The translations under genes were made by a program, and so were the position numbers. Below the pieces are notes generated by a model. It saw only the letters and a program-made list of their open reading frames with translations. It was not told the DNA's origin and made no database searches. This document shows positions 1 through 64,000 of a stretch of 64,000 nt of DNA, piece by piece (within the stretch, counting starts at the first letter, position 1; every line of letters begins with the position of its first letter). The stretch spans positions 1,426,001 through 1,490,000 of the forward strand of contig OZ037840.1 in the NCBI GenBank assembly GCA_964035575.1, given 5' to 3'. Origin of the DNA: Rhynchopus sp. YZ270_cl-10 (taxonomy: Eukaryota > Euglenozoa > Diplonemea > Diplonemida > Diplonemidae).

Positions 1-1
1 A

Positions 2-1228
2 TCAACACTGAACACTGCTGGGGATGTGAGCCACATGAAGTACGGGCCAAGTGAGTTGGTGTACTGGACCCTGCAGTGCAAGGAACACGAAGACGTGCGC
101 ATCACCTGGACGTCTTTCAACATTGGCAACGACTCTCTGTGGATGAGGGCCCGGCCCACCTTCTTCAACGCGACAGGTTTGGACACTGTTGAGGACTTCA
201 CCTTCACTTCGACAGGATCCACCTACGTGTTCTTCAAAAGTGAGGCTGGCAGTGATGGTGGTGACTTTGCCTTCCGTTACGAGTGTCTGTCGAACGACAT
301 TGTACTGCCGAGCAGTGGCATCGTGGACAGGTTGCTTCCCGCAAAGATCGCTGACACCGTCTGGACTGTTTCTTGTCGCGGCATCTTTGTGGTGCAGTAC
401 TTGAACGACTTTGGTGGCGACTTCATCATCAGCATCGACGGGAATGAGAACTTACGTGTCAGTGGTGAGGACAGCAGAGTTACCAAACTGTACTTTCCAA
501 CACACGCAACTGCGTCGATGACTGCGAGTGTGAAGACTGGGAACAAGAAGGTGCTGTTCTCGTGGGCCTGTGACGCTATGCCTGCTGCTCTTCCATCAAC
601 ACTGAACACTGCTGGGGATGTGAGCCACATGAAGTACGGGCCGAATGAGCTGGTGTACTGGGTTCTGCAGTGCAAGGAACACGAAGAAGTGAACATCACC
701 TGGACGTCTTTCGACATTGGCAACGACTCTCTGTGGATGGTGCAGAGAGAGAGCGGAGTCTGGACCACCTTCTTCAACGCGTCTGGTTTGGACACTGTTG
801 AGGACTTCACCTTCACTTCGGCAGGATCCACCTTCGTGGTGTTCACCAGTGAGGCTGGCAGTGATGGTGGTGACTTTGCCTTCCGTTACGAGTGTCTGTC
901 CACACCTGCGCCTCCCACAGCAGAACCGCCGGCTACACCGACAGGAGCACCAACAGCACTGCCGACAGCAGATCTTGACACAAAGGGAGCGTTTGCGTCT
1001 ACTGATTCAGACGACGGAGGGCTCTCTGTGGGTGCCATTATCGGTATCAGTGTCGGTGTGGGTCTTGTTGCGATTGCGGCTGTGGTGCTCGTGGTGTGCT
1101 ATGTGGCAAGGAAGCAAACGACCAGAGCACCTAAATCCCCTAATGCATTCAACGAGTACAGCAAGGCGTATCCCTGTGCTCAGGGCAAAGAGCTCCCGGG
1201 GAGTTATGGCGAACAAAGCGTTGTGTAG
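2..1228 (+). CDS. CUB-like type I membrane protein, 5' end outside window
   Basis: This is the 3' part of the tandem gene whose full copy is at 4613-6187, and it is identical to that copy base for base where compared. The frame is open from base 2. It covers the second CUB-like module of the first pair, both modules of the second pair, the Pro/Thr-rich stalk, the transmembrane segment and the cytoplasmic tail, ending at TAG 1226-1228. The missing signal peptide and first module must lie left of the window. The role is inferred as a cell-surface binding protein; no catalytic domain is visible. Confidence 0.85.
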   Translation, partial: STLNTAGDVSHMKYGPSELVYWTLQCKEHEDVRITWTSFNIGNDSLWMRARPTFFNATGLDTVEDFTFTSTGSTYVFFKSEAGSDGGDFAFRYECLSNDIVLPSSGIVDRLLPAKIADTVWTVSCRGIFVVQYLNDFGGDFIISIDGNENLRVSGEDSRVTKLYFPTHATASMTASVKTGNKKVLFSWACDAMPAALPSTLNTAGDVSHMKYGPNELVYWVLQCKEHEEVNITWTSFDIGNDSLWMVQRESGVWTTFFNASGLDTVEDFTFTSAGSTFVVFTSEAGSDGGDFAFRYECLSTPAPPTAEPPATPTGAPTALPTADLDTKGAFASTDSDDGGLSVGAIIGISVGVGLVAIAAVVLVVCYVARKQTTRAPKSPNAFNEYSKAYPCAQGKELPGSYGEQSVV

Positions 1229-4200
1229 AGGAAAGAACTTTGAAAAGAGAGTTAAAAGTCCCTGAAACCGATGAGTGATAAGAGTTAGAGCCCCGTTCAA
1301 ACCTGCTGCCAAACTTGGCCGTAGGACGTCAGGTCGTATTCGTGGCACCTACCTTGTCTTTGTATTGCTCCTACTAGACTTGCTGTAGTGTTTCTTGTTG
1401 TTCACCCTTCAGCTCTACAGCCCTTTTTTTTTTAATTTTGTACAGTATTCCTGACAGAGATGGAGATAGATTTGGGGTTTTCAAAAAAGACCCGGTCTGA
1501 GCTTTTTAGGGTCAAAATTTTTTTTCCGACCGATTTTCTCCCAAATACCTTTTTTTTTTATTTTTTCCAGACCGGGTTTTTTGCCAAAATCCCATTTTTT
1601 TTTTTTTTTTACTGTTTGTGTTATAAATAGTAAGTATATGAATGTATTTTTTTTTTTTTTTTTTTTTTTGGCCCGGTCTTGCGACCGGGTCAATAGATGC
1701 ACCTCCAACCCTGAATTTCCTGATTCACCCAATAATGGTTTTGTCATCTGTGTCCAAGTTATGCTTCGCGGTACACGAGACTTCTTCGCAGCGTGTTTCA
1801 ACCTTTTTTCGTTGTGATAGCTCTATTTCTTTGTTTTTGTTTTTTTCCCCTTCTTTTCTGGTAGCAGTAGATTTGAACTCGTTTTATGTTGTATTCCTGA
1901 GGAACGTACGCTCCATCTGGGAATGCTGAATTCCCACAATGACGTAAGTTTGTCAAGCGAATACCTTTTTCTCGAGAAACTAAATACCTGTACTTTATCG
2001 TCGGTGTGTTGTCTGGCAAACGGAATATACCACCCATGTATTTTCTGGTCTATTTTTTTTCCGTACACGGTATTACATTTTCTAACTTCCCTTTTTGTGT
2101 TCCACGTGACCAGTGAGGCACATAAGCCTTTGTGAAGTCACGTATTTCTCTTATCGGCATGCTTTGTGATGTACGAATCCCCTTTTTCTTTGGGACTACA
2201 GAGTCACACGTGTCCTCCCCATGCAGTTGAGTCTCCTTGGGATCGAGCGAGCTCAACGACAGTGGTGAACTGGACCCAGCACTTTGTATGCCTTGGCCGC
2301 CATGTTTATTTTAATTTTTTTATAAGACATGTGTGCATTTCTAGTGAAATTTTTCAGTATCCACGAGTCGTTTTTTCCCTCCCGTGCTCCCCATCTCTCA
2401 CACATACATTACATCTTCATCAGGAAAATTGTCAATTTTTCGTTCATTATTGTGAACAGCGTTTGGTGTTTTTTCAAAAAAAAAAAAAAAAAAAAATGTG
2501 TGACTGAGTGTGGGGATCAGGGGTCCTAAGAGTGGTAACTTTTACCACTTCTGAAGTGACCTTTTTTATTTTTTTGAAATCCGAAGGTCACTTCGAAGTG
2601 ACCTTCGAAAAGTGCCCTAAAAAGTGACCTTTTTATTTTTATTTTTTGAAATCCGGTGTCACGAAGTGACCTCGGATGCTTAACATACACCGGGAACACG
2701 TTGGAGGGTCCGGGAATTTTTTTCTTTTTTGCCAAGATCAGGGGTCTGCAGGGCTGCAGGTTGCCACAATTTTAAGCGCATTTTTTTGAAATGTTGCGTA
2801 CCGTGGCTTCGCCAGAAACTTTCGTTTTAGCAAAATACGTAAGTAATTTACGTAAACTGACGATAATTACCAACGACAGTGCCATTTTATGTCAACATTT
2901 TTTAGAAATGTTGCGTACCGTGACTTCGCCAGGAACCTTTGGGTGACATGACCGCCGCTTCTTTTATAGATGTACTGAGGTTACTGATAAGAAGGCCGAC
3001 ACCCACTAAACATCTGCCAAAACATCTGCCTATGGCTGTGTTGTGTTATTCGTGGTAAGAAGCGTAACGGTGGCACCAGACTGCGAGACCGCGAAATTGC
3101 CTCACAAAAAAAAATCGTATCTAGTACTCTGTCCCTATGATACGGCGATAACCAACGTCCGGTGTATGTCCGAGGAATTTGCACCTTTTCGACCTCACTT
3201 TTGTTGTTCCTCTGAGGGGGGAAAGTTTTTTTTTTCCCTCCCCAAAAAACGAGAAGTGACCTTGAAGTTACCATTTTTAATTTTTTTGAGAACAGCGTTA
3301 GGACCCCTGGTGGGGATGCGTTCAAGAATTAAACTCTTCCCCCGAAACCCCCTTTCATCTCTAGTTTTCTTTGTCCAAACGTCGAGTGGACGCGTAATTT
3401 TTTTTTTTTTTTTTTTTTCATTTTTATCGTTTCAGTGCTATCAATGTATTGATTGCGCAGTATTATGTTGAAATACTAATTTTTAATTTGTCTCCGTCCC
3501 ACCCACTACAGCCCACCCCATTCCTCCGAACATTGTTCGGTTGTCTTGAAAGTCGCCACAAACCGTCTTTTTTCTCCTTTTTTTTTTCTCCCTTTGCTAC
3601 AAAAAAAAAAAAAAAACAAAGACGGGAGGTGTCGCTTTTGAGCGTCCTTTGTGTGCTTTCTATTCTTTGAATGGAAAGTACATGAAATTAGTTTTGTTAC
3701 ATTTAGCAAGATGTGTACAGATACGTTCATGTTTCAAAAACAATATATTTTTGCTTCATGACAGTCTTGGCAGATCTTACGAACTATTTGTCGTCCTTTC
3801 TTTTTTGTGCTTCCTTCTTTTGCTTTCATCCGGATGGCTGGCATCATACGTGGGTCAGTCGGAGGTGCCTGCATCAACAACTACTATTTCCCCCTGCAAA
3901 ACAACACAATCCGGGTGTTCGATAACCCCACGGATCCTCACTGGCTGCATATCAGAGACGTTTTGCCCTATCTCTTTTCCACCCATACTTCCCCTTGTCA
4001 GAATGGCCCACTAGGTAGCGAAGAGACCTCGGTCCCTTCCCCTGCCTGTTCCATGGCCTGGTTTTGCTGCTAAAGGAAGAACAATAAAAGCCACCCCTTT
4101 CCCCCCCACTGTTTTTTTAGGTCACCTTTTGGTGCTGCCTTCAACTCTTTAATAACTCCCTCCCCCTTTGCTAATCGAGCACAACTCGGGTTTTGTACGA

Positions 4201-4612
4201 ACCTTCCTGGGCGATTGTTTCATAACCATGGAGTTACATGAATAGAAGAAAGTTTGTACTGTCTGATGATGCTGTCTGAACCTCTTCTGTGTCACTAGCA
4301 CAGCGCACAGTAGGTCGAGTATTTGTGGCCATTGCTCAAAGGTGTGAAGGTTTGATGCTCCCATGGAAACCCCCTACCCTCTACTGCACAGTTGCACAGT
4401 AATGCGAGAGTACAACTGACTCGGAACAGCTTTGGAGTGGGCTTGCCTCCCGAGGTGTATGCACCTTCTGTGCTGCAATATAGGAACTATGTTCTGCTCC
4501 TCGTGTTCCCAGTGAGAACTGAATCACGCCGAGCTTGTTGACTGTCTGTGTGCTTGCACCCCACACTCACTCCAGATAAGCCATACACCCTTTGCAACAC
4601 ACTCTCCACACC
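1229..4612. other. Spacer of tandem unit, first copy; no gene seen
   Basis: This 3.4-kb spacer is rich in T and A homopolymers, for example near 1420, 1640, 2478, 3398 and 3600. Short open frames here are low-complexity Phe/Lys runs and are not credible genes. It contains several AAGTGACC words between 2550 and 2670 and one dispersed repeat at 2766-2953. It must include the promoter of the gene at 4613, but I see no convincing core element. Confidence 0.6.
2766..2953 (+). repeat. Dispersed repeat, 'TTGCGTACCG' family, copy 1
   Basis: About 188 bp with two internal copies of GAAATGTTGCGTACCG followed by TGRCTTCGCCAG. Matching copies lie at 7725-7912 (by tandem duplication) and 18205-18392 (dispersed, diverged). 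No coding capacity is seen. Confidence 0.75.
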
Positions 4613-6187
4613 ATGTATTCAGTTCTTGTGGCAGCCATGGCGCTGCACGCTGGTGTGCACAACCTCGACAATAGCAGTGGCATCGTGGACTGGCTTCTTC
4701 CCGGGCAAATTGCCGACACGGTCTGGACTGTTTCCTGTGACGGCACGTTTGTGGTGCAGTACTTGAACGACTTTGGTGGCGAGTTCATCATCAGCATCGA
4801 CGGGAAAGAGGAGTCACGTGTCAGTGGTGAGCACACGACACTGACGAAAACAAGCTTTTCAGCAAACACAACTGTGTCGATGACTGCGAGTGTGAAGTCG
4901 CATGGGAACAAGAAGGTTCTGTTCTCGTGGGCCTGTGACGCTATGCCTGCTGCTCTTCCATCAACACTGAACACTGCTGGGGATGTGAGCCACATGAAGT
5001 ACGGGCCAAGTGAGTTGGTGTACTGGACCCTGCAGTGCAAGGAACACGAAGACGTGCGCATCACCTGGACGTCTTTCAACATTGGCAACGACTCTCTGTG
5101 GATGAGGGCCCGGCCCACCTTCTTCAACGCGACAGGTTTGGACACTGTTGAGGACTTCACCTTCACTTCGACAGGATCCACCTACGTGTTCTTCAAAAGT
5201 GAGGCTGGCAGTGATGGTGGTGACTTTGCCTTCCGTTACGAGTGTCTGTCGAACGACATTGTACTGCCGAGCAGTGGCATCGTGGACAGGTTGCTTCCCG
5301 CAAAGATCGCTGACACCGTCTGGACTGTTTCTTGTCGCGGCATCTTTGTGGTGCAGTACTTGAACGACTTTGGTGGCGACTTCATCATCAGCATCGACGG
5401 GAATGAGAACTTACGTGTCAGTGGTGAGGACAGCAGAGTTACCAAACTGTACTTTCCAACACACGCAACTGCGTCGATGACTGCGAGTGTGAAGACTGGG
5501 AACAAGAAGGTGCTGTTCTCGTGGGCCTGTGACGCTATGCCTGCTGCTCTTCCATCAACACTGAACACTGCTGGGGATGTGAGCCACATGAAGTACGGGC
5601 CGAATGAGCTGGTGTACTGGGTTCTGCAGTGCAAGGAACACGAAGAAGTGAACATCACCTGGACGTCTTTCGACATTGGCAACGACTCTCTGTGGATGGT
5701 GCAGAGAGAGAGCGGAGTCTGGACCACCTTCTTCAACGCGTCTGGTTTGGACACTGTTGAGGACTTCACCTTCACTTCGGCAGGATCCACCTTCGTGGTG
5801 TTCACCAGTGAGGCTGGCAGTGATGGTGGTGACTTTGCCTTCCGTTACGAGTGTCTGTCCACACCTGCGCCTCCCACAGCAGAACCGCCGGCTACACCGA
5901 CAGGAGCACCAACAGCACTGCCGACAGCAGATCTTGACACAAAGGGAGCGTTTGCGTCTACTGATTCAGACGACGGAGGGCTCTCTGTGGGTGCCATTAT
6001 CGGTATCAGTGTCGGTGTGGGTCTTGTTGCGATTGCGGCTGTGGTGCTCGTGGTGTGCTATGTGGCAAGGAAGCAAACGACCAGAGCACCTAAATCCCCT
6101 AATGCATTCAACGAGTACAGCAAGGCGTATCCCTGTGCTCAGGGCAAAGAGCTCCCGGGGAGTTATGGCGAACAAAGCGTTGTGTAG
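4613..6187 (+). CDS. CUB-like four-module type I membrane protein (524 aa)
   Basis: The first in-frame ATG is 4613; the open frame extends upstream only without ATG. Residues 1-17 form a hydrophobic signal peptide. Two module pairs follow, about residues 20-211 and 220-415. The second pair repeats the first, sharing ADTVWTVSC, VVQYLNDFGG, LFSWACDAMPAALPSTLN and the closing SEAGSDGGDFAFRYEC. The two-Cys, beta-rich pattern with W, SF and F.YEC resembles CUB domains. A Pro/Thr/Ala stalk (about 416-455) leads to a Gly-rich transmembrane helix (about 459-484) and a 40-residue tail without a kinase or cyclase. Several N-glycosylation sequons (NDS, NAT, NTT, NIT) fit a secretory ectodomain. It probably binds a ligand or neighbouring cell at the plasma membrane. 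The same signal-peptide start heads the hybrid at 9572, so a cyclase-linked relative may have existed. Family call is moderate; topology is strong. Confidence 0.85.
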   Translation: MYSVLVAAMALHAGVHNLDNSSGIVDWLLPGQIADTVWTVSCDGTFVVQYLNDFGGEFIISIDGKEESRVSGEHTTLTKTSFSANTTVSMTASVKSHGNKKVLFSWACDAMPAALPSTLNTAGDVSHMKYGPSELVYWTLQCKEHEDVRITWTSFNIGNDSLWMRARPTFFNATGLDTVEDFTFTSTGSTYVFFKSEAGSDGGDFAFRYECLSNDIVLPSSGIVDRLLPAKIADTVWTVSCRGIFVVQYLNDFGGDFIISIDGNENLRVSGEDSRVTKLYFPTHATASMTASVKTGNKKVLFSWACDAMPAALPSTLNTAGDVSHMKYGPNELVYWVLQCKEHEEVNITWTSFDIGNDSLWMVQRESGVWTTFFNASGLDTVEDFTFTSAGSTFVVFTSEAGSDGGDFAFRYECLSTPAPPTAEPPATPTGAPTALPTADLDTKGAFASTDSDDGGLSVGAIIGISVGVGLVAIAAVVLVVCYVARKQTTRAPKSPNAFNEYSKAYPCAQGKELPGSYGEQSVV

Positions 6188-9100
6188 AGGAAAGAACTTT
6201 GAAAAGAGAGTTAAAAGTCCCTGAAACCGATGAGTGATAAGAGTTAGAGCCCCGTTCAAACCTGCTGCCAAACTTGGCCGTAGGACGTCAGGTCGTATTC
6301 GTGGCACCTACCTTGTCTTTGTATTGCTCCTACTAGACTTGCTGTAGTGTTTCTTGTTGTTCACCCTTCAGCTCTACAGCCCTTTTTTTTTTAATTTTGT
6401 ACAGTATTCCTGACAGAGATGGAGATAGATTTGGGGTTTTCAAAAAAGACCCGGTCTGAGCTTTTTAGGGTCAAAATTTTTTTTCCGACCGATTTTCTCC
6501 CAAATACCTTTTTTTTTTATTTTTTCCAGACCGGGTTTTTTGCCAAAATCCCATTTTTTTTTTTTTTTTACTGTTTGTGTTATAAATAGTAAGTATATGA
6601 ATGTATTTTTTTTTTTTTTTTTTTTTTTGGCCCGGTCTTGCGACCGGGTCAATAGATGCACCTCCAACCCTGAATTTCCTGATTCACCCAATAATGGTTT
6701 TGTCATCTGTGTCCAAGTTATGCTTCGCGGTACACGAGACTTCTTCGCAGCGTGTTTCAACCTTTTTTCGTTGTGATAGCTCTATTTCTTTGTTTTTGTT
6801 TTTTTCCCCTTCTTTTCTGGTAGCAGTAGATTTGAACTCGTTTTATGTTGTATTCCTGAGGAACGTACGCTCCATCTGGGAATGCTGAATTCCCACAATG
6901 ACGTAAGTTTGTCAAGCGAATACCTTTTTCTCGAGAAACTAAATACCTGTACTTTATCGTCGGTGTGTTGTCTGGCAAACGGAATATACCACCCATGTAT
7001 TTTCTGGTCTATTTTTTTTCCGTACACGGTATTACATTTTCTAACTTCCCTTTTTGTGTTCCACGTGACCAGTGAGGCACATAAGCCTTTGTGAAGTCAC
7101 GTATTTCTCTTATCGGCATGCTTTGTGATGTACGAATCCCCTTTTTCTTTGGGACTACAGAGTCACACGTGTCCTCCCCATGCAGTTGAGTCTCCTTGGG
7201 ATCGAGCGAGCTCAACGACAGTGGTGAACTGGACCCAGCACTTTGTATGCCTTGGCCGCCATGTTTATTTTAATTTTTTTATAAGACATGTGTGCATTTC
7301 TAGTGAAATTTTTCAGTATCCACGAGTCGTTTTTTCCCTCCCGTGCTCCCCATCTCTCACACATACATTACATCTTCATCAGGAAAATTGTCAATTTTTC
7401 GTTCATTATTGTGAACAGCGTTTGGTGTTTTTTCAAAAAAAAAAAAAAAAAAAAATGTGTGACTGAGTGTGGGGATCAGGGGTCCTAAGAGTGGTAACTT
7501 TTACCACTTCTGAAGTGACCTTTTTTATTTTTTTGAAATCCGAAGGTCACTTCGAAGTGACCTTCGAAAAGTGCCCTAAAAAGTGACCTTTTTATTTTTA
7601 TTTTTTGAAATCCGGTGTCACGAAGTGACCTCGGATGCTTAACATACACCGGGAACACGTTGGAGGGTCCGGGAATTTTTTTCTTTTTTGCCAAGATCAG
7701 GGGTCTGCAGGGCTGCAGGTTGCCACAATTTTAAGCGCATTTTTTTGAAATGTTGCGTACCGTGGCTTCGCCAGAAACTTTCGTTTTAGCAAAATACGTA
7801 AGTAATTTACGTAAACTGACGATAATTACCAACGACAGTGCCATTTTATGTCAACATTTTTTAGAAATGTTGCGTACCGTGACTTCGCCAGGAACCTTTG
7901 GGTGACATGACCGCCGCTTCTTTTATAGATGTACTGAGGTTACTGATAAGAAGGCCGACACCCACTAAACATCTGCCAAAACATCTGCCTATGGCTGTGT
8001 TGTGTTATTCGTGGTAAGAAGCGTAACGGTGGCACCAGACTGCGAGACCGCGAAATTGCCTCACAAAAAAAAATCGTATCTAGTACTCTGTCCCTATGAT
8101 ACGGCGATAACCAACGTCCGGTGTATGTCCGAGGAATTTGCACCTTTTCGACCTCACTTTTGTTGTTCCTCTGAGGGGGGAAAGTTTTTTTTTTCCCTCC
8201 CCAAAAAACGAGAAGTGACCTTGAAGTTACCATTTTTAATTTTTTTGAGAACAGCGTTAGGACCCCTGGTGGGGATGCGTTCAAGAATTAAACTCTTCCC
8301 CCGAAACCCCCTTTCATCTCTAGTTTTCTTTGTCCAAACGTCGAGTGGACGCGTAATTTTTTTTTTTTTTTTTTTTTCATTTTTATCGTTTCAGTGCTAT
8401 CAATGTATTGATTGCGCAGTATTATGTTGAAATACTAATTTTTAATTTGTCTCCGTCCCACCCACTACAGCCCACCCCATTCCTCCGAACATTGTTCGGT
8501 TGTCTTGAAAGTCGCCACAAACCGTCTTTTTTCTCCTTTTTTTTTTCTCCCTTTGCTACAAAAAAAAAAAAAAAACAAAGACGGGAGGTGTCGCTTTTGA
8601 GCGTCCTTTGTGTGCTTTCTATTCTTTGAATGGAAAGTACATGAAATTAGTTTTGTTACATTTAGCAAGATGTGTACAGATACGTTCATGTTTCAAAAAC
8701 AATATATTTTTGCTTCATGACAGTCTTGGCAGATCTTACGAACTATTTGTCGTCCTTTCTTTTTTGTGCTTCCTTCTTTTGCTTTCATCCGGATGGCTGG
8801 CATCATACGTGGGTCAGTCGGAGGTGCCTGCATCAACAACTACTATTTCCCCCTGCAAAACAACACAATCCGGGTGTTCGATAACCCCACGGATCCTCAC
8901 TGGCTGCATATCAGAGACGTTTTGCCCTATCTCTTTTCCACCCATACTTCCCCTTGTCAGAATGGCCCACTAGGTAGCGAAGAGACCTCGGTCCCTTCCC
9001 CTGCCTGTTCCATGGCCTGGTTTTGCTGCTAAAGGAAGAACAATAAAAGCCACCCCTTTCCCCCCCACTGTTTTTTTAGGTCACCTTTTGGTGCTGCCTT

Positions 9101-9571
9101 CAACTCTTTAATAACTCCCTCCCCCTTTGCTAATCGAGCACAACTCGGGTTTTGTACGAACCTTCCTGGGCGATTGTTTCATAACCATGGAGTTACATGA
9201 ATAGAAGAAAGTTTGTACTGTCTGATGATGCTGTCTGAACCTCTTCTGTGTCACTAGCACAGCGCACAGTAGGTCGAGTATTTGTGGCCATTGCTCAAAG
9301 GTGTGAAGGTTTGATGCTCCCATGGAAACCCCCTACCCTCTACTGCACAGTTGCACAGTAATGCGAGAGTACAACTGACTCGGAACAGCTTTGGAGTGGG
9401 CTTGCCTCCCGAGGTGTATGCACCTTCTGTGCTGCAATATAGGAACTATGTTCTGCTCCTCGTGTTCCCAGTGAGAACTGAATCACGCCGAGCTTGTTGA
9501 CTGTCTGTGTGCTTGCACCCCACACTCACTCCAGATAAGCCATACACCCTTTGCAACACACTCTCCACACC
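6188..9571. other. Spacer of tandem unit, second copy; no gene seen
   Basis: Second copy of the 3.4-kb T-rich spacer at 1229-4612, with the same homopolymers and the same embedded dispersed repeat (7725-7912). I found no difference from the first copy on reading, and no credible gene. Confidence 0.6.
7725..7912 (+). repeat. Dispersed repeat, 'TTGCGTACCG' family, copy 2
   Basis: Same repeat as at 2766-2953, carried along by the 4,959-bp duplication. Confidence 0.75.
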
Positions 9572-9768
9572 ATGTATTCAGTTCTTGTGGCAGCCATGGC
9601 GCTGCACGCTGGTGTGCACAACCTCGACAATAGCAGTGGCATCGTGGACTGGCTTCTTCCCGGGCAAATTGCCGACACGGTCTGGACTGTTTCCTGTGAC
9701 GGCACGTTTGTGGTGCAGTACTTGAACGACTTTGGTGGCGAGTTCATCATCAGCATCGACGGGAAAGA
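9572..9768 (+). pseudogene. 5' stump of a third CUB-like gene
   Basis: From ATG 9572 the sequence equals 4613-4809: signal peptide plus the first half of module 1, up to the ISIDGKE segment. At 9769 it changes abruptly to unrelated cyclase-tail DNA. The stump's own frame runs only to a stop at 9875-9877 and cannot make a receptor. The upstream spacer, and so presumably the promoter, is intact, so the stump may still be transcribed. Confidence 0.85.
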
Positions 9769-10263
9769 ATGGTACAGGACGGTGTCACAGCGAACGTCGG
9801 CATTGCAAAGGGTTCTGCACAGTTCGGGCTGTTTGGCGGGGAAGGCACAAAACGGTACGATGTGCTGGGCAGCGTGATCCCATCCGCATCGCTGCTGATG
9901 GTCCTGAACAAGCAGTACAACACTTCCATCCTGACCGCACCCGTGCTGCAGAAAGAGGCTGGCAGCTTCTTCTACTTCAGGATTGTGGACTATGTTTGCT
10001 ACACGAAGATGGATGGAGCTGCCTGCTTTGTGCTCGAGCTTGTATCTCGCAAGGAAACAGGCGGTGAGGAGTGGATGTACGAGCTGGAGGCTGCCAATGG
10101 GAAGGACCCGTGTTCCACACTAAATGATGCATGGAGGCAATACATCAAGGAAGGCAAGCTGACAAGCAGCGCCGGGGTGACTGGTGTTCTCGCCGAGATC
10201 ATGTCCGGCAAACCACCTCAAGGTGAGTATGTCGCTCCTTCTGCGCCCCTGAACCTGATGTGA
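9769..10263 (+). pseudogene. Class III nucleotide cyclase C-terminal fragment (164 codons)
   Basis: An open frame from ATG 9769 to TGA 10263 aligns along its whole length with residues about 832-990 of the receptor cyclase at 19347-22319. Shared blocks include FGLFGG.GTK.YD, LLNK.Y.T, F..IVD.V.YTK, EWMYE.E and a final GEY. It starts inside the cyclase fold, so the metal-binding half is absent. At the substrate and transition-state site the usual N..AxR reads I-P-S-A-S-L-L, so even the remaining half is degenerate. Its frame differs from that of the CUB-like stump directly upstream, so no direct fusion protein can be read. It is most simply a recombination remnant of a neighbouring cyclase gene. 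Whether it is translated on its own is unknown. Confidence 0.8.
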
Positions 10264-11100
10264 AGTTTGTGGCAGGGCCATACTTATCACTAAATATGCC
10301 GTTTTCCCCGAAAATTTTTAGAATCCCACGGCCAATTTCTTTCTTTTTGGAGAAAAAAATATTCCGCGCTTCGCGCGAAAAAGGTCCTCAGAAGCTCAAT
10401 TCCGGAAACAAATACGGGGGGGAGCGACGTCTTCCAACTCCTCCGCCATCAGCAGGAACACCTCCGTTTTCTCTTGAACCTGTGACGCTTGTGACTGAGA
10501 AACAGGGCAACAGCGTGTTCAAGAATATTCCCCGTCTTTTCGGTGTTAAACTCGGGTGCCTGTTCATGAAGAATCATCAGCTTCTCAATATGTGTGTGAA
10601 ACTGCCATCACGTTTACTTTGCCCTTTACCCTCCCCTCAGTGGTCAAGTACTGACCATATTTTTCATCCTTCTTTTCAAAAAAGCATACAGAACATTAAG
10701 TTGATTGTTTCCTTTTTGATAGTCGTTGTTATTGTGCACTCACAAAAAGTGTTCTTTTCTTTCTTTTAGCCCTTGCTCCTTCTGATGAGCGCGGTCAAAG
10801 GGCTGTTATCCTGGTCAAGGAGCAGACCGCCGAAACCAGCAGTGCTCTCAAGATCCTCCACGTAGGGGAGGATATTTCCTCCAGGGGCTTTTTTTTTTTT
10901 TTTCAGGCTTTTTTGGTGGAGGATTTCCTCCATTTTTTTTTTTTTTTTGGCAGGCTCGGGTGGAGGATTATCCTCCTAGGGGTTTTATAGTGGGGAGTCA
11001 CTTTGTCTCCCCCGAGGGAGCCAATATTTTCCCGAGCCTGTATGCACCGTCCAGGGCTGCACCTTAAAAAAAATTGCCTGCCGCGCCATTTTCATTTTTG
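10264..11100. other. Noncoding; palindromic GGAGGAT words
   Basis: No gene recognised. Between about 10850 and 10985 the word GTGGAGGAT and its complement ATCCTCC recur in short palindromes separated by T runs, for example TGGAGGATTTCCTCCA. One more copy lies near 11574. This looks like a small foldback repeat. Confidence 0.45.
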
Positions 11101-11510
11101 CTACTCAAAAAAAGGGTTCGTTGAGTGATTCTGTGGTGTAAAAGGAAACATTCTTACACCGTACCCTAATTTTTTTTCGCCTGCGGCGCCATTTATATTA
11201 ATTTTTTTGCTCCGCAAAAAAATAGAGTTGGCAATGTCTTTGGATACCCTTGCATTTTGCAGCCAAAAAATACAACTTGACCAAAGCTGCAAAAATTTTG
11301 CCGTTTTTTTATAATTACCGCCGTTGCATCAGCCCCTGCTTCTGGAAGACGTATTGGTTTTGTACGGTTCGTGGAGCGTACGGTGCAAGAGAAAGGATTA
11401 GATTTCCGTTTTTTATTATCTCGCAAAATTGACCCGCCTCTCCGCTCTGTGGCTGTCAGGGAGGCGCGCGCGAAGCGCGCGACGACCGCTTGTTGCGGGG
11501 GAAAAATTTT
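11101..11510 (+). repeat. Dispersed repeat, 'CGCCTGCGGCGCCAT' family, copy 1
   Basis: About 410 bp marked by TGTGGTGTAAAAG, CGCCTGCGGCGCCAT, TTTGCTCCGCAAAAAAATA and CATTTTGCAGCC. A shorter direct copy lies at 33090-33262 and a near full-length inverted copy at 38645-39055. No coding capacity is seen. Confidence 0.8.
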
Positions 11511-11703
11511 TTTTTTGGGGGTTTTTTTTGCAAAAATAAAATCCTCCTCATTTCGAAAATTCTGCTTTTTTCGTGGAGGATCTTGAGAGCCCTGGAAACC
11601 AGACCTTTTTTTTTTTATACCCGTTTGCTAACGACATCAAAAAATAAAGACCCCTTTTTTTATTGGGGGGTTTTTTCTTTTTCCCCTTTTTTACATACAA
11701 GTA

Positions 11704-11812
11704 TAACGGCCGTCACGACGGGAAAATTTTTTTTTGTCGGGGAGGTCACGGCCGTGAAGAAAATCTGAAAAATTTAACGGCCGTGAAATTTTGCATTGAT
11801 CACGGCCGTGAA
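11704..11812. repeat. Cluster of four ACGGCCGTGA palindromes
   Basis: ACGGCCGT occurs four times within 110 bp (11704, 11747, 11776, 11801), mostly followed by GA. The centre is a perfect palindrome, so the cluster could be protein-binding sites or remains of a foldback repeat. The rest of 11511-11920 is T-rich and shows no gene. Confidence 0.5.
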
Positions 11813-11920
11813 ATATTTCCACGCTTTTTGCTTGTTTCTTCTTTTTCGTTCGTAGACAGGGCCAACCCCCTTTCCCATCCCTCCCAAGTCATTCTTGGGG
11901 CGGTAAAAGCAACATAAAAA

Positions 11921-12148
11921 ATGCAAAAAAATTCGGCCCACTGCGATCGGGAAGCTGACGACACGAATGAGCACTTATGGTGGTCCTGCCCTGCCTGCGA
12001 TGCTATACGCTCAGATCCTAGTTTCCACTTCGTCACAACTGCTGACAGGTCGCCGTGGCCTAACTGCGTGTCGAACTGTGGAGTTATCCCTACTGCCCTG
12101 AAGGACAATATTGATGCTACCTCCAGCGTCTGCACCGGTTGTCTCTGA
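11921..12148 (+). pseudogene. Fragment resembling the zinc-finger tail of a LINE reverse transcriptase
   Basis: The frame from 11921 reads a Cys/His cluster with spacing like HC..EADDTNEHLWWSCP.C, similar to the C-terminal zinc-binding tail of many non-LTR reverse transcriptases (C, then E..T.EHL, then C). No RT core lies upstream, so this would be a short relic. It differs from the tail of the LINE at 42417. The call rests on one motif only. Bases 12149-12463 after it show nothing I recognise. Confidence 0.35.
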
Positions 12149-12463
12149 ACAACAGCCTCCGTATCAACAATCTGCCACTCACGCCTGGAGAACAGCTCAG
12201 CTGCAACCTTTGTTCCGCCCCACTATGACTTCGACCGGATTCCACTCTCACAGGAAATGGACTTATCCAAACCATCACCTGCGTGCCCTGCGCTCCTGGC
12301 TCTCCTCACTGCGCTGGTCTCCCGCTGCCCGCCCAGGTTTTCACCCTACTGTTAATTGTAGTTGGAGCGTGTGGCATTTCTGAGCACTTGTACGTGCTCC
12401 CGGTTCTTTAGAGTAGCATATTTCTCGTGTTTCAGCACTTGTAACCGGTTCTTGAGCAAAGTA

Positions 12464-12862
12464 CTCTTCTCATATTTGATGGGCTTTCCGTTGTGGAGCA
12501 CACATCAATACTGTGAGACGAACCTCATTTGTGTTGAACCATTTGAGGTATTCTTCAGCTTCCAGTGCAAAATCTTCCGACAGAATCAGCACACCATTGA
12601 ACAACTATCCTCCGTCCTTTTTGTCGGAAAATAGACCGCATCACGTTTTGCACACCTCTGGATGTTCTTCGCTACGTTGGCGAGATACGCGCAGAGGGAG
12701 GGGTCCACCCCTTTGCTCCCGTGAACTTGTACTGTTTGCCCGATGTTTTCTTTGGCACAAGAGTGATGAACGGGGTTGAGTGAGTCCACACGCATCCTTC
12801 TCGGGCAAAGAGTAATAAGAGGTTATGAGACGCTTGGGACGCTGCGGAAGAAGATTACAGAT
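12464..12862. repeat. Repeat R, copy 1, abutting a (GTACTGT)n array
   Basis: About 400 bp that reappear, inverted and diverged, at 26967-27419. The best-conserved frame is on the minus strand (12586-12795), with shared segments such as QTVQVHGSKGVDPSLCAY and RDAVYFPTK, which suggests a decayed gene fragment of unknown family. In both copies the same end faces a (GTACTGT)n array. Confidence 0.75.
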
Positions 12863-12863
12863 G

Positions 12864-13250
12864 GTACTGTGTACTGTGTACTGTGTACTGTGTACTGTGT
12901 ACTGTGTACTGTGTACTGTGTACTGTGTACTGTGTACTGTGTACTGTGTACTGTGTACTGTGTACTGTGTACTGTGTACTGTGTACTGTGTACTGTGTAC
13001 TGTGTACTGTGTACTGTGTACTGTGTACTGTGTACTGTGTACTGTGTACTGTGTACTGTGTACTGTGTACTGTGTACTGTGTACTGTGTACTGTGTACTG
13101 TGTACTGTGTACTGTGTACTGTGTACTGTGTACTGTGTACTGTGTACTGTGTACTGTGTACTGTGTACTGTGTACTGTGTACTGTGTACTGTGTACTGTG
13201 TACTGTGTACTGTGTACTGTGTACTGTGTACTGTGTACTGTGTACTGTGT
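12864..13250. repeat. (GTACTGT)n satellite, about 55 units
   Basis: Perfect 7-bp tandem repeat, 387 bp, with no interruption seen. Same motif and orientation as the arrays at 24713-26845 and 40424-41512. Long open frames through it in every frame arise because the 21-bp supercycle contains no stop on either strand. Confidence 0.98.
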
Positions 13251-13806
13251 AAAAACCATAGGGGACCCTATGGATTTTTGGATTTTGAACTGAAAATTTT
13301 GGAGCATAAATTTGGAGAACAAAATTACTATGTCCGAGTTTGAGGCCCAAAAATTCCATTAAATGGTGCTCCAGGGGGGGCCGATATTGACAGGTCGCTG
13401 ACAGGTCGTTGCCATAGGGGAGGGTCATTTTTTAACGGCCCTTAGCGATTTTTTAGTGGGGCACACACACAGACACACAGTGGCCCATACGGACCCTCAG
13501 GGTACACGAAGTAACTTAGCGGTTCGGCAGGGGACATTAGTATGCCGGTGTGCCGGTGTGGGATTTTGAGAAAAAAAAAAAAAAAAAGAAAAAGGCAGAT
13601 TTTTGAATTTTTTTCTGAATTTTATCTCCTCATACAAGGCTACAACCACATCTGTAGCGGTTTCTTATGTGCATGTGACCCCACCACAAAGACCAATCGG
13701 TCCGTTCAATCAAAAGAAATAGATGTTTGCAACTCTCATAAAAAAGTAGCGTACCGTGCGCCTGCGGCGCAGCTAAAAATGACGAGCGGTAGCCCACAGC
13801 TCTACC
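13251..13806. other. Noncoding; short palindrome and diverged SINE-like repeat
   Basis: A palindrome of CCATAGGGGACCCTATGG lies at about 13256-13273. From about 13660 to 13800 there is a diverged copy of the SINE-like repeat seen at 30205, 40203 and 48043, recognisable by CATGTGACCCCACC, AATCAAAAGAAA and GCGCCTGCGGCGC. No gene seen. Confidence 0.5.
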
Positions 13807-14122
13807 CTACACTGTGGCTAGGGGTATGGGGATAGGTTCGCTGGGATAGCATATTTGGGGATAGCATATGCTATCCCCGAGGATAGGTTATGCTATCCCC
13901 CTGGGATAGGTTATTTCAGGATAACCTATCCCCCTGGGATAGCATTTGACTGTACTTTACTAAGGATCTGCGTGCTGGGGACACAAAAATTTAGTATCCC
14001 CACCCAGGTGCCCATTTGTCACCTTCCCACCCCTTAAAAAAATACAAAATAATGGGGGGATTCGGGTGCCCAAATAATCCTATGCACAAAAAATGAAGCG
14101 GGGGGGAAAAGGGATAAATAAT
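13807..14122 (+). repeat. Left terminal inverted repeat of the 3.84-kb element
   Basis: Pairs with 17327-17645. The outer 160 bp hold several GGATAGCAT/ATGCTATCC words in both orientations. The inner part is unique sequence ending in a G run. Confidence 0.9.
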
Positions 14123-14360
14123 TTTATTTCCCCCACCCAACAACAATGATAAAGCGTAACGACAACAAATAAAAGCAAATAGGAATTTGTGGTTTTTGTG
14201 AGGCACTCAACGAAGTGTGCCGGCTCTGTGGAGACACGGAGCCACCAGCACTCCCCAGTCTTTTTTCCGGAAGTACCTGGAAAACTCGCGGTTGCGACCA
14301 GGCAAACGAAAAAATTCAATTACACACCAAATGTGTGCGGGAGAAAATAGAAATGCAAAA

Positions 14361-14511
14361 AATTCCAGCTTCATCTGTGGGTGCGACGTTCTGCGGGCCT
14401 CCAGACATTAGGTGTTATAATTATTCTTGTTGCCACTCATCACCATCAGAATAACACCACAAAATGTCTGGAAGCCCGCAGAACGTCGCACCCACAGATG
14501 AAGCTGGAATT
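14361..14511 (+). promoter_or_regulatory. Long hairpin enclosing the start codon of the first element gene
   Basis: Bases 14361-14418 are the reverse complement of 14451-14511, with only a 2-3-nt bulge and one mismatch, around a 32-nt loop. ATG 14464 and the first 16 codons lie in the right arm. In RNA this would bury the start codon in a very stable stem. The left arm copies the coding sequence itself in reverse, so it arose by inverted duplication of the gene's 5' end. A role in translation control or small-RNA production is inference. Confidence 0.85.
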
Positions 14512-15333
14512 CCAAAACAAAAAGACCTCTTCGCAGACTTCTTCAAGCTGTACGTGCTTCCTGCACCCAAACACAGCATCCACGTGACGGACCTCAGGGA
14601 ACTGATCCGAAAGGTATTCCCCAAGCACTTCGGCAAACTTTCTGACGTAACGCCAACTGTCACATCCGCGATTAAGTCTGCACACAAGAAGGTCAAGGAT
14701 AACTTGACAAAAAATGAGCACGAAGCACTTATGGCAGATGGGAGCGATGCGTGGCTCTACCGGTCCAAGAACGGTGCCCCCTGTGTCCTCTATGGAATGG
14801 ATATTCGCAAGGAGCCAACCAACCACATGAAGACTACCTCCGCATACATCCACATTAGGAAGTATGCGTTGACATGTCTCCTTGACGACATGGACGTCAC
14901 CTTCGAGAAGATCAAACAGGAAAGGGAAGATGCGGAAGAGGCTGCAAAAGACAACAAGAAGACGACCACCAAGACGAATACCGAGTCGAAGACCAAGGTG
15001 AAGGCCGATACCAAGAGTGCGGTGGCTGCTTTCGTGTACCCGGGCCATGATATGGTTGGGTTCCCTGACCGCGTCGAGATCCGCTTCGACGCCCCGTTGA
15101 ATGAAAGGTACATGCAACTGGTCTCCGAAGAAGGAGACCCGAATGCGCCCTCTTTTGCGGGGCGCACGTTCAACATCGCCTGGAGGAGGTGCGTGGAAGG
15201 GGAGGTAGGGGCCGCCTCGCCCCCTTCCGGGTTGTACCGACGCCAGGTTTCCCTCCCCGAAGGGGACTATGCTCGCGATGCCATCACGGTATGCCACAGA
15301 GAAAGAATAAGAATAACACAATACCAAATATAA
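14464..15333 (+). CDS. Element protein 1, unknown function (289 aa)
   Basis: ATG 14464 opens 290 codons to TAA 15333. I do not recognise the family. Residues 1-150 look globular and mixed-charge, with ...WLYRSKNGAPCVLYG... near 97. Residues about 150-190 are a Lys/Glu/Thr-rich, probably coiled or disordered, linker. Residues 190-289 form a second, more compact part with PGHDMVGFPDRVEIRF. There is no signal peptide or transmembrane segment. Base composition is like the host genes nearby, unlike the T-rich spacers. The gene sits 340 bp inside the left terminal repeat and its start codon is in the long hairpin. A DNA-binding or accessory transposition protein is a guess from position only. Confidence 0.6.
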   Translation: MSGSPQNVAPTDEAGIPKQKDLFADFFKLYVLPAPKHSIHVTDLRELIRKVFPKHFGKLSDVTPTVTSAIKSAHKKVKDNLTKNEHEALMADGSDAWLYRSKNGAPCVLYGMDIRKEPTNHMKTTSAYIHIRKYALTCLLDDMDVTFEKIKQEREDAEEAAKDNKKTTTKTNTESKTKVKADTKSAVAAFVYPGHDMVGFPDRVEIRFDAPLNERYMQLVSEEGDPNAPSFAGRTFNIAWRRCVEGEVGAASPPSGLYRRQVSLPEGDYARDAITVCHRERIRITQYQI

Positions 15334-15503
15334 CCCAGATTGACTCCAACGACGAGAACAGGACCGTGGTGGTCATCCCCCGTGTCATATCCAGGGCCAA
15401 GATCTCCATTGGGGGAAAGAGGAAGAGGGAAGAGGACGGAAGCGGCTTGACGGTAAACCCCTCATCGAACCTCATCGAAGACACCACCAGTGGTGGAATG
15501 TAA
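15291..15503 (+). CDS. Small overlapping ORF with a basic nuclear-type motif (70 aa)
   Basis: ATG 15291 to TAA 15503 in a frame different from the gene it overlaps by 43 bp. The product is Asn/Ser-rich, followed by GGKRKREEDGSG, which looks like a nuclear localisation signal. Composition suggests real coding rather than chance. It could be a separate small protein or a C-terminal extension of protein 1 reached by splicing or frameshifting; the sequence does not decide. No family recognised. Confidence 0.4.
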   Translation: MPQRKNKNNTIPNITQIDSNDENRTVVVIPRVISRAKISIGGKRKREEDGSGLTVNPSSNLIEDTTSGGM

Positions 15504-15651
15504 AATTCACGGAGAAGAGAAAAACCTATCAAAAAAGTCTACCGCCATCAACAATATGCACCCCCTCCCCCCCCTTTTTTTTTGCAACCCACCCCACCCA
15601 CCCCACCCGAACAAGAAAAATTAAAACAGCTACAAATCAAACTACTGAACA

Positions 15652-17226
15652 ATGGATCCACAGCTTCTCGAAGCGATCCGCGAAGGCTTGGAAAAGGGCA
15701 GACTCCAGGCCCGTGTGTCTGAACACCAGGCAGCCCTCATGCAGAAAACTATGAATGCTGTGCTAAAAGAAAAAGGGTTCGCACCCCTCTCCCTCGGCCT
15801 TTCTCGCTATGCAGGCACGCACAAGAAGCGCCTTGCTGAAGAGGCCGGCCTCCTCCTGAACTCCCTCCCGAACATCTGCCTCGATCTCTTGGAGACGCTT
15901 CCGGATGGCTGCAGGCCAAGTTCCGTTACGGGGGTTCTCCTCAGGGATGATTACAATCCCCTGAATGCCTTCCGCAATGAAGGCAAGAGAACACGGCTCT
16001 GCGTCGCGCTGTACTTTGTGTGGGAGGGGGAGTTTTATTGCACAGAGCCAGTGACTGTTGCGGACAAGGGCCCTGTGGAGTACAAGAACTGGTACATGAA
16101 CGAGTTTCTAGCTCAGGTTGTTGATCTGAATCAGTTCCCACTGACCATGACTGACACCCATCAGGTGTTCGTCAGACTGGAGCGTGTTGGTGGTGACCAT
16201 CATGATTTGTGGTCGTATTTTTACAGGATGGGGGCGAAGGGACACCGCTCGGCTTTTTGCTCTACAGAGCGGTCATTCTCAGTCACACAGCTGCATACGT
16301 GCAAACGCCTTGACCTTCGTGAGCTCGACCAAGCAGGTTTTTACAACCAGCTGTGGGAACTAATGCTTCCTTATTCCTGCACCACGACCCCCACCCTGCA
16401 CGACACCAAAGGGGTTATCATAATACTATGCAACCTACTCGAGGCAGGGTTTTGCTCTCTCCCAGATGAATTACAAAGATCAAAAAAGGACACTGAACCG
16501 ATCAAGAGCCTGACAGGGAAGCAGGCGCATATTGCCCTGACCAACCTGTGCATGCAGGCAAAAGATGTTCAGCTCCAGATTGCGCTCTGTATGCAGGCAC
16601 TCTCGTACTTTAAGTACCAGAATATATCGTGCCACTTTCATGCAAACGGAAGCTGCAAAAAGGAGTTTCTTTTTTCTCTTGTTCTGTACCACGCACTCAT
16701 CTTTTCTCTTGAGTGGGTGGCTGCAGGGGTGACAATGGGGAAGGGATACACATATTTTCACAGCATGTCCCACTGGTTTGATCCAGAGGACGCTGTGCCT
16801 GTCTGGGCATCAGACGAAATGGGGGAGCAAGGGAACAGCACGAGAAAGCTCTCAGCTGGACGGGTTGGGTCGGGGAAACAGTTTGAGAGGGGACAACACC
16901 GCTTTGAATCGGCGAGGAAAAAAAGTTTCAAAAAAATACCCACTCCTTCGCAAAAAGAAGACGACGTACCGCGCATATTTGCCTACAGTTATTTAAAAAT
17001 TTGCAAGCGTTGTTTCACACGCAACAATACGTGGAGAACGAACTTGGATTATCTGGTGCAGCGAGTGAAGAGATGCGGATTCGACGGTCATGTGACGACT
17101 CAGGAGGGAACTAACGACATTTTGTTCAGTGCTGACTCTAATAACCATCAGTGCTTCAAACTGTGTGTGTGTGGCAAAAGAAAATGGGACATACCTTCAC
17201 GAGCTTCCGAATACATAAGTGAGTGA
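15652..17226 (+). CDS. Element protein 2, unknown function (524 aa)
   Basis: ATG 15652 to TGA 17226, 149 bp after the small ORF, with a C-rich leader between. The protein is mainly alpha-helical in appearance, rich in Cys and His (for example FHANGSCKKEF near 332 and KICKRCF near 452), and ends in a basic, Ser-rich region (about 398-440) plus a Cys-containing tail (KLCVCGKRKW). The paired Cys could bind zinc. I find no convincing DDE triad, RNase H fold pattern, helicase Walker motif or recombinase tyrosine motif. As the largest gene of a TIR-bounded element it is the best candidate for the mobilising enzyme, but that is inference from context. Confidence 0.6.
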   Translation: MDPQLLEAIREGLEKGRLQARVSEHQAALMQKTMNAVLKEKGFAPLSLGLSRYAGTHKKRLAEEAGLLLNSLPNICLDLLETLPDGCRPSSVTGVLLRDDYNPLNAFRNEGKRTRLCVALYFVWEGEFYCTEPVTVADKGPVEYKNWYMNEFLAQVVDLNQFPLTMTDTHQVFVRLERVGGDHHDLWSYFYRMGAKGHRSAFCSTERSFSVTQLHTCKRLDLRELDQAGFYNQLWELMLPYSCTTTPTLHDTKGVIIILCNLLEAGFCSLPDELQRSKKDTEPIKSLTGKQAHIALTNLCMQAKDVQLQIALCMQALSYFKYQNISCHFHANGSCKKEFLFSLVLYHALIFSLEWVAAGVTMGKGYTYFHSMSHWFDPEDAVPVWASDEMGEQGNSTRKLSAGRVGSGKQFERGQHRFESARKKSFKKIPTPSQKEDDVPRIFAYSYLKICKRCFTRNNTWRTNLDYLVQRVKRCGFDGHVTTQEGTNDILFSADSNNHQCFKLCVCGKRKWDIPSRASEYISE

Positions 17227-17326
17227 GGAGTTCCACAAATCTGCTTTTTTCCCTGTGTTACCTTTTGAACTTTTGTGTGATTTTTATTGTGTGAAATGCT
17301 TGTTTTTTTATCCGCATCCTTTTTTA

Positions 17327-17645
17327 TTTATTTATCCCTTCCCCCCCCCCGCTTCATTTTTTGTGCATAGGATTATTTGGGCACCCGAATCCCCCCATTA
17401 TTTTGTATTTTTTTAAGGGGTGGGAAGGTGACAAATGGGCACCTGGGTGGGGATACTAAATTTTTGTGTCCCCAGCACGCAGATCCTTAGTAAAGTACAG
17501 TCAAATGCTATCCCAGGGGGATAGGTTATCCTGAAATAACCTATCCCAGGGGGATAGCATAACCTATCCCCTGGGGGATGGCATATGCTATCCCCAAATA
17601 TGCTATCCCAGCGAACCTATCCCCATACCCCTAGCCACAGTGTAG
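17327..17645 (-). repeat. Right terminal inverted repeat of the 3.84-kb element
   Basis: Reverse complement of 13807-14122 with few mismatches. It begins in a C run and ends CCCCTAGCCACAGTGTAG at 17645. Confidence 0.9.
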
Positions 17646-17668
17646 GCCATAGTCACAGCTACCTTTAC

Positions 17669-17753
17669 CATAGTTTGGCTATAAAAGCGTGCGATTTTAT
17701 GTCACAATTTTTGAAATGTTGCGTCCCGTGGCTTCGCCAGAAATGTTTTGATG
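17669..17753 (+). repeat. Short copy of the 'TTGCGTACCG' repeat head
   Basis: Starts with CATAGTTTGGCTATAAAA and runs to CGTGGCTTCGCCAG. The same head precedes the longer copy at 18181-18392. The TATAAAA inside is part of the repeat, not evidence of a gene promoter. Confidence 0.6.
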
Positions 17754-18180
17754 CCATATGGTTAGACAAGGGCGCGGAGGGGAAAGAGTTGTGGAGGTCT
17801 CTGCCAAAAATGCGTGGGGAAAAAAAAATTGCCTCACACCGGCTTTTTTGGCTCACACCGGCTTTTTTTTTCAAAATCTCAAACTACCAATGTCCCCTGC
17901 GGTTCGGGCAAAAAAAAAAAAAAAAAAAAGTATAAATCTGGATTTCGAGGAAAAAAATTTTTGGGGGGGTAGTGGTCACCCCTCCCACCCCTCATATCAG
18001 AAAATATCAGCTCCTAAAGACACTAAAGCACAGCCTCCTCTTGTCAGGTCGAACTCCCTGTTGGCCTTTGGGCTTTCTGTTTTACAGAGGCCCGGGGCAC
18101 AGAGCACCGCGAGAGATAAGAAAGAAAAAAGTAGCGTACCGTGCGCCTGCGGCGCAAGCCTGCAACCCACCCTTCCCATG
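17754..18180. other. Noncoding stretch with SINE-like remnant
   Basis: Holds a run of A near 17911, a G run near 17960, and at about 18125-18165 a fragment of the SINE-like family (AAAGTAGCGTACCGTGCGCC). No gene seen. Confidence 0.4.
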
Positions 18181-18392
18181 ACATAGTTTGGCTGTAAAAA
18201 TGTTCGATTGTAAGCGCATTTTTTTGAAGTGTTGCGTACTGTGGCTTCGCCAGAAACTTTCGTTTAACAAAATGTGGAAGTAAAATTTACGGAACTGACG
18301 ATAAATATCAACGAAAGTGCCATTTTATGTCAACATTTTTTAGAAATGTTGCGTACCGTGGCTTCGCCAGGAGCCTTTGGGTGCCAGTGACC
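18181..18392 (+). repeat. Dispersed 'TTGCGTACCG' repeat, copy 3
   Basis: Diverged copy of 2766-2953 with its upstream head CATAGTTTGGCTGTAAAA. Both internal TTGCGTAC.GTGGCTTCGCCAG units are present. Confidence 0.75.
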
Positions 18393-18460
18393 CTTTTAAG
18401 GGTGAAAAAGCTCGGGAGCCCAAAACCGCTAAAAAATATTTTTGGAGGACTCACCCGACC

Positions 18461-18655
18461 TCCCTGGTTGTAGTGGGGGATAAAATAAAATATCTCTTTT
18501 TTCCCATCTGAATATTCCCATCCCCAAGGAAAATCCACACCAAAAACACACGCGGTGTGGGAAATGGGGGATAACTGTAGTGGGTGATAAAATAAAACAA
18601 AATAGGGGAGAAAAAACGGGGGATAATTGTTTTATCCCCCACCCCCCTTTAGGTC
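18461..18655 (+). repeat. MITE-like 'GGGGGATAAAATAAAA' repeat, copy 1
   Basis: About 195 bp present in inverted orientation at 39876-40070. Both contain several TTATCCCCCACTACA-type words in both orientations and the block GTGTGGATTTTCCTTGGGG. No coding capacity. Confidence 0.75.
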
Positions 18656-19346
18656 AAGATAGGATAAATTAACCATTTTGTAAACACGAAAGTGTTGTGT
18701 TTGCGGTCAACTATAAAAGACACAGATTAGTGAGGACACAGCAGTTGGTGTAATGCTGTTATGCTGTTATGCGATTGTTCAGTTTTTGTCTCGTTTTACA
18801 ACCTGACAACGGACGTGGCGAAACAAAAATAATAGGTTCTTACAGAGTAGATCAAGACGAAACTGTACGTGGGTAGCGTACTAACTAAGCAAAAGATGAC
18901 AGGGGGTTTTTATTATTTCAAACTTGGTCGTATCACGCGAGGATGAGCTCCATTATGTCAACGCTGTTTGGCCTGTCTGGGCAAATAGGTATTAGTAACG
19001 TGGGGGTCATGATAATTACCCCCATTTCGGAAGCACATTTTTCTTCTAGGGTTTCCCTTGAGAAACCCGCTGTTCGCTGCCTTTTTCTTCTTCTCCAAAT
19101 GCCATCATCTCTCTTACCGACAACCCGGTTTATAATCGACAAAAACTCTCTGTGCCCGTTGAACTACACTTAAAACAAGGTAGCAAAAGATAAAATCTAT
19201 CACACTGACCACTTTTACGATACCCCACCCTTGCTGGAGCGACGTTTGCAAACACAAACCTAGGTACGGAGTGTGATGTCACCCAAACCACTCCAACCAC
19301 AGGAGGCTCATATTCCCTCAACCCCCCTCCCCACACACAGCCCTCA
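18656..19346. other. Upstream region of the receptor cyclase gene
   Basis: Most of this is unique sequence. A TATAAAAG at 18711 could be a TATA box but lies about 630 bp before the start codon. The last 80 bases are C-rich and A/C-rich, like the leader of the CUB-like genes. No second gene is convincing here. Confidence 0.4.
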
Positions 19347-22319
19347 ATGCACTCATGTGTGCCCGTGCTGCTGCTTGCACTGCTGTGTGGCGCTGACGCT
19401 GCCCTGAAGAAGCCGATCCGCCTGATCGGTGTCTTCGCCACGTCGCCGCCACTCGCACCGCACGACAAAAGCTGGAACCCTCTTGTGCCGTGCGAGCGCA
19501 TTGTGACTGAGGGTGACGACGACTGCTACAAGGGCGGCTTCCCTGGGGTGGCTGCGTGGATGGAGCACTATTCACAGGACGTGCGTGGGACCATCAAAGT
19601 GACATCGCCAGATTTCAAGTCCCGCATGATCTTTGGACATCCCCTTGGCCTGGATCTGAACTACGAGATCTGGGACAGGCTTGACATTGACTTCGTCACA
19701 TTGAGGGCAGAGCACTTGATGACGAAAGCCACAGACGCATCCGTTGTGGAGAACTTTGTTGCAAACATGAAACAGCCAATGATCATGACAGACCTCGCGA
19801 TCCTGGACAACTTTGTCTACCTTCTGGGCCTGCTGACCATGTGGCATGTGAAGGTGATTGACGGTGTGCAGATCGGTGTGATCGTGCTGTGGTCCGAGAC
19901 TTATCTCGGACGACGTGGTCAGTCCATTCCCCACGACAAGCTCATCCCCGTGGTGACGACAAGGCTGCGTGCCCAGGGTGTGGCACAGATCGTGGTGCTC
20001 CGCATTGGCCACGTGGGTGTGGAGGACGAGATGCAGCAACTGACGACGTACGACGTGGACGTGGTTCTAACGGACGTTGTTGCGGGGACAGACTTTGCTT
20101 CGAACGGGACGTCTGTTCTGTATGCAGCAGGCATTCAGGACGACAAGGCAACTGCATACCCAATCGTGACGTTGGACTTGACCGAAGAAGTGGACGGGTC
20201 GAAGTGGCACTACAGTGTAACAGAGGTGAGTGCACGTGACCTGCCTGTTCCTGTGACGGACGCACGCTTTGCAGCAAACCTTGCCTGGATGCAAGAGCAG
20301 ATTGTGCTGAGCCAGACAAACGACTACGTGGTTGCAACGTCGACAGCAGCGATGCCGTCCATCAATGAGGAAGGGTTCTACGACTGCCGTGGGGGTGACT
20401 GTGAGTTGGGCAAGATGACTGCAGATGCGATGCGTGAGTGGGCAGGGACGGACCTGGCAATGATAAATGGTGGTTCGCTGCGTGGTGTTGGGTGGGAGAA
20501 GGGTCCGATCAAGCGCAGCGCTTTGTGGGGCACGTACCCCTTTGCAAACCTGCTGTGCAAAGTGAACATGTCAGGCACTGTGCTGCTGGATTTCATGAAC
20601 CACGGAGTGAGTGCACTGCTTCCGGACGGAACACGAGACAAGACGAGCCGCCTTGGTCTGTACCCACAGATGAGTGGGATGCGGTTCACCATCAACCCCA
20701 GCCTCCCCGAACGTCGTGTTGTTTCGATCGATGTGCTCACACCCACAGGGGTGTACGAGCCACTGCAGAAGCGTAAGTTGTACTCCATTGTCCTTCCAGA
20801 GTTCATTGCAGGTGGTGGTGACGGGTACGGGATGCTTCCCACGAACCAGCACGACGGGTCGGAAGGCTGTGGTATCGACACTGCACTGGAGGTGACAGAG
20901 ACGTACCTGAAGGCTGCATCGATTTACACTCCGTCCTTGGGTGACAGAATGAGTCTCAACATGGCTGGGAGTGCACTGATGATGATGAACCAGACGAAGT
21001 ACAACTGCACAGAGAACCAGAAGTACGATCCACACTGGCAGCACTGCGAGGACTGCCCTGAAGGCTTCTGGCACCCAGACATGGACAGCCCTGCGTGTGT
21101 GGAGAAGCTTCCGAGTGAGGTGGACATCGGGATGATTCTTGGCATCGTGTTTGGTGGTCTTGTCCTGCTTGTGATCCCGATTGCGTGGAAGATGACAGAG
21201 AAGCAGCGCCGCATCAACGCGCTCTTCAACAACAACAAGATTGCAGAGGAGTGTGCCATTGCGGTTATGGACCTCCGTCTTGGCGACCTTGACTACCTCC
21301 ACGAGCTGGAGAAGCCGAACACGATTCAGTCTGCGTTTATTGCCATCACGAAGCAGATGAAGGTGTACATGGAGTTTATGCCCAAGAACCTGATTGCAAA
21401 CTACAAGGACACGAGCGACGATGGGAGCGAGACACGGTCCACATGCAAGCCCCGCTCTGATGCACTGTCGTCTCGCCGCTCGAGTGCCGCGACGTCACGC
21501 TCTGGTCTGCGGCGAATGGCTGATTCTTCGTCGAGGTTTTCGTCCGAGATGCAGATGCAGCAGAGACGTGTGCGTGCCACGTTTGCGAAGCGCAGACGCC
21601 TGTCTGTGCTGTACCTGAACAGCAAGGGCCACACCGCACTCTGCACAGCAGACAACGCCGTCAGCATCCACTCCTACTTCATCGAAACCTTCAACAGAGT
21701 TGTGGAGACCAACAAAGGCCTTGCGGAGCCTATGTGCGGCGACCGTGTCGTGGCGGTGTGGAACACTGTCGTGGACCGTTCGAACCACGCAATCTTTGCG
21801 TGCAAGGCCGCACGCGACTTGGCGACGTTTTCCGAGAGGGGCATTGTGCCGCAGATCGGTGTGGCCTCGGGGCCGTCGCTGTTTGGGCTGTTTGGGGGTA
21901 CCGGGACGAAGAAGTACGACATCATTGGGAAGACGTTGAACGCGGCTTCTATTCTGATGCTGCTGAACAAGGAGTACGACACGAAGGTGCTTGTCACCAA
22001 GCAGGTGGCACTGGAGGCCTCTGTCACGTTCTACCTCAAGATTGTCGACCACGTCAACTACACGAAACTCCCCGATACTTTCCTCTACTCACTTGAATCA
22101 GAGCGCAGTTCAGGACAACACGACGAGTGGATGTACGAGATGGAGCAGTCCGAAGGCTGTGACCCCTTCGCGGCCAACAACCACAACTGGATTGAATTTA
22201 TCAAAAAGGGTGTCGTTACTGGTGATGCATCTGGTCTGAGCGGCATCCTGCTTGAGCTCAGAAAACGGAACTACTCTGGTGAATACCACGCACGCTGTGC
22301 GTCGTTGGACCTCGTGTAA
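19347..22319 (+). CDS. Receptor protein: 5'-nucleotidase-like ectodomain, TM helix, class III cyclase domain (990 aa)
   Basis: ATG 19347 starts a signal peptide (residues 1-19). Residues about 25-320 match the calcineurin-like half of 5'-nucleotidases only in outline: the DxH, GD, GNHE and GHxH metal motifs are not present. Residues about 325-530 match the 5'-nucleotidase C-terminal domain well (NGGSLRG at 374, YPFANLLCKVNMSG, AGGGDGYGMLP at 488). A short Cys-rich stretch (552-584) precedes one transmembrane helix (593-616). After a conserved helical linker and a Ser/Arg-rich insert (690-748) comes a class III cyclase domain (about 751-905). D799 keeps one metal ligand, but the other is N758. 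KKYDIIG carries the Asp typical of adenylate cyclases and N865 is kept, while the transition-state Arg position is I869. The protein probably senses a nucleotide or other ligand outside and signals inside, perhaps as a partner subunit rather than an enzyme. Intronless. Its tail is paralogous to 9769-10263. Confidence 0.88.
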   Translation: MHSCVPVLLLALLCGADAALKKPIRLIGVFATSPPLAPHDKSWNPLVPCERIVTEGDDDCYKGGFPGVAAWMEHYSQDVRGTIKVTSPDFKSRMIFGHPLGLDLNYEIWDRLDIDFVTLRAEHLMTKATDASVVENFVANMKQPMIMTDLAILDNFVYLLGLLTMWHVKVIDGVQIGVIVLWSETYLGRRGQSIPHDKLIPVVTTRLRAQGVAQIVVLRIGHVGVEDEMQQLTTYDVDVVLTDVVAGTDFASNGTSVLYAAGIQDDKATAYPIVTLDLTEEVDGSKWHYSVTEVSARDLPVPVTDARFAANLAWMQEQIVLSQTNDYVVATSTAAMPSINEEGFYDCRGGDCELGKMTADAMREWAGTDLAMINGGSLRGVGWEKGPIKRSALWGTYPFANLLCKVNMSGTVLLDFMNHGVSALLPDGTRDKTSRLGLYPQMSGMRFTINPSLPERRVVSIDVLTPTGVYEPLQKRKLYSIVLPEFIAGGGDGYGMLPTNQHDGSEGCGIDTALEVTETYLKAASIYTPSLGDRMSLNMAGSALMMMNQTKYNCTENQKYDPHWQHCEDCPEGFWHPDMDSPACVEKLPSEVDIGMILGIVFGGLVLLVIPIAWKMTEKQRRINALFNNNKIAEECAIAVMDLRLGDLDYLHELEKPNTIQSAFIAITKQMKVYMEFMPKNLIANYKDTSDDGSETRSTCKPRSDALSSRRSSAATSRSGLRRMADSSSRFSSEMQMQQRRVRATFAKRRRLSVLYLNSKGHTALCTADNAVSIHSYFIETFNRVVETNKGLAEPMCGDRVVAVWNTVVDRSNHAIFACKAARDLATFSERGIVPQIGVASGPSLFGLFGGTGTKKYDIIGKTLNAASILMLLNKEYDTKVLVTKQVALEASVTFYLKIVDHVNYTKLPDTFLYSLESERSSGQHDEWMYEMEQSEGCDPFAANNHNWIEFIKKGVVTGDASGLSGILLELRKRNYSGEYHARCASLDLV

Positions 22320-22939
22320 TGAGATCATGTAAAGGCAAGTAGAAAAATATGCACCAGGATTTTTTTTGGGGCTATGACTTTTTTTCTGGTCAGTTTTTTT
22401 CGCTTGGTTTTCTACTCAGAGATGGGGCCAGAGGAGTTTTGTATGGGTTTGTCGTTAGACAATTATGTAAATTGGGGGTGGCTGAAGGGGCGGGTTATTC
22501 GCACATTCTTGCGTACTTTGTGCACTTTGTGCACCCCCCATTCAGCCACACCATAAATAGTTTTACGTACATTGCTCGAGGGGGACTAGGAGCAACATAC
22601 CCACCACAGCTTCTTCATCAAGTAATGATGTTTTTTTTTGGGTTTCAGACTACATACACTGAAATAAAACAGATTAGAACGAAGATATAATTCATGTCCA
22701 AGCATTTCTTGTTACTCCAACCCTTTTTGGCCAAATTCCGAAATCTAAATCCGAAAAATTCCCTGTTTTTTTGTGCCTTGCAATTTTGGGCTGTTTTCCG
22801 GGATATAGCTTTCTGCAAAATTCTGGAAATATGTTCTCCTATTTTCCTTTTTTTTTTCGGCGGGTTTTTGAAGATAACGGTAACTATTTATTAGAGTGAA
22901 AAAAAATAACTATTTTCTGGTATCAAAAAAAATAGCTTT
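22320..22939. other. 3' flank of the receptor gene; small MITE
   Basis: AATAAA at about 22661 could serve as polyadenylation signal, some 340 bp after the stop. A small foldback repeat lies at 22478-22549. The rest is AT-rich without a gene. Confidence 0.4.
22478..22549. repeat. Small MITE with GTGGCTGAA termini, copy 1
   Basis: Bounded by GTGGCTGAAGGGG and its complement CCCCCATTCAGCCAC. A second member with the same termini and the same inner ATTCGCAC word is at 28691-28791. Confidence 0.7.
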
Positions 22940-22957
22940 TTTTTGACTGGCCAAGTA

Positions 22958-23895
22958 CAGTCCCGCCTATTATTAATAACGTTTTATTTTATAAAATCCT
23001 AATTAGTGACGTTCTAATTTATAAAGTCGTGAATTAATTTATTTTTCGGGGGAATACTAATAAGTTATTGAATTTATTTTCCCCGGCGGAGCCGAAAATT
23101 TTTTTGCCTGCACAAGTGACGACGGGGTTTGTGTGGGTTCTGTTGGAGGAATATGTGGAAAAGGAGGTGTGTAATCAGTGATACACGGAAGTAAAAAACG
23201 GTGCGTACGCGCATGCCGTTCGCCTCCATATGGTCTATTTATGGTCTATTTCACCCACGAGATGAAAAGACCTGGACACCAGGAGTCGGTTACACCGAGG
23301 CGTGTCCCGCCTCGTCTTCACCACCATCCCCCTCGCAAGCGACGCAAATCGATTGGCTGTTATGGCCCAGCCGAACTTGCGGGTATTCCCGTAAGGTTGA
23401 GAAACCTCTTCAGCTCCTCGGGGTTCACAAGAGCCTTGGGTGAAGTACGAACCGCTCTCTTTTTGTGGGTGTTGTACTTGGAGATGGTGGGAGCAGGAAT
23501 ATGGCGTCCTGGGTGAGCGTCATTCCACCACGCCATCACATCAGCGTGCGGTCTGTCATCAGTGCCTGCGTCCGCCGATGAACGGTGAGGCGCTGGCACT
23601 TTCAACTTCTCTGTCATCCGCCATGTCGTTGTCTGTGATGGTGACAATCTCCGGGGCAGTGAGGACAGCCTGCTGTCATTTTTTTGTTCATTCCGTGGTG
23701 GAGACAGACATGATGATCGAAAATGAGAGAAAGATGCAGAGAGTCTGGTAGAGATTTAGACTGGGATTTGGGTGGGCAAGCTGTAATTTATAAAATCTTA
23801 ATTAGCGACGTTCTAATTTATAAAGTCGCTAATTAAATATTTTCAGATTTGGTCGAATTTATAAATTAGAAATTCACTAATTAGAGGCGGGACTG
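22958..23895 (-). mobile_element. pogo/Tc1-mariner-like nonautonomous element, TA target
   Basis: The ends read TA-CAGTCCCGCCT and AGGCGGGACTG-TA, with further subterminal ATTTATAAA and CTAATTAG words in both orientations. CAGT termini plus TA duplication are typical of the Tc1/mariner/pogo superfamily. At 938 bp it is too short for a whole transposase and carries only the helix-turn-helix fragment at 23360-23647, so it is a deletion derivative. Confidence 0.75.
23360..23647 (-). pseudogene. Helix-turn-helix fragment of a pogo-like transposase
   Basis: The minus-strand frame reads DVMAWWNDAHPGRHIPAPTI followed by SKY and a basic stretch. The W-W then PAPTISKY arrangement resembles the second helix-turn-helix (CENP-B/Tc5 type) at the N terminus of pogo-family transposases. 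No DDE/D catalytic region follows, and the surrounding element is under 1 kb. The family call agrees with the element's CAGT ends and TA target, but rests on about 60 residues. Confidence 0.45.
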
Positions 23896-24027
23896 TATGT
23901 AGCATTTCCGAGTGTCACATAAAACCGTCCCGAGCGCAGCGAGGGCGGTTTGAAGTCTTATTTCCCCGAGCGCAGCGAGGGAAATAATACGTGACACGAG
24001 GAAATGCTAGCTTGGCCAGTCAAAAAA

Positions 24028-24601
24028 TCTACTTTGTTTTCGATACCGGAACGTAATTTTTTATGGGGCAAAAAAAGTATCTCCACTCACGAGTAAAGGG
24101 AAGAGGGTAAACATTGTACACACAGCGTCTTCTTACACTACACAAAATGACAGAAGAAACAAAATGCCGAAGACAGAAAAGGATGGATGACCAGTAAACT
24201 GGCAGCCCCACATCCAGTTCTAATATTTGAAGTGTGAAATAGTACGCAGTCAGAATGGACATTTCCATGGCTGTGCACACTCTGGCATATTGGGGAGATT
24301 GAGCACTGCCGAGGTGTACGAAAGTGGTCGCAGAGTTCCCAGAGAGGAACACATCGTGTCGTACCTCAAGTACTGTCGGAAAAAGCGGGAGCACAAGGGG
24401 TCCCGATGTGGGCCACTTACTCGAAGCTAAACAGCTGCTGCTGCTGCTTTTTCACACTTTTCACATTTTCCAAACATCGTTAATAAAACCGACTCACAGC
24501 AACGACAACGCACGTTAGTTCAAAATTATAAAAAAAAAAAATTTTTGATTTTCACTGCAACTTCCACCTGATTTTGCCCCAAAAAAAAAACCGGCTTTTG
24601 G
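24028..24601. other. Noncoding; one arm of an inverted repeat at 24050-24110
   Basis: Bases 24050-24110 (TTTATGGGGCAAAAAAAGTA and a following GTAAAGGGAAGAGGGTAAA) are inverted at about 27985-28045. The remaining unique sequence shows no credible gene. Confidence 0.5.
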
Positions 24602-24684
24602 CCCTATCCGGTCTATCCTTGCCCTATCCGGCCATATCCGGGCCTATCCGGACCTATCCGGACCTATCCGCGCCTATCCGCGGG
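24602..24684. repeat. (CCTATCCGG)n short tandem block, left
   Basis: Eight or so degenerate copies of CCTATCCGG(A/C), ending CGCCTATCCGCGGGG. A matching direct block lies at 27764-27825, so the two blocks frame the 3-kb segment holding two satellites and repeat R. Confidence 0.8.
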
Positions 24685-24712
24685 GTCGAAAAATCAGAAA
24701 AAAACTATTTTT

Positions 24713-26845
24713 GTACTGTGTACTGTGTACTGTGTACTGTGTACTGTGTACTGTGTACTGTGTACTGTGTACTGTGTACTGTGTACTGTGTACTGTGTAC
24801 TGTGTACTGTGTACTGTGTACTGTGTACTGTGTACTGTGTACTGTGTACTGTGTACTGTGTACTGTGTACTGTGTACTGTGTACTGTGTACTGTGTACTG
24901 TGTACTGTGTACTGTGTACTGTGTACTGTGTACTGTGTACTGTGTACTGTGTACTGTGTACTGTGTACTGTGTACTGTGTACTGTGTACTGTGTACTGTG
25001 TACTGTGTACTGTGTACTGTGTACTGTGTACTGTGTACTGTGTACTGTGTACTGTGTACTGTGTACTGTGTACTGTGTACTGTGTACTGTGTACTGTGTA
25101 CTGTGTACTGTGTACTGTGTACTGTGTACTGTGTACTGTGTACTGTGTACTGTGTACTGTGTACTGTGTACTGTGTACTGTGTACTGTGTACTGTGTACT
25201 GTGTACTGTGTACTGTGTACTGTGTACTGTGTACTGTGTACTGTGTACTGTGTACTGTGTACTGTGTACTGTGTACTGTGTACTGTGTACTGTGTACTGT
25301 GTACTGTGTACTGTGTACTGTGTACTGTGTACTGTGTACTGTGTACTGTGTACTGTGTACTGTGTACTGTGTACTGTGTACTGTGTACTGTGTACTGTGT
25401 ACTGTGTACTGTGTACTGTGTACTGTGTACTGTGTACTGTGTACTGTGTACTGTGTACTGTGTACTGTGTACTGTGTACTGTGTACTGTGTACTGTGTAC
25501 TGTGTACTGTGTACTGTGTACTGTGTACTGTGTACTGTGTACTGTGTACTGTGTACTGTGTACTGTGTACTGTGTACTGTGTACTGTGTACTGTGTACTG
25601 TGTACTGTGTACTGTGTACTGTGTACTGTGTACTGTGTACTGTGTACTGTGTACTGTGTACTGTGTACTGTGTACTGTGTACTGTGTACTGTGTACTGTG
25701 TACTGTGTACTGTGTACTGTGTACTGTGTACTGTGTACTGTGTACTGTGTACTGTGTACTGTGTACTGTGTACTGTGTACTGTGTACTGTGTACTGTGTA
25801 CTGTGTACTGTGTACTGTGTACTGTGTACTGTGTACTGTGTACTGTGTACTGTGTACTGTGTACTGTGTACTGTGTACTGTGTACTGTGTACTGTGTACT
25901 GTGTACTGTGTACTGTGTACTGTGTACTGTGTACTGTGTACTGTGTACTGTGTACTGTGTACTGTGTACTGTGTACTGTGTACTGTGTACTGTGTACTGT
26001 GTACTGTGTACTGTGTACTGTGTACTGTGTACTGTGTACTGTGTACTGTGTACTGTGTACTGTGTACTGTGTACTGTGTACTGTGTACTGTGTACTGTGT
26101 ACTGTGTACTGTGTACTGTGTACTGTGTACTGTGTACTGTGTACTGTGTACTGTGTACTGTGTACTGTGTACTGTGTACTGTGTACTGTGTACTGTGTAC
26201 TGTGTACTGTGTACTGTGTACTGTGTACTGTGTACTGTGTACTGTGTACTGTGTACTGTGTACTGTGTACTGTGTACTGTGTACTGTGTACTGTGTACTG
26301 TGTACTGTGTACTGTGTACTGTGTACTGTGTACTGTGTACTGTGTACTGTGTACTGTGTACTGTGTACTGTGTACTGTGTACTGTGTACTGTGTACTGTG
26401 TACTGTGTACTGTGTACTGTGTACTGTGTACTGTGTACTGTGTACTGTGTACTGTGTACTGTGTACTGTGTACTGTGTACTGTGTACTGTGTACTGTGTA
26501 CTGTGTACTGTGTACTGTGTACTGTGTACTGTGTACTGTGTACTGTGTACTGTGTACTGTGTACTGTGTACTGTGTACTGTGTACTGTGTACTGTGTACT
26601 GTGTACTGTGTACTGTGTACTGTGTACTGTGTACTGTGTACTGTGTACTGTGTACTGTGTACTGTGTACTGTGTACTGTGTACTGTGTACTGTGTACTGT
26701 GTACTGTGTACTGTGTACTGTGTACTGTGTACTGTGTACTGTGTACTGTGTACTGTGTACTGTGTACTGTGTACTGTGTACTGTGTACTGTGTACTGTGT
26801 ACTGTGTACTGTGTACTGTGTACTGTGTACTGTGTACTGTGTACT
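24713..26845. repeat. (GTACTGT)n satellite, about 305 units
   Basis: 2,133 bp of uninterrupted 7-bp repeat, the longest array in the window. Same motif and strand as at 12864 and 40424. No variant unit was seen on reading, which suggests recent expansion or array homogenisation; assembled length may be unreliable. Confidence 0.98.
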
Positions 26846-26966
26846 CCTTGTAGGGTTTTGTTGCCTTTTGGCACATGAATTTTGCGCCCAGTGTTGTGTT
26901 CACTGCTCTGAAGGTGCTGGCTCTCATCTACCGATGCATGGGGTAAGTGACACAGCGTCTGACCCG

Positions 26967-27419
26967 CCATCTGTAATCTTCTGGTTTCAACACTGCCTTT
27001 CAGTTCTGCCTGCTGCATTCGCAGCGTCCCGAGCGTCTCACAACCTCTTATTACTCTTTGCCTGAGAAGGATGTGTTTGGACTCACTCAAACACCGTTCA
27101 TCACTCTTGTGCCAAAGAAAACATCGGACAAACAGTACAAGTTCACGGGAGCAAAGGGGTGGACCCCTCCCTCTGCGCGTATCGCACTAACGTAGCGAAG
27201 AAGATCCAGAGGTGTGCAGAACGTGATGCGGTCTATTTTCCGACAAAAAAAGACGAAGGATAGTGCGCGTGACCAGTCGTTCAATGGTGTGCTAATTTCG
27301 TCGCAAGATTTTGCACTGGAAGTTGAAGAACACTGCAAATGGTTCAACACAGATGAGGTTCGTCTCACAGTATTGATGTGCTCCACAACGGCAAGCCCTA
27401 TCAAATATGAGAAGAGTGC
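26967..27419. repeat. Repeat R, copy 2 (inverted)
   Basis: Reverse-complement relative of 12464-12862 with about 45 extra bases near 26978-27024. As in copy 1, the end bearing the ATCTGTAATCTTCT word faces the (GTACTGT)n array. The plus strand has a 70-codon frame at 27214-27426 (QDFALEVEEHCKWFNTDEVR), possibly a gene relic. Family not recognised. Confidence 0.75.
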
Positions 27420-27578
27420 TGAATGACTCTGGGGGCATGCGGATGACAAAAGATCATCTGCGGGGTGGAACAGTAGCCCGAAACTTCCACAGCCCAATCC
27501 GACTTCCTCTTCCAACCCTTTGTCTTGGAGTTTGAGGCGAAGATTACTGCCGAGAATGAAACAGATCTCTAACGTAGC

Positions 27579-27729
27579 TACCCAGTACCCAGTACCCAGT
27601 ACCCAGTACCCAGTACCCAGTACCCAGTACCCAGTACCCAGTACCCAGTACCCAGTACCCAGTACCCAGTACCCAGTACCCAGTACCCAGTACCCAGTAC
27701 CCAGTACCCAGTACACAGTACACAGTACG
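27579..27729. repeat. (TACCCAG)n satellite, about 21 units
   Basis: 7-bp repeat whose complement is CTGGGTA. The last two or three units change to ACACAGT, one base from the GTACTGT family read on the other strand. The same motif recurs at 48765-48932. Confidence 0.95.
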
Positions 27730-27763
27730 TATGGGAAAAATACGTGGGGTTTGGCCTGTACGG

Positions 27764-27825
27764 TCCTATCCGGCCATATCCGGCCCTATCCGGACCTATC
27801 CGGACCTATCCGGGCCTATCCGCGG
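27764..27825. repeat. (CCTATCCGG)n short tandem block, right
   Basis: Direct copy of the block at 24602-24684, also ending CCTATCCGCGGGG and followed in both cases by an AAAAATCAG word. Confidence 0.8.
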
Positions 27826-28690
27826 GGTAAAAATCAGGTGGGCAACGCATTTTGGCTGGTGTGATAATAATCAACCTTTTTTTGACTGTGTTCAAACTTT
27901 TTTTGACGCATTTCCGAAAACACGTGTGAATTGCACGCAACACTTTTTTTTACGCGTCAAAAAATCCCTATTTTTTTTTTTACTTTTTTTACCCTCTTCC
28001 CTTTACGAGTGAGTGGAGTTACTTTTTTTGCCCCATAAAAAACGTTTTTTTAAAATCATTTTATTGTGACTTGCTTCAAAAAGACAGGGTCAAGATACGA
28101 AATTAACTGTGGCTTCTTTTTTTTTCTTCAAGGTGACTGAAGCACGATTGATGAATAACCAATGTTCAATACATTAAGTAATCACATCAGACTAATCACG
28201 AGAGGCTTAGGGTCATCTTATTAGCCATAATATGATGATATTTTATTTTAACGCAGGATAGAGACATCCCCCCTCCCCCCCACGCGAGCACTCTCTTGTC
28301 TTTATATGACTGTAGTTCGAAAAGGAATGAAAATTGGTCAATACATTGGGGCTGAAATAAAATTTGGCACTTCCTTCGAGGGGTGAAAAAATGATATTAT
28401 TTTGGACCTTATTTCCACGAATTTTTTTTTTCGTCTTCGAATTATGGTTTCTTTTGTTCTCAAACGTCCTATGCTATCAATTTATTGCATGCATAGGAAA
28501 TACCTTTGTTGTATTCTGGGGAAAAAAAAAAAAAAAAAATTTTCCCTTGTGAGCCCCGCCCCCTCTCCCCTCAGGCTCTCCCCCTGCGTTTGTTTACTGC
28601 TTTCTTCACAAGGTCTGGATGTTTTGGTAAAAGTGGCGCGTCTCTGTCAAACCCCTCCCCACTAAAAAAACTAAAAAACCTGTCTTTGGT
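27826..28690. other. Noncoding AT-rich stretch
   Basis: Contains the right arm (about 27985-28045) of the inverted repeat that starts at 24050. Open frames here are Phe/Lys runs from homopolymers. No gene seen. Confidence 0.45.
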
Positions 28691-28791
28691 GTGGCTGAAG
28701 GGGGGGGGGTGATTCGCACTTTTTTTTTCCACCCTCCAACCAAAAAAATTTTGAGGGATGATTCGCACTTCGCGCGCCCCCATTCAGCCAC
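28691..28791. repeat. Small MITE with GTGGCTGAA termini, copy 2
   Basis: 101 bp bounded by GTGGCTGAAGGGGGGG and CCCCCATTCAGCCAC, with inner GTGATTCGCACTT and AAATTTTGAGGGATGATTCG. Relative of 22478-22549. Confidence 0.75.
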
Positions 28792-29079
28792 AACACCAGT
28801 CTTTGTTATTTTTTTTTTTTTTTTATTTTATTATCAGTCTAAATGGGAGCCAATTACCCCCCCCCCCTAGCCAATTACCCCCCCCCCCTAGGTGGGGGCA
28901 AAACCCCTATTTTTTTGAGGCATTTCGATTTTTTTGGATTTACGTGCAAAGTACCCGCAAACCACCGAAAATTTCGGGTCAGAGATGGTTTTGGGGTGTG
29001 GTTTGGGGGTGTTCTATAGGTGAGACACCCCAGAGATCCAAAAAAATGGAAAAAAATAGCAAAAATAGACCATTTTGGC

Positions 29080-29870
29080 CGTTTGGGCCATTTTGGTCAA
29101 AATGGCCATTTTTGACCAATATTTCAAAAAAAAAAGCAAAAATTTGTCATCATTAGGCCTGTCTGGGCACAAATATGCCCCAAAAATGTCCCGCGAGTCC
29201 ATTCCGACCTGTTTTGAACACATTTATCGCCTTTTTTGGTGTTTTTTTGGTGTTTTGAGGTCAAAAAAGATCCCCTGACTATCCCCTGGCAGCCCTGGGC
29301 CGCGACTTGCGCCCTGCTTTTGGACCCCCTCTGGGCCAAAAAATGGGTGAAAACCCTCGAAAAAGCACTCCGGGGACCCAGATAGTTCCATATATCCACC
29401 AGAAACCCACCCAAACACCTCAAAAACATGCCAGAAAAATATTTTCAAAAACACACTTTTTTCAAAAAGTTCATCTGGGCAGGTTCCATAATGACTTATT
29501 TGAAAAAGTGTGTTTTTGAAAATGTTTTTCTGACATGTTTTTGAGGTGTTTTTGAGGGTGTGCGGTGGAAATTTGGAACTATCTGGGCTCCCAGAGTGCT
29601 TTTTCGGAGGTTTTCGCCCATTTTTTGGCCCAGAGTGGGTCTAAAAGCAGGGCGCAAGTCGCGGCCCAGGGCTGCCAGGGGATAGTCAGGGGATCTTTTT
29701 TGACCTCAAAACACCAAAAAAACACCAAAACAAGTGCCTAAAGTGTCCAAAACAGGTCGGAATGGACTCACAGGACATTTTTGGGGTAGTTTCGTGCCCA
29801 AGCAGCTGTCATGATGTCGAAATTTTGCTGTTTTTTTGATTTTTTTCTCAAAAAATGGCCATTTTACCCA
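29080..29870. repeat. Large imperfect palindrome, arms of about 380 bp
   Basis: Bases 29080-29465 pair with about 29500-29870 around a centre near 29480. Matching blocks include GACTATCCCCTGGCAGCCC, GCGACTTGCGCCCTGCTTTT and ACACCTCAAAAACATG. The sequence is related at lower identity to the repeat at 36092-36730 (for example CGGAATGGACTCACAGG). A single transcript would form a long hairpin. Confidence 0.85.
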
Positions 29871-30204
29871 ACATGGCCAAAACCGTCAAAAGCCACTTTT
29901 TCACTATTTTTTTTGCATTTTTTCATATTCTGAGGTGCCCTAATCATGGATTTTCGGGTCTCAGGGTGTTTCTGACCCATTTCTGGGGGGTATGAGGGGT
30001 GTTGACAGGTTTTTTGCTCACAAAACCACTTTTTCCAAAAATGCCTCACCCGTCCTGAAGGTTTTGCCCCCCCCTACCCCCCCCCCCCCCCCCCTTATAT
30101 TACCCCCTTTTTCCAAAATCCGAAAATACGAGATTTTTCAGTGTCTATTACCCCCCCCCCCTTTAGGTGGTCCCACGTAGAAGGAAACCCTTAAGGATTT
30201 GCTG

Positions 30205-30430
30205 TGGACACACATGTGACCCCACCGTGGAGAGCAATCGGCTCGTGCAATCAAAAGAAAGCAGAGAAAAGGGGAAAGAAAAAGAAAAAAGTTGCGTACC
30301 ATGCGCCTGCGGCGCTATCTGTTCCCTACCCCCCGTGATGTACTTATGTATATTCCACCTGATTTTGCCGGTGTTTTCCGGTGTTAGCCGGTGAAGTCAC
30401 GGCATTGGGTACTGGGTACACTCACTTCGT
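30205..30430 (+). repeat. SINE-like dispersed repeat, copy at 30.2 kb
   Basis: Starts GGACACACATGTGACC and includes GAGAGCAATCGGCTCG, an A/G-rich stretch, GCGCCTGCGGCGCTA and GCCGGTGAAGTCACGG. Near-full copies are at 30205 and 40203, a shorter one at 48043, and fragments at 13660, 18125 and 35465 (inverted). Its insertion separates two pieces of a terminal repeat seen intact near 32.8 and 62.5 kb. No Pol III A/B box pair was confirmed, so 'SINE-like' is descriptive. Bases 30431-30696 are GC-richer unique sequence without a clear gene. Confidence 0.7.
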
Positions 30431-30825
30431 CATTGTACTAGCCCAGGGAGGGTTCCCGGCTACCGGCAAGGTCTCTTCCAATCTGTACCCCAGTTTCCTA
30501 GGGGGCTTCACTGGCTCGGGCTCCAGTAGTTCCCTCCGCACATGTAATGTGCCTGCCTTCGGCACCCAGGGTAGCATTCCCAGCACCTTTTACCCTCAGG
30601 TCAGACCTTCATAGAGTTCCAGGAGGAGTGCCACAGAAGGGTCCCCGGATGCGATTTAACGTCCAGCCCAGGACGAGAGGGGCTGAGCAGGGATTTTTTT
30701 AAATTTAGGTGAAAAAATCCACTAAGGTGGGCGTGCCTGGCCGCAAATCGCCTTGGGGATCACCAAAATATCCCATTGGTACCGGGTACCGTGGGTACCC
30801 AGGTATACGCAAACCCGCAAATACG

Positions 30826-31152
30826 GTACACACGTACACACGTACACACGTACACACGTACACACGTACACACGTACACACGTACACACGTACACACGTA
30901 CACACGTACACACGTACACACGTACACACGTACACACGTACACACGTACACACGTACACACGTACACACGTACACACGTACACACGTACACACGTACACA
31001 CGTACACACGTACACACGTACACACGTACACACGTACACACGTACACACGTACACACGTACACACGTACACACGTACACACGTACACACGTACACACGTA
31101 CACACGTACACACGTACACACGTACACACGTACACACGTACACACGTACACA
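30826..31152. repeat. (GTACACAC)n satellite, about 41 units
   Basis: Uninterrupted 8-bp repeat within the left half of the composite element. It begins directly after the terminal-repeat copy at 30697-30790 and ends in a TATTACC plus C-run block. Confidence 0.98.
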
Positions 31153-31439
31153 GGTAGGTGTCTATTACCCCCCCCCCCCCCCCTTGGGTGTCTATTACCC
31201 CCCCCCCCCCCCCCTTATATTACCCCCAAAACCCGAATATGACCCTCAAGGGGGGGGGGTAGGGGGGGCCGTCCGGCCGTTTTTGCTGTCCAAAACCACT
31301 TTTTTCGTAAAAACCCGCGAAAAACCCGAAAAAACACCCAAAAATCCCCCCAAACCCCCAAAAAATCACCCAAAACCACGAAAAACACACTTTTGAGCAC
31401 TATTTCGTACTTTTTCCTGATTTTTTGGTGTTTTTTCCC

Positions 31440-32880
31440 GCTTTTTCCGCCTTTTTCCATGGAATTATACCCCCTAATATGCCAAGAGAATCCCTGTACT
31501 GCTCACTGAGACAGCATAGCGACCAGAGGCTCCTTATTCATCGTACCGGTGTCTTCGTCGTCAAGGGGTGTACAATCTTCCGCAAATTCCTGCATCTCTG
31601 TCTTTGTGAAGAGATGAAGCACTCTAGTGTTGTACTTTTCAAGTTGCTACTTCTGGGTGCTTTGCATGGAACTGCCTTTGTGGTGCGCTTGGTGTATCCT
31701 GCGGCAAGTTCTTCCCTTGAGAGAGACGGAACCCAACCTAGACTGTAGAGGATGTCTAGGTTTCAACCTCAGTGCGGCGGTGTTGTCGGGGTGCTGGCTC
31801 CTTCCGTGGTGGCTTGCAACTTGGTCAAGGACGCCGACAACGGATTCACACGAATCATTGGTTATGGGAGGAGGCAAGCAAGGCTTTACTGCACTTAGGC
31901 ACAGGATACGTTGTCATTTTCAGGGACCAAAAAAGTCCTAGCAAGTGTTGCAAGTACGATTTTACACAGCTCAGGAGGTCTGTCGGGCAGTTCGGAGGGA
32001 TTTAGACACTTCTGCGACTGCCTGAACACGCCTTTTGGGTTTTTGGGTTTTGGGTGCGAAAAACGTCAAAAAAGGGGAGGAAATACCGTTATTTTAAGCG
32101 TTGCAGACGCAAAAAAAACACCCTCAAAAACCCCCTAGGGACCCCAAAAAGCTGCAAAATCCACACATTTCCACCTCGGGACCTCATTGGAGGTGGACTG
32201 AGGTTTTTTTTTGGTACATAAATGGTCTTCTGCTAGGCGTTGCATAGCCGTTGCGAAAGTGTTGCAAAAGTGTTGCATGGCCTATAAAACCCTCCCAAGT
32301 GCCCAAAATGCTATTTTTCACCCTACATGAGGTCTGGGGGACATTTTCCTGGGTGTTTGGACACCATTCCGACTGCCTTAGCACTTTTTTGGGGGTTTTC
32401 AGGTACAAAAAAAGTCAAAAAAATGACTAAAAAAAGGGTACTTTTAAGCGTTTGGGGCACACACACCCACTGCAAAATGCATCTGGGGCCCCCACAGGAC
32501 CCCTAAAAGCTGTAAAAACCATATATTTCCACCCTGGGACCCCACCGGATGTGGACCGAGGTGTTTTTCGGGTGTTTAGAAGGAATTTTGTCTGACTGGA
32601 AAATTTTTTTGGTAAGTGTTGCATTTTGGCCATCTTGGTGACGATCTGGTGACGCCATTTTTGGAGATTTTTCACAAAAAACCGATTTTTTTTAACCAGG
32701 AAAGTCTCTGTAGAGGTTGTCAGGTGGTTTAATGGGATATTTGGGTGATCCCCAGGGCGATTTGCGGCCAGGCACGCCCACCTTAGTGGATTTCTTCACC
32801 TAAATTTCAAAAAAATGGGTTTTGGACAGCAAATCCTTAAGGAATTCCTTATACGTGGCCCCCCCTAAGGGGGGGGGGGG
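31440..32880. repeat. 1.4-kb repeat Y, copy 1
   Basis: Present inverted at 62488-64000 with scattered differences. The right end carries CGTGG.CCCCCC, AAGGAATTCCTTAAGGATTT and a C run. On the minus strand near 31500-31630 a frame ends TKTEMQEFAEDCTPL...LVAMLSQ-stop; the same frame is kept in the other copy with a few substitutions, suggesting a captured or relic gene 3' end. Family not recognised. Confidence 0.8.
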
Positions 32881-33089
32881 GGTAATTGGCTCCCATTTAG
32901 ACTGATTATAAAGATATGTGCACGCGTGAGCCTAAAAGCTATTTACTATTTAGGTTTTCAGAATAAAAAAAGAATTTACCTGTTTTTATAAAGGGGGAAG
33001 GTAAAATAAATTTACCTGTTTTTATATACGGGAAAAATAGGGGGAGGGAAAAAAATACCTTCTTTTTTATGAGGAGAATTTCAATTTTT

Positions 33090-33262
33090 GAGTGGCTCTG
33101 TGGTGTAAAAGCTGCATTTTTACACTGTACCCTAATTTTTTTTTCGCCTGCGGCGCCATCAATGTTATTTTTTTGCTCCGCAAAAAAATAGAGTTCCGAA
33201 TATCTTCGCCTGCATTTTGCAGCCGAAAAATACAACTTTGACCAAAGCTGCAAAAAGGTCGG
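33090..33262 (+). repeat. 'CGCCTGCGGCGCCAT' family repeat, short copy
   Basis: Direct partial copy of 11101-11510, with the same TGTGGTGTAAAAG, GCTCCGCAAAAAAATAGAG and CATTTTGCAGCC blocks. Confidence 0.75.
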
Positions 33263-33964
33263 CGCACGTAGCGCGTCCGGGTTTGGAACTTTTTGCATTT
33301 CGAGGGGTCAGTGGCCCAGAATCATAGTTACATTTTACCCTGTGAAGCAACTCACTGGTGGGAATGGCCAAAAATTGTATCAACCATGAACTTGTCCATT
33401 TTTTTTCGAAATAGCCCGCTACAGCGAGGTTGAAAGCTCGGAAAACCCTCTACAACCCGTCGGTAGCTATACAACCCCTACCCCGCCAGAGGACAAATCC
33501 CCACAAAAACATAATGCCAAAAGTTACTGCAAACTAGATACTTGGCACTTCCCAAAAATTTAAGTGATGAAAATTTTGGCCATTTTTTTAAAGTGACCCC
33601 AACACAGGCTGGGATTGGCCCAAAAATGCAAGAAACAGCGCTATTGGGTGGTGCCCTGCCTCGAAAATGTGAAAAATGGGAAAACCACAAGGTAATAAAA
33701 ACAGGTAAATTTGTCTATTTAGGATAAGGAAATTCTGGAAAACAGGTACTATTTAGCCGCATGCGTGGATATGTGTGCATGAGATGCACATCCATCTTGC
33801 AAATTTTTTTTATAAGGTGACTAAGCACGAAGCATTAAGTAATCTAATCAGACTAAGCACGCAGTACGCAGCACGCAGTACGCACTAAGTACAAGAGGCT
33901 TAGGATCATCTTATAAACCTCTCTCTTTTTTCTTGAATAATTGACAAATGTGTGGACACCTCGC
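33263..33964. other. Noncoding stretch, no gene seen
   Basis: Contains text at 33540-33640 loosely related to repeat W (41524, 48205) and a run of GCAGTACGCA-type words at 33855-33890. No credible open frame. Confidence 0.4.
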
Positions 33965-34110
33965 TTTCCCCCCCCCCCCCCCCCCCCCCTAGGCATAGAT
34001 GTCATGCGAAGAGATTCTTCGGATTCTTCGTATTTTCTTCGTATTCCTCTTCGCATATTCTTCGCATTCGGAAAATGCGAAGAATATGCGAAGAAAATGC
34101 GAAGAATTTT
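33965..34110. repeat. Poly-C run followed by a TTCGCATA hairpin
   Basis: A run of about 21 C is followed by a hairpin whose arms CTTCGCATATTCTTCGCATT (34049-34068) and its complement (34074-34093) are perfect. The same hairpin with extra arm units occurs at 36009-36091. Confidence 0.75.
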
Positions 34111-34550
34111 TTTACACCAATACTTTGCCCACAAAGGGATCGAAAGTGCTAAGGTGCAGATGATCGCACTGGGAAATAAGTTGCATTTTTCTTTTATTCA
34201 CGCCGTTTCCTTTAAATTTTCAACGAGTATGCAATACGTTTGGAAAATAATTTACTATATTCGTTTGTCTGTTTTGCTCTTTTTTGTGCTCCTCCATAAC
34301 AGCTCTTCCTCTTTTTTCTGTGATATTTTGCCCCACCTTACTGTATAAAAAAGAAAACAACAGACATGGCTTCATAAATATATTGAATATCGTCAATATA
34401 TTGATTTGGTGATGAATATTATTGATTGAATATTGAAAGTATCAATAATATTGACTGAAAACTGTCAATATTTCAATAGTATTGAAATATTGATCATATT
34501 ATTGAATATTGACGTTGCAGTGCCTGATTTTTCCTTGACGGGAGGCCATG
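34111..34550. other. AT-rich AATATTGA cluster
   Basis: From about 34371 to 34515 the words AATATTGA, TCAATATT and relatives recur in both orientations, giving many small overlapping hairpins. The part before it shows no gene. Confidence 0.5.
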
Positions 34551-34782
34551 GCTGAGAATAAGACTTGGGGACCCGGGACCCGGTTATTCTCAGTGGGACT
34601 GGGCACAATATGTCGAAAACGCTGTGAAAACGCCTGAAAGCGGGTCAGGGACCCGGGCGCGGGAGGCTGGGGCATGGATGGAGGGGTATTCCCAGTCCCT
34701 AGGACTGGGACTGTACCCAGTGACCAGTACCCGTCCTAGTTCTAGTCCTGGGACAGTACCCGGGACCCGGCTTATTCTCAGC
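34551..34782. repeat. 232-bp MITE-like element, GCTGAGAATAAG termini
   Basis: Ends GCTGAGAATAAG (34551) and CTTATTCTCAGC (34782) are inverted. Inside are several GGGACCCGGG words. No coding capacity. Confidence 0.65.
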
Positions 34783-36008
34783 TCCCTTCCAGCCACAGAG
34801 TGGAGAGGCAAAGGGTCAAACTTTTCTGTTGAAGCCATGTGCGCAACATTTCAAAGATTGTGCCATAAATCGCACATTATCACAGCCAAACTATATCATG
34901 GATAGGGTAGAGCTGTGGGCTACCGCTCGTAATTCCTAAACACTTGTGTTTAGGTTTTTAAGGTTGCTGCCCTCCCAGTACCCTCCTGGTGCACCCACCC
35001 GAAAATGCACCAAAGTGTAAGATTTTTTCGGCGTTGGAAAGATTGGGCCTCAAAAATGCGAATCACCAAATCAGATCTGTGAGAGATTTGTTTTTAATTC
35101 CTATTTTCGTGTCGCGAGTTTACGTGGGAAATGCTTTAGAAACGTGCGTTCCTTAAGTACCCTGTGGGCAAAACAGGCGTTTTTCACCAAAAACCGGGAT
35201 TTTCGCCTTTTTGGGTGGCTTTTTGGGCCCATACCCGGCTATATGGACTGGGAAACGCGATTCTGGGGTGCTAGAACCAGGTCTAGGCCGCACAGGGGTA
35301 CTTCTGTGGGCAAAAACAACCCACAAAACCATGCACTGCGTTGTGTTCTGTGACCATTCAAGTGTTTTAGCTAGTGCACGAGGCGTTGCTATCGATTTGG
35401 TTTCGTTCTCGCTCATCAACCACACGAGCTAGCAAAAAATATTTAGGATTCGCAAAACCAAATTTTGTCCGCGCCGCAGGCGCACGGTGCGCTACTTTTT
35501 TATGGGAGTTGCGAACATACATTTGAAAAATCCATCCATCCACATATGAGAGGATCAGTGAGTAAATAGTTCCGCTTATGGGCCCAGGAGGCTTCCCCTG
35601 GTCAGGGGTGGGGTTTGCTGCTTGGAGAGGAGGTTGTTCTGGGTACAGAACGAGAAAAAAGAGTAGTTGAAACGTGCTAAAACGCAGTCGAGCTCATGCA
35701 AAGGGTAGGAGGTGGGTGTTCCGTACCGTAAGAGAACGGAGGCGGTTCACAACCGCTCGACGAATCACGCGACCTCTTTATACCCCAGCCTTTTTAACAG
35801 CCAAAAAAACTCTATGATTTTGCACGTGTTACCGTGGGACTCTAAGGGCAATCATGGCTCAGTTCGTAAACGTGCACGTGCCATTCAATGCCAAAATATT
35901 TATATCTCGTGTGTATTGTGTTTTTCTCGTCAGCGTTTTAAAAACAAAAATAGTAAGGTGGGACATAAATCACAGAAAAAAAGAGGAAGAGGTGTGCACG
36001 GAATATGC
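34783..36008. other. Noncoding stretch with an inverted SINE-like fragment
   Basis: At about 35465-35515 lies GCGCCGCAGGCGCACGGTGC and a following GCTACTTTTTTATGGGAG, an inverted fragment of the SINE-like family. The remaining sequence, including short frames near 35144, gives no recognisable gene. Confidence 0.45.
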
Positions 36009-36091
36009 ACTTCGCATTCTTCGCATATTCTTCGCATATTCTTCGCATATTCTTCGCATGTTGGAAAATGCGAAGAATATGCGAAGAATGC
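36009..36091. repeat. TTCGCATA hairpin, second copy
   Basis: Four tandem ATTCTTCGCAT units on the left face GAAAATGCGAAGAATATGCG on the right. Relative of the hairpin at 34049-34093. Confidence 0.7.
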
Positions 36092-36730
36092 AAAAAAATT
36101 GTGCTTCAGTTTCGGCAGCATCCATGTTGAAGTTGAAGGGCTTTAAAAAATATTTTTTTTGGGGTGCTTCTACTCACTCTGAGTGGGTGTGTGATGGATA
36201 TTCGGGACTATGTGGGGTCCGGGAGGGGTATTTTGGGGGTTTCAGGCAAAAAAACGAAAAAAATATGACCGTAACAGGGGGTGTGCAAAGTGTCTTGGGG
36301 ATGTCTTGGGGACGTCTTGGGCATTTTTTTGACCTAAAAACACCAAAAAAACACTTCCAAAAGTGTCAAATATATCCAAAACAGGTTGGAATGGACTCAC
36401 AGGCCACTTTTGGGGTATATTTGTGCCAAAGGAGGCTTTGTGATGTCAAAAAATATCCCGGTTTTTGATTTTTTTCTCGAAAAATCGCTATTTTGCCCAA
36501 AGTGGCCAAAACGTGAAAAAAGCCGTTTTTTCACTATTTTTTTCCATTTTTTTGTATTCTGGGGTGGCTTCTGGGTCGTTTTTCGACCCACAGGCCCCCT
36601 GTGACCCACTCTGAGGGTGTTTTTCACCCGCAGTTGCCTTGGAGATGGCCAGATAATGCCAAATGAATTTTCCGTGCGTTTGGTCCCAGCCAAAATGGCT
36701 GGAGTCGTATCCCCTACCCCCCCCCCCCCC
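36092..36730. repeat. 0.63-kb repeat U, copy 1, ending in poly-C
   Basis: Inverted partner of 51827-52455, apparently almost identical. It ends in CCCCTACC plus a C run at 36730; the other end is CTGAAGCACAATTT. No gene. Confidence 0.9.
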
Positions 36731-37248
36731 GGCAGTGCGAAAGTACAATACTCGGGCTACTTTGTGTGAGCTCCACGCAGCCGTTACAAGTGCCTGCGTG
36801 CGTTCGCGCAATGCAAAGGCGAGGCGTTTTGCATTTTCAACAAACAAAAAAAAGCAAGGGTACTTCTTTAGCACCCTCTGTACCTTCTTTTCATTAGAAA
36901 AAAGAATGTATATGAAATGGGGTGATCTGGGGTCTTTTTTTTCAAGATTATTCACTAGCCATTCACAAATATTCACAAAAATTCACAAATATTCACAAAA
37001 ATTCACAAATATTCACAAAAACCTACACACCCGCGTATCACGTGTTTTTCCGCCTCGTTGTGAATTTTCGTGAATTTTTGTGCTTTTTTGTGATTTTTTG
37101 TGATTTTTTTTTGGTTTTTGGTGTGGTGCATAACCGATTACCCGTGTTCCTACCAGTTTAAACGACGGCATTTGCATTTCCGAAATCCGCCCGGCCAGTG
37201 GTGGGGTCAATTTGCCGAAATGGACAAGTTCTCGTTTTTGGTCAATTT

Positions 37249-37318
37249 CACAGTATACACAGTATACACAGTATACACAGTATACACAGTATACACAGTA
37301 TACACAGTATACTGTGTA
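37249..37318. repeat. (CAGTATACA)n tandem block, about 7 units
   Basis: 9-bp repeat followed by GTATACTGTGTATAC, a palindromic switch point, before the (CAGTA)n array begins. Confidence 0.95.
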
Positions 37319-37324
37319 TACTGT

Positions 37325-37751
37325 ACAGTACAGCACAGTACAGTACAGTACAGTACAGTACAGTACAGTACAGTACAGTACAGTACAGTACAGTACAGTA
37401 CAGTACAGTACAGTACAGTACAGTACAGTACAGTACAGTACAGTACAGTACAGTACAGTACAGTACAGTACAGTACAGTACAGTACAGTACAGTACAGTA
37501 CAGTACAGTACAGTACAGTACAGTACAGTACAGTACAGTACAGTACAGTACAGTACAGTACAGTACAGTACAGTACAGTACAGTACAGTACAGTACAGTA
37601 CAGTACAGTACAGTACAGTACAGTACAGTACAGTACAGTACAGTACAGTACAGTACAGTACAGTACAGTACAGTACAGTACAGTACAGTACAGTACAGTA
37701 CAGTACAGTACAGTACAGTACAGTACAGTACAGTACAGTACAGTACAGTAC
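37325..37751. repeat. (CAGTA)n satellite, about 85 units
   Basis: 5-bp repeat; one early unit reads CAGCA, otherwise uniform. It sits in the middle of the 36919-37987 MITE. Confidence 0.97.
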
Positions 37752-37987
37752 TGCAAACCCAAAAAAAATCACAAAACCTGCACTAGCGATTCACATAAAT
37801 TCACAAAAGTTCACAAAAATTCACATAAATTCACAACACCTGCACAAAACCTTCACATAAATTCACAAAAATTCACAAAAATTCACAAAAGATCCCACAC
37901 ATGGTGTATCACGTGTGTTTTCGCCTCGTTGTGAATTTTTGTGAATGGCTGGTGAATAATCTTGAAAAAAAGTCCCCAGATCACCCC

Positions 37988-38644
37988 ATGAAACAACATT
38001 TTCAACTTCTCTCTCTCTTTTATATATCGCTCTGCGCTTCTTAGCGTGACAGTTACCCCTTTTTTTTATTTATAAATTGCATGAAAGGAAATTGAACACC
38101 GTACCTCAACTCCATTTATTTTTTTTCTATTCCGAGGTGGGAGGTAGAGCCACACTTCATCGACAGGTCGAGGTGTGTGCGTTTCACCTCTCCCTTTTTG
38201 TATTGTTTTTTTATTGTTTGCAGTAGGGAAACAACAAAAATGAGTGGGAGTGCGGTTTCAATTTTGTCTTGATCTTTTTTTTATTTCCTTGTTTTCTTTT
38301 TCTCGCTCTTCTTGACCCCCCTTTTTTAGATAACTAAGCACAGCGATGCTTAAATGATCTTTTACCCCCCCAGTGGGCCCCCCCACCCTCACCTTTTGTA
38401 GAGACGCTTGCACTATCAACGTTCACACGTTCACACCAATCACACCGCGTCGAGGACCCAACGTTTAACTGGCCTTTTCCCCCGAGCAAGAACGAGCCTT
38501 CTTGTCCATACTTTATCCAGTTTATCGTCAGATCCGGAATAGCATTTTACGAACACATTTTTTTTTTTCCTTCTTTCTCAACAAGGGCAGGGTAGTAGCT
38601 TGAAAGGTGCACTTTTCAAATGTTGCTGGTTTGCTGGTTTAGAA
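37988..38644. other. Noncoding, T-rich, no gene seen
   Basis: Unique AT-rich sequence with homopolymer T runs and one C run near 38365. No open frame of interest on either strand. Confidence 0.5.
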
Positions 38645-39055
38645 AATTTTTTTCCCCGGTTGAAAGCGGTCGTCGCGCGCTTCGCGAGCGCCTCCCTGCC
38701 AACCACTAAGTGGAGAGGCAAAGGGTAAATTTTGCGAGACAACAAAGAAAATGGAATATAATCCTGTGTTTACGGCGCTTGGTCTTGCACCTTCCACTAA
38801 CCAATACGTCTTCCAGAAGCAGGGGCTGTTGCAACGGTGGATCATTTTGAAAAAACGGTCAACTTTTTGCAGCTTTGGTCAAGTTGCATTTGCGGCTGCA
38901 AAATGCAAGGGTATTCCCTAAGACATTGTAAACTCTATTTTTTGCGGAGCAAAAAATTAATATAAAGTGGCGCCGCAGGCGAAAAAAAAATTGGGACATA
39001 GTGCAAAACATGCAGCTTTTTACACCACAGAGTCACTTAATGAACCCTTTTTAGG
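38645..39055 (-). repeat. 'CGCCTGCGGCGCCAT' family repeat, inverted copy
   Basis: Reverse complement of the repeat at 11101-11510 across nearly its whole length, including GCTTCTGGAAGACGTATTGG and the GCGCGCTTCGCGAGCGCC region. Confidence 0.8.
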
Positions 39056-39875
39056 GGTTCGCTTACGTGTGAGGCTTTCTTCTGTGAGTGGGGAAGTGGT
39101 GCGGGGGAGGCGAAAAACTGAATCCCGAATCCCACTTTTTTTTTTTATTTTTCCCCAAACCAGTAAACCAGCTCATTCTGGTTTTGAAACCAGCAAAAGT
39201 ACCCAAGCTATTTCCCTGAACAAGGGTGACGAAGCATGCGAAACGCTTTCTTGATCACCTGACACGAATTTTTCTTTCCCCTCCCCGCCCCTCCCCGCCC
39301 ATTTAAATTAAAACACTTCTTTACCTTGACAGCACTGATACACCTCAAATCGAAAAATTGAAAAGGTATTTTTCTCCAAAGCACATTATTCGCCCCCTTC
39401 CCTGCAAAAACCACACCTAGATCATCGATACAACAACAGTTGACCTGTGATGGCCCAAGGCTGTTTTCATGAGTGCACAAAAGGGGCAGTGGAGCTTTTT
39501 TTGCACAGAATGGCAACAACATTATTCCAACAATTCTATCAAACAATAAAGGGTGTTGGACCACAGCCTCCTCTATTTTACCAACACCTCTGAGTGATCA
39601 AAGTGTGGAATGTGAACGTGTTCAGCCTCCTTTTGGGGGGGAGGGGGAGGGTATAGGTGGTACATGCAGAGATTTCAGGTCCCTGATGCCACATGATGAG
39701 GGCCCTCATACAGTAGTTCTATTATCGCACTAACACCTGTCTTTTTCAAGAGATTGGGTGTGCATCGTGTCATATCATGTCAATGTTTTCTTTTATCACA
39801 TCAGCCTCGAAGTGGATGTCCAACTGCTTGGTTGGAACAAAAAGAACTCCCGAAATCCCTTTTTTTTCCTCTTTT
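39056..39875. other. Noncoding stretch, no gene seen
   Basis: Unique sequence with short unsupported frames. Nothing repetitive was recognised apart from a G run at 39636-39650. Confidence 0.45.
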
Positions 39876-40070
39876 ACCTAAAGGGGGGTGGGGGATAAAA
39901 CAATTATCCCCCGTTTTTTCTCCCCCATTTTATTTTATTTTATCCCCCACTACAGTTATCCCCCACTTCCCACACCGCGTTTTTGGTGTGGATTTTCCTT
40001 GGGGATGGGGATATTCAGGTGGGAAAAAAGAGAGATATTTTTTTTTTATCCTCCACTACAACCAGGGCAC
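39876..40070 (-). repeat. MITE-like 'GGGGGATAAAATAAAA' repeat, copy 2 (inverted)
   Basis: Inverted partner of 18461-18655. Shared blocks include ATTATCCCCCGTTTTTTCTC and CACACCGCG.TTTTTGGTGTG. Confidence 0.75.
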
Positions 40071-40202
40071 GCGCTAAATCCACACCCTCACACCCGGTAT
40101 TTTCGAGGTTTTTTCGAGGTACAAAAATTTTTTGATTACACGATTTCCTTAAGAAAACCAGAGAATCCCATATTACACAGTAAGGGCACTTCAGATAGTT
40201 TT

Positions 40203-40427
40203 TGGACACACATGTGACCCCAGCGTGGAGAGCAATCGGCTCGCGCAATCAAAAGAAAGCAGAAAAAAAGGGAAAGAAAAAAGAAAAAAGTTGGGTACCG
40301 TGCGCCTGCGGCGCTACCTGTTCCCTACCCCCCCCCCATGATGTACTTATGTATATTCCACCTGATTTTGACCATGTTTGCCGGTGTTTTCCGGTGTTGG
40401 CCGGTGAAGTCACGGTAATGGGCACTG
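40203..40427 (+). repeat. SINE-like dispersed repeat, copy at 40.2 kb
   Basis: Same family and orientation as 30205-30430. Here the end GTGAAGTCACGGTAATGGGC leads straight into a (GTACTGT)n array; in the 30.2-kb copy the same place reads TTGGGTACTGGGTACACTC. Confidence 0.8.
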
Positions 40428-41512
40428 TGTACTGTGTACTGTGTACTGTGTACTGTGTACTGTGTACTGTGTACTGTGTACTGTGTACTGTGTACTGTGT
40501 ACTGTGTACTGTGTACTGTGTACTGTGTACTGTGTACTGTGTACTGTGTACTGTGTACTGTGTACTGTGTACTGTGTACTGTGTACTGTGTACTGTGTAC
40601 TGTGTACTGTGTACTGTGTACTGTGTACTGTGTACTGTGTACTGTGTACTGTGTACTGTGTACTGTGTACTGTGTACTGTGTACTGTGTACTGTGTACTG
40701 TGTACTGTGTACTGTGTACTGTGTACTGTGTACTGTGTACTGTGTACTGTGTACTGTGTACTGTGTACTGTGTACTGTGTACTGTGTACTGTGTACTGTG
40801 TACTGTGTACTGTGTACTGTGTACTGTGTACTGTGTACTGTGTACTGTGTACTGTGTACTGTGTACTGTGTACTGTGTACTGTGTACTGTGTACTGTGTA
40901 CTGTGTACTGTGTACTGTGTACTGTGTACTGTGTACTGTGTACTGTGTACTGTGTACTGTGTACTGTGTACTGTGTACTGTGTACTGTGTACTGTGTACT
41001 GTGTACTGTGTACTGTGTACTGTGTACTGTGTACTGTGTACTGTGTACTGTGTACTGTGTACTGTGTACTGTGTACTGTGTACTGTGTACTGTGTACTGT
41101 GTACTGTGTACTGTGTACTGTGTACTGTGTACTGTGTACTGTGTACTGTGTACTGTGTACTGTGTACTGTGTACTGTGTACTGTGTACTGTGTACTGTGT
41201 ACTGTGTACTGTGTACTGTGTACTGTGTACTGTGTACTGTGTACTGTGTACTGTGTACTGTGTACTGTGTACTGTGTACTGTGTACTGTGTACTGTGTAC
41301 TGTGTACTGTGTACTGTGTACTGTGTACTGTGTACTGTGTACTGTGTACTGTGTACTGTGTACTGTGTACTGTGTACTGTGTACTGTGTACTGTGTACTG
41401 TGTACTGTGTACTGTGTACTGTGTACTGTGTACTGTGTACTGTGTACTGTGTACTGTGTACTGTGTACTGTGTACTGTGTACTGTGTACTGTGTACTGTG
41501 TACTGTGTACTG
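40424..41512. repeat. (GTACTGT)n satellite, about 155 units
   Basis: 1,089 bp of perfect 7-bp repeat in the same strand sense as the two other arrays. The last unit changes to ACTGGGTG. Confidence 0.98.
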
Positions 41513-41523
41513 GGTGTCCGAAA

Positions 41524-41645
41524 GACCTGAAAATGACCCTTGTTTACGGGTATGGGTTCATATTTTGTGAAAATTTAAGTCACCAAAATTTTGTCCATTT
41601 TTCCGTATATCCCCCACCACAGCCCGGGATTTTCTCGGAAATGCA
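41524..41645 (+). repeat. Repeat W, copy 1
   Basis: Direct copy of 48205-48325 (GACCTGAAAATGACCCTTG, GGTTCATA, TTTTTCCGTATATCCCCCA). In both places it follows a SINE-like copy, here separated by the satellite. Confidence 0.75.
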
Positions 41646-42035
41646 ATATAACCCTGATTTTTCCGCCCCCCTTCACATACTTCCTGTAGGTACATTTTTT
41701 TGGACCCGATATCCATTTTTTCGGGAAATTTCCGAAAAGTTAGCGCGCGCCCTGACTACAACTATCCCCCATTTTTTGAGAAGAAAAAACTGGCGATATT
41801 TTTTATTTTATCCGCCATTGGGGGGTATGTAATTTGACCGGTTCTGACCGGTAACTAAACCAGTGTGTTGTCAAAAATTCCCGAAATAATCGGGTATTTT
41901 TGTGTACAAATAGTACCCGGTCAAAATAGGGTATGTAATTTGACCGGCACCCCATTTTGACCGGCATTTTGACCGGGTACTATTTATACACAAAAAACAC
42001 GGGTTGCCTACGACGCTTCTAAGGTGCTCGCTCTC
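41646..42035. other. Noncoding with a 32-bp-arm hairpin
   Basis: Arms at about 41898-41930 and 41961-41993 pair (GTACAAATAGTACCCGGTCA against TGACCGGGTACTATTTATAC). TTTGACCGG words recur around it. No gene. Confidence 0.6.
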
Positions 42036-42416
42036 CATACCTAGACCCTCGAATTTTTTTTTTTGCCCCTATATTGGGCTAATTTCGACGATTTGAGGCC
42101 ATTAAAAGCAAAATTTGGCACTTTTGAGCATCTGTGGGGGTCTAAAACGCGGTTCCGCGAACCCAAAATTTCGTGATTTTTACCAAAAACAAGTCGATTT
42201 TTGAAAAAATCTCAAAAAAAAAAATCCCAAATTTTTTTTTTCACAAGTGTTTTTGAGGCCTGCTCACTACACCCTAGGTCCCCTTCTGGGACCAAAAAGT
42301 CAAAAAAAGCAAGAATTGGGCTGTTTTGAGCATCTAGAGTTAATTCCCCAGTCATTTTCTGTACCACCAGTGCATTTAGTATGGGCCAGCGCCTTGTCAA
42401 AAAATCAAAAAATCTC
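42036..42416 (+). repeat. Repeat X, left piece, split by the LINE
   Basis: Host repeat, also inverted at 49206-49572. Its last 316 bp (42101-42416) are duplicated at 46310-46625 on the far side of the LINE, apparently without change. Confidence 0.9.
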
Positions 42417-45400
42417 TGACCACCTCAAGCAACTGGTGGAGGTGGAGGATGCTTTGGTGATGCAGCACCTCACGCACGTTGTGGACATCCTGAGGAGGGG
42501 CGAGGCGTGCCCGTCGGTGGCTCCGTTCTTTGCTGGTGCACGGCTGACTGCGCTCCCGAAGAAGTCTGGTGGTGTCCGCCCCATTGCAGTGGAGGAGACC
42601 TTGCGCCGTCTCACGGGGAAGTCTCTGGCTCGCGAGGTGAAAGATGCTGCGCGTGCGACCCTTCTCCCTGGGAACCAGGTGGGTGTGGCTGTTGACGGTG
42701 GCCTGGAAGCTGCGACCGCTGCAATCTGCGATTACTCGAAGCGCAATGCCGGTAAGGATCGCGTGCTGCTAAAGATTGACTTTGCGAATGCGTTCAACTC
42801 TGTGCACAGAGGGGCTTTCATGCAACCAGTAGCTACACACCTCCCTGGCTTGCTCCCTTTTGTTCAGTGGTGCTACGGTGTCGAATCTCTCCTGATCTTC
42901 GGAGATGTGGAGCTGTCGTCGATGTGTGGTGCACAGCAGGGTGATCCGCTAGGGCCGCTGCTTTTCTCCCTGGCCATCAAACAGGTCACAGAGACGATGA
43001 AGCAACAGGAGGGGGTGGATCTCTCTGTCTGGTACCTTGATGACGGCACAATCGGTGGATCGCCACAGGGTGTCAGTCTGGCTTTTCAGACACTCATCCG
43101 CATTTCCGGGGAAATGGGCCTCGCAGTCAAACTCCCGAAGTGTGAACTGATACCGCTCTCGGAGAGTCAGACAGACGAGTTCCTGGTCGCCGTTGGTTTC
43201 GACGTGTCCGGCCTCAAGGTCATCCGAAATGGTTTTGAGTTCTTGGGGGCCCCTATTGGGAACGATGAATTCTGCGAAGGATTCATGCAGGCCAAAGTGG
43301 CGGAGTTCGCCCACAACCTCCGTCTTCTGGGGAAGGTGCGTGATCCGCAGCTGGCTCTGACCCTCCTCCGTCACTGTGAAGGGTTCTGTCGCATCGTGTT
43401 CCACATGCGCGCCATTGGCCACCGCTGCTCGCATGGGTACCTGACTGGTTACGATGATGAGGTGGACAAGGTGCTCGCCAGCATCCTGGGGGATCCCGAC
43501 GGCCACTTGCCTCCTGCGGCCCGCCTGCAAGCTGCCCTCCCTGTGAACCAAGGTGGGCTCGGGGTACGTCGAGCACGCGACCACTGGCTGGCCGCCGCTC
43601 TTGGCTCTTCGAGCGCCCATCTCGGTACCTGCCTGGCGTTGGACCCCGCGTTCAATTGGGACGCCGATGGCTGGCGATCCTCCGCCTCGCAGTACAACTC
43701 ACTTGTTGCGGAGGACGACCCTGTGGACCCGTCCGAGAGGCCCTGCCGTGCCATCCCGCAACGTGACTTGTCTGCAGCCATCGTCGATGTGCAGCGCCGC
43801 TCCCTCATGGATGGAGCCGATACGATGGATAGGGCCAGGCTCCTGTCCCTCTCCTTGCCGGGCACTGGTGCCTGGGTTACCGCTCTACCTGAGCCCGCCA
43901 ACCGCATTGCCCCGGAGGCCTACACTGCTGCTTTGCGCCTCAGGCTTGGAGTCCCGCTCTACTCCGCGTCTACGAAGTGCGACAAATGTGGTGTGAAGAT
44001 GGACGCCATGGGTGTGCACGTGCTGAACTGTCCGCGAGGGGGGTGCCGTATCCAGCGCCACAATGCTACGAGGGACACCCTGGGAGCTCTTTGCTCTGAT
44101 GCTGGGCTCGCTCCTTCCTTGGAACCGCTTCACATTGTGCTTGGTAACCAGAAACCTGCGGACGTTTTCCTGCCTATGGGGATCGGGGAGAGGCGTGGTA
44201 GGTGCTTGGATGTGAGTGTGGTGAATCCGTCGTCACAGTGCTACCTCGAAGGGTCGTCCAAGGCCAAAGGGTACGCCGCATCCAAGGGTCAGATCCAGAA
44301 GCGTGGCAAGCACCAGGACGCCTGCGAGACAGCCCGCGTCGCCTTCACCCCCTTCATCATGGAAGTACACGGGGGCCTGGGTGACGAAGCGGCCGTCGTG
44401 TGGAAGCAGTTGTGCCGGGTTGCGAGTGACAGGAGGGGTGGGAACTACGCCAAACACTCCATGCTCTGGGGTCAGCGCCTCGGTGTCAGTCTCATGCGGG
44501 AGGTAGGTAAGGCCCTGGCGAGCCGTGGCACCCTATGCCTCGACATTGGTGGAGAGCTTCGCCAGCGTCGGCCTCTGGCGGCCCCTACGCCGTGTGTGCC
44601 AGGGGAGTACTACGCCCGTGACCAGCGCGTCGTAGATCCGTACGTGGCCCCATGCACCGATGAGCTCCTCCTCAGACTCGAGGCAGAGGATCCGGCGGTA
44701 CCCGACCTGATGGACGTCCAGAGGCTCAACGACGAGCTGGCTGCGAGGGTCGAGCTGGAAGAGTGGATGGCCCGCCGTGACACTGAACACGCCCTGCATG
44801 CCGCCCTACCCCTGCAGCACCCCGACAACCTGACATGTCCGGTGGACACGGTGGACACCCTGCAGTCCATGATTGCCGATGATGCTGACACCTTTGAGAG
44901 AGATCATCAGCTCTTCATCCTGCAGGCCACCACCCCCCCGGACTTCACCTTCACTGTTGGGGACAGCGCTTTCGATGCGTTTGCTTTGGCCACAGCCGGT
45001 GTGTTGGCTTCTGGTGAACTCCGCAACAGGGCCGTCCGCCAGGTGACCGTGAACAGAGACCTGGCTGAGCGGACCAGGCCCTCCCTCCTACAGTGGGCTA
45101 CCCTCAAGCTTCTCCAGGGCAATGCGGATGTCCGGTCCTGGCCCGACCCCATCCTCCTCGAGGGTCTGGCGCGGGCCACAGGGGTAGCTATCCTCTGCAT
45201 CATCGGGGGTCAGAAGCCCACAGTGCTGTTGCCACTCTGCAGGTCCAGGGACGTAGTCGGCCTGGCGCACAGTGGAGAGGATCACGCTCCTTTTGTCCCG
45301 ATCGCCCTGCCTGAGGCCATCCGCCAGCACGTCCTGGCGCTTCCCCCACCGCCGACTCCTCCTACCGCCTTCTGCCACTCCACCGCTCTCATGAGTGGCA

Positions 45401-46309
45401 AGCTGGCCGACCGCCACAACATTAAGGTAGGGACCTGCGAGTCGTGCCAGCGCTGCTGCTCAGGCGCTGACACCCACTGGGAGTGCCTGTCGTGTGGGTC
45501 TTGGGCGTGCACTGTATGCTTCCCCTCGGTGCCCTTGTGCCCTCGCGTCCAGGGGCCCCTCTCCTCCTACCGTGCGCACCGCAATTCCGACCGTGCCCAA
45601 ACCCTCACCATCCCCATTTCCTCGACCCAGACTCAGCAGACGGGAGGCTCCTTCACAGCCAACACAGCCCCCGCTGCCGAGCCTTCCGTCGCCGCCCCCG
45701 CCCCGACACCGACTTCGACACCGATTCCCCCGACTGGTGGCTCTTCTGCAGCTCACCCGGACCCCGATGCCGTCCCCGACCTCACTCCTCCCACCGTAGC
45801 CGCCTGGTACCAGCGGTACCACCCCATCAACGGTTGCACTCCCTTGACTCCCCCGGCTGCGCTGTCCGCCTTCCAAGCTTGGTGTAACTGCCGCCCCATG
45901 CCGGAAGTGGACCGCGCCCCGTCCGCCCGTCTTCTCGCAGAGCTGCAGGACCTCCTGCCGACCGCGGCGTAGACCTGACCAATTCCCCCCTTTTTTCCTC
46001 CCCTCCCTCCTTCCCCCCCTTCTTCCCTTTCTTCTTTTTTGGCTATTTTTATTTCGTTCATAGCCTAGATTCGGACCTGATTTCAGGCCGACCGTGTACA
46101 GCCGGGTAGAGCCAGACAACGTCTACAGCTGTGGCCCAAGGAGGTCCCCAGTGTCGTCAGCCAATCCCCTTAACCCAACAAAAGACTACAAATTAAAAAA
46201 CAATCTAGAAAAAAAAAAAAAAAAGTAAAAGAATGCCCTTCCTCAGTCCGGAAGTATCACCTCAACCGGTTACCTGCCGTAAAAGCGAGTGAGGTTACAG
46301 AGAGATCAA
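42417..46309 (+). mobile_element. 5'-truncated non-LTR retrotransposon (LINE) with REL endonuclease
   Basis: The insert lies between two 316-bp direct repeats (42101-42416, 46310-46625), which are best read as an unusually long target-site duplication. It starts only about 45 codons before the first RT motif, so N-terminal DNA-binding domains are missing, as expected from incomplete reverse transcription. The 3' part includes a 337-bp untranslated region with an internal A run at 46208 and ends near GGTTACAGAGAGATCA. An open frame throughout and identical flanks indicate a young insertion. Confidence 0.88.
42418..45972 (+). CDS. LINE polyprotein, partial: RT, zinc knuckle, REL endonuclease, OTU-like domain, zinc finger
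   Basis: The frame continues open upstream into repeat X, but the LINE part starts at 42418. RT motifs in order: LTALPKKSGGVRPIAV, LLKIDFANAFNSVH (catalytic Asp), GAQQGDPLGPLLF, VWYLDDG (catalytic Asp pair, about 43039) and FLGAPIG. A CCHC cluster (C..C, then H....C, 43978-44032) precedes GRCLDVSVVNPS and ...FTPFIMEVHGG, the pattern of the restriction-like endonuclease of R2-type LINEs. At about 44850-45310 the sequence resembles an OTU cysteine protease (GDSAFDAFALAT, then WPDPILLEGLA, then HAPFVPI), but the position of the catalytic Cys appears to be Phe. A ZZ-like finger (C..C, W.C..C, C..C, 45437-45537) and a Pro/Thr tail follow. It nicks target DNA and copies its RNA there by target-primed reverse transcription. 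Lacks its N terminus. Confidence 0.85.
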   Translation, partial: DHLKQLVEVEDALVMQHLTHVVDILRRGEACPSVAPFFAGARLTALPKKSGGVRPIAVEETLRRLTGKSLAREVKDAARATLLPGNQVGVAVDGGLEAATAAICDYSKRNAGKDRVLLKIDFANAFNSVHRGAFMQPVATHLPGLLPFVQWCYGVESLLIFGDVELSSMCGAQQGDPLGPLLFSLAIKQVTETMKQQEGVDLSVWYLDDGTIGGSPQGVSLAFQTLIRISGEMGLAVKLPKCELIPLSESQTDEFLVAVGFDVSGLKVIRNGFEFLGAPIGNDEFCEGFMQAKVAEFAHNLRLLGKVRDPQLALTLLRHCEGFCRIVFHMRAIGHRCSHGYLTGYDDEVDKVLASILGDPDGHLPPAARLQAALPVNQGGLGVRRARDHWLAAALGSSSAHLGTCLALDPAFNWDADGWRSSASQYNSLVAEDDPVDPSERPCRAIPQRDLSAAIVDVQRRSLMDGADTMDRARLLSLSLPGTGAWVTALPEPANRIAPEAYTAALRLRLGVPLYSASTKCDKCGVKMDAMGVHVLNCPRGGCRIQRHNATRDTLGALCSDAGLAPSLEPLHIVLGNQKPADVFLPMGIGERRGRCLDVSVVNPSSQCYLEGSSKAKGYAASKGQIQKRGKHQDACETARVAFTPFIMEVHGGLGDEAAVVWKQLCRVASDRRGGNYAKHSMLWGQRLGVSLMREVGKALASRGTLCLDIGGELRQRRPLAAPTPCVPGEYYARDQRVVDPYVAPCTDELLLRLEAEDPAVPDLMDVQRLNDELAARVELEEWMARRDTEHALHAALPLQHPDNLTCPVDTVDTLQSMIADDADTFERDHQLFILQATTPPDFTFTVGDSAFDAFALATAGVLASGELRNRAVRQVTVNRDLAERTRPSLLQWATLKLLQGNADVRSWPDPILLEGLARATGVAILCIIGGQKPTVLLPLCRSRDVVGLAHSGEDHAPFVPIALPEAIRQHVLALPPPPTPPTAFCHSTALMSGKLADRHNIKVGTCESCQRCCSGADTHWECLSCGSWACTVCFPSVPLCPRVQGPLSSYRAHRNSDRAQTLTIPISSTQTQQTGGSFTANTAPAAEPSVAAPAPTPTSTPIPPTGGSSAAHPDPDAVPDLTPPTVAAWYQRYHPINGCTPLTPPAALSAFQAWCNCRPMPEVDRAPSARLLAELQDLLPTAA

Positions 46310-46625
46310 ATTAAAAGCAAAATTTGGCACTTTTGAGCATCTGTGGGGGTCTAAAACGCGGTTCCGCGAACCCAAAATTTCGTGATTTTTACCAAAAACA
46401 AGTCGATTTTTGAAAAAATCTCAAAAAAAAAAATCCCAAATTTTTTTTTTCACAAGTGTTTTTGAGGCCTGCTCACTACACCCTAGGTCCCCTTCTGGGA
46501 CCAAAAAGTCAAAAAAAGCAAGAATTGGGCTGTTTTGAGCATCTAGAGTTAATTCCCCAGTCATTTTCTGTACCACCAGTGCATTTAGTATGGGCCAGCG
46601 CCTTGTCAAAAAATCAAAAAATCTC
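46310..46625 (+). repeat. 316-bp direct repeat, right of LINE (target duplication)
   Basis: Copy of 42101-42416 at offset 4,209. Repeat X resumes its normal sequence after this point (TTTACACGGGTTGCCGACGA), as in the inverted copy near 49.75 kb. Confidence 0.9.
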
Positions 46626-46639
46626 AAAAATTTACACGG

Positions 46640-46810
46640 GTTGCCGACGATCGTAGTACGAAATTTTACGATCGTAAAATTTTACGATCGTTACGATCGT
46701 AAATTTTCGTAAAATTTCGTAAAATTTCGTACAACGAAATTTTACGATCGTAAACGATCGTAGTACGATCGTAGACGAAATTTTACGAAATTTTACGATC
46801 GTAGTACGTT
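46640..46810. repeat. ACGATCGTA/AAATTTTACG palindrome cluster
   Basis: ACGATCGT occurs many times in 170 bp mixed with AAATTTTACG and CGTAAAATTT. A related cluster in inverted setting is at 49615-49750, next to the other copy of repeat X, so it is part of that repeat's family. Confidence 0.75.
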
Positions 46811-46959
46811 TGCCAAACGAAATAACGAATATCGCTTGAAATACCGTTCGATATTCCTTGCATGGTGTGCATGAAGCACACACAAGGTATATCAAACGAT
46901 AATCAATCAGATAAAACGTTACATCATTGGAAAATTGTTGGCACCGCCGCCCTGTCTTC

Positions 46960-47830
46960 GTATTTATTACGTCGACAGGCCAAACAACGTTGGGCTCAGA
47001 AGAAGCAGTGCTAGACAGTCACTGGGGATCAACATGAGAACCAACTCCCAACAACACAGGCTACCGAAGTAGCAGGTGGGGTGTTGCGGGTGTTTGGGGT
47101 GAAAGAAAATTGATTTTGGTAAGTTCCAGCAGAAAATTCTTAAGTTTGCAATAGCGAGAAGGGTTACACTGCTCTTGCGAGCTGTGAACCGGTAAGGTTG
47201 AGAAGGGTGACACGGCATACAAGTACAAGTACAAGTAAGACGTACCTTCTGCAAAGGCTGAATTCGCAATTCTAAGGGATATGAATTCAGCCCCCACATG
47301 TTTTTTTGAGATTATCATTCCATGGTATACTACGCGTTCCCGAAGAATGAATCACCCCCTCCTCGTTCATGCAAACTTAAGAAAATTCTGAAGTAACTAC
47401 AACCTGGCGTGCGGGTGCAGATGCATTGCTTTGTTCTTTCCTCAAAGTCATGTGTGATCTCTCGGGTCTGTACTAAAGTCAGTGTTTAGATAAGCATCCA
47501 CTTGACTCGTTCTAACAACCGTTGAAATCTAGAACAAAACAATACACTGCCCCTTCTCACACCAAGCCGCCATGCTTCAAGAGCATGCCCTGGGCAAAAA
47601 TTACTGTGACAAAAATTAGTTTTCTGGGGGAACGCAATATTTTCTTGTGCCTAGTCCTCCGCAAGCAGAGGACAGACTTTCCGGATCCCGAAGTCGAATT
47701 TCTTGCACTAGCTATGCTCCCTGGGTTAATGGCTATAGCAGTGACTGACAGAGTGTTCCCACTCCCCTTTCCACCCCATATGTTCGCTCGTTCTGCACAG
47801 TTGGTTCTCGATGTTGCACTCGCGATACCT
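46960..47830. repeat. Repeat T, copy 1 (gene relic-like)
   Basis: Two blocks, about 46970-47110 and 47565-47770, are inverted at 61250-61350 and 60655-60890. Conserved segments such as CTATGCTCCCTGGGTTAATG and frames like RTDFP, LALAMLPGLMAIAVTD suggest a decayed gene. The protein family is not recognised. The sequence between 46811 and 46960 and between the blocks shows no gene. Confidence 0.7.
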
Positions 47831-48042
47831 GTTTAAAAGTGAAGTTGTGAGCGGTGGGGAATTTAAAGAAGGTGATTTCTTTAAAAAATAAGTTGGCCTG
47901 AGGGTGTAAAACATTGTTAGGGTAGATAAACAAATTTATTTGTTTCTTGTCCACCGTACGTACAGAATCTCGAGATTCCCAGAAAAAAATGTTTGTTTTT
48001 AAAAATGTTTATTGTGACCTGAGCGGTACTTTAGAGTGTTTT

Positions 48043-48172
48043 TAGACACACTTGTGACCCCACCGAGGAAAGCAATCGGCTCGCGCAATCAAAAGAAAGC
48101 AGAGAAAAGGGAAAAAATAAAAAGGAAAAAAGTTGGGTACCGTGCGCCTGCGGTGCTACCTGTTCCCAGTCA
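48043..48172 (+). repeat. SINE-like dispersed repeat, short copy at 48.0 kb
   Basis: GACACACTTGTGACCCCACC to GCGCCTGCGGTGCTACCTGT, the first 130 bp of the family. Repeat W follows after 33 bp. Confidence 0.75.
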
Positions 48173-48204
48173 ACAACACAATTTCATCTGAAGTTGGGTT
48201 TGCA

Positions 48205-48325
48205 GACCTGAAAATGACCCTTGCTTACGAGTATGGGTTCATACTTTGTGAAAATTTAAGTCACTAAAAGTTTGCCCATTTTTCCGTATATCCCCCAACA
48301 CAGCCCGGGATTGGCTCGGAAATGC
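48205..48325 (+). repeat. Repeat W, copy 2
   Basis: Direct relative of 41524-41645. Bases 48326-48764 after it hold no recognisable gene. Confidence 0.7.
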
Positions 48326-48764
48326 CACAAAACTGCCACGGAAGCATGCAAGGCTCTATCCGCGCAAAATGTGGAAGCGTTCTGGGAGCAGTGGCGAACC
48401 CGCTAAACGTACAAGAACATTATAAAAAACTGAGAACTAACATCGCCGTATCCCCCCTAATGACACCTACCATCAACGAGGCATGTGAAATCAATGTAGT
48501 TGTCTCCCTTCTGCTTGCCCCGCTCCCATGGTAGCGATTTTTTTCCAACATTTTTTCCCCAACTAATATTTTTTTCCGTACGTACGTACAGAATTTCAAA
48601 ACGTCTCGGACAAGAAACAAATAAATTTATTTATCTACCCTTATGGAGACTTTTTGGAGGAAATACGAGTCGACGGCCTTATTTTGTTGAATATTCACCA
48701 GAAAGTTAAACATATTTACATACCTTGTCTTGCGCCTTCGCTGCTGTCAAGGTGCCTTCTCTGG

Positions 48765-48932
48765 GTACCCAGTACCCAGTACCCAGTACCCAGTACCCAG
48801 TACCCAGTACCCAGTACCCAGTACCCAGTACCCAGTACCCAGTACCCAGTACCCAGTACCCAGTACCCAGTACCCAGTACCCAGTACCCAGTACCCAGTA
48901 CCCAGTACCCAGTACCCAGTACCCAGTACCCA
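48765..48932. repeat. (TACCCAG)n satellite, about 24 units
   Basis: Same 7-bp motif and orientation as 27579-27729. It is followed 15 bp later by a perfect 33-bp palindrome. Confidence 0.97.
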
Positions 48933-48946
48933 TAATACCCAAATAA

Positions 48947-48979
48947 TTTAGGATAATACCCACTGGGTATTATCCTAAA
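48947..48979. repeat. Perfect 16-bp-arm hairpin after the satellite
   Basis: TTTAGGATAATACCCA, one central C, then its exact complement. The arms contain TACCCA, the satellite's own word. Confidence 0.85.
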
Positions 48980-49040
48980 TGGGTACAACAAACTTGGGCA
49001 CTAAGTGACTTTTCCCTTTTTTTTATTTGTTTCAATACTC

Positions 49041-49965
49041 CAAGGAATTTGCTAAGGAAAAGTCGATATTGTGGGCCCCTGTAGTAGTGCATATGGTTTA
49101 CCCCCAGATCGTCAAAACACCCGATTTTTGCGTTTTTTTGCACTTTTTGGTGCCCAAAAACCCAACTCAGGGGTCGAAATTTTCCCGAAAAAAAAATTTT
49201 TTTTTTTGAGATTTTTCGATTTTTTGACAAGGCGCTGGCCCATACAAAATGCACTGGTGGTACAGAAAATGACTGGGGAATTAACTCTAGATGCTCAAAA
49301 CAGCCCAATTCTTGCTTTTTTTGACTTTTTGGTCCCAGAAGGGTACCTAGGGTGTAGTGAGCAGGCCTCAAAAACACTTGTGAAAAATTTTTTTGATGTT
49401 TTTTAAGGTTCAAAAATCGACTTGTCTTTTTGGTAAAAACCACGAAATTTCGGGTTCGCAAAACCGCGTTTTAGACCCCCACAGATGCTCAAAAGTGCCA
49501 AATTTTGCTTTTAATGGCCTCAAATCGTCGAAATTAGCCCTCTTTAGGGGCGAAAAAAAAAATTCGAGAGTCCCTTTCCCTGGGAGGCAATAGCCACCGG
49601 CAACGACACCACTACGAAATTTTACGAGATTTTACGAGATTTTACGAAATTTTACGATCGTAAATTTTCGTAGTACGATCGTAAATTTTCGTAGTACGAG
49701 GAAAAAAAGGCTACGATCGTAAAATTTCGTACTACGATCGTCGGCAACCCGTGAAAATTTAAAAAAAAATTTTTTTTTCTTTTTCGGGAAAATTTCGACC
49801 CCTGAGTTGGGTTTTTGGGCACCAAAAAGTGCAAAAAAACGCAAAAATCGGGTGTTTTGACGATCTGGGTGTAAACCATATGCATTATGCACCTTATGCA
49901 TTACTGCAGGGGCCCGCATTTCGTGTACAAAAACACGCATATTTCACATTTCCTTAGCAATTCTT
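49041..49965. repeat. Foldback element enclosing repeat X, copy 3
   Basis: Left arm 49041-49200 and right arm about 49760-49965 are inverted (GATCGTCAAAACACCCGATT; TTGGTGCCCAAAAACCCAAC; CTAAGGAAA). The interior holds repeat X inverted (49206-49572) and an ACGATCGTA palindrome cluster (49615-49750). This copy has no LINE, so it shows the uninterrupted state of X. Confidence 0.8.
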
Positions 49966-51181
49966 TTCACAAGTACGGAGTTTGACCTGACAAAATTTTG
50001 TTTTATCGCCCAAAATCGGGCGTGGTAGGTCATAAAATGGCCCAAAGAATCCAAAGAAAACCTCAGAAATAGATGTTCGCGAAAAAATTTCGCAAGTCAA
50101 AATTCAGCCGCAATACCCTGTGACTGTAGTGGCTAGAGAACACGCATGCAGACCCGTTCCTTGCAATTTCCAGTGTTGTGTTTATCAATGCATGCATCCA
50201 GAGGACCCCTGGTTTACGAAATCGTAGGCACTCCTGTGCAAAAATGAAGTCGGTTTTTGACCCAAAATCGGGGTGGGTGGGCCATAATTTGCTCCAAATT
50301 TGGCCGAAAATTGGGATTTTTCTGAAAATTTCATTGTGCCCAGCAAAAATCCTTGCTTTTTTGAAGAATTTTCCAAAAAATATGCTATACCCCCTATGAC
50401 TGGACCCAACTCCCCTCACTCTTTTTTTTTTCACCCAAAGGGCCGGTCAAATTTTACACACTAATACACAAAGTTACATACCCCCCATTCTACAGTTATC
50501 CCCCACTACAATTATCCCTCCCCCCCCTTTACATCACACAGGCCGATGACCACCATTTCATCTGACCGATGAGTAGAAGCGGAAGTAGAGCATATCAAAG
50601 GTAAACCTCGAAATGGATGTAGGACAGCACAGTTAGGGACCCAGTGTACATTGTGTACAATGAGAGGCACATTCGTTTTACAATTTTTCTCTCTTTTTTT
50701 TTTTTTGCTTTTGATACCGTGTAGATACCTCGCTTTTTTTTCGTGTGAGCTCTACTCAGATTTTTATGTGCCCTGCGTCTGCCAACAAACGGCGAGGGCG
50801 TTTGCGCTCAACCATCTCTTCTTTAGTATGTCAATTACAACGTTTCTGCGGTGATACAAAAACAAAAAAAAAAACGTTTTTTTTTTTTAGATGTGTGCAC
50901 CAGAGACGCATTCATCTTTGAATGTTTTCCACATTGTTCACAGCATTTTTTCTATTCCTACGAAGCTTGCTTTAAAGGAGAAATAGTATTACCGGGTACG
51001 GTCGCCAAATCATCCCTCAAACAGGAGGATTTTTGTGCAATCAACGAAAAACAACTTTACTTACCTTACCCCGATCCTACTATTTTTGTGAGGTATTTTT
51101 TTTTGTTTGAAACAGTGCCGTGGAATGTAGAATGCCAGAAGGGGCCAAACAGTATTGGAGTACAATTGGTAAAAACAATGT
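49966..51181. other. Noncoding stretch, no gene seen
   Basis: CCCAAAATCGGG.GTGG and nearby words recur at about 50009 and 50262, suggesting an old duplicated repeat. Short TTATCCCCCACTACA words at 50495-50520 belong to the MITE family of 18461. Open frames at 50651-51189 have no recognisable domain. Confidence 0.4.
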
Positions 51182-51183
51182 TA

Positions 51184-51481
51184 CAGTAAGACAACAAACA
51201 CCGGTGGGGTAAAAACACCGGAGGGGTAAAAACTAAGGTGGATTTTGGGATTTCAAAATTCTAAGGAGGGTTTTTACCCCTCCGATGTTTTTACCCCTGG
51301 ACATGAGAATTTTGATGGCAAGCCCCACCCTTTTCCCCAATATCTCACCTCATAATTAAACACCGGTGGGGTAGGAACATAGGTGGGGTAAAAACACCGG
51401 AGGGGTAAAAACTAAGGTGGATTTTGGGATTTCAAAACTCTAAGGAGGGTTTTTACCCCTCCGATGTTTGTTGTCTTACTG
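51184..51481. mobile_element. 298-bp Tc1/mariner-type MITE, TA target
   Basis: Ends TA-CAGTAAGACAACAAACA and TGTTTGTTGTCTTACTG-TA. Inside, a palindromic block (CCGGAGGGGTAAAAACTAAG ... TTTTTACCCCTCCG) occurs twice, at about 51206-51292 and 51383-51470. No gene. Confidence 0.85.
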
Positions 51482-51826
51482 TATTTCAATGATGATATAG
51501 GTGAGCTACCGACACCTTTCCCTTTCTTTTTTGTCAGTTGTGTGTTGTGTGTGCACGTTTAGGAAGGCAACTTCCTTCTTGAGCCCCGCCGACTTCATTT
51601 CCTTGGATCTTCCAGGACCGTACATGCTCCGTTCTCTAAGGGAATAGCCAAAAATAAAAAAAGAGAAATTATGAATTGGTGTGGCACGTTACCCTACTTT
51701 TCAAGCACATACACACTACATAAGAACTACACAAAAATGACTTTTTTTTTGGGGCGTTTACTGGGGGGGGGGGGGGGGGGGGGGGGCGCAGGCACCTCGC
51801 TACTTTCTGGGGGGTGTGTTTACAGT

Positions 51827-52455
51827 GGGGGGGGGGGGGGGGGTAGGGGGTACGACTCCAGCCATTTTTTGCGCACGGAAAATTCATTTGGCATTATCTG
51901 GTCATCTCCAAGGCAACTGCGGGTGAAAAACACCCTCAGAGTGGGTCACAGGGGGCCTGTGGGTCGAAAAACGACCCAGAAGCCACCCCAGAATACAAAA
52001 AAATGGAAAAAAATAGTGAAAAAACGGCTTTTTTCACGTTTTGGCCACTTTGGGCAAAATAGCGATTTTTCGAGAAAAAAATCAAAAACCGGGATATTTT
52101 TTGACATCACAAAGCCTCCTTTGGCACAAATATACCCCAAAAGTGGCCTGTGAGTCCATTCCAACCTGTTTTGGACATATTTGACACTTTTGGAAGTGTT
52201 TTTTTGGTGTTTTTAGGTCAAAAAAATGCCCAAGACGTCCCCAAGACATCCCCAAGACACTTTGCACACCCCCTGTTACGGTCATATTTTTTTCGTTTTT
52301 TTGCCTGAAACCCCCAAAATACCCCTCCCGGACCCCACATAGTCCCGAATATCCATCACACACCCACTCAGAGTGAGTAGAAGCACCCCAAAATAAAATA
52401 TTTTTTAAAGCCCTTCAACTTCAACATGGATGCTGCCGAAACTGAAGCACAATTT
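51827..52455. repeat. 0.63-kb repeat U, copy 2 (inverted), starting in poly-G
   Basis: Reverse complement of 36092-36730. It stops 8 bp short of the stop codon of the transposase gene at 52463. Between 51767 and 51786 lies another G run. No gene inside. Confidence 0.9.
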
Positions 52456-52462
52456 TAGGGCT

Positions 52463-54658
52463 TTAAACGAACAGGTCAGTAACATCCTGAAACAAAAGGG
52501 CTTCGGCGTTGAGGTACAGGATGAATTCGTTCCACACGGTCGGTTCGCGCAAAGCATAGAAAATAGCACCCCATTTCTGCATCTCTGCGTCCTGACACTG
52601 TGGCTCCCCTGTCGGCAGGTCATCATCATCATAGTCCCCGGAGAGGATGACATTGCAGTCAAAGAATATTAACTTCTCAAACCGGTCTCTCGACTTGTAC
52701 TCGGCCCATGCTGCTGATAAACACTCGCGCATATTCGCAGAGTAGTCGCTGTTGGTGAGTACCCTCTGAATCTCTGGAAACCACCAGCTCGCTGCAATTT
52801 TGGTGCCGGGATTTTGCACCTTTCTGAGGAATGGAAGAAGAGGTTCGATATCGTTTGCAAATGCCGACACTTCGCGTACATGATCCTGCCACCTGTCCGT
52901 TTTGACAAGTTCAACGAGGGAGAGGAGAGACTGGTTCTTTTTCTTTCTCCCCATTTCACTATCGAGGAAAGATACCAGGGGTTGATGTCTGTCTCTAATG
53001 TGTATAGCAAGGTCGGCCATGGCTAACCACCGGGTGTCGCTGGTGAGTGATGGTGTCTTCGGCGATGCCGTATCAACATTCTCAACGTCAACATCGATCG
53101 TTTCGCTCAACACCTCCTTTGCTTTGGCCAGAAGCTCTTCAATATCATCTATTTTCGGCCCCGGAAGCAAACGTTGCATGCCCCTGACACTTTTTTTCTC
53201 CACAGCGACTTTCAAACGAATCCTGGTGTCTTGTGTGTCCGCCGCCGACTCACGCGCGTTGCTGACAGAAGATTCCTGGAAATTGAGCCAGCGCACTCGT
53301 CGGCTTTTACAAGAGAAAAGCTGACTAAACGCTGTACAAAAAACATATGACAGCTGGTAGTTAATTTTTACGTGTGCTTTCAGTGCCGAATTTGTCACGT
53401 GGCCAAAACACCAACTGGCTTCCTCGTCAGACAACCCTACCACATTTATCGATCCATAATCAGCAACCACGGGAGAATGCGCGATATTAAATTTTTTTCG
53501 AGCTGTGTTGATAGCTTCCTTCACATCTCGACCACAGTGGACTTCTCCAGTATCTTTTACGTCCATATGAATGAGGAGGGCTTGGCCTGCAACGAACGCT
53601 ACAATGCACAATGTCGAAAAACCCAGGTGTCTCTGTCCTGCAATAAAAATTTTGGGATAGTGGTCATTTGTTTATTAGCATACCCGATCCATCTATCCCG
53701 AGAGGGATTGGTTTCCCTTCAACCAACTTCAGTAGCACACCCTCGATCTCCTTCACGAACTTCGTGGAGCGGCCCAGGACCGTTTTCCCGGTTGGGAAGT
53801 CCTCTCCGAAGAGGGGACGCACTGGCAGCGACATAATGTCGGCTTGGCGTTCTGTGAGTCCGCAGACCAGCACAGCCAATGCCCATGTTGTGACAAACGC
53901 CGCCAACCCCATCACCGGCGTCAACACCTGCTGCCGCTTCTCCTTCGTGTCACCAACTGGAGCTGCAGCCTTCTTCTTCTTCTTCTTCTCCCTACGCTCA
54001 TTATTTTTGTGGCGGTCGCTTTGGACGTGTACCTTGGCGGTACTACTTTCACCGTGTTGCACCACTCCACGGCAATGTACACAAAAAAGAACTGTGTCGT
54101 CTCCCTTTCGCCCTGTTTTCTTCGCTGCTGCCTTTTCCTCGAAGGGGAGCTCATCAACCTCCATTACCTGAGATTTTTTTGTTATTTGTTACATTTTTTT
54201 TATTTTTTATTACTTTGTATTCACCCTAGTCACTTTAGCGCCGCCGTAGCAGTGTGGCCCCTCATTTTGTTCTATACTGACCGGTTTTTTAATACATTTT
54301 TAGCGATACATACTTCATAACACTCTGCAATTGATCGGTCGTACTTCTCCAGCGCGGTTAAACGACCCTGCGCGGTTACCGACGATCCCGCCTTCGCCTC
54401 CGCCGACACCTCCTTCAGCTTCTTCCGAGACTCTATGGTCTCTTTGCGCTTCTCCGCCGGGGTCTTCTCTATCGCGCCGCCTTTCTTGGCTGGTGGCTTG
54501 CTTGCAGTCTTTGTAGAAGGCTTATTCGTTGCCTTCTTCGCTGATTTTTTCACTCTTTTCTTTGTTTGTGCCCTGGTGGAAGAGGAATCGCTCGCGTCCG
54601 TGTTGCTCGAGACAATGGTCGTCTCGTCGACCTTCCTCTTTCTGCTTTTTGGGCCCAT
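52463..54658 (-). CDS. hAT-like transposase with BED-type finger, three exons (667 aa)
   Basis: Exons on the minus strand: 54658-54314, 54167-53684 and 53637-52463. Introns 54313-54168 (146 bp, GTATGT...CAG) and 53683-53638 (46 bp, GTATGC...CAG) join the frame exactly to 2,004 nt. ATG 54658 gives MGPK, the same start as the hAT at 59520. Residues 1-115 are Lys/Thr-rich and nuclear-like. A C2H2 BED-type finger sits at C144, C147, H162, H168. The DUF659/hAT core follows: GIDGSG (D274), VADYGS (D336), WCFGH (C353, H356) and SDTRW (478-480). The C-terminal hAT dimerisation block with the last acidic residue is not seen; the protein stops next to repeat U, so it is probably truncated. It is a transposase or domesticated relative acting on DNA in the nucleus. 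Confidence 0.7.
53638..53683 (-). other. Intron 2 of the hAT-like gene (46 bp)
   Basis: Donor GTATGC, a CTAAT branch-like word right after it, acceptor TTATTGCAG. Splicing restores Gly277 from split codons and brings the catalytic-core frames together. Confidence 0.65.
54168..54313 (-). other. Intron 1 of the hAT-like gene
   Basis: Donor GTATGT, acceptor ATCTCAG. It is A/T-rich with in-frame stops. Removing it joins residue 115 to the next exon in frame. Confidence 0.65.
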
Positions 54659-54968
54659 TGATGATATTTTTTTTAGCGTTTAAACTGATAAATTCCTGTT
54701 GATAGTGTAGGGGTGCACCGAAAAGAATTCACCGAAGCACGTCATATATTGTGCAAACCTAAACGCGATAATTTTCGGCGAAAATTCATGGAAAGCCCGC
54801 GGGGCTTCGAAATACAAAAGTGACTTTCTTTCTTCTTTTTTTTTGGACTTTTTTTTCTCTTTTTTTCCCCTTCCCCCCCATTTTTGGATTTTCCGAGCCA
54901 ATTGCGGAACGTGGTGGGGTCTATTTCAAAAATATGATACATTCCTGTTGGTGATACGTGTATTCGGG
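54659..54968. other. 5' flank of the hAT-like gene
   Basis: TAGGGGTGCACCGA at 54708 resembles hAT terminal sequence, but it points away from the gene and no partner was found. Nothing else recognised. Confidence 0.3.
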
Positions 54969-55058
54969 TCATATTCGGCCTATATTCGCCTATATTCGGA
55001 TCCGAATATAGGGCGAATACGCATATTCGGATCCGAATATAGGCCGAATATCATATTC
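54969..55058. repeat. Nested palindromes of ATATTCGGATCCGAATAT
   Basis: Two copies of ATATTCGGATCCGAATAT lie within a larger inverted repeat (CATATTCGGCCTATATTCG against CGAATATAGGCCGAATAT). Confidence 0.85.
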
Positions 55059-55440
55059 GCTTTCTAGGTATGCCTAGGGGGGGGGGCAAGGGTGTAAATA
55101 AGGTCTGGGGGTCCGGGAGTCGGGAGTCGGGAGTCGGTTATTTACAGTTGCTAAGAAGGGGGTGTATGCACTATGCACCCTCTGGAGAGGGTCAAAAGTG
55201 CTCGAACAGGATTTTTTTGGATCTCCTTGTTTCCATGATGCGGTAACCTTGGGAAATGGCCAGTTATTCGGCCACAGGGGGGAAGGAGGAGACAATGAGG
55301 AATGAGGTGGGGACTGAAAAATGAAAGGGTCGCGGGAGGGGCAAATGATAACAGATACTAAAGGAGATGCTGATTCGCACCTGAGGGAGGAATGATTGGG
55401 GGTGGGTCAAGGGGTGGAGGGGGTGGTAACACAATCAAAA

Positions 55441-55705
55441 GGGGTCTCTCGATATATATAAGAGCAAAAAGCAAAAACGCAAATCCGAATAAAAAACCCT
55501 ACCGCCCCATTCTTTTAATTTTTGGCAAAACACTATGCGAAGTTAACGTACGGAGGGTGAGACCGGGGAAACACAAAAAATCCTGATGAGTGAGTGAATG
55601 ATTTTTAATGAGTTTCCCCTGTTACCCTCTTCCAACCTTGCAGATGCAAGTGGACAATAAATATGCAGGACGCGAAGCCTAAAAATATATAATCGAGAGA
55701 CCCCC
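55441..55705. repeat. 265-bp MITE, GGGGTCTCTCGAT termini
   Basis: GGGGTCTCTCGATATATATA at 55441 is inverted at 55686-55705 (ATAATCGAGAGACCCC). No gene inside. Confidence 0.7.
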
Positions 55706-55789
55706 AAGACGCAGCAGAGCTGCTTAAACAAGTTTACTAGGGAACGTAAAAGTAAGCCTAATCACAATCACAAAGTAGGTGTAGCATGT

Positions 55790-56344
<555 letters not shown>

Positions 56345-56883
56345 GGCTTATTTACACCCTTGCCTCCCCCCCTCTCCCAGATCATGTTTACAGTGCACCT
56401 CCGTTAGCGAGGTGCCTGGGGGGGCGAATAAGAGATCAGGGGTGAATAAGAGATCAGGGCCGAATAAGAGATCAGGTTGAGATTTTGGGGGTATTTTTTT
56501 TTTTTTTTTTTGCATGCGACAGGGTTTTATCTTGAAATTTTTTTTTGAAATTTTACCCTGTCTACCCGGTCTGGCAAAAAAGTGGTCAAAATATTTTTTT
56601 TGCCTCCGGCGAAAATGTCTTTTTGCTTTTTTTCCCCCAAAAATTTTTTTTTATTTCTGGCTCGCAGGGCGTTCGCTATCGCCCTCGGTTTTTCAGGATC
56701 GTGGCGAAATGCCAAAATCCCTGAAATTATGTTTTTTTACTAGTGCTTAAAATAGGTCAAAAAAAAATTTTTCCCGCCGGAGAAGCTAGTTCGTGGGGGT
56801 GAATCCCTGATACTGATAGATGATAAAAAAAATGCGATTCGCGCGTGATCCCCCCACCCTTGCCCCCCCAAAACAAAGTGCTA

Positions 56884-59520
56884 TCACAGCTGAACTTTTC
56901 TGTTACGAACAGCAGTAAAACGCCGGAGAATTTCTTCAATCTCCCCGTCACTGAGGGTGTCTCTGTGCTGTTTTATCAAACAGATGTACAAAAGAGAGTC
57001 ATCCGTCATGTGAGACTTCAATCTTGTTTTGATTATTTTCAATAAACTAAAACGCCTCTCTGCCTCCACCGAGGTTGAAGGTAGCGTTGACACGAGCAGT
57101 GATACCTTCCGTAACAGGGGGAACGGGGCACCTTCAGCAGACTGCAGGAACTTGAGGAGGGAGCGGGAGTGCTGGGGTAACTTCCTCTCACGTAGTACGA
57201 TCCGCAGACACCGCCATTCCAAAGCCAGGGCACCTTGTCCTCCGTCCAACACTGCGCGCCCAGTCCTCGCCCTCTCGGTGTATTCGGTTGAAGAGTACTG
57301 CGGATAGGAGGTGTTATCAATCTTGTTGAACTGTTTGAAGTGGATATGAGTGCCCGAGCAGTAGCGCTTCTCTATCGCGCTGATCTGCTCTTCACCGTAC
57401 GCCTGGTCCGCCGTCCAGTTCCGCACGTCGAAGACGGCGAACTGCGCGATCTCCTTGTTGTTGGAGAATCGCTGTTCCAGCGTCTTGATGACGGCGCCAC
57501 AGTAAGGCGCCCCCACAGTTTCGTGGAACAAGGCAAGCGTGTTTGTTTTGTTCACTTGCTGGTGCGGAAACACGTCCTGGTACCGACCAGGGAACGTGTG
57601 GTACGCGCCGTAGGCGCTTGCCGTGTCCTGCAGCATGCGGAACTTGGCAATCGTGCTCTGGATGTAAGCACAGGTCTCAAGGATGTTTAAGTCCTTGGCC
57701 TGTAAATCCATCGACAGCCCGTTGAGCAAGCCCAACATGGTGTCGAGCATCGCCACCATCCCGAAGAAGCTCCGGTCACTCAGTTGCTTCAAAAGTGACT
57801 GCTCTGTCGGTCCCAAGTGCTCCACTTTTTTGAGGTACGCAATCAGCACAGGGAGTTGGGAGTTGAGTGTGTGGACAGCGTTCCCCTGAGTCAACCAGCG
57901 GGTCTCGGTGGGGGCAGCCAGCTCGTCTTGGTTGATCACATCACTCAATTCCCTCAGCATCTCACGGAACCCTTCATGGTGTTTGTTGTGCGTGTACAAA
58001 AATACCCAGACAGAACGCAATAAGTTGAGAAAACGGTCGACACTTGGCACCTCCTTTGCAGCGTCACCGCATGCAAGGTTCAAGAGGTGGCAATGGCACC
58101 ACATCTCTATCGCCGACGGACCCCACCAGTACCGGAGCTGCTTTGCCAGACCTGCATGTTTGCCGAGCATGTTGGCTGCTCCATCCAACGCAACCCCGTC
58201 GAACCAGACGTTGGGGTTATCTGACACCTCAGCGGCGTCGTGAAACCGCAAACCCAACTTGTCAACGATCTTGCGGATGTGGGTGGAATATCCCTGTGCC
58301 GATCTGTCCCGGATCTCGCTCATGTCCACGAGTCGCTCCTGTGGTTCACTATCATGTACAAAGCGGAGAACGATGACACACTGTTCCTTCCGGGCCACAT
58401 CCTTCGTCGAGTCCGCGATCAGGCCAACCCTTCCACTTGTCACTGCATCGGCGGCAATGCCCGACAACAACGTCTCCCCGATTGCCTTCATCCACTCAGT
58501 GATGGATTGGGCAGAGAAGTAGTGCACATCACCCGCCAGCCACTCACGCATCCTCTTACACTGCAGCTCATCGACAAAAAAGGAGAGGTGTTTCAGCAGC
58601 TTGCTGACCGGAATGCCTATCTTGACGCAGTGAAATATGGTCTTCACCAGGGTGGTCATGTTCTCACGGGACTGACGAGCGGTCTCTTCTGCGTTCTTTG
58701 CCATAAGAGTGGCGAGGCTGCCGCTGCTGAGGTGTCCTTCTTCTTGGGCGTGTCTCCCGAAGTCGCGCTTGAACTGCGTCGCGTTCGTGAACACGTATGC
58801 GCAGTTAGCGCAGAACACGCGACCGTCGGCCCACTTCAGCCAAGGCCACGTGGACTTGTGGCGCTCAAGCGTGGCCACGTTAACACCCATTACCTTGAGC
58901 TTGGGACTGGCGTCTTCTCCTCCTTCCTCCTCGTCTGACACAATGTCGATCACGACAGGGATGCGTGCTTCGGGCTCCGTCCCTCCGAAGTCATCCCCAT
59001 CGTCCCACACGATGTCCGTGAGGGGAGGTGCCTCCACGCGGGCACGCTTCGTACCCTGTGACCGGGCCCTGCTGCTGCTCCTCTTCCCGGTTGTCGGTGT
59101 CACGGCTGCTGCTGCTGCTGCAGGGGCTGTTGGTTGAGGGACTGGAGTGAGTGCTGCTGGTTGAACTGCTGCTGCTGCCGGGGCTGTTGGTTGAGGGACT
59201 GGAGTGAGTGCTGGTGGTGGAACTGCTGCTGGTTGAACTGCTGCTGCTGCCGGGGCTGTTGGTTGAGGGACTGGAGTGAGTGCTGCTGGTTGAACTGCTG
59301 CTGGTGCAGGGGCTGCTGGCTGCTGGTTGTTGTCGAAGTCGGTTGCGATGCGGCGGAGAGCGGAGAGCGTCAGGTAGTCCGGGCCTGAGGGGGGACCGAA
59401 GTCCAGGCCGCGCAGCACAAACTGTGCTTCTGCCTCCTTCCTCTTCCACCCCGCATAGTTGCGGTTAATGGTGGGTGCCCTCACCGCCCTTCCCCACAGG
59501 GTCTGCTGCTTTGGCCCCAT
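56884..59520 (-). CDS. hAT-superfamily transposase (878 aa)
   Basis: ATG 59520 starts MGPKQQTLWGR; stop at 56884. Residues 70-145 are tandem Pro/Ala repeats (LTPVPQPTAPAAAA, three rounds). A basic stretch (146-162) may be a nuclear signal. A zinc finger of the TTF/BED kind is at C237, C240, H257, H263. Catalytic-core landmarks: IADSTKD (D370), DGVALDGAAN (D446), WCHCHLLNLAC (475-484), TETRW (538-542), the helical insertion, and STLPSTSVEAERRFS (E819) in the hAT dimerisation region, giving the D-D-E triad. Length and order match full hAT enzymes of the ZNF862/zinc-finger type. It cuts and moves its own element in the nucleus. No stop, gap or frameshift is seen, so it may be active or recently so. 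Only the N-terminal MGPK resembles the neighbour gene closely. Confidence 0.92.
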   Translation of the reverse strand: MGPKQQTLWGRAVRAPTINRNYAGWKRKEAEAQFVLRGLDFGPPSGPDYLTLSALRRIATDFDNNQQPAAPAPAAVQPAALTPVPQPTAPAAAAVQPAAVPPPALTPVPQPTAPAAAAVQPAALTPVPQPTAPAAAAAAVTPTTGKRSSSRARSQGTKRARVEAPPLTDIVWDDGDDFGGTEPEARIPVVIDIVSDEEEGGEDASPKLKVMGVNVATLERHKSTWPWLKWADGRVFCANCAYVFTNATQFKRDFGRHAQEEGHLSSGSLATLMAKNAEETARQSRENMTTLVKTIFHCVKIGIPVSKLLKHLSFFVDELQCKRMREWLAGDVHYFSAQSITEWMKAIGETLLSGIAADAVTSGRVGLIADSTKDVARKEQCVIVLRFVHDSEPQERLVDMSEIRDRSAQGYSTHIRKIVDKLGLRFHDAAEVSDNPNVWFDGVALDGAANMLGKHAGLAKQLRYWWGPSAIEMWCHCHLLNLACGDAAKEVPSVDRFLNLLRSVWVFLYTHNKHHEGFREMLRELSDVINQDELAAPTETRWLTQGNAVHTLNSQLPVLIAYLKKVEHLGPTEQSLLKQLSDRSFFGMVAMLDTMLGLLNGLSMDLQAKDLNILETCAYIQSTIAKFRMLQDTASAYGAYHTFPGRYQDVFPHQQVNKTNTLALFHETVGAPYCGAVIKTLEQRFSNNKEIAQFAVFDVRNWTADQAYGEEQISAIEKRYCSGTHIHFKQFNKIDNTSYPQYSSTEYTERARTGRAVLDGGQGALALEWRCLRIVLRERKLPQHSRSLLKFLQSAEGAPFPLLRKVSLLVSTLPSTSVEAERRFSLLKIIKTRLKSHMTDDSLLYICLIKQHRDTLSDGEIEEILRRFTAVRNRKVQL

Positions 59521-59979
59521 TTTTATTAAAAGACTGTTGCGGGCAGGTTTGCGGATGATTTATTTAAAAAAATCGATTTTTTGGTCAAATCCCCTCTGGT
59601 GGTGAGGGGGTGGGTAGTGTGTGTGGGTGTGGGTGGCGCACATCTCTATAGTAAAGACTAAAAAACTAAGGTTTTTTAGGATTTTGAGTACAGTGGAAAC
59701 AAGCAATACAAAAAGTAGGGTGGTGGGGAGGCATCTGTTTTTTTTTTGTTTTTTTTTTTTTTGAAAACTTGGTAGTGTAGCCACCCTAGAGTGTGCTCCA
59801 CTATTTTTTTTTTATTTTATTTTTTTTTTTAGGGTGAAAGTCAAATGTATACACATATACATTTGACTTATAGGCAGCACACAAGTAAAAAATCACCCCA
59901 AAAAACCCTGCCGACCCCCCCTCCGGGGGGGTCGGCAGAGTTCGCCCCCCCCTTTTTTTTTTTTTTTTTTTTTTCTTTT
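59521..59979. other. 5' flank of the hAT gene with two hairpins
   Basis: AAGTCAAATGTATA and its complement form a hairpin at 59838-59869. A GC-rich hairpin (CTGCCGACCCCCC against GGGGGGGTCGGCAG) lies at 59908-59938, followed by a long T run. A similar GC hairpin plus T run in opposite order stands at 62293-62347, beyond the MULE-like insertion. No other gene. Confidence 0.65.
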
Positions 59980-60654
59980 GGGGAATAGTCAGTTATACCC
60001 TACCCTTTTTTTGAAATGGTCAGAGATACCCGAAAATAAGTTCAGATATACCCGAAAACCAGAAATAGGGCATAACTGACTATATCTGAACTTATTTTCG
60101 GGTATTTGAACTTATTTTCGGGTATATCTGAACTTTTTTCGGGTATCTCTGAACTTATTTGGGGTACCCACTTATTTGGGGGTACCCCCTTTGATTTTTT
60201 GCCCAGTGGGTGAGTGACCCACCATGAGGGAATGCGACAGCAGAGACAGCATTGAAGCAGCATGGTATGATTTTCACCCCTCTACCCTACACACAGTTAC
60301 TTTTAGTGGGGGTAAATACCCGCAAACCCGCAAACCCTTATACATGGTCCCTCGCTTCGCTTGGGAACCATTAGTGCAGCAGGAAACTCTCTGTAGCGTG
60401 AAAAAAGGCTACCTTATTTCGCGGAAATACATAGTTATTACCACTTTTTTCATTAACCTCACCCTTCCCGACTACTGCGTTTGTATACCATAACTTAATC
60501 ACACCCCACATTTACACTCATCACAGGATCGTGAAATCTGAACTGCATCCGTGATTGCGATGAGCGCCGCTCTCCGACATTCAACAACTCAAAATCCAAG
60601 GCTTCACCCAAATCAATCTATTCTAGATTTGTTTGTGGACGAAGACCTGGGGGT

Positions 60655-61350
60655 GGGAACACTTTGTCAGTCACTGCTATAGCCATTAACCCAGGGAGCA
60701 TAGCTAGTGCAAGAAATTCGACTTTGGAAACCTTCCGGAAAGTCTGTCCTCTGCTTACGGAGGACGAGGCACAAGAAAATATTGCGTTCCCCCAGAAAAC
60801 CAGTGCACATTTCACACTCCTTGTGGGTGGTCTTGTTGCCTTTTTTGTCAAGTAATTTTGGCCCAGGCATGCTCTCGAAGCATGACAATTTAGTGTGTAT
60901 GGGGCAGGGTGTTGTTTTGTTCTGAATTCTCTTTGTTATAACATCTAAGTCAATTGCGGGTGGTGGTTTGTGTAGCGTGAGGCACTCTTTTTAGCAAACT
61001 TCCTGCGGCTGCTAAAGTGTTATTTCTCCGGATTTAACAACGTACAGCGTAACATAGTGGTTTAGCCTGGTCGACACAACCTTTGATAGATATGGGATAA
61101 CCAACCCCCTTCGACCCCTCGTGGGTTCACTGAACAAGCCCTAGTGGTAGTTAAACGCGATTGACATTTACATTTCTTAGAGATGAAAGAACAAGATAAC
61201 ACTTCTGTACCCGCGCATCAAAATTGTGGAAAACTTTGCACCCCAAACACCCTCAACAACGCCCGCCAAAAGGCGCCCCTTGTTGCTGGGAGTTGGTTCT
61301 CATGATACCTGCACAGCGGGCATTCCTCTGAGTCCAACGCATGTTTGGCC
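60655..61350. repeat. Repeat T, copy 2 (inverted)
   Basis: Blocks 60655-60890 and 61250-61350 are the inverse of parts of 46960-47830. Frames such as LTEDEAQENIAFPQKTSAHF and RRQAK..LDSEECPLCR look like gene relics of unknown family. Between the blocks nothing is recognised. Confidence 0.7.
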
Positions 61351-61852
61351 TGTCTGCGGCGTTGTACTTCAGGTGCACGAAGACAGGGTCTGGTGGTAAA
61401 TTTTGCGTAGTACTGCGACGTGGTACTGCGTGGGTCTGGGAACCTGGGTACCTGGGTACAGGAAATTTGTTGTGGAAGACATCAACCACCATGTATTGAG
61501 GAGGGTAAGACAGTGTTCGCAGTTTCTACCTGATAGCATTACACATTTAACTTCTCCACGGGGGTCTTGGGCCGTTCACTCGGTTCTACCTTGACTACCG
61601 GAAGATATTCTTGAGGCCTTTTTGGTCTCTAGAATATCCGGTCTTCCCGAACGGAGGCACACTTTGTGTGTTACTACGACCTGGCAATTTCCAGCAGTAG
61701 GTTAAGTAATCTTTCTTGTAAATTGTTGGATCATTATCTCCTCAGTGCATGAATGCCCCACGTGACTGGACACTTTTGTGTTTGTCATGTGGAGCTGTGG
61801 TTGCTCTTTCACGACTTTTTTCCTGTTCCTGGGTACCTGGACCTGGACCTCT

Positions 61853-62047
61853 GGTATCTGGGTATCTGGGTATCTGGGTATCTGGGTATCTGGGTATCTG
61901 GGTATCTGGGTATCTGGGTATCTGGGTATCTGGGTATCTGGGTATCTGGGTATCTGGGTATCTGGGTATCTGGGTATCTGGGTATCTGGGTATCTGGGTA
62001 TCTGGGTATCTGGGTATCTGGGTATCTGGGTATCTGGGTATCTGGGT
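61853..62047. repeat. (GGTATCTG)n satellite, about 24 units
   Basis: 8-bp repeat, led in by GGTACCTGG/ACCTGGACCT variants and ending GGTATACCCG at the inner edge of the right MULE-like terminal repeat. Confidence 0.97.
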
Positions 62048-62320
62048 ATACCCGAAAACCAACTTTTTTGGGGTACCCGAAAAAAGTTGGCGATATGGTC
62101 AGACATGCCCGAAAATAAGTTGAGAAATAGTCAGAGATACCCGAAATACCCGAAAATAAGTTCAGATATTGGTCAGTTATGCCCTATTTTTGAAAATGGG
62201 GCATCTCTGACCAATATCTGAACTTATTTTCGGGTATCTCTGACCATTTCAAAAAAAGGGTAGGGCATAACTGACTATTCCCCTTTTCTTTTTTTTTTTT
62301 TTTTTTATTTATTTTATTAA

Positions 62321-62347
62321 GGGCTTCGCCCCGGTGGGGCGAAGCCC
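62321..62347. repeat. GC hairpin GGGCTTCGCCCC
   Basis: GGGCTTCGCCCC and its exact complement surround a 3-base loop, directly after a T run. The stem is built like the one at 59908-59938, but its sequence differs. Confidence 0.8.
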
Positions 62348-62487
62348 TGGGGCGAAATAAAAAGTAATTTTTTTAGAAAAAAATTAATTTAACGAAAAAA
62401 AATTTTTTTCGCCCCGTGGCGAACGCCCTGCTGGCTCGTCCGTTCGCCTAATAAGAGATGCCACATCTCTTATTCGCCCCCCCCCCC

Positions 62488-64000
62488 CATAGGGGGGTCC
62501 ACGTAGAAGGAATTCCTTAAGGATTTGCTGTCCCAAACCCATTTTTTTGAAATTTAGGTGAAGAAACCCACTAAAAAGGTCGTACCTGGCCGCAAATCGC
62601 CCTGGGGATCACGAAAATATCCCATTAAACCACCTGACAACCTCTACAGAGACTTTCCTGGTTTAAAAAAATCGGTTTTTTGTGAAAAATCTCCAAAAAT
62701 AGCGTCATCAAATCGTCATCAACATGGGCCAAAATGCAACACTTACCAAAAAAATTCCCCAATCAGACAAAAATCCTTCTAAACACCCGAAAAACACCCC
62801 AGTCCACATCCGGTGGGGTCCCAGGGTGGAAATATATAGTTTTTACAGCTTTTAGGGGTCCTGTGTGGGCCCCAGATGCATTTTGCAGTGGGTGTGTGTG
62901 CCCCAAACGCTTAAAAGTACCCTTTTTTTAGTCACTTTTTTGACTTTTTTTGTACCTGAAAACCCCCAAAAAAGTGCCAAGGTAGTCGGAATGGTGTCCA
63001 AACACCCAGGAAAATGTCCCCCAGACCCCATGTACGGTGAAAAATAGCATTTTGGGCACTTGGGAGGGTTTTATAGGCCATGCAACACTTATGCAACACT
63101 TAAGCAACGGCTATGCAACGCCTAGCAGAAGACCACTTATTTACCAAAAAAAAATAATACCAATTCATTCAAAACACCAAAAAACCACCTCGGTCCACCT
63201 CAGTCCACCTCCAATGAGGTCCCGAGGTGGAAATGTGTGGATTTTGCAGCTTTTTGGGGTCCCTGGGGGGTTTTTGAGGGTGTTTTTGTGTCTGCAACGC
63301 TTAAAATAACGGTATTTCCCCCCATCCTTTTGACGTATTTCGCACCCAAAATAAAAACCCTAAAAGGCGTATTCAGGCAGTCGCAGAAGTGTCTAAATCC
63401 CTCCGAACTGCCTGACAGACCTCCCGAGCTGTGGAAAATCGCACTTGCAACACTTACTGGGGCTTTTTGGTCCCTGAAAATGAGAACGTACCCTGTGCCT
63501 AAGTGCAGTAAAGCCTTCCTTGCCTCCTCCTATGACCAATGATTCGTGCGAATCCATTGTCGGTGTCCTTGACCAAGTTGCAAGCCACCACGGAAGGAGC
63601 CAGCACCCCGACAACACCGACCCACTGTCGCTGAAACCTAGACATCCTCTACAGTCTAGGTTGGGTTCCGTATCTCTCAAGGGAAGAACTTGCCGCAGGA
63701 TACACCAAGCGCACCACAAAGGCAGGTCCATGCAAAGTACCCAGAAGTAGCAACTTGAAAAGTACAACACTAAAGTGCTTCATCTCTTCACAAAGACAGA
63801 GATGCAGGAATTTGCGGCAGATTGTGCACCCCTTGACGGCGAAGACACCGGTACGATGAATAAGGAGCCTCTGGTCGCTATGCTGTCTCAGTGAGCAGTA
63901 CAGGGATTCTATAGGCATATTAGGGGGTATAATTCCATGGAAAAAAGCGGAAAAAGCGGAAAAAAAACACCAAAAAAATCAGAAAAAAGTGCGAAATAGT
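62488..64000. repeat. 1.4-kb repeat Y, copy 2 (inverted), runs off the window
   Basis: Reverse complement of about 31400-32880, beginning with the C run, GTCCACGTAGAAGGAATTCC and TTAAGGATTTGCTGT. Unlike the 30-kb terminal copy it has no SINE-like insertion. The relic frame TKTEMQEFAADCAPL..., ending LVAMLSQ-stop at about 63896, is conserved with copy 1. The repeat continues past the window edge. Confidence 0.85.

Follow-up and report, generated by a model that had tools for sequence, protein, structure and literature searches.

The window, by which we mean the whole stretch of 64,000 nucleotides from Rhynchopus sp. YZ270_cl-10 that was analysed, contains a young and mobile transposon, probably of the cut-and-paste class II type. 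The element has defined ends, inserts with a duplication of 2 bp of target, has given rise to deletion derivatives that have spread, and carries two genes that also occur together in related elements. We consider it likely that it is a strongly diverged, recently active CACTA-like DDE transposon with two proteins, of the CMCT (CACTA-Mirage-Chapaev-Transib) type. The features are listed in Table 1. The original prediction, a transposon encoding two proteins of no catalogued family, holds in view of many same-ended copies, 2-bp duplications and empty sites, together with a Pfam scan that returned no family match for any of the three ORFs of the window. The two plus-strand genes and the small overlapping one that it described are recovered as ORFs of 289, 524 and 104 amino acids, respectively.

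Table 1. Features of the transposon, with positions in the window
Feature	Position	Strand	Basis or remark
Complete transposon	13810..17642	+	3,833 bp, 5'-CACTGTGGCT...AGCCACAGTG-3'; ends common to 28 bounded copies
Left target site duplication (TA)	13808..13809	.	comparison of copies
Right target site duplication (TA)	17643..17644	.	comparison of copies
Left terminal inverted repeat	13810..14106	+	repeat search and genome matches
Right terminal inverted repeat	17344..17642	-	repeat search and genome matches
Subterminal array of GGGATAG/CTATCCC palindromic units, left repeat	13843..13945	+	word counts, tandem units
Same GGGATAG/CTATCCC array, right repeat	17505..17611	-	word counts, tandem units
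Hairpin, 62-nt inverted repeat (90%)	14361..14511	.	right arm contains the ORF1 start
ORF1, 289 aa, conserved partner protein	14464..15333	+	11 of the 35 genome matches are complete
Small overlapping ORF, 104 aa	15189..15503	+	ORF listing
ORF2, 524 aa, proposed DDE transposase	15652..17226	+	intact in 10 of 82 genome matches, relatives in 56 of 82

Ends, target sites and age of the family

The unit had been placed at 13807..17645 on account of its terminal inverted repeats. A repeat search of the window confirms inverted arms there, namely 13806-13882/17570-17646 (77 nt, 97%) and 13875-14106/17344-17575 (232 nt, 99%), but the ends are those given in Table 1; the three extra bases per side result from the palindromic TA duplication and one flanking base that pairs by chance. 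The repeats themselves are not due to chance, since the 300-bp end was found at 86-100% identity in all 40 scored places (70 candidates) of the genome (152 Mb, 126 contigs, the window being part of contig C8). The terminal repeat measures 300, 323 or 346 bp depending on the copy, with increments of about 23 bp, and 20 of the 21 GGGATA/TATCCC words of the element fall in the terminal repeats. The hairpin over the ORF1 start is kept in 28 of 28 fetched loci of the near-identical family (L019-L046).

Other copies and empty sites had been suggested as the means to define ends and target duplication, and both were found. Among the same 28 loci, 27 contain both ends and, together with the window, make up the 28 bounded copies; L045 is without ends inside the fetched stretch. 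With L040 and L046 pooled with L036 as one site, there are 26 independent insertion sites. An exact 2-bp duplication is present at 25 of these and a 3-bp duplication at none, the letters at the matched sites being TA (17), TG (3), CA (2), CG (1), TT (1) and AA (1). A single copy, L031, has unequal flanks (TA/CA). Empty sites exist for four copies, with the dinucleotide present once in each, corresponding to clean insertion. The flanks of L026 join at window positions 48692-48693 (100% over 53 and 94 bp), those of L030 at 61492-61493 (90 and 95%), those of L039 at 47709-47710 as well as at positions 4571-4572 of L052, and those of L044 at positions 133-134 of L058. The empty sites for L026, L030 and L039 fall within the window itself.

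The ten copies with intact ORF2 diverge by 0 to 0.54% (mean 0.17%, 45 pairs). Both ORFs are whole in nine near-identical copies, which makes the family a candidate live system for reconstitution. One deletion junction, connecting element positions 1057 and 2654, is common to 11 loci representing nine independent sites. A defective copy has therefore been moved, presumably in trans.

Related families in the genome

The genome search with ORF2 yielded 82 matches: 10 of full length and near-identical, 16 partial (98-99%) and 56 divergent (27-42%). Ten divergent loci were fetched, followed by two extensions and one further copy. Ends were found for five of the ten relatives (L049, L050, L051, L053 and L055) as well as for L064, and were not found for the other five (L052, L054, L056, L057 and L058). 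The bounded relatives are six copies in four families, all of which start with CAC and are flanked by 2-bp duplications. The family of C56 and C4 has the ends CACGGTGCGG with duplications TA (C56) and TT (C4), and its gene order is reversed. The family of C3 and C20 has the ends CACGACGGAC with duplications TA (C3) and CA (C20). Two families are represented by one copy each, C89 with the end CACGGTGGCC and C99 with the end CACGGCGGGG, both with the duplication TA.

An ORF1-like frame accompanies ORF2 in nine of the ten divergent loci, L056 alone being without one. ORF1 is homologous to the ORF1 of the other families, with a score of 50 bits, whereas none of 20 shuffles exceeded 1.4 bits; the profile comprised seven relatives, leaving out L049 (broken frame) and the window (query). 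The longer relatives of ORF2 end in C-terminal C2H2-type fingers, which match a Di19-type Pfam model in seven of the nine family members (best 1.7e-6) and the fingers of CTCF in a PDB profile search (3.9e-5). Protein 2 of the window is without these fingers. Relatives of the ORF2 family were not found in viral contigs or in prokaryote contigs. A search of the viral contigs for EnSpm seeds by means of a peptide motif led to two loci that resembled phage genes rather than CACTA and were rejected.

Conserved residues and affinities of ORF2

None of the usual transposase signatures had been noticed in protein 2. Once relatives are aligned, an invariant, CMCT-like pattern D..D..C..H(3)H..E becomes apparent. 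Eight relatives share 21-31% identity with the window protein, and the residues invariant in 8 of 8 are D99, D182, C203, H215, H250, H370, H374, D388, E389 and E392 (L050, a near-copy of L049, was omitted from set A3). Each of D99 and D182, spaced by 83, comes after a hydrophobic stretch; D182 and E392 are 210 residues apart and enclose H370xxxH374. When the invariant columns were shuffled 100,000 times, the arrangement D-D-C-H(3-4)H-E appeared 39 times, a figure that is too favourable since the spacing limits were set after viewing the alignment and RAG1.

A clear profile match of protein 2 to a catalogued transposase, which would have spoken against the original prediction, was not found in Pfam, in the PDB or by hhalign with RAG1. 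Pfam transposase models gave no match at E <= 10, neither for ORF2 and its eight relatives nor for the consensus of the relatives. PF02992 (Transposase_21) matched none of the nine members, and the PF18759 (Plavaka) and Mirage models were not among the Pfam matches of these nine. Neither of the two profile searches of the PDB found RAG1 or Transib, a further PDB search was likewise negative, and hhalign of the ORF2 family against one mouse RAG1 sequence gave a P of 0.25 with the wrong region aligned. At the N-terminus a helix-turn-helix domain is matched only very weakly (HTH_3 at 0.052 in a single member; C.BclI at 0.89). Among the 7,997 and 7,996 protein-database candidates scored for ORF2 there were three matches, each nearly identical to this family or to one of its deletion products. 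A single-sequence structure model of ORF2 was unusable (pLDDT 34.2, pTM 0.24). Given this model and the missing link by Pfam, PDB or hhalign, we do not file the element as a CMCT member.

In mouse RAG1, the order is D600, D708, C727/C730, 'ALHCDIG', H937-x4-H942 and 'WASEGNE962SGN', where we take D600, D708 and E962 to be the catalytic residues. The counterparts of the latter motifs in ORF2 are 'TLHDTKG', H-x3-H and 'WASDEMGE392QGN', and an alignment by eye puts RAG1 E962 opposite E392, not E389. Transib and RAG1 thus have the motif order D..D..C..LH.x.G..H(3-4)H..WAS..E.GN in common with ORF2; they differ in that the profile comparison is not significant and that RAG1 C730 is without a counterpart in ORF2. 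The Transib duplication is 5 bp, compared to 2 bp in the present element.

For the CMCT clade as a whole, PMC12730594 names the motifs C(2)C and H(3-4)H, both lying between the second D and the last E, 5'-CA..TG-3' ends and target site duplications of 2-5 bp. ORF2 has H370xxxH374 in 8 of 8 sequences, and the element combines CAC..GTG ends with a 2-bp duplication; in place of C(2)C, C203 is invariant and no Cys is found at +3 in any of the eight. The residues D99, D182, C203, H370xxxH374 and E392 have the order and spacing of the CMCT catalytic core. ORF2 most likely works like a CMCT transposase; it resembles a remote, uncatalogued relative of the enzymes that mobilise CACTA-type transposons and from which antibody-gene recombination arose.

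CACTA elements (En/Spm), as described in PMC1636069 and PMC2613891, resemble the present element in ends starting with CAC, subterminal repeat arrays, two proteins and deletion derivatives. For animal and fungal CACTA, PMC1636069 gives two D about 80 apart and a D-x-L/M-H-x3-L-G motif, and reports that 7 of 14 copies are flanked by direct repeats of 2 bp; the D-D spacing near 80 and the H-x-G motif are shared by ORF2 (PMC1636069, PMC2613891). The element differs from CACTA in that it has no PF02992 match and no C(2)C, in an ORF1 without similarity to anything found, and in its 300-bp inverted repeats, which are short in CACTA. In plant CACTA the duplication is 3 bp instead of 2 bp. Compared by description only (PMC12730594), ESTA shares the TA duplication and PlavakaA the 2-bp duplication. 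In contrast to the present element, ESTA and Plavaka are fungal and Plavaka ends are TGT.. or CATCA..; no TET/JBP gene is seen here. Mirage likewise has a 2-bp duplication. A search of the open-licence literature found no description of this transposon lineage.

Alternative readings and the partner protein

The original prediction left a new superfamily and a highly diverged one side by side. The latter fits better, because the invariant D..D..C..H(3)H..E pattern is like that of CMCT. A separate superfamily, in which DDE or other nuclease chemistry outside CMCT would have arrived at the same motif order by convergence, agrees with the missing profile link to any catalogued transposase, with the lack of C(2)C and with the finding of only near-identical proteins among the scored database candidates. 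We nevertheless regard it as unlikely, as the element agrees with CMCT elements in its motif order and H(3)H as well as in its CAC..GTG ends and the duplication of 2 bp.

Far less probable still is an assignment to another TA-duplicating group of the Tc1/mariner or PHISTA/Harbinger type. TA/TA flanks at 17 of 26 sites point in this direction, as does the two-gene make-up, given that Harbinger includes two-gene elements. However, eight of the 25 exact duplications are non-TA (TG, CA, CG, TT, AA), contrary to the strict TA target of Tc1/mariner, and the 210-residue D182-E392 gap with H(3)H inside and the absence of a Pfam match also speak against both types. A similarly small probability attaches to a non-autonomous passenger whose enzyme is encoded elsewhere, with ORF1 and ORF2 as cargo: the enzyme role of ORF2 is putative and members of the family with deletions have spread, yet relatives of ORF1 and ORF2 keep occurring as a pair in elements whose termini differ markedly in sequence, and the invariant acidic and His residues persist at 21-31% identity.

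As a CACTA-like transposon of the CMCT type, the element would encode in ORF2 a DDE transposase with an RNase H-like fold, in which D99, D182 and E392 are the predicted catalytic residues and C203, H215 (or C217), H370 and H374 may form a zinc site. The ORF1 and ORF2 pair would cut at the 5'-CAC..GTG-3' ends, insert with a 2-bp stagger preferring TA, and also mobilise internally deleted copies in trans. We tentatively propose, at somewhat less than even odds, that this is an undescribed lineage of two-protein DDE transposons at or near superfamily rank, sharing a common ancestor with CACTA and Transib/RAG1, with C(2)C replaced by C-x11-H-x-C and ORF1 required along with ORF2, and that it has radiated into several families in one genome. 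CMCT transposases include the RAG1 ancestor. A lineage from a different eukaryote that kept this motif order but had an altered zinc site, inserted with a stagger of 2 bp and relied on a second protein of its own would reveal which parts of the RAG and CACTA systems are indispensable and which can be replaced.

ORF1 has no Pfam function in the scan, and each of its three protein-database matches is nearly identical to this family or to one of its deletion products. TNPA binds subterminal repeats of CACTA elements (PMC2613891). By analogy, ORF1 is proposed to be a TNPA-like binder of the subterminal GGGATAG array that would take part in bringing the ends together, the role that TNPA has in En/Spm. 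The 104-aa ORF is possibly a second exon of ORF1, lying behind a 50-nt GT-AG stretch (15289-15338) that would link ORF1 to its frame. A test of this reading with the profile of relatives was negative: ORF1 scored 2.8 bits with the join and 2.6 bits without it, and scores at least as high came from 41 of 200 shuffled tails.

Inverted repeat at the start of ORF1

The first codons of ORF1, the 289-aa partner protein of the transposon, lie inside the right arm of a 62-nt inverted repeat that is conserved in all 28 loci of the near-identical family (L019–L046). The repeat could possibly serve self-regulation or be a source of small RNAs.

Unoccupied sites and a possible old relative

Three sites in the window are the unoccupied counterparts of insertion sites used by other copies of the transposon. 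A diverged end (CACTGTGGACAGGG), preceded by TA, is found at position 4618 of a further locus of the same genome (L048), together with a nearby short match resembling ORF1. This is perhaps an old relative.

Other features of the window

The gene with a weak CUB match is present as a direct duplication, reported with a 44-bp repeat at 1518 and again at 6477. The 990-aa ORF also has a weak nucleotide cyclase match, under the cut-off. The heptamer arrays are perfect and comprise up to 305 units.

Features located in the window
Feature	Position	Strand	Detail
Gene, duplicated	26-1228; 4592-6187		weak CUB match
Heptamer array(s)	12864-13251		ACTGTGT/GTACTGT type
Inverted repeat	14361-14511		62-nt
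ORF, 990 aa	19347-22319	+	5'-nucleotidase C-terminal domain, 1.4e-29
Heptamer array(s)	24712-26845		ACTGTGT/GTACTGT type
Heptamer array(s)	40424-41512		ACTGTGT/GTACTGT type
ORF, 1,241 aa	42247-45972	+	reverse transcriptase domain, PF00078, 6.9e-14
Unoccupied site	47709-47710		counterpart of L039
Unoccupied site	48692-48693		counterpart of L026
ORF, 878 aa	56884-59520	-	hAT dimerisation domain, PF05699, 3.2e-5
Unoccupied site	61492-61493		counterpart of L030
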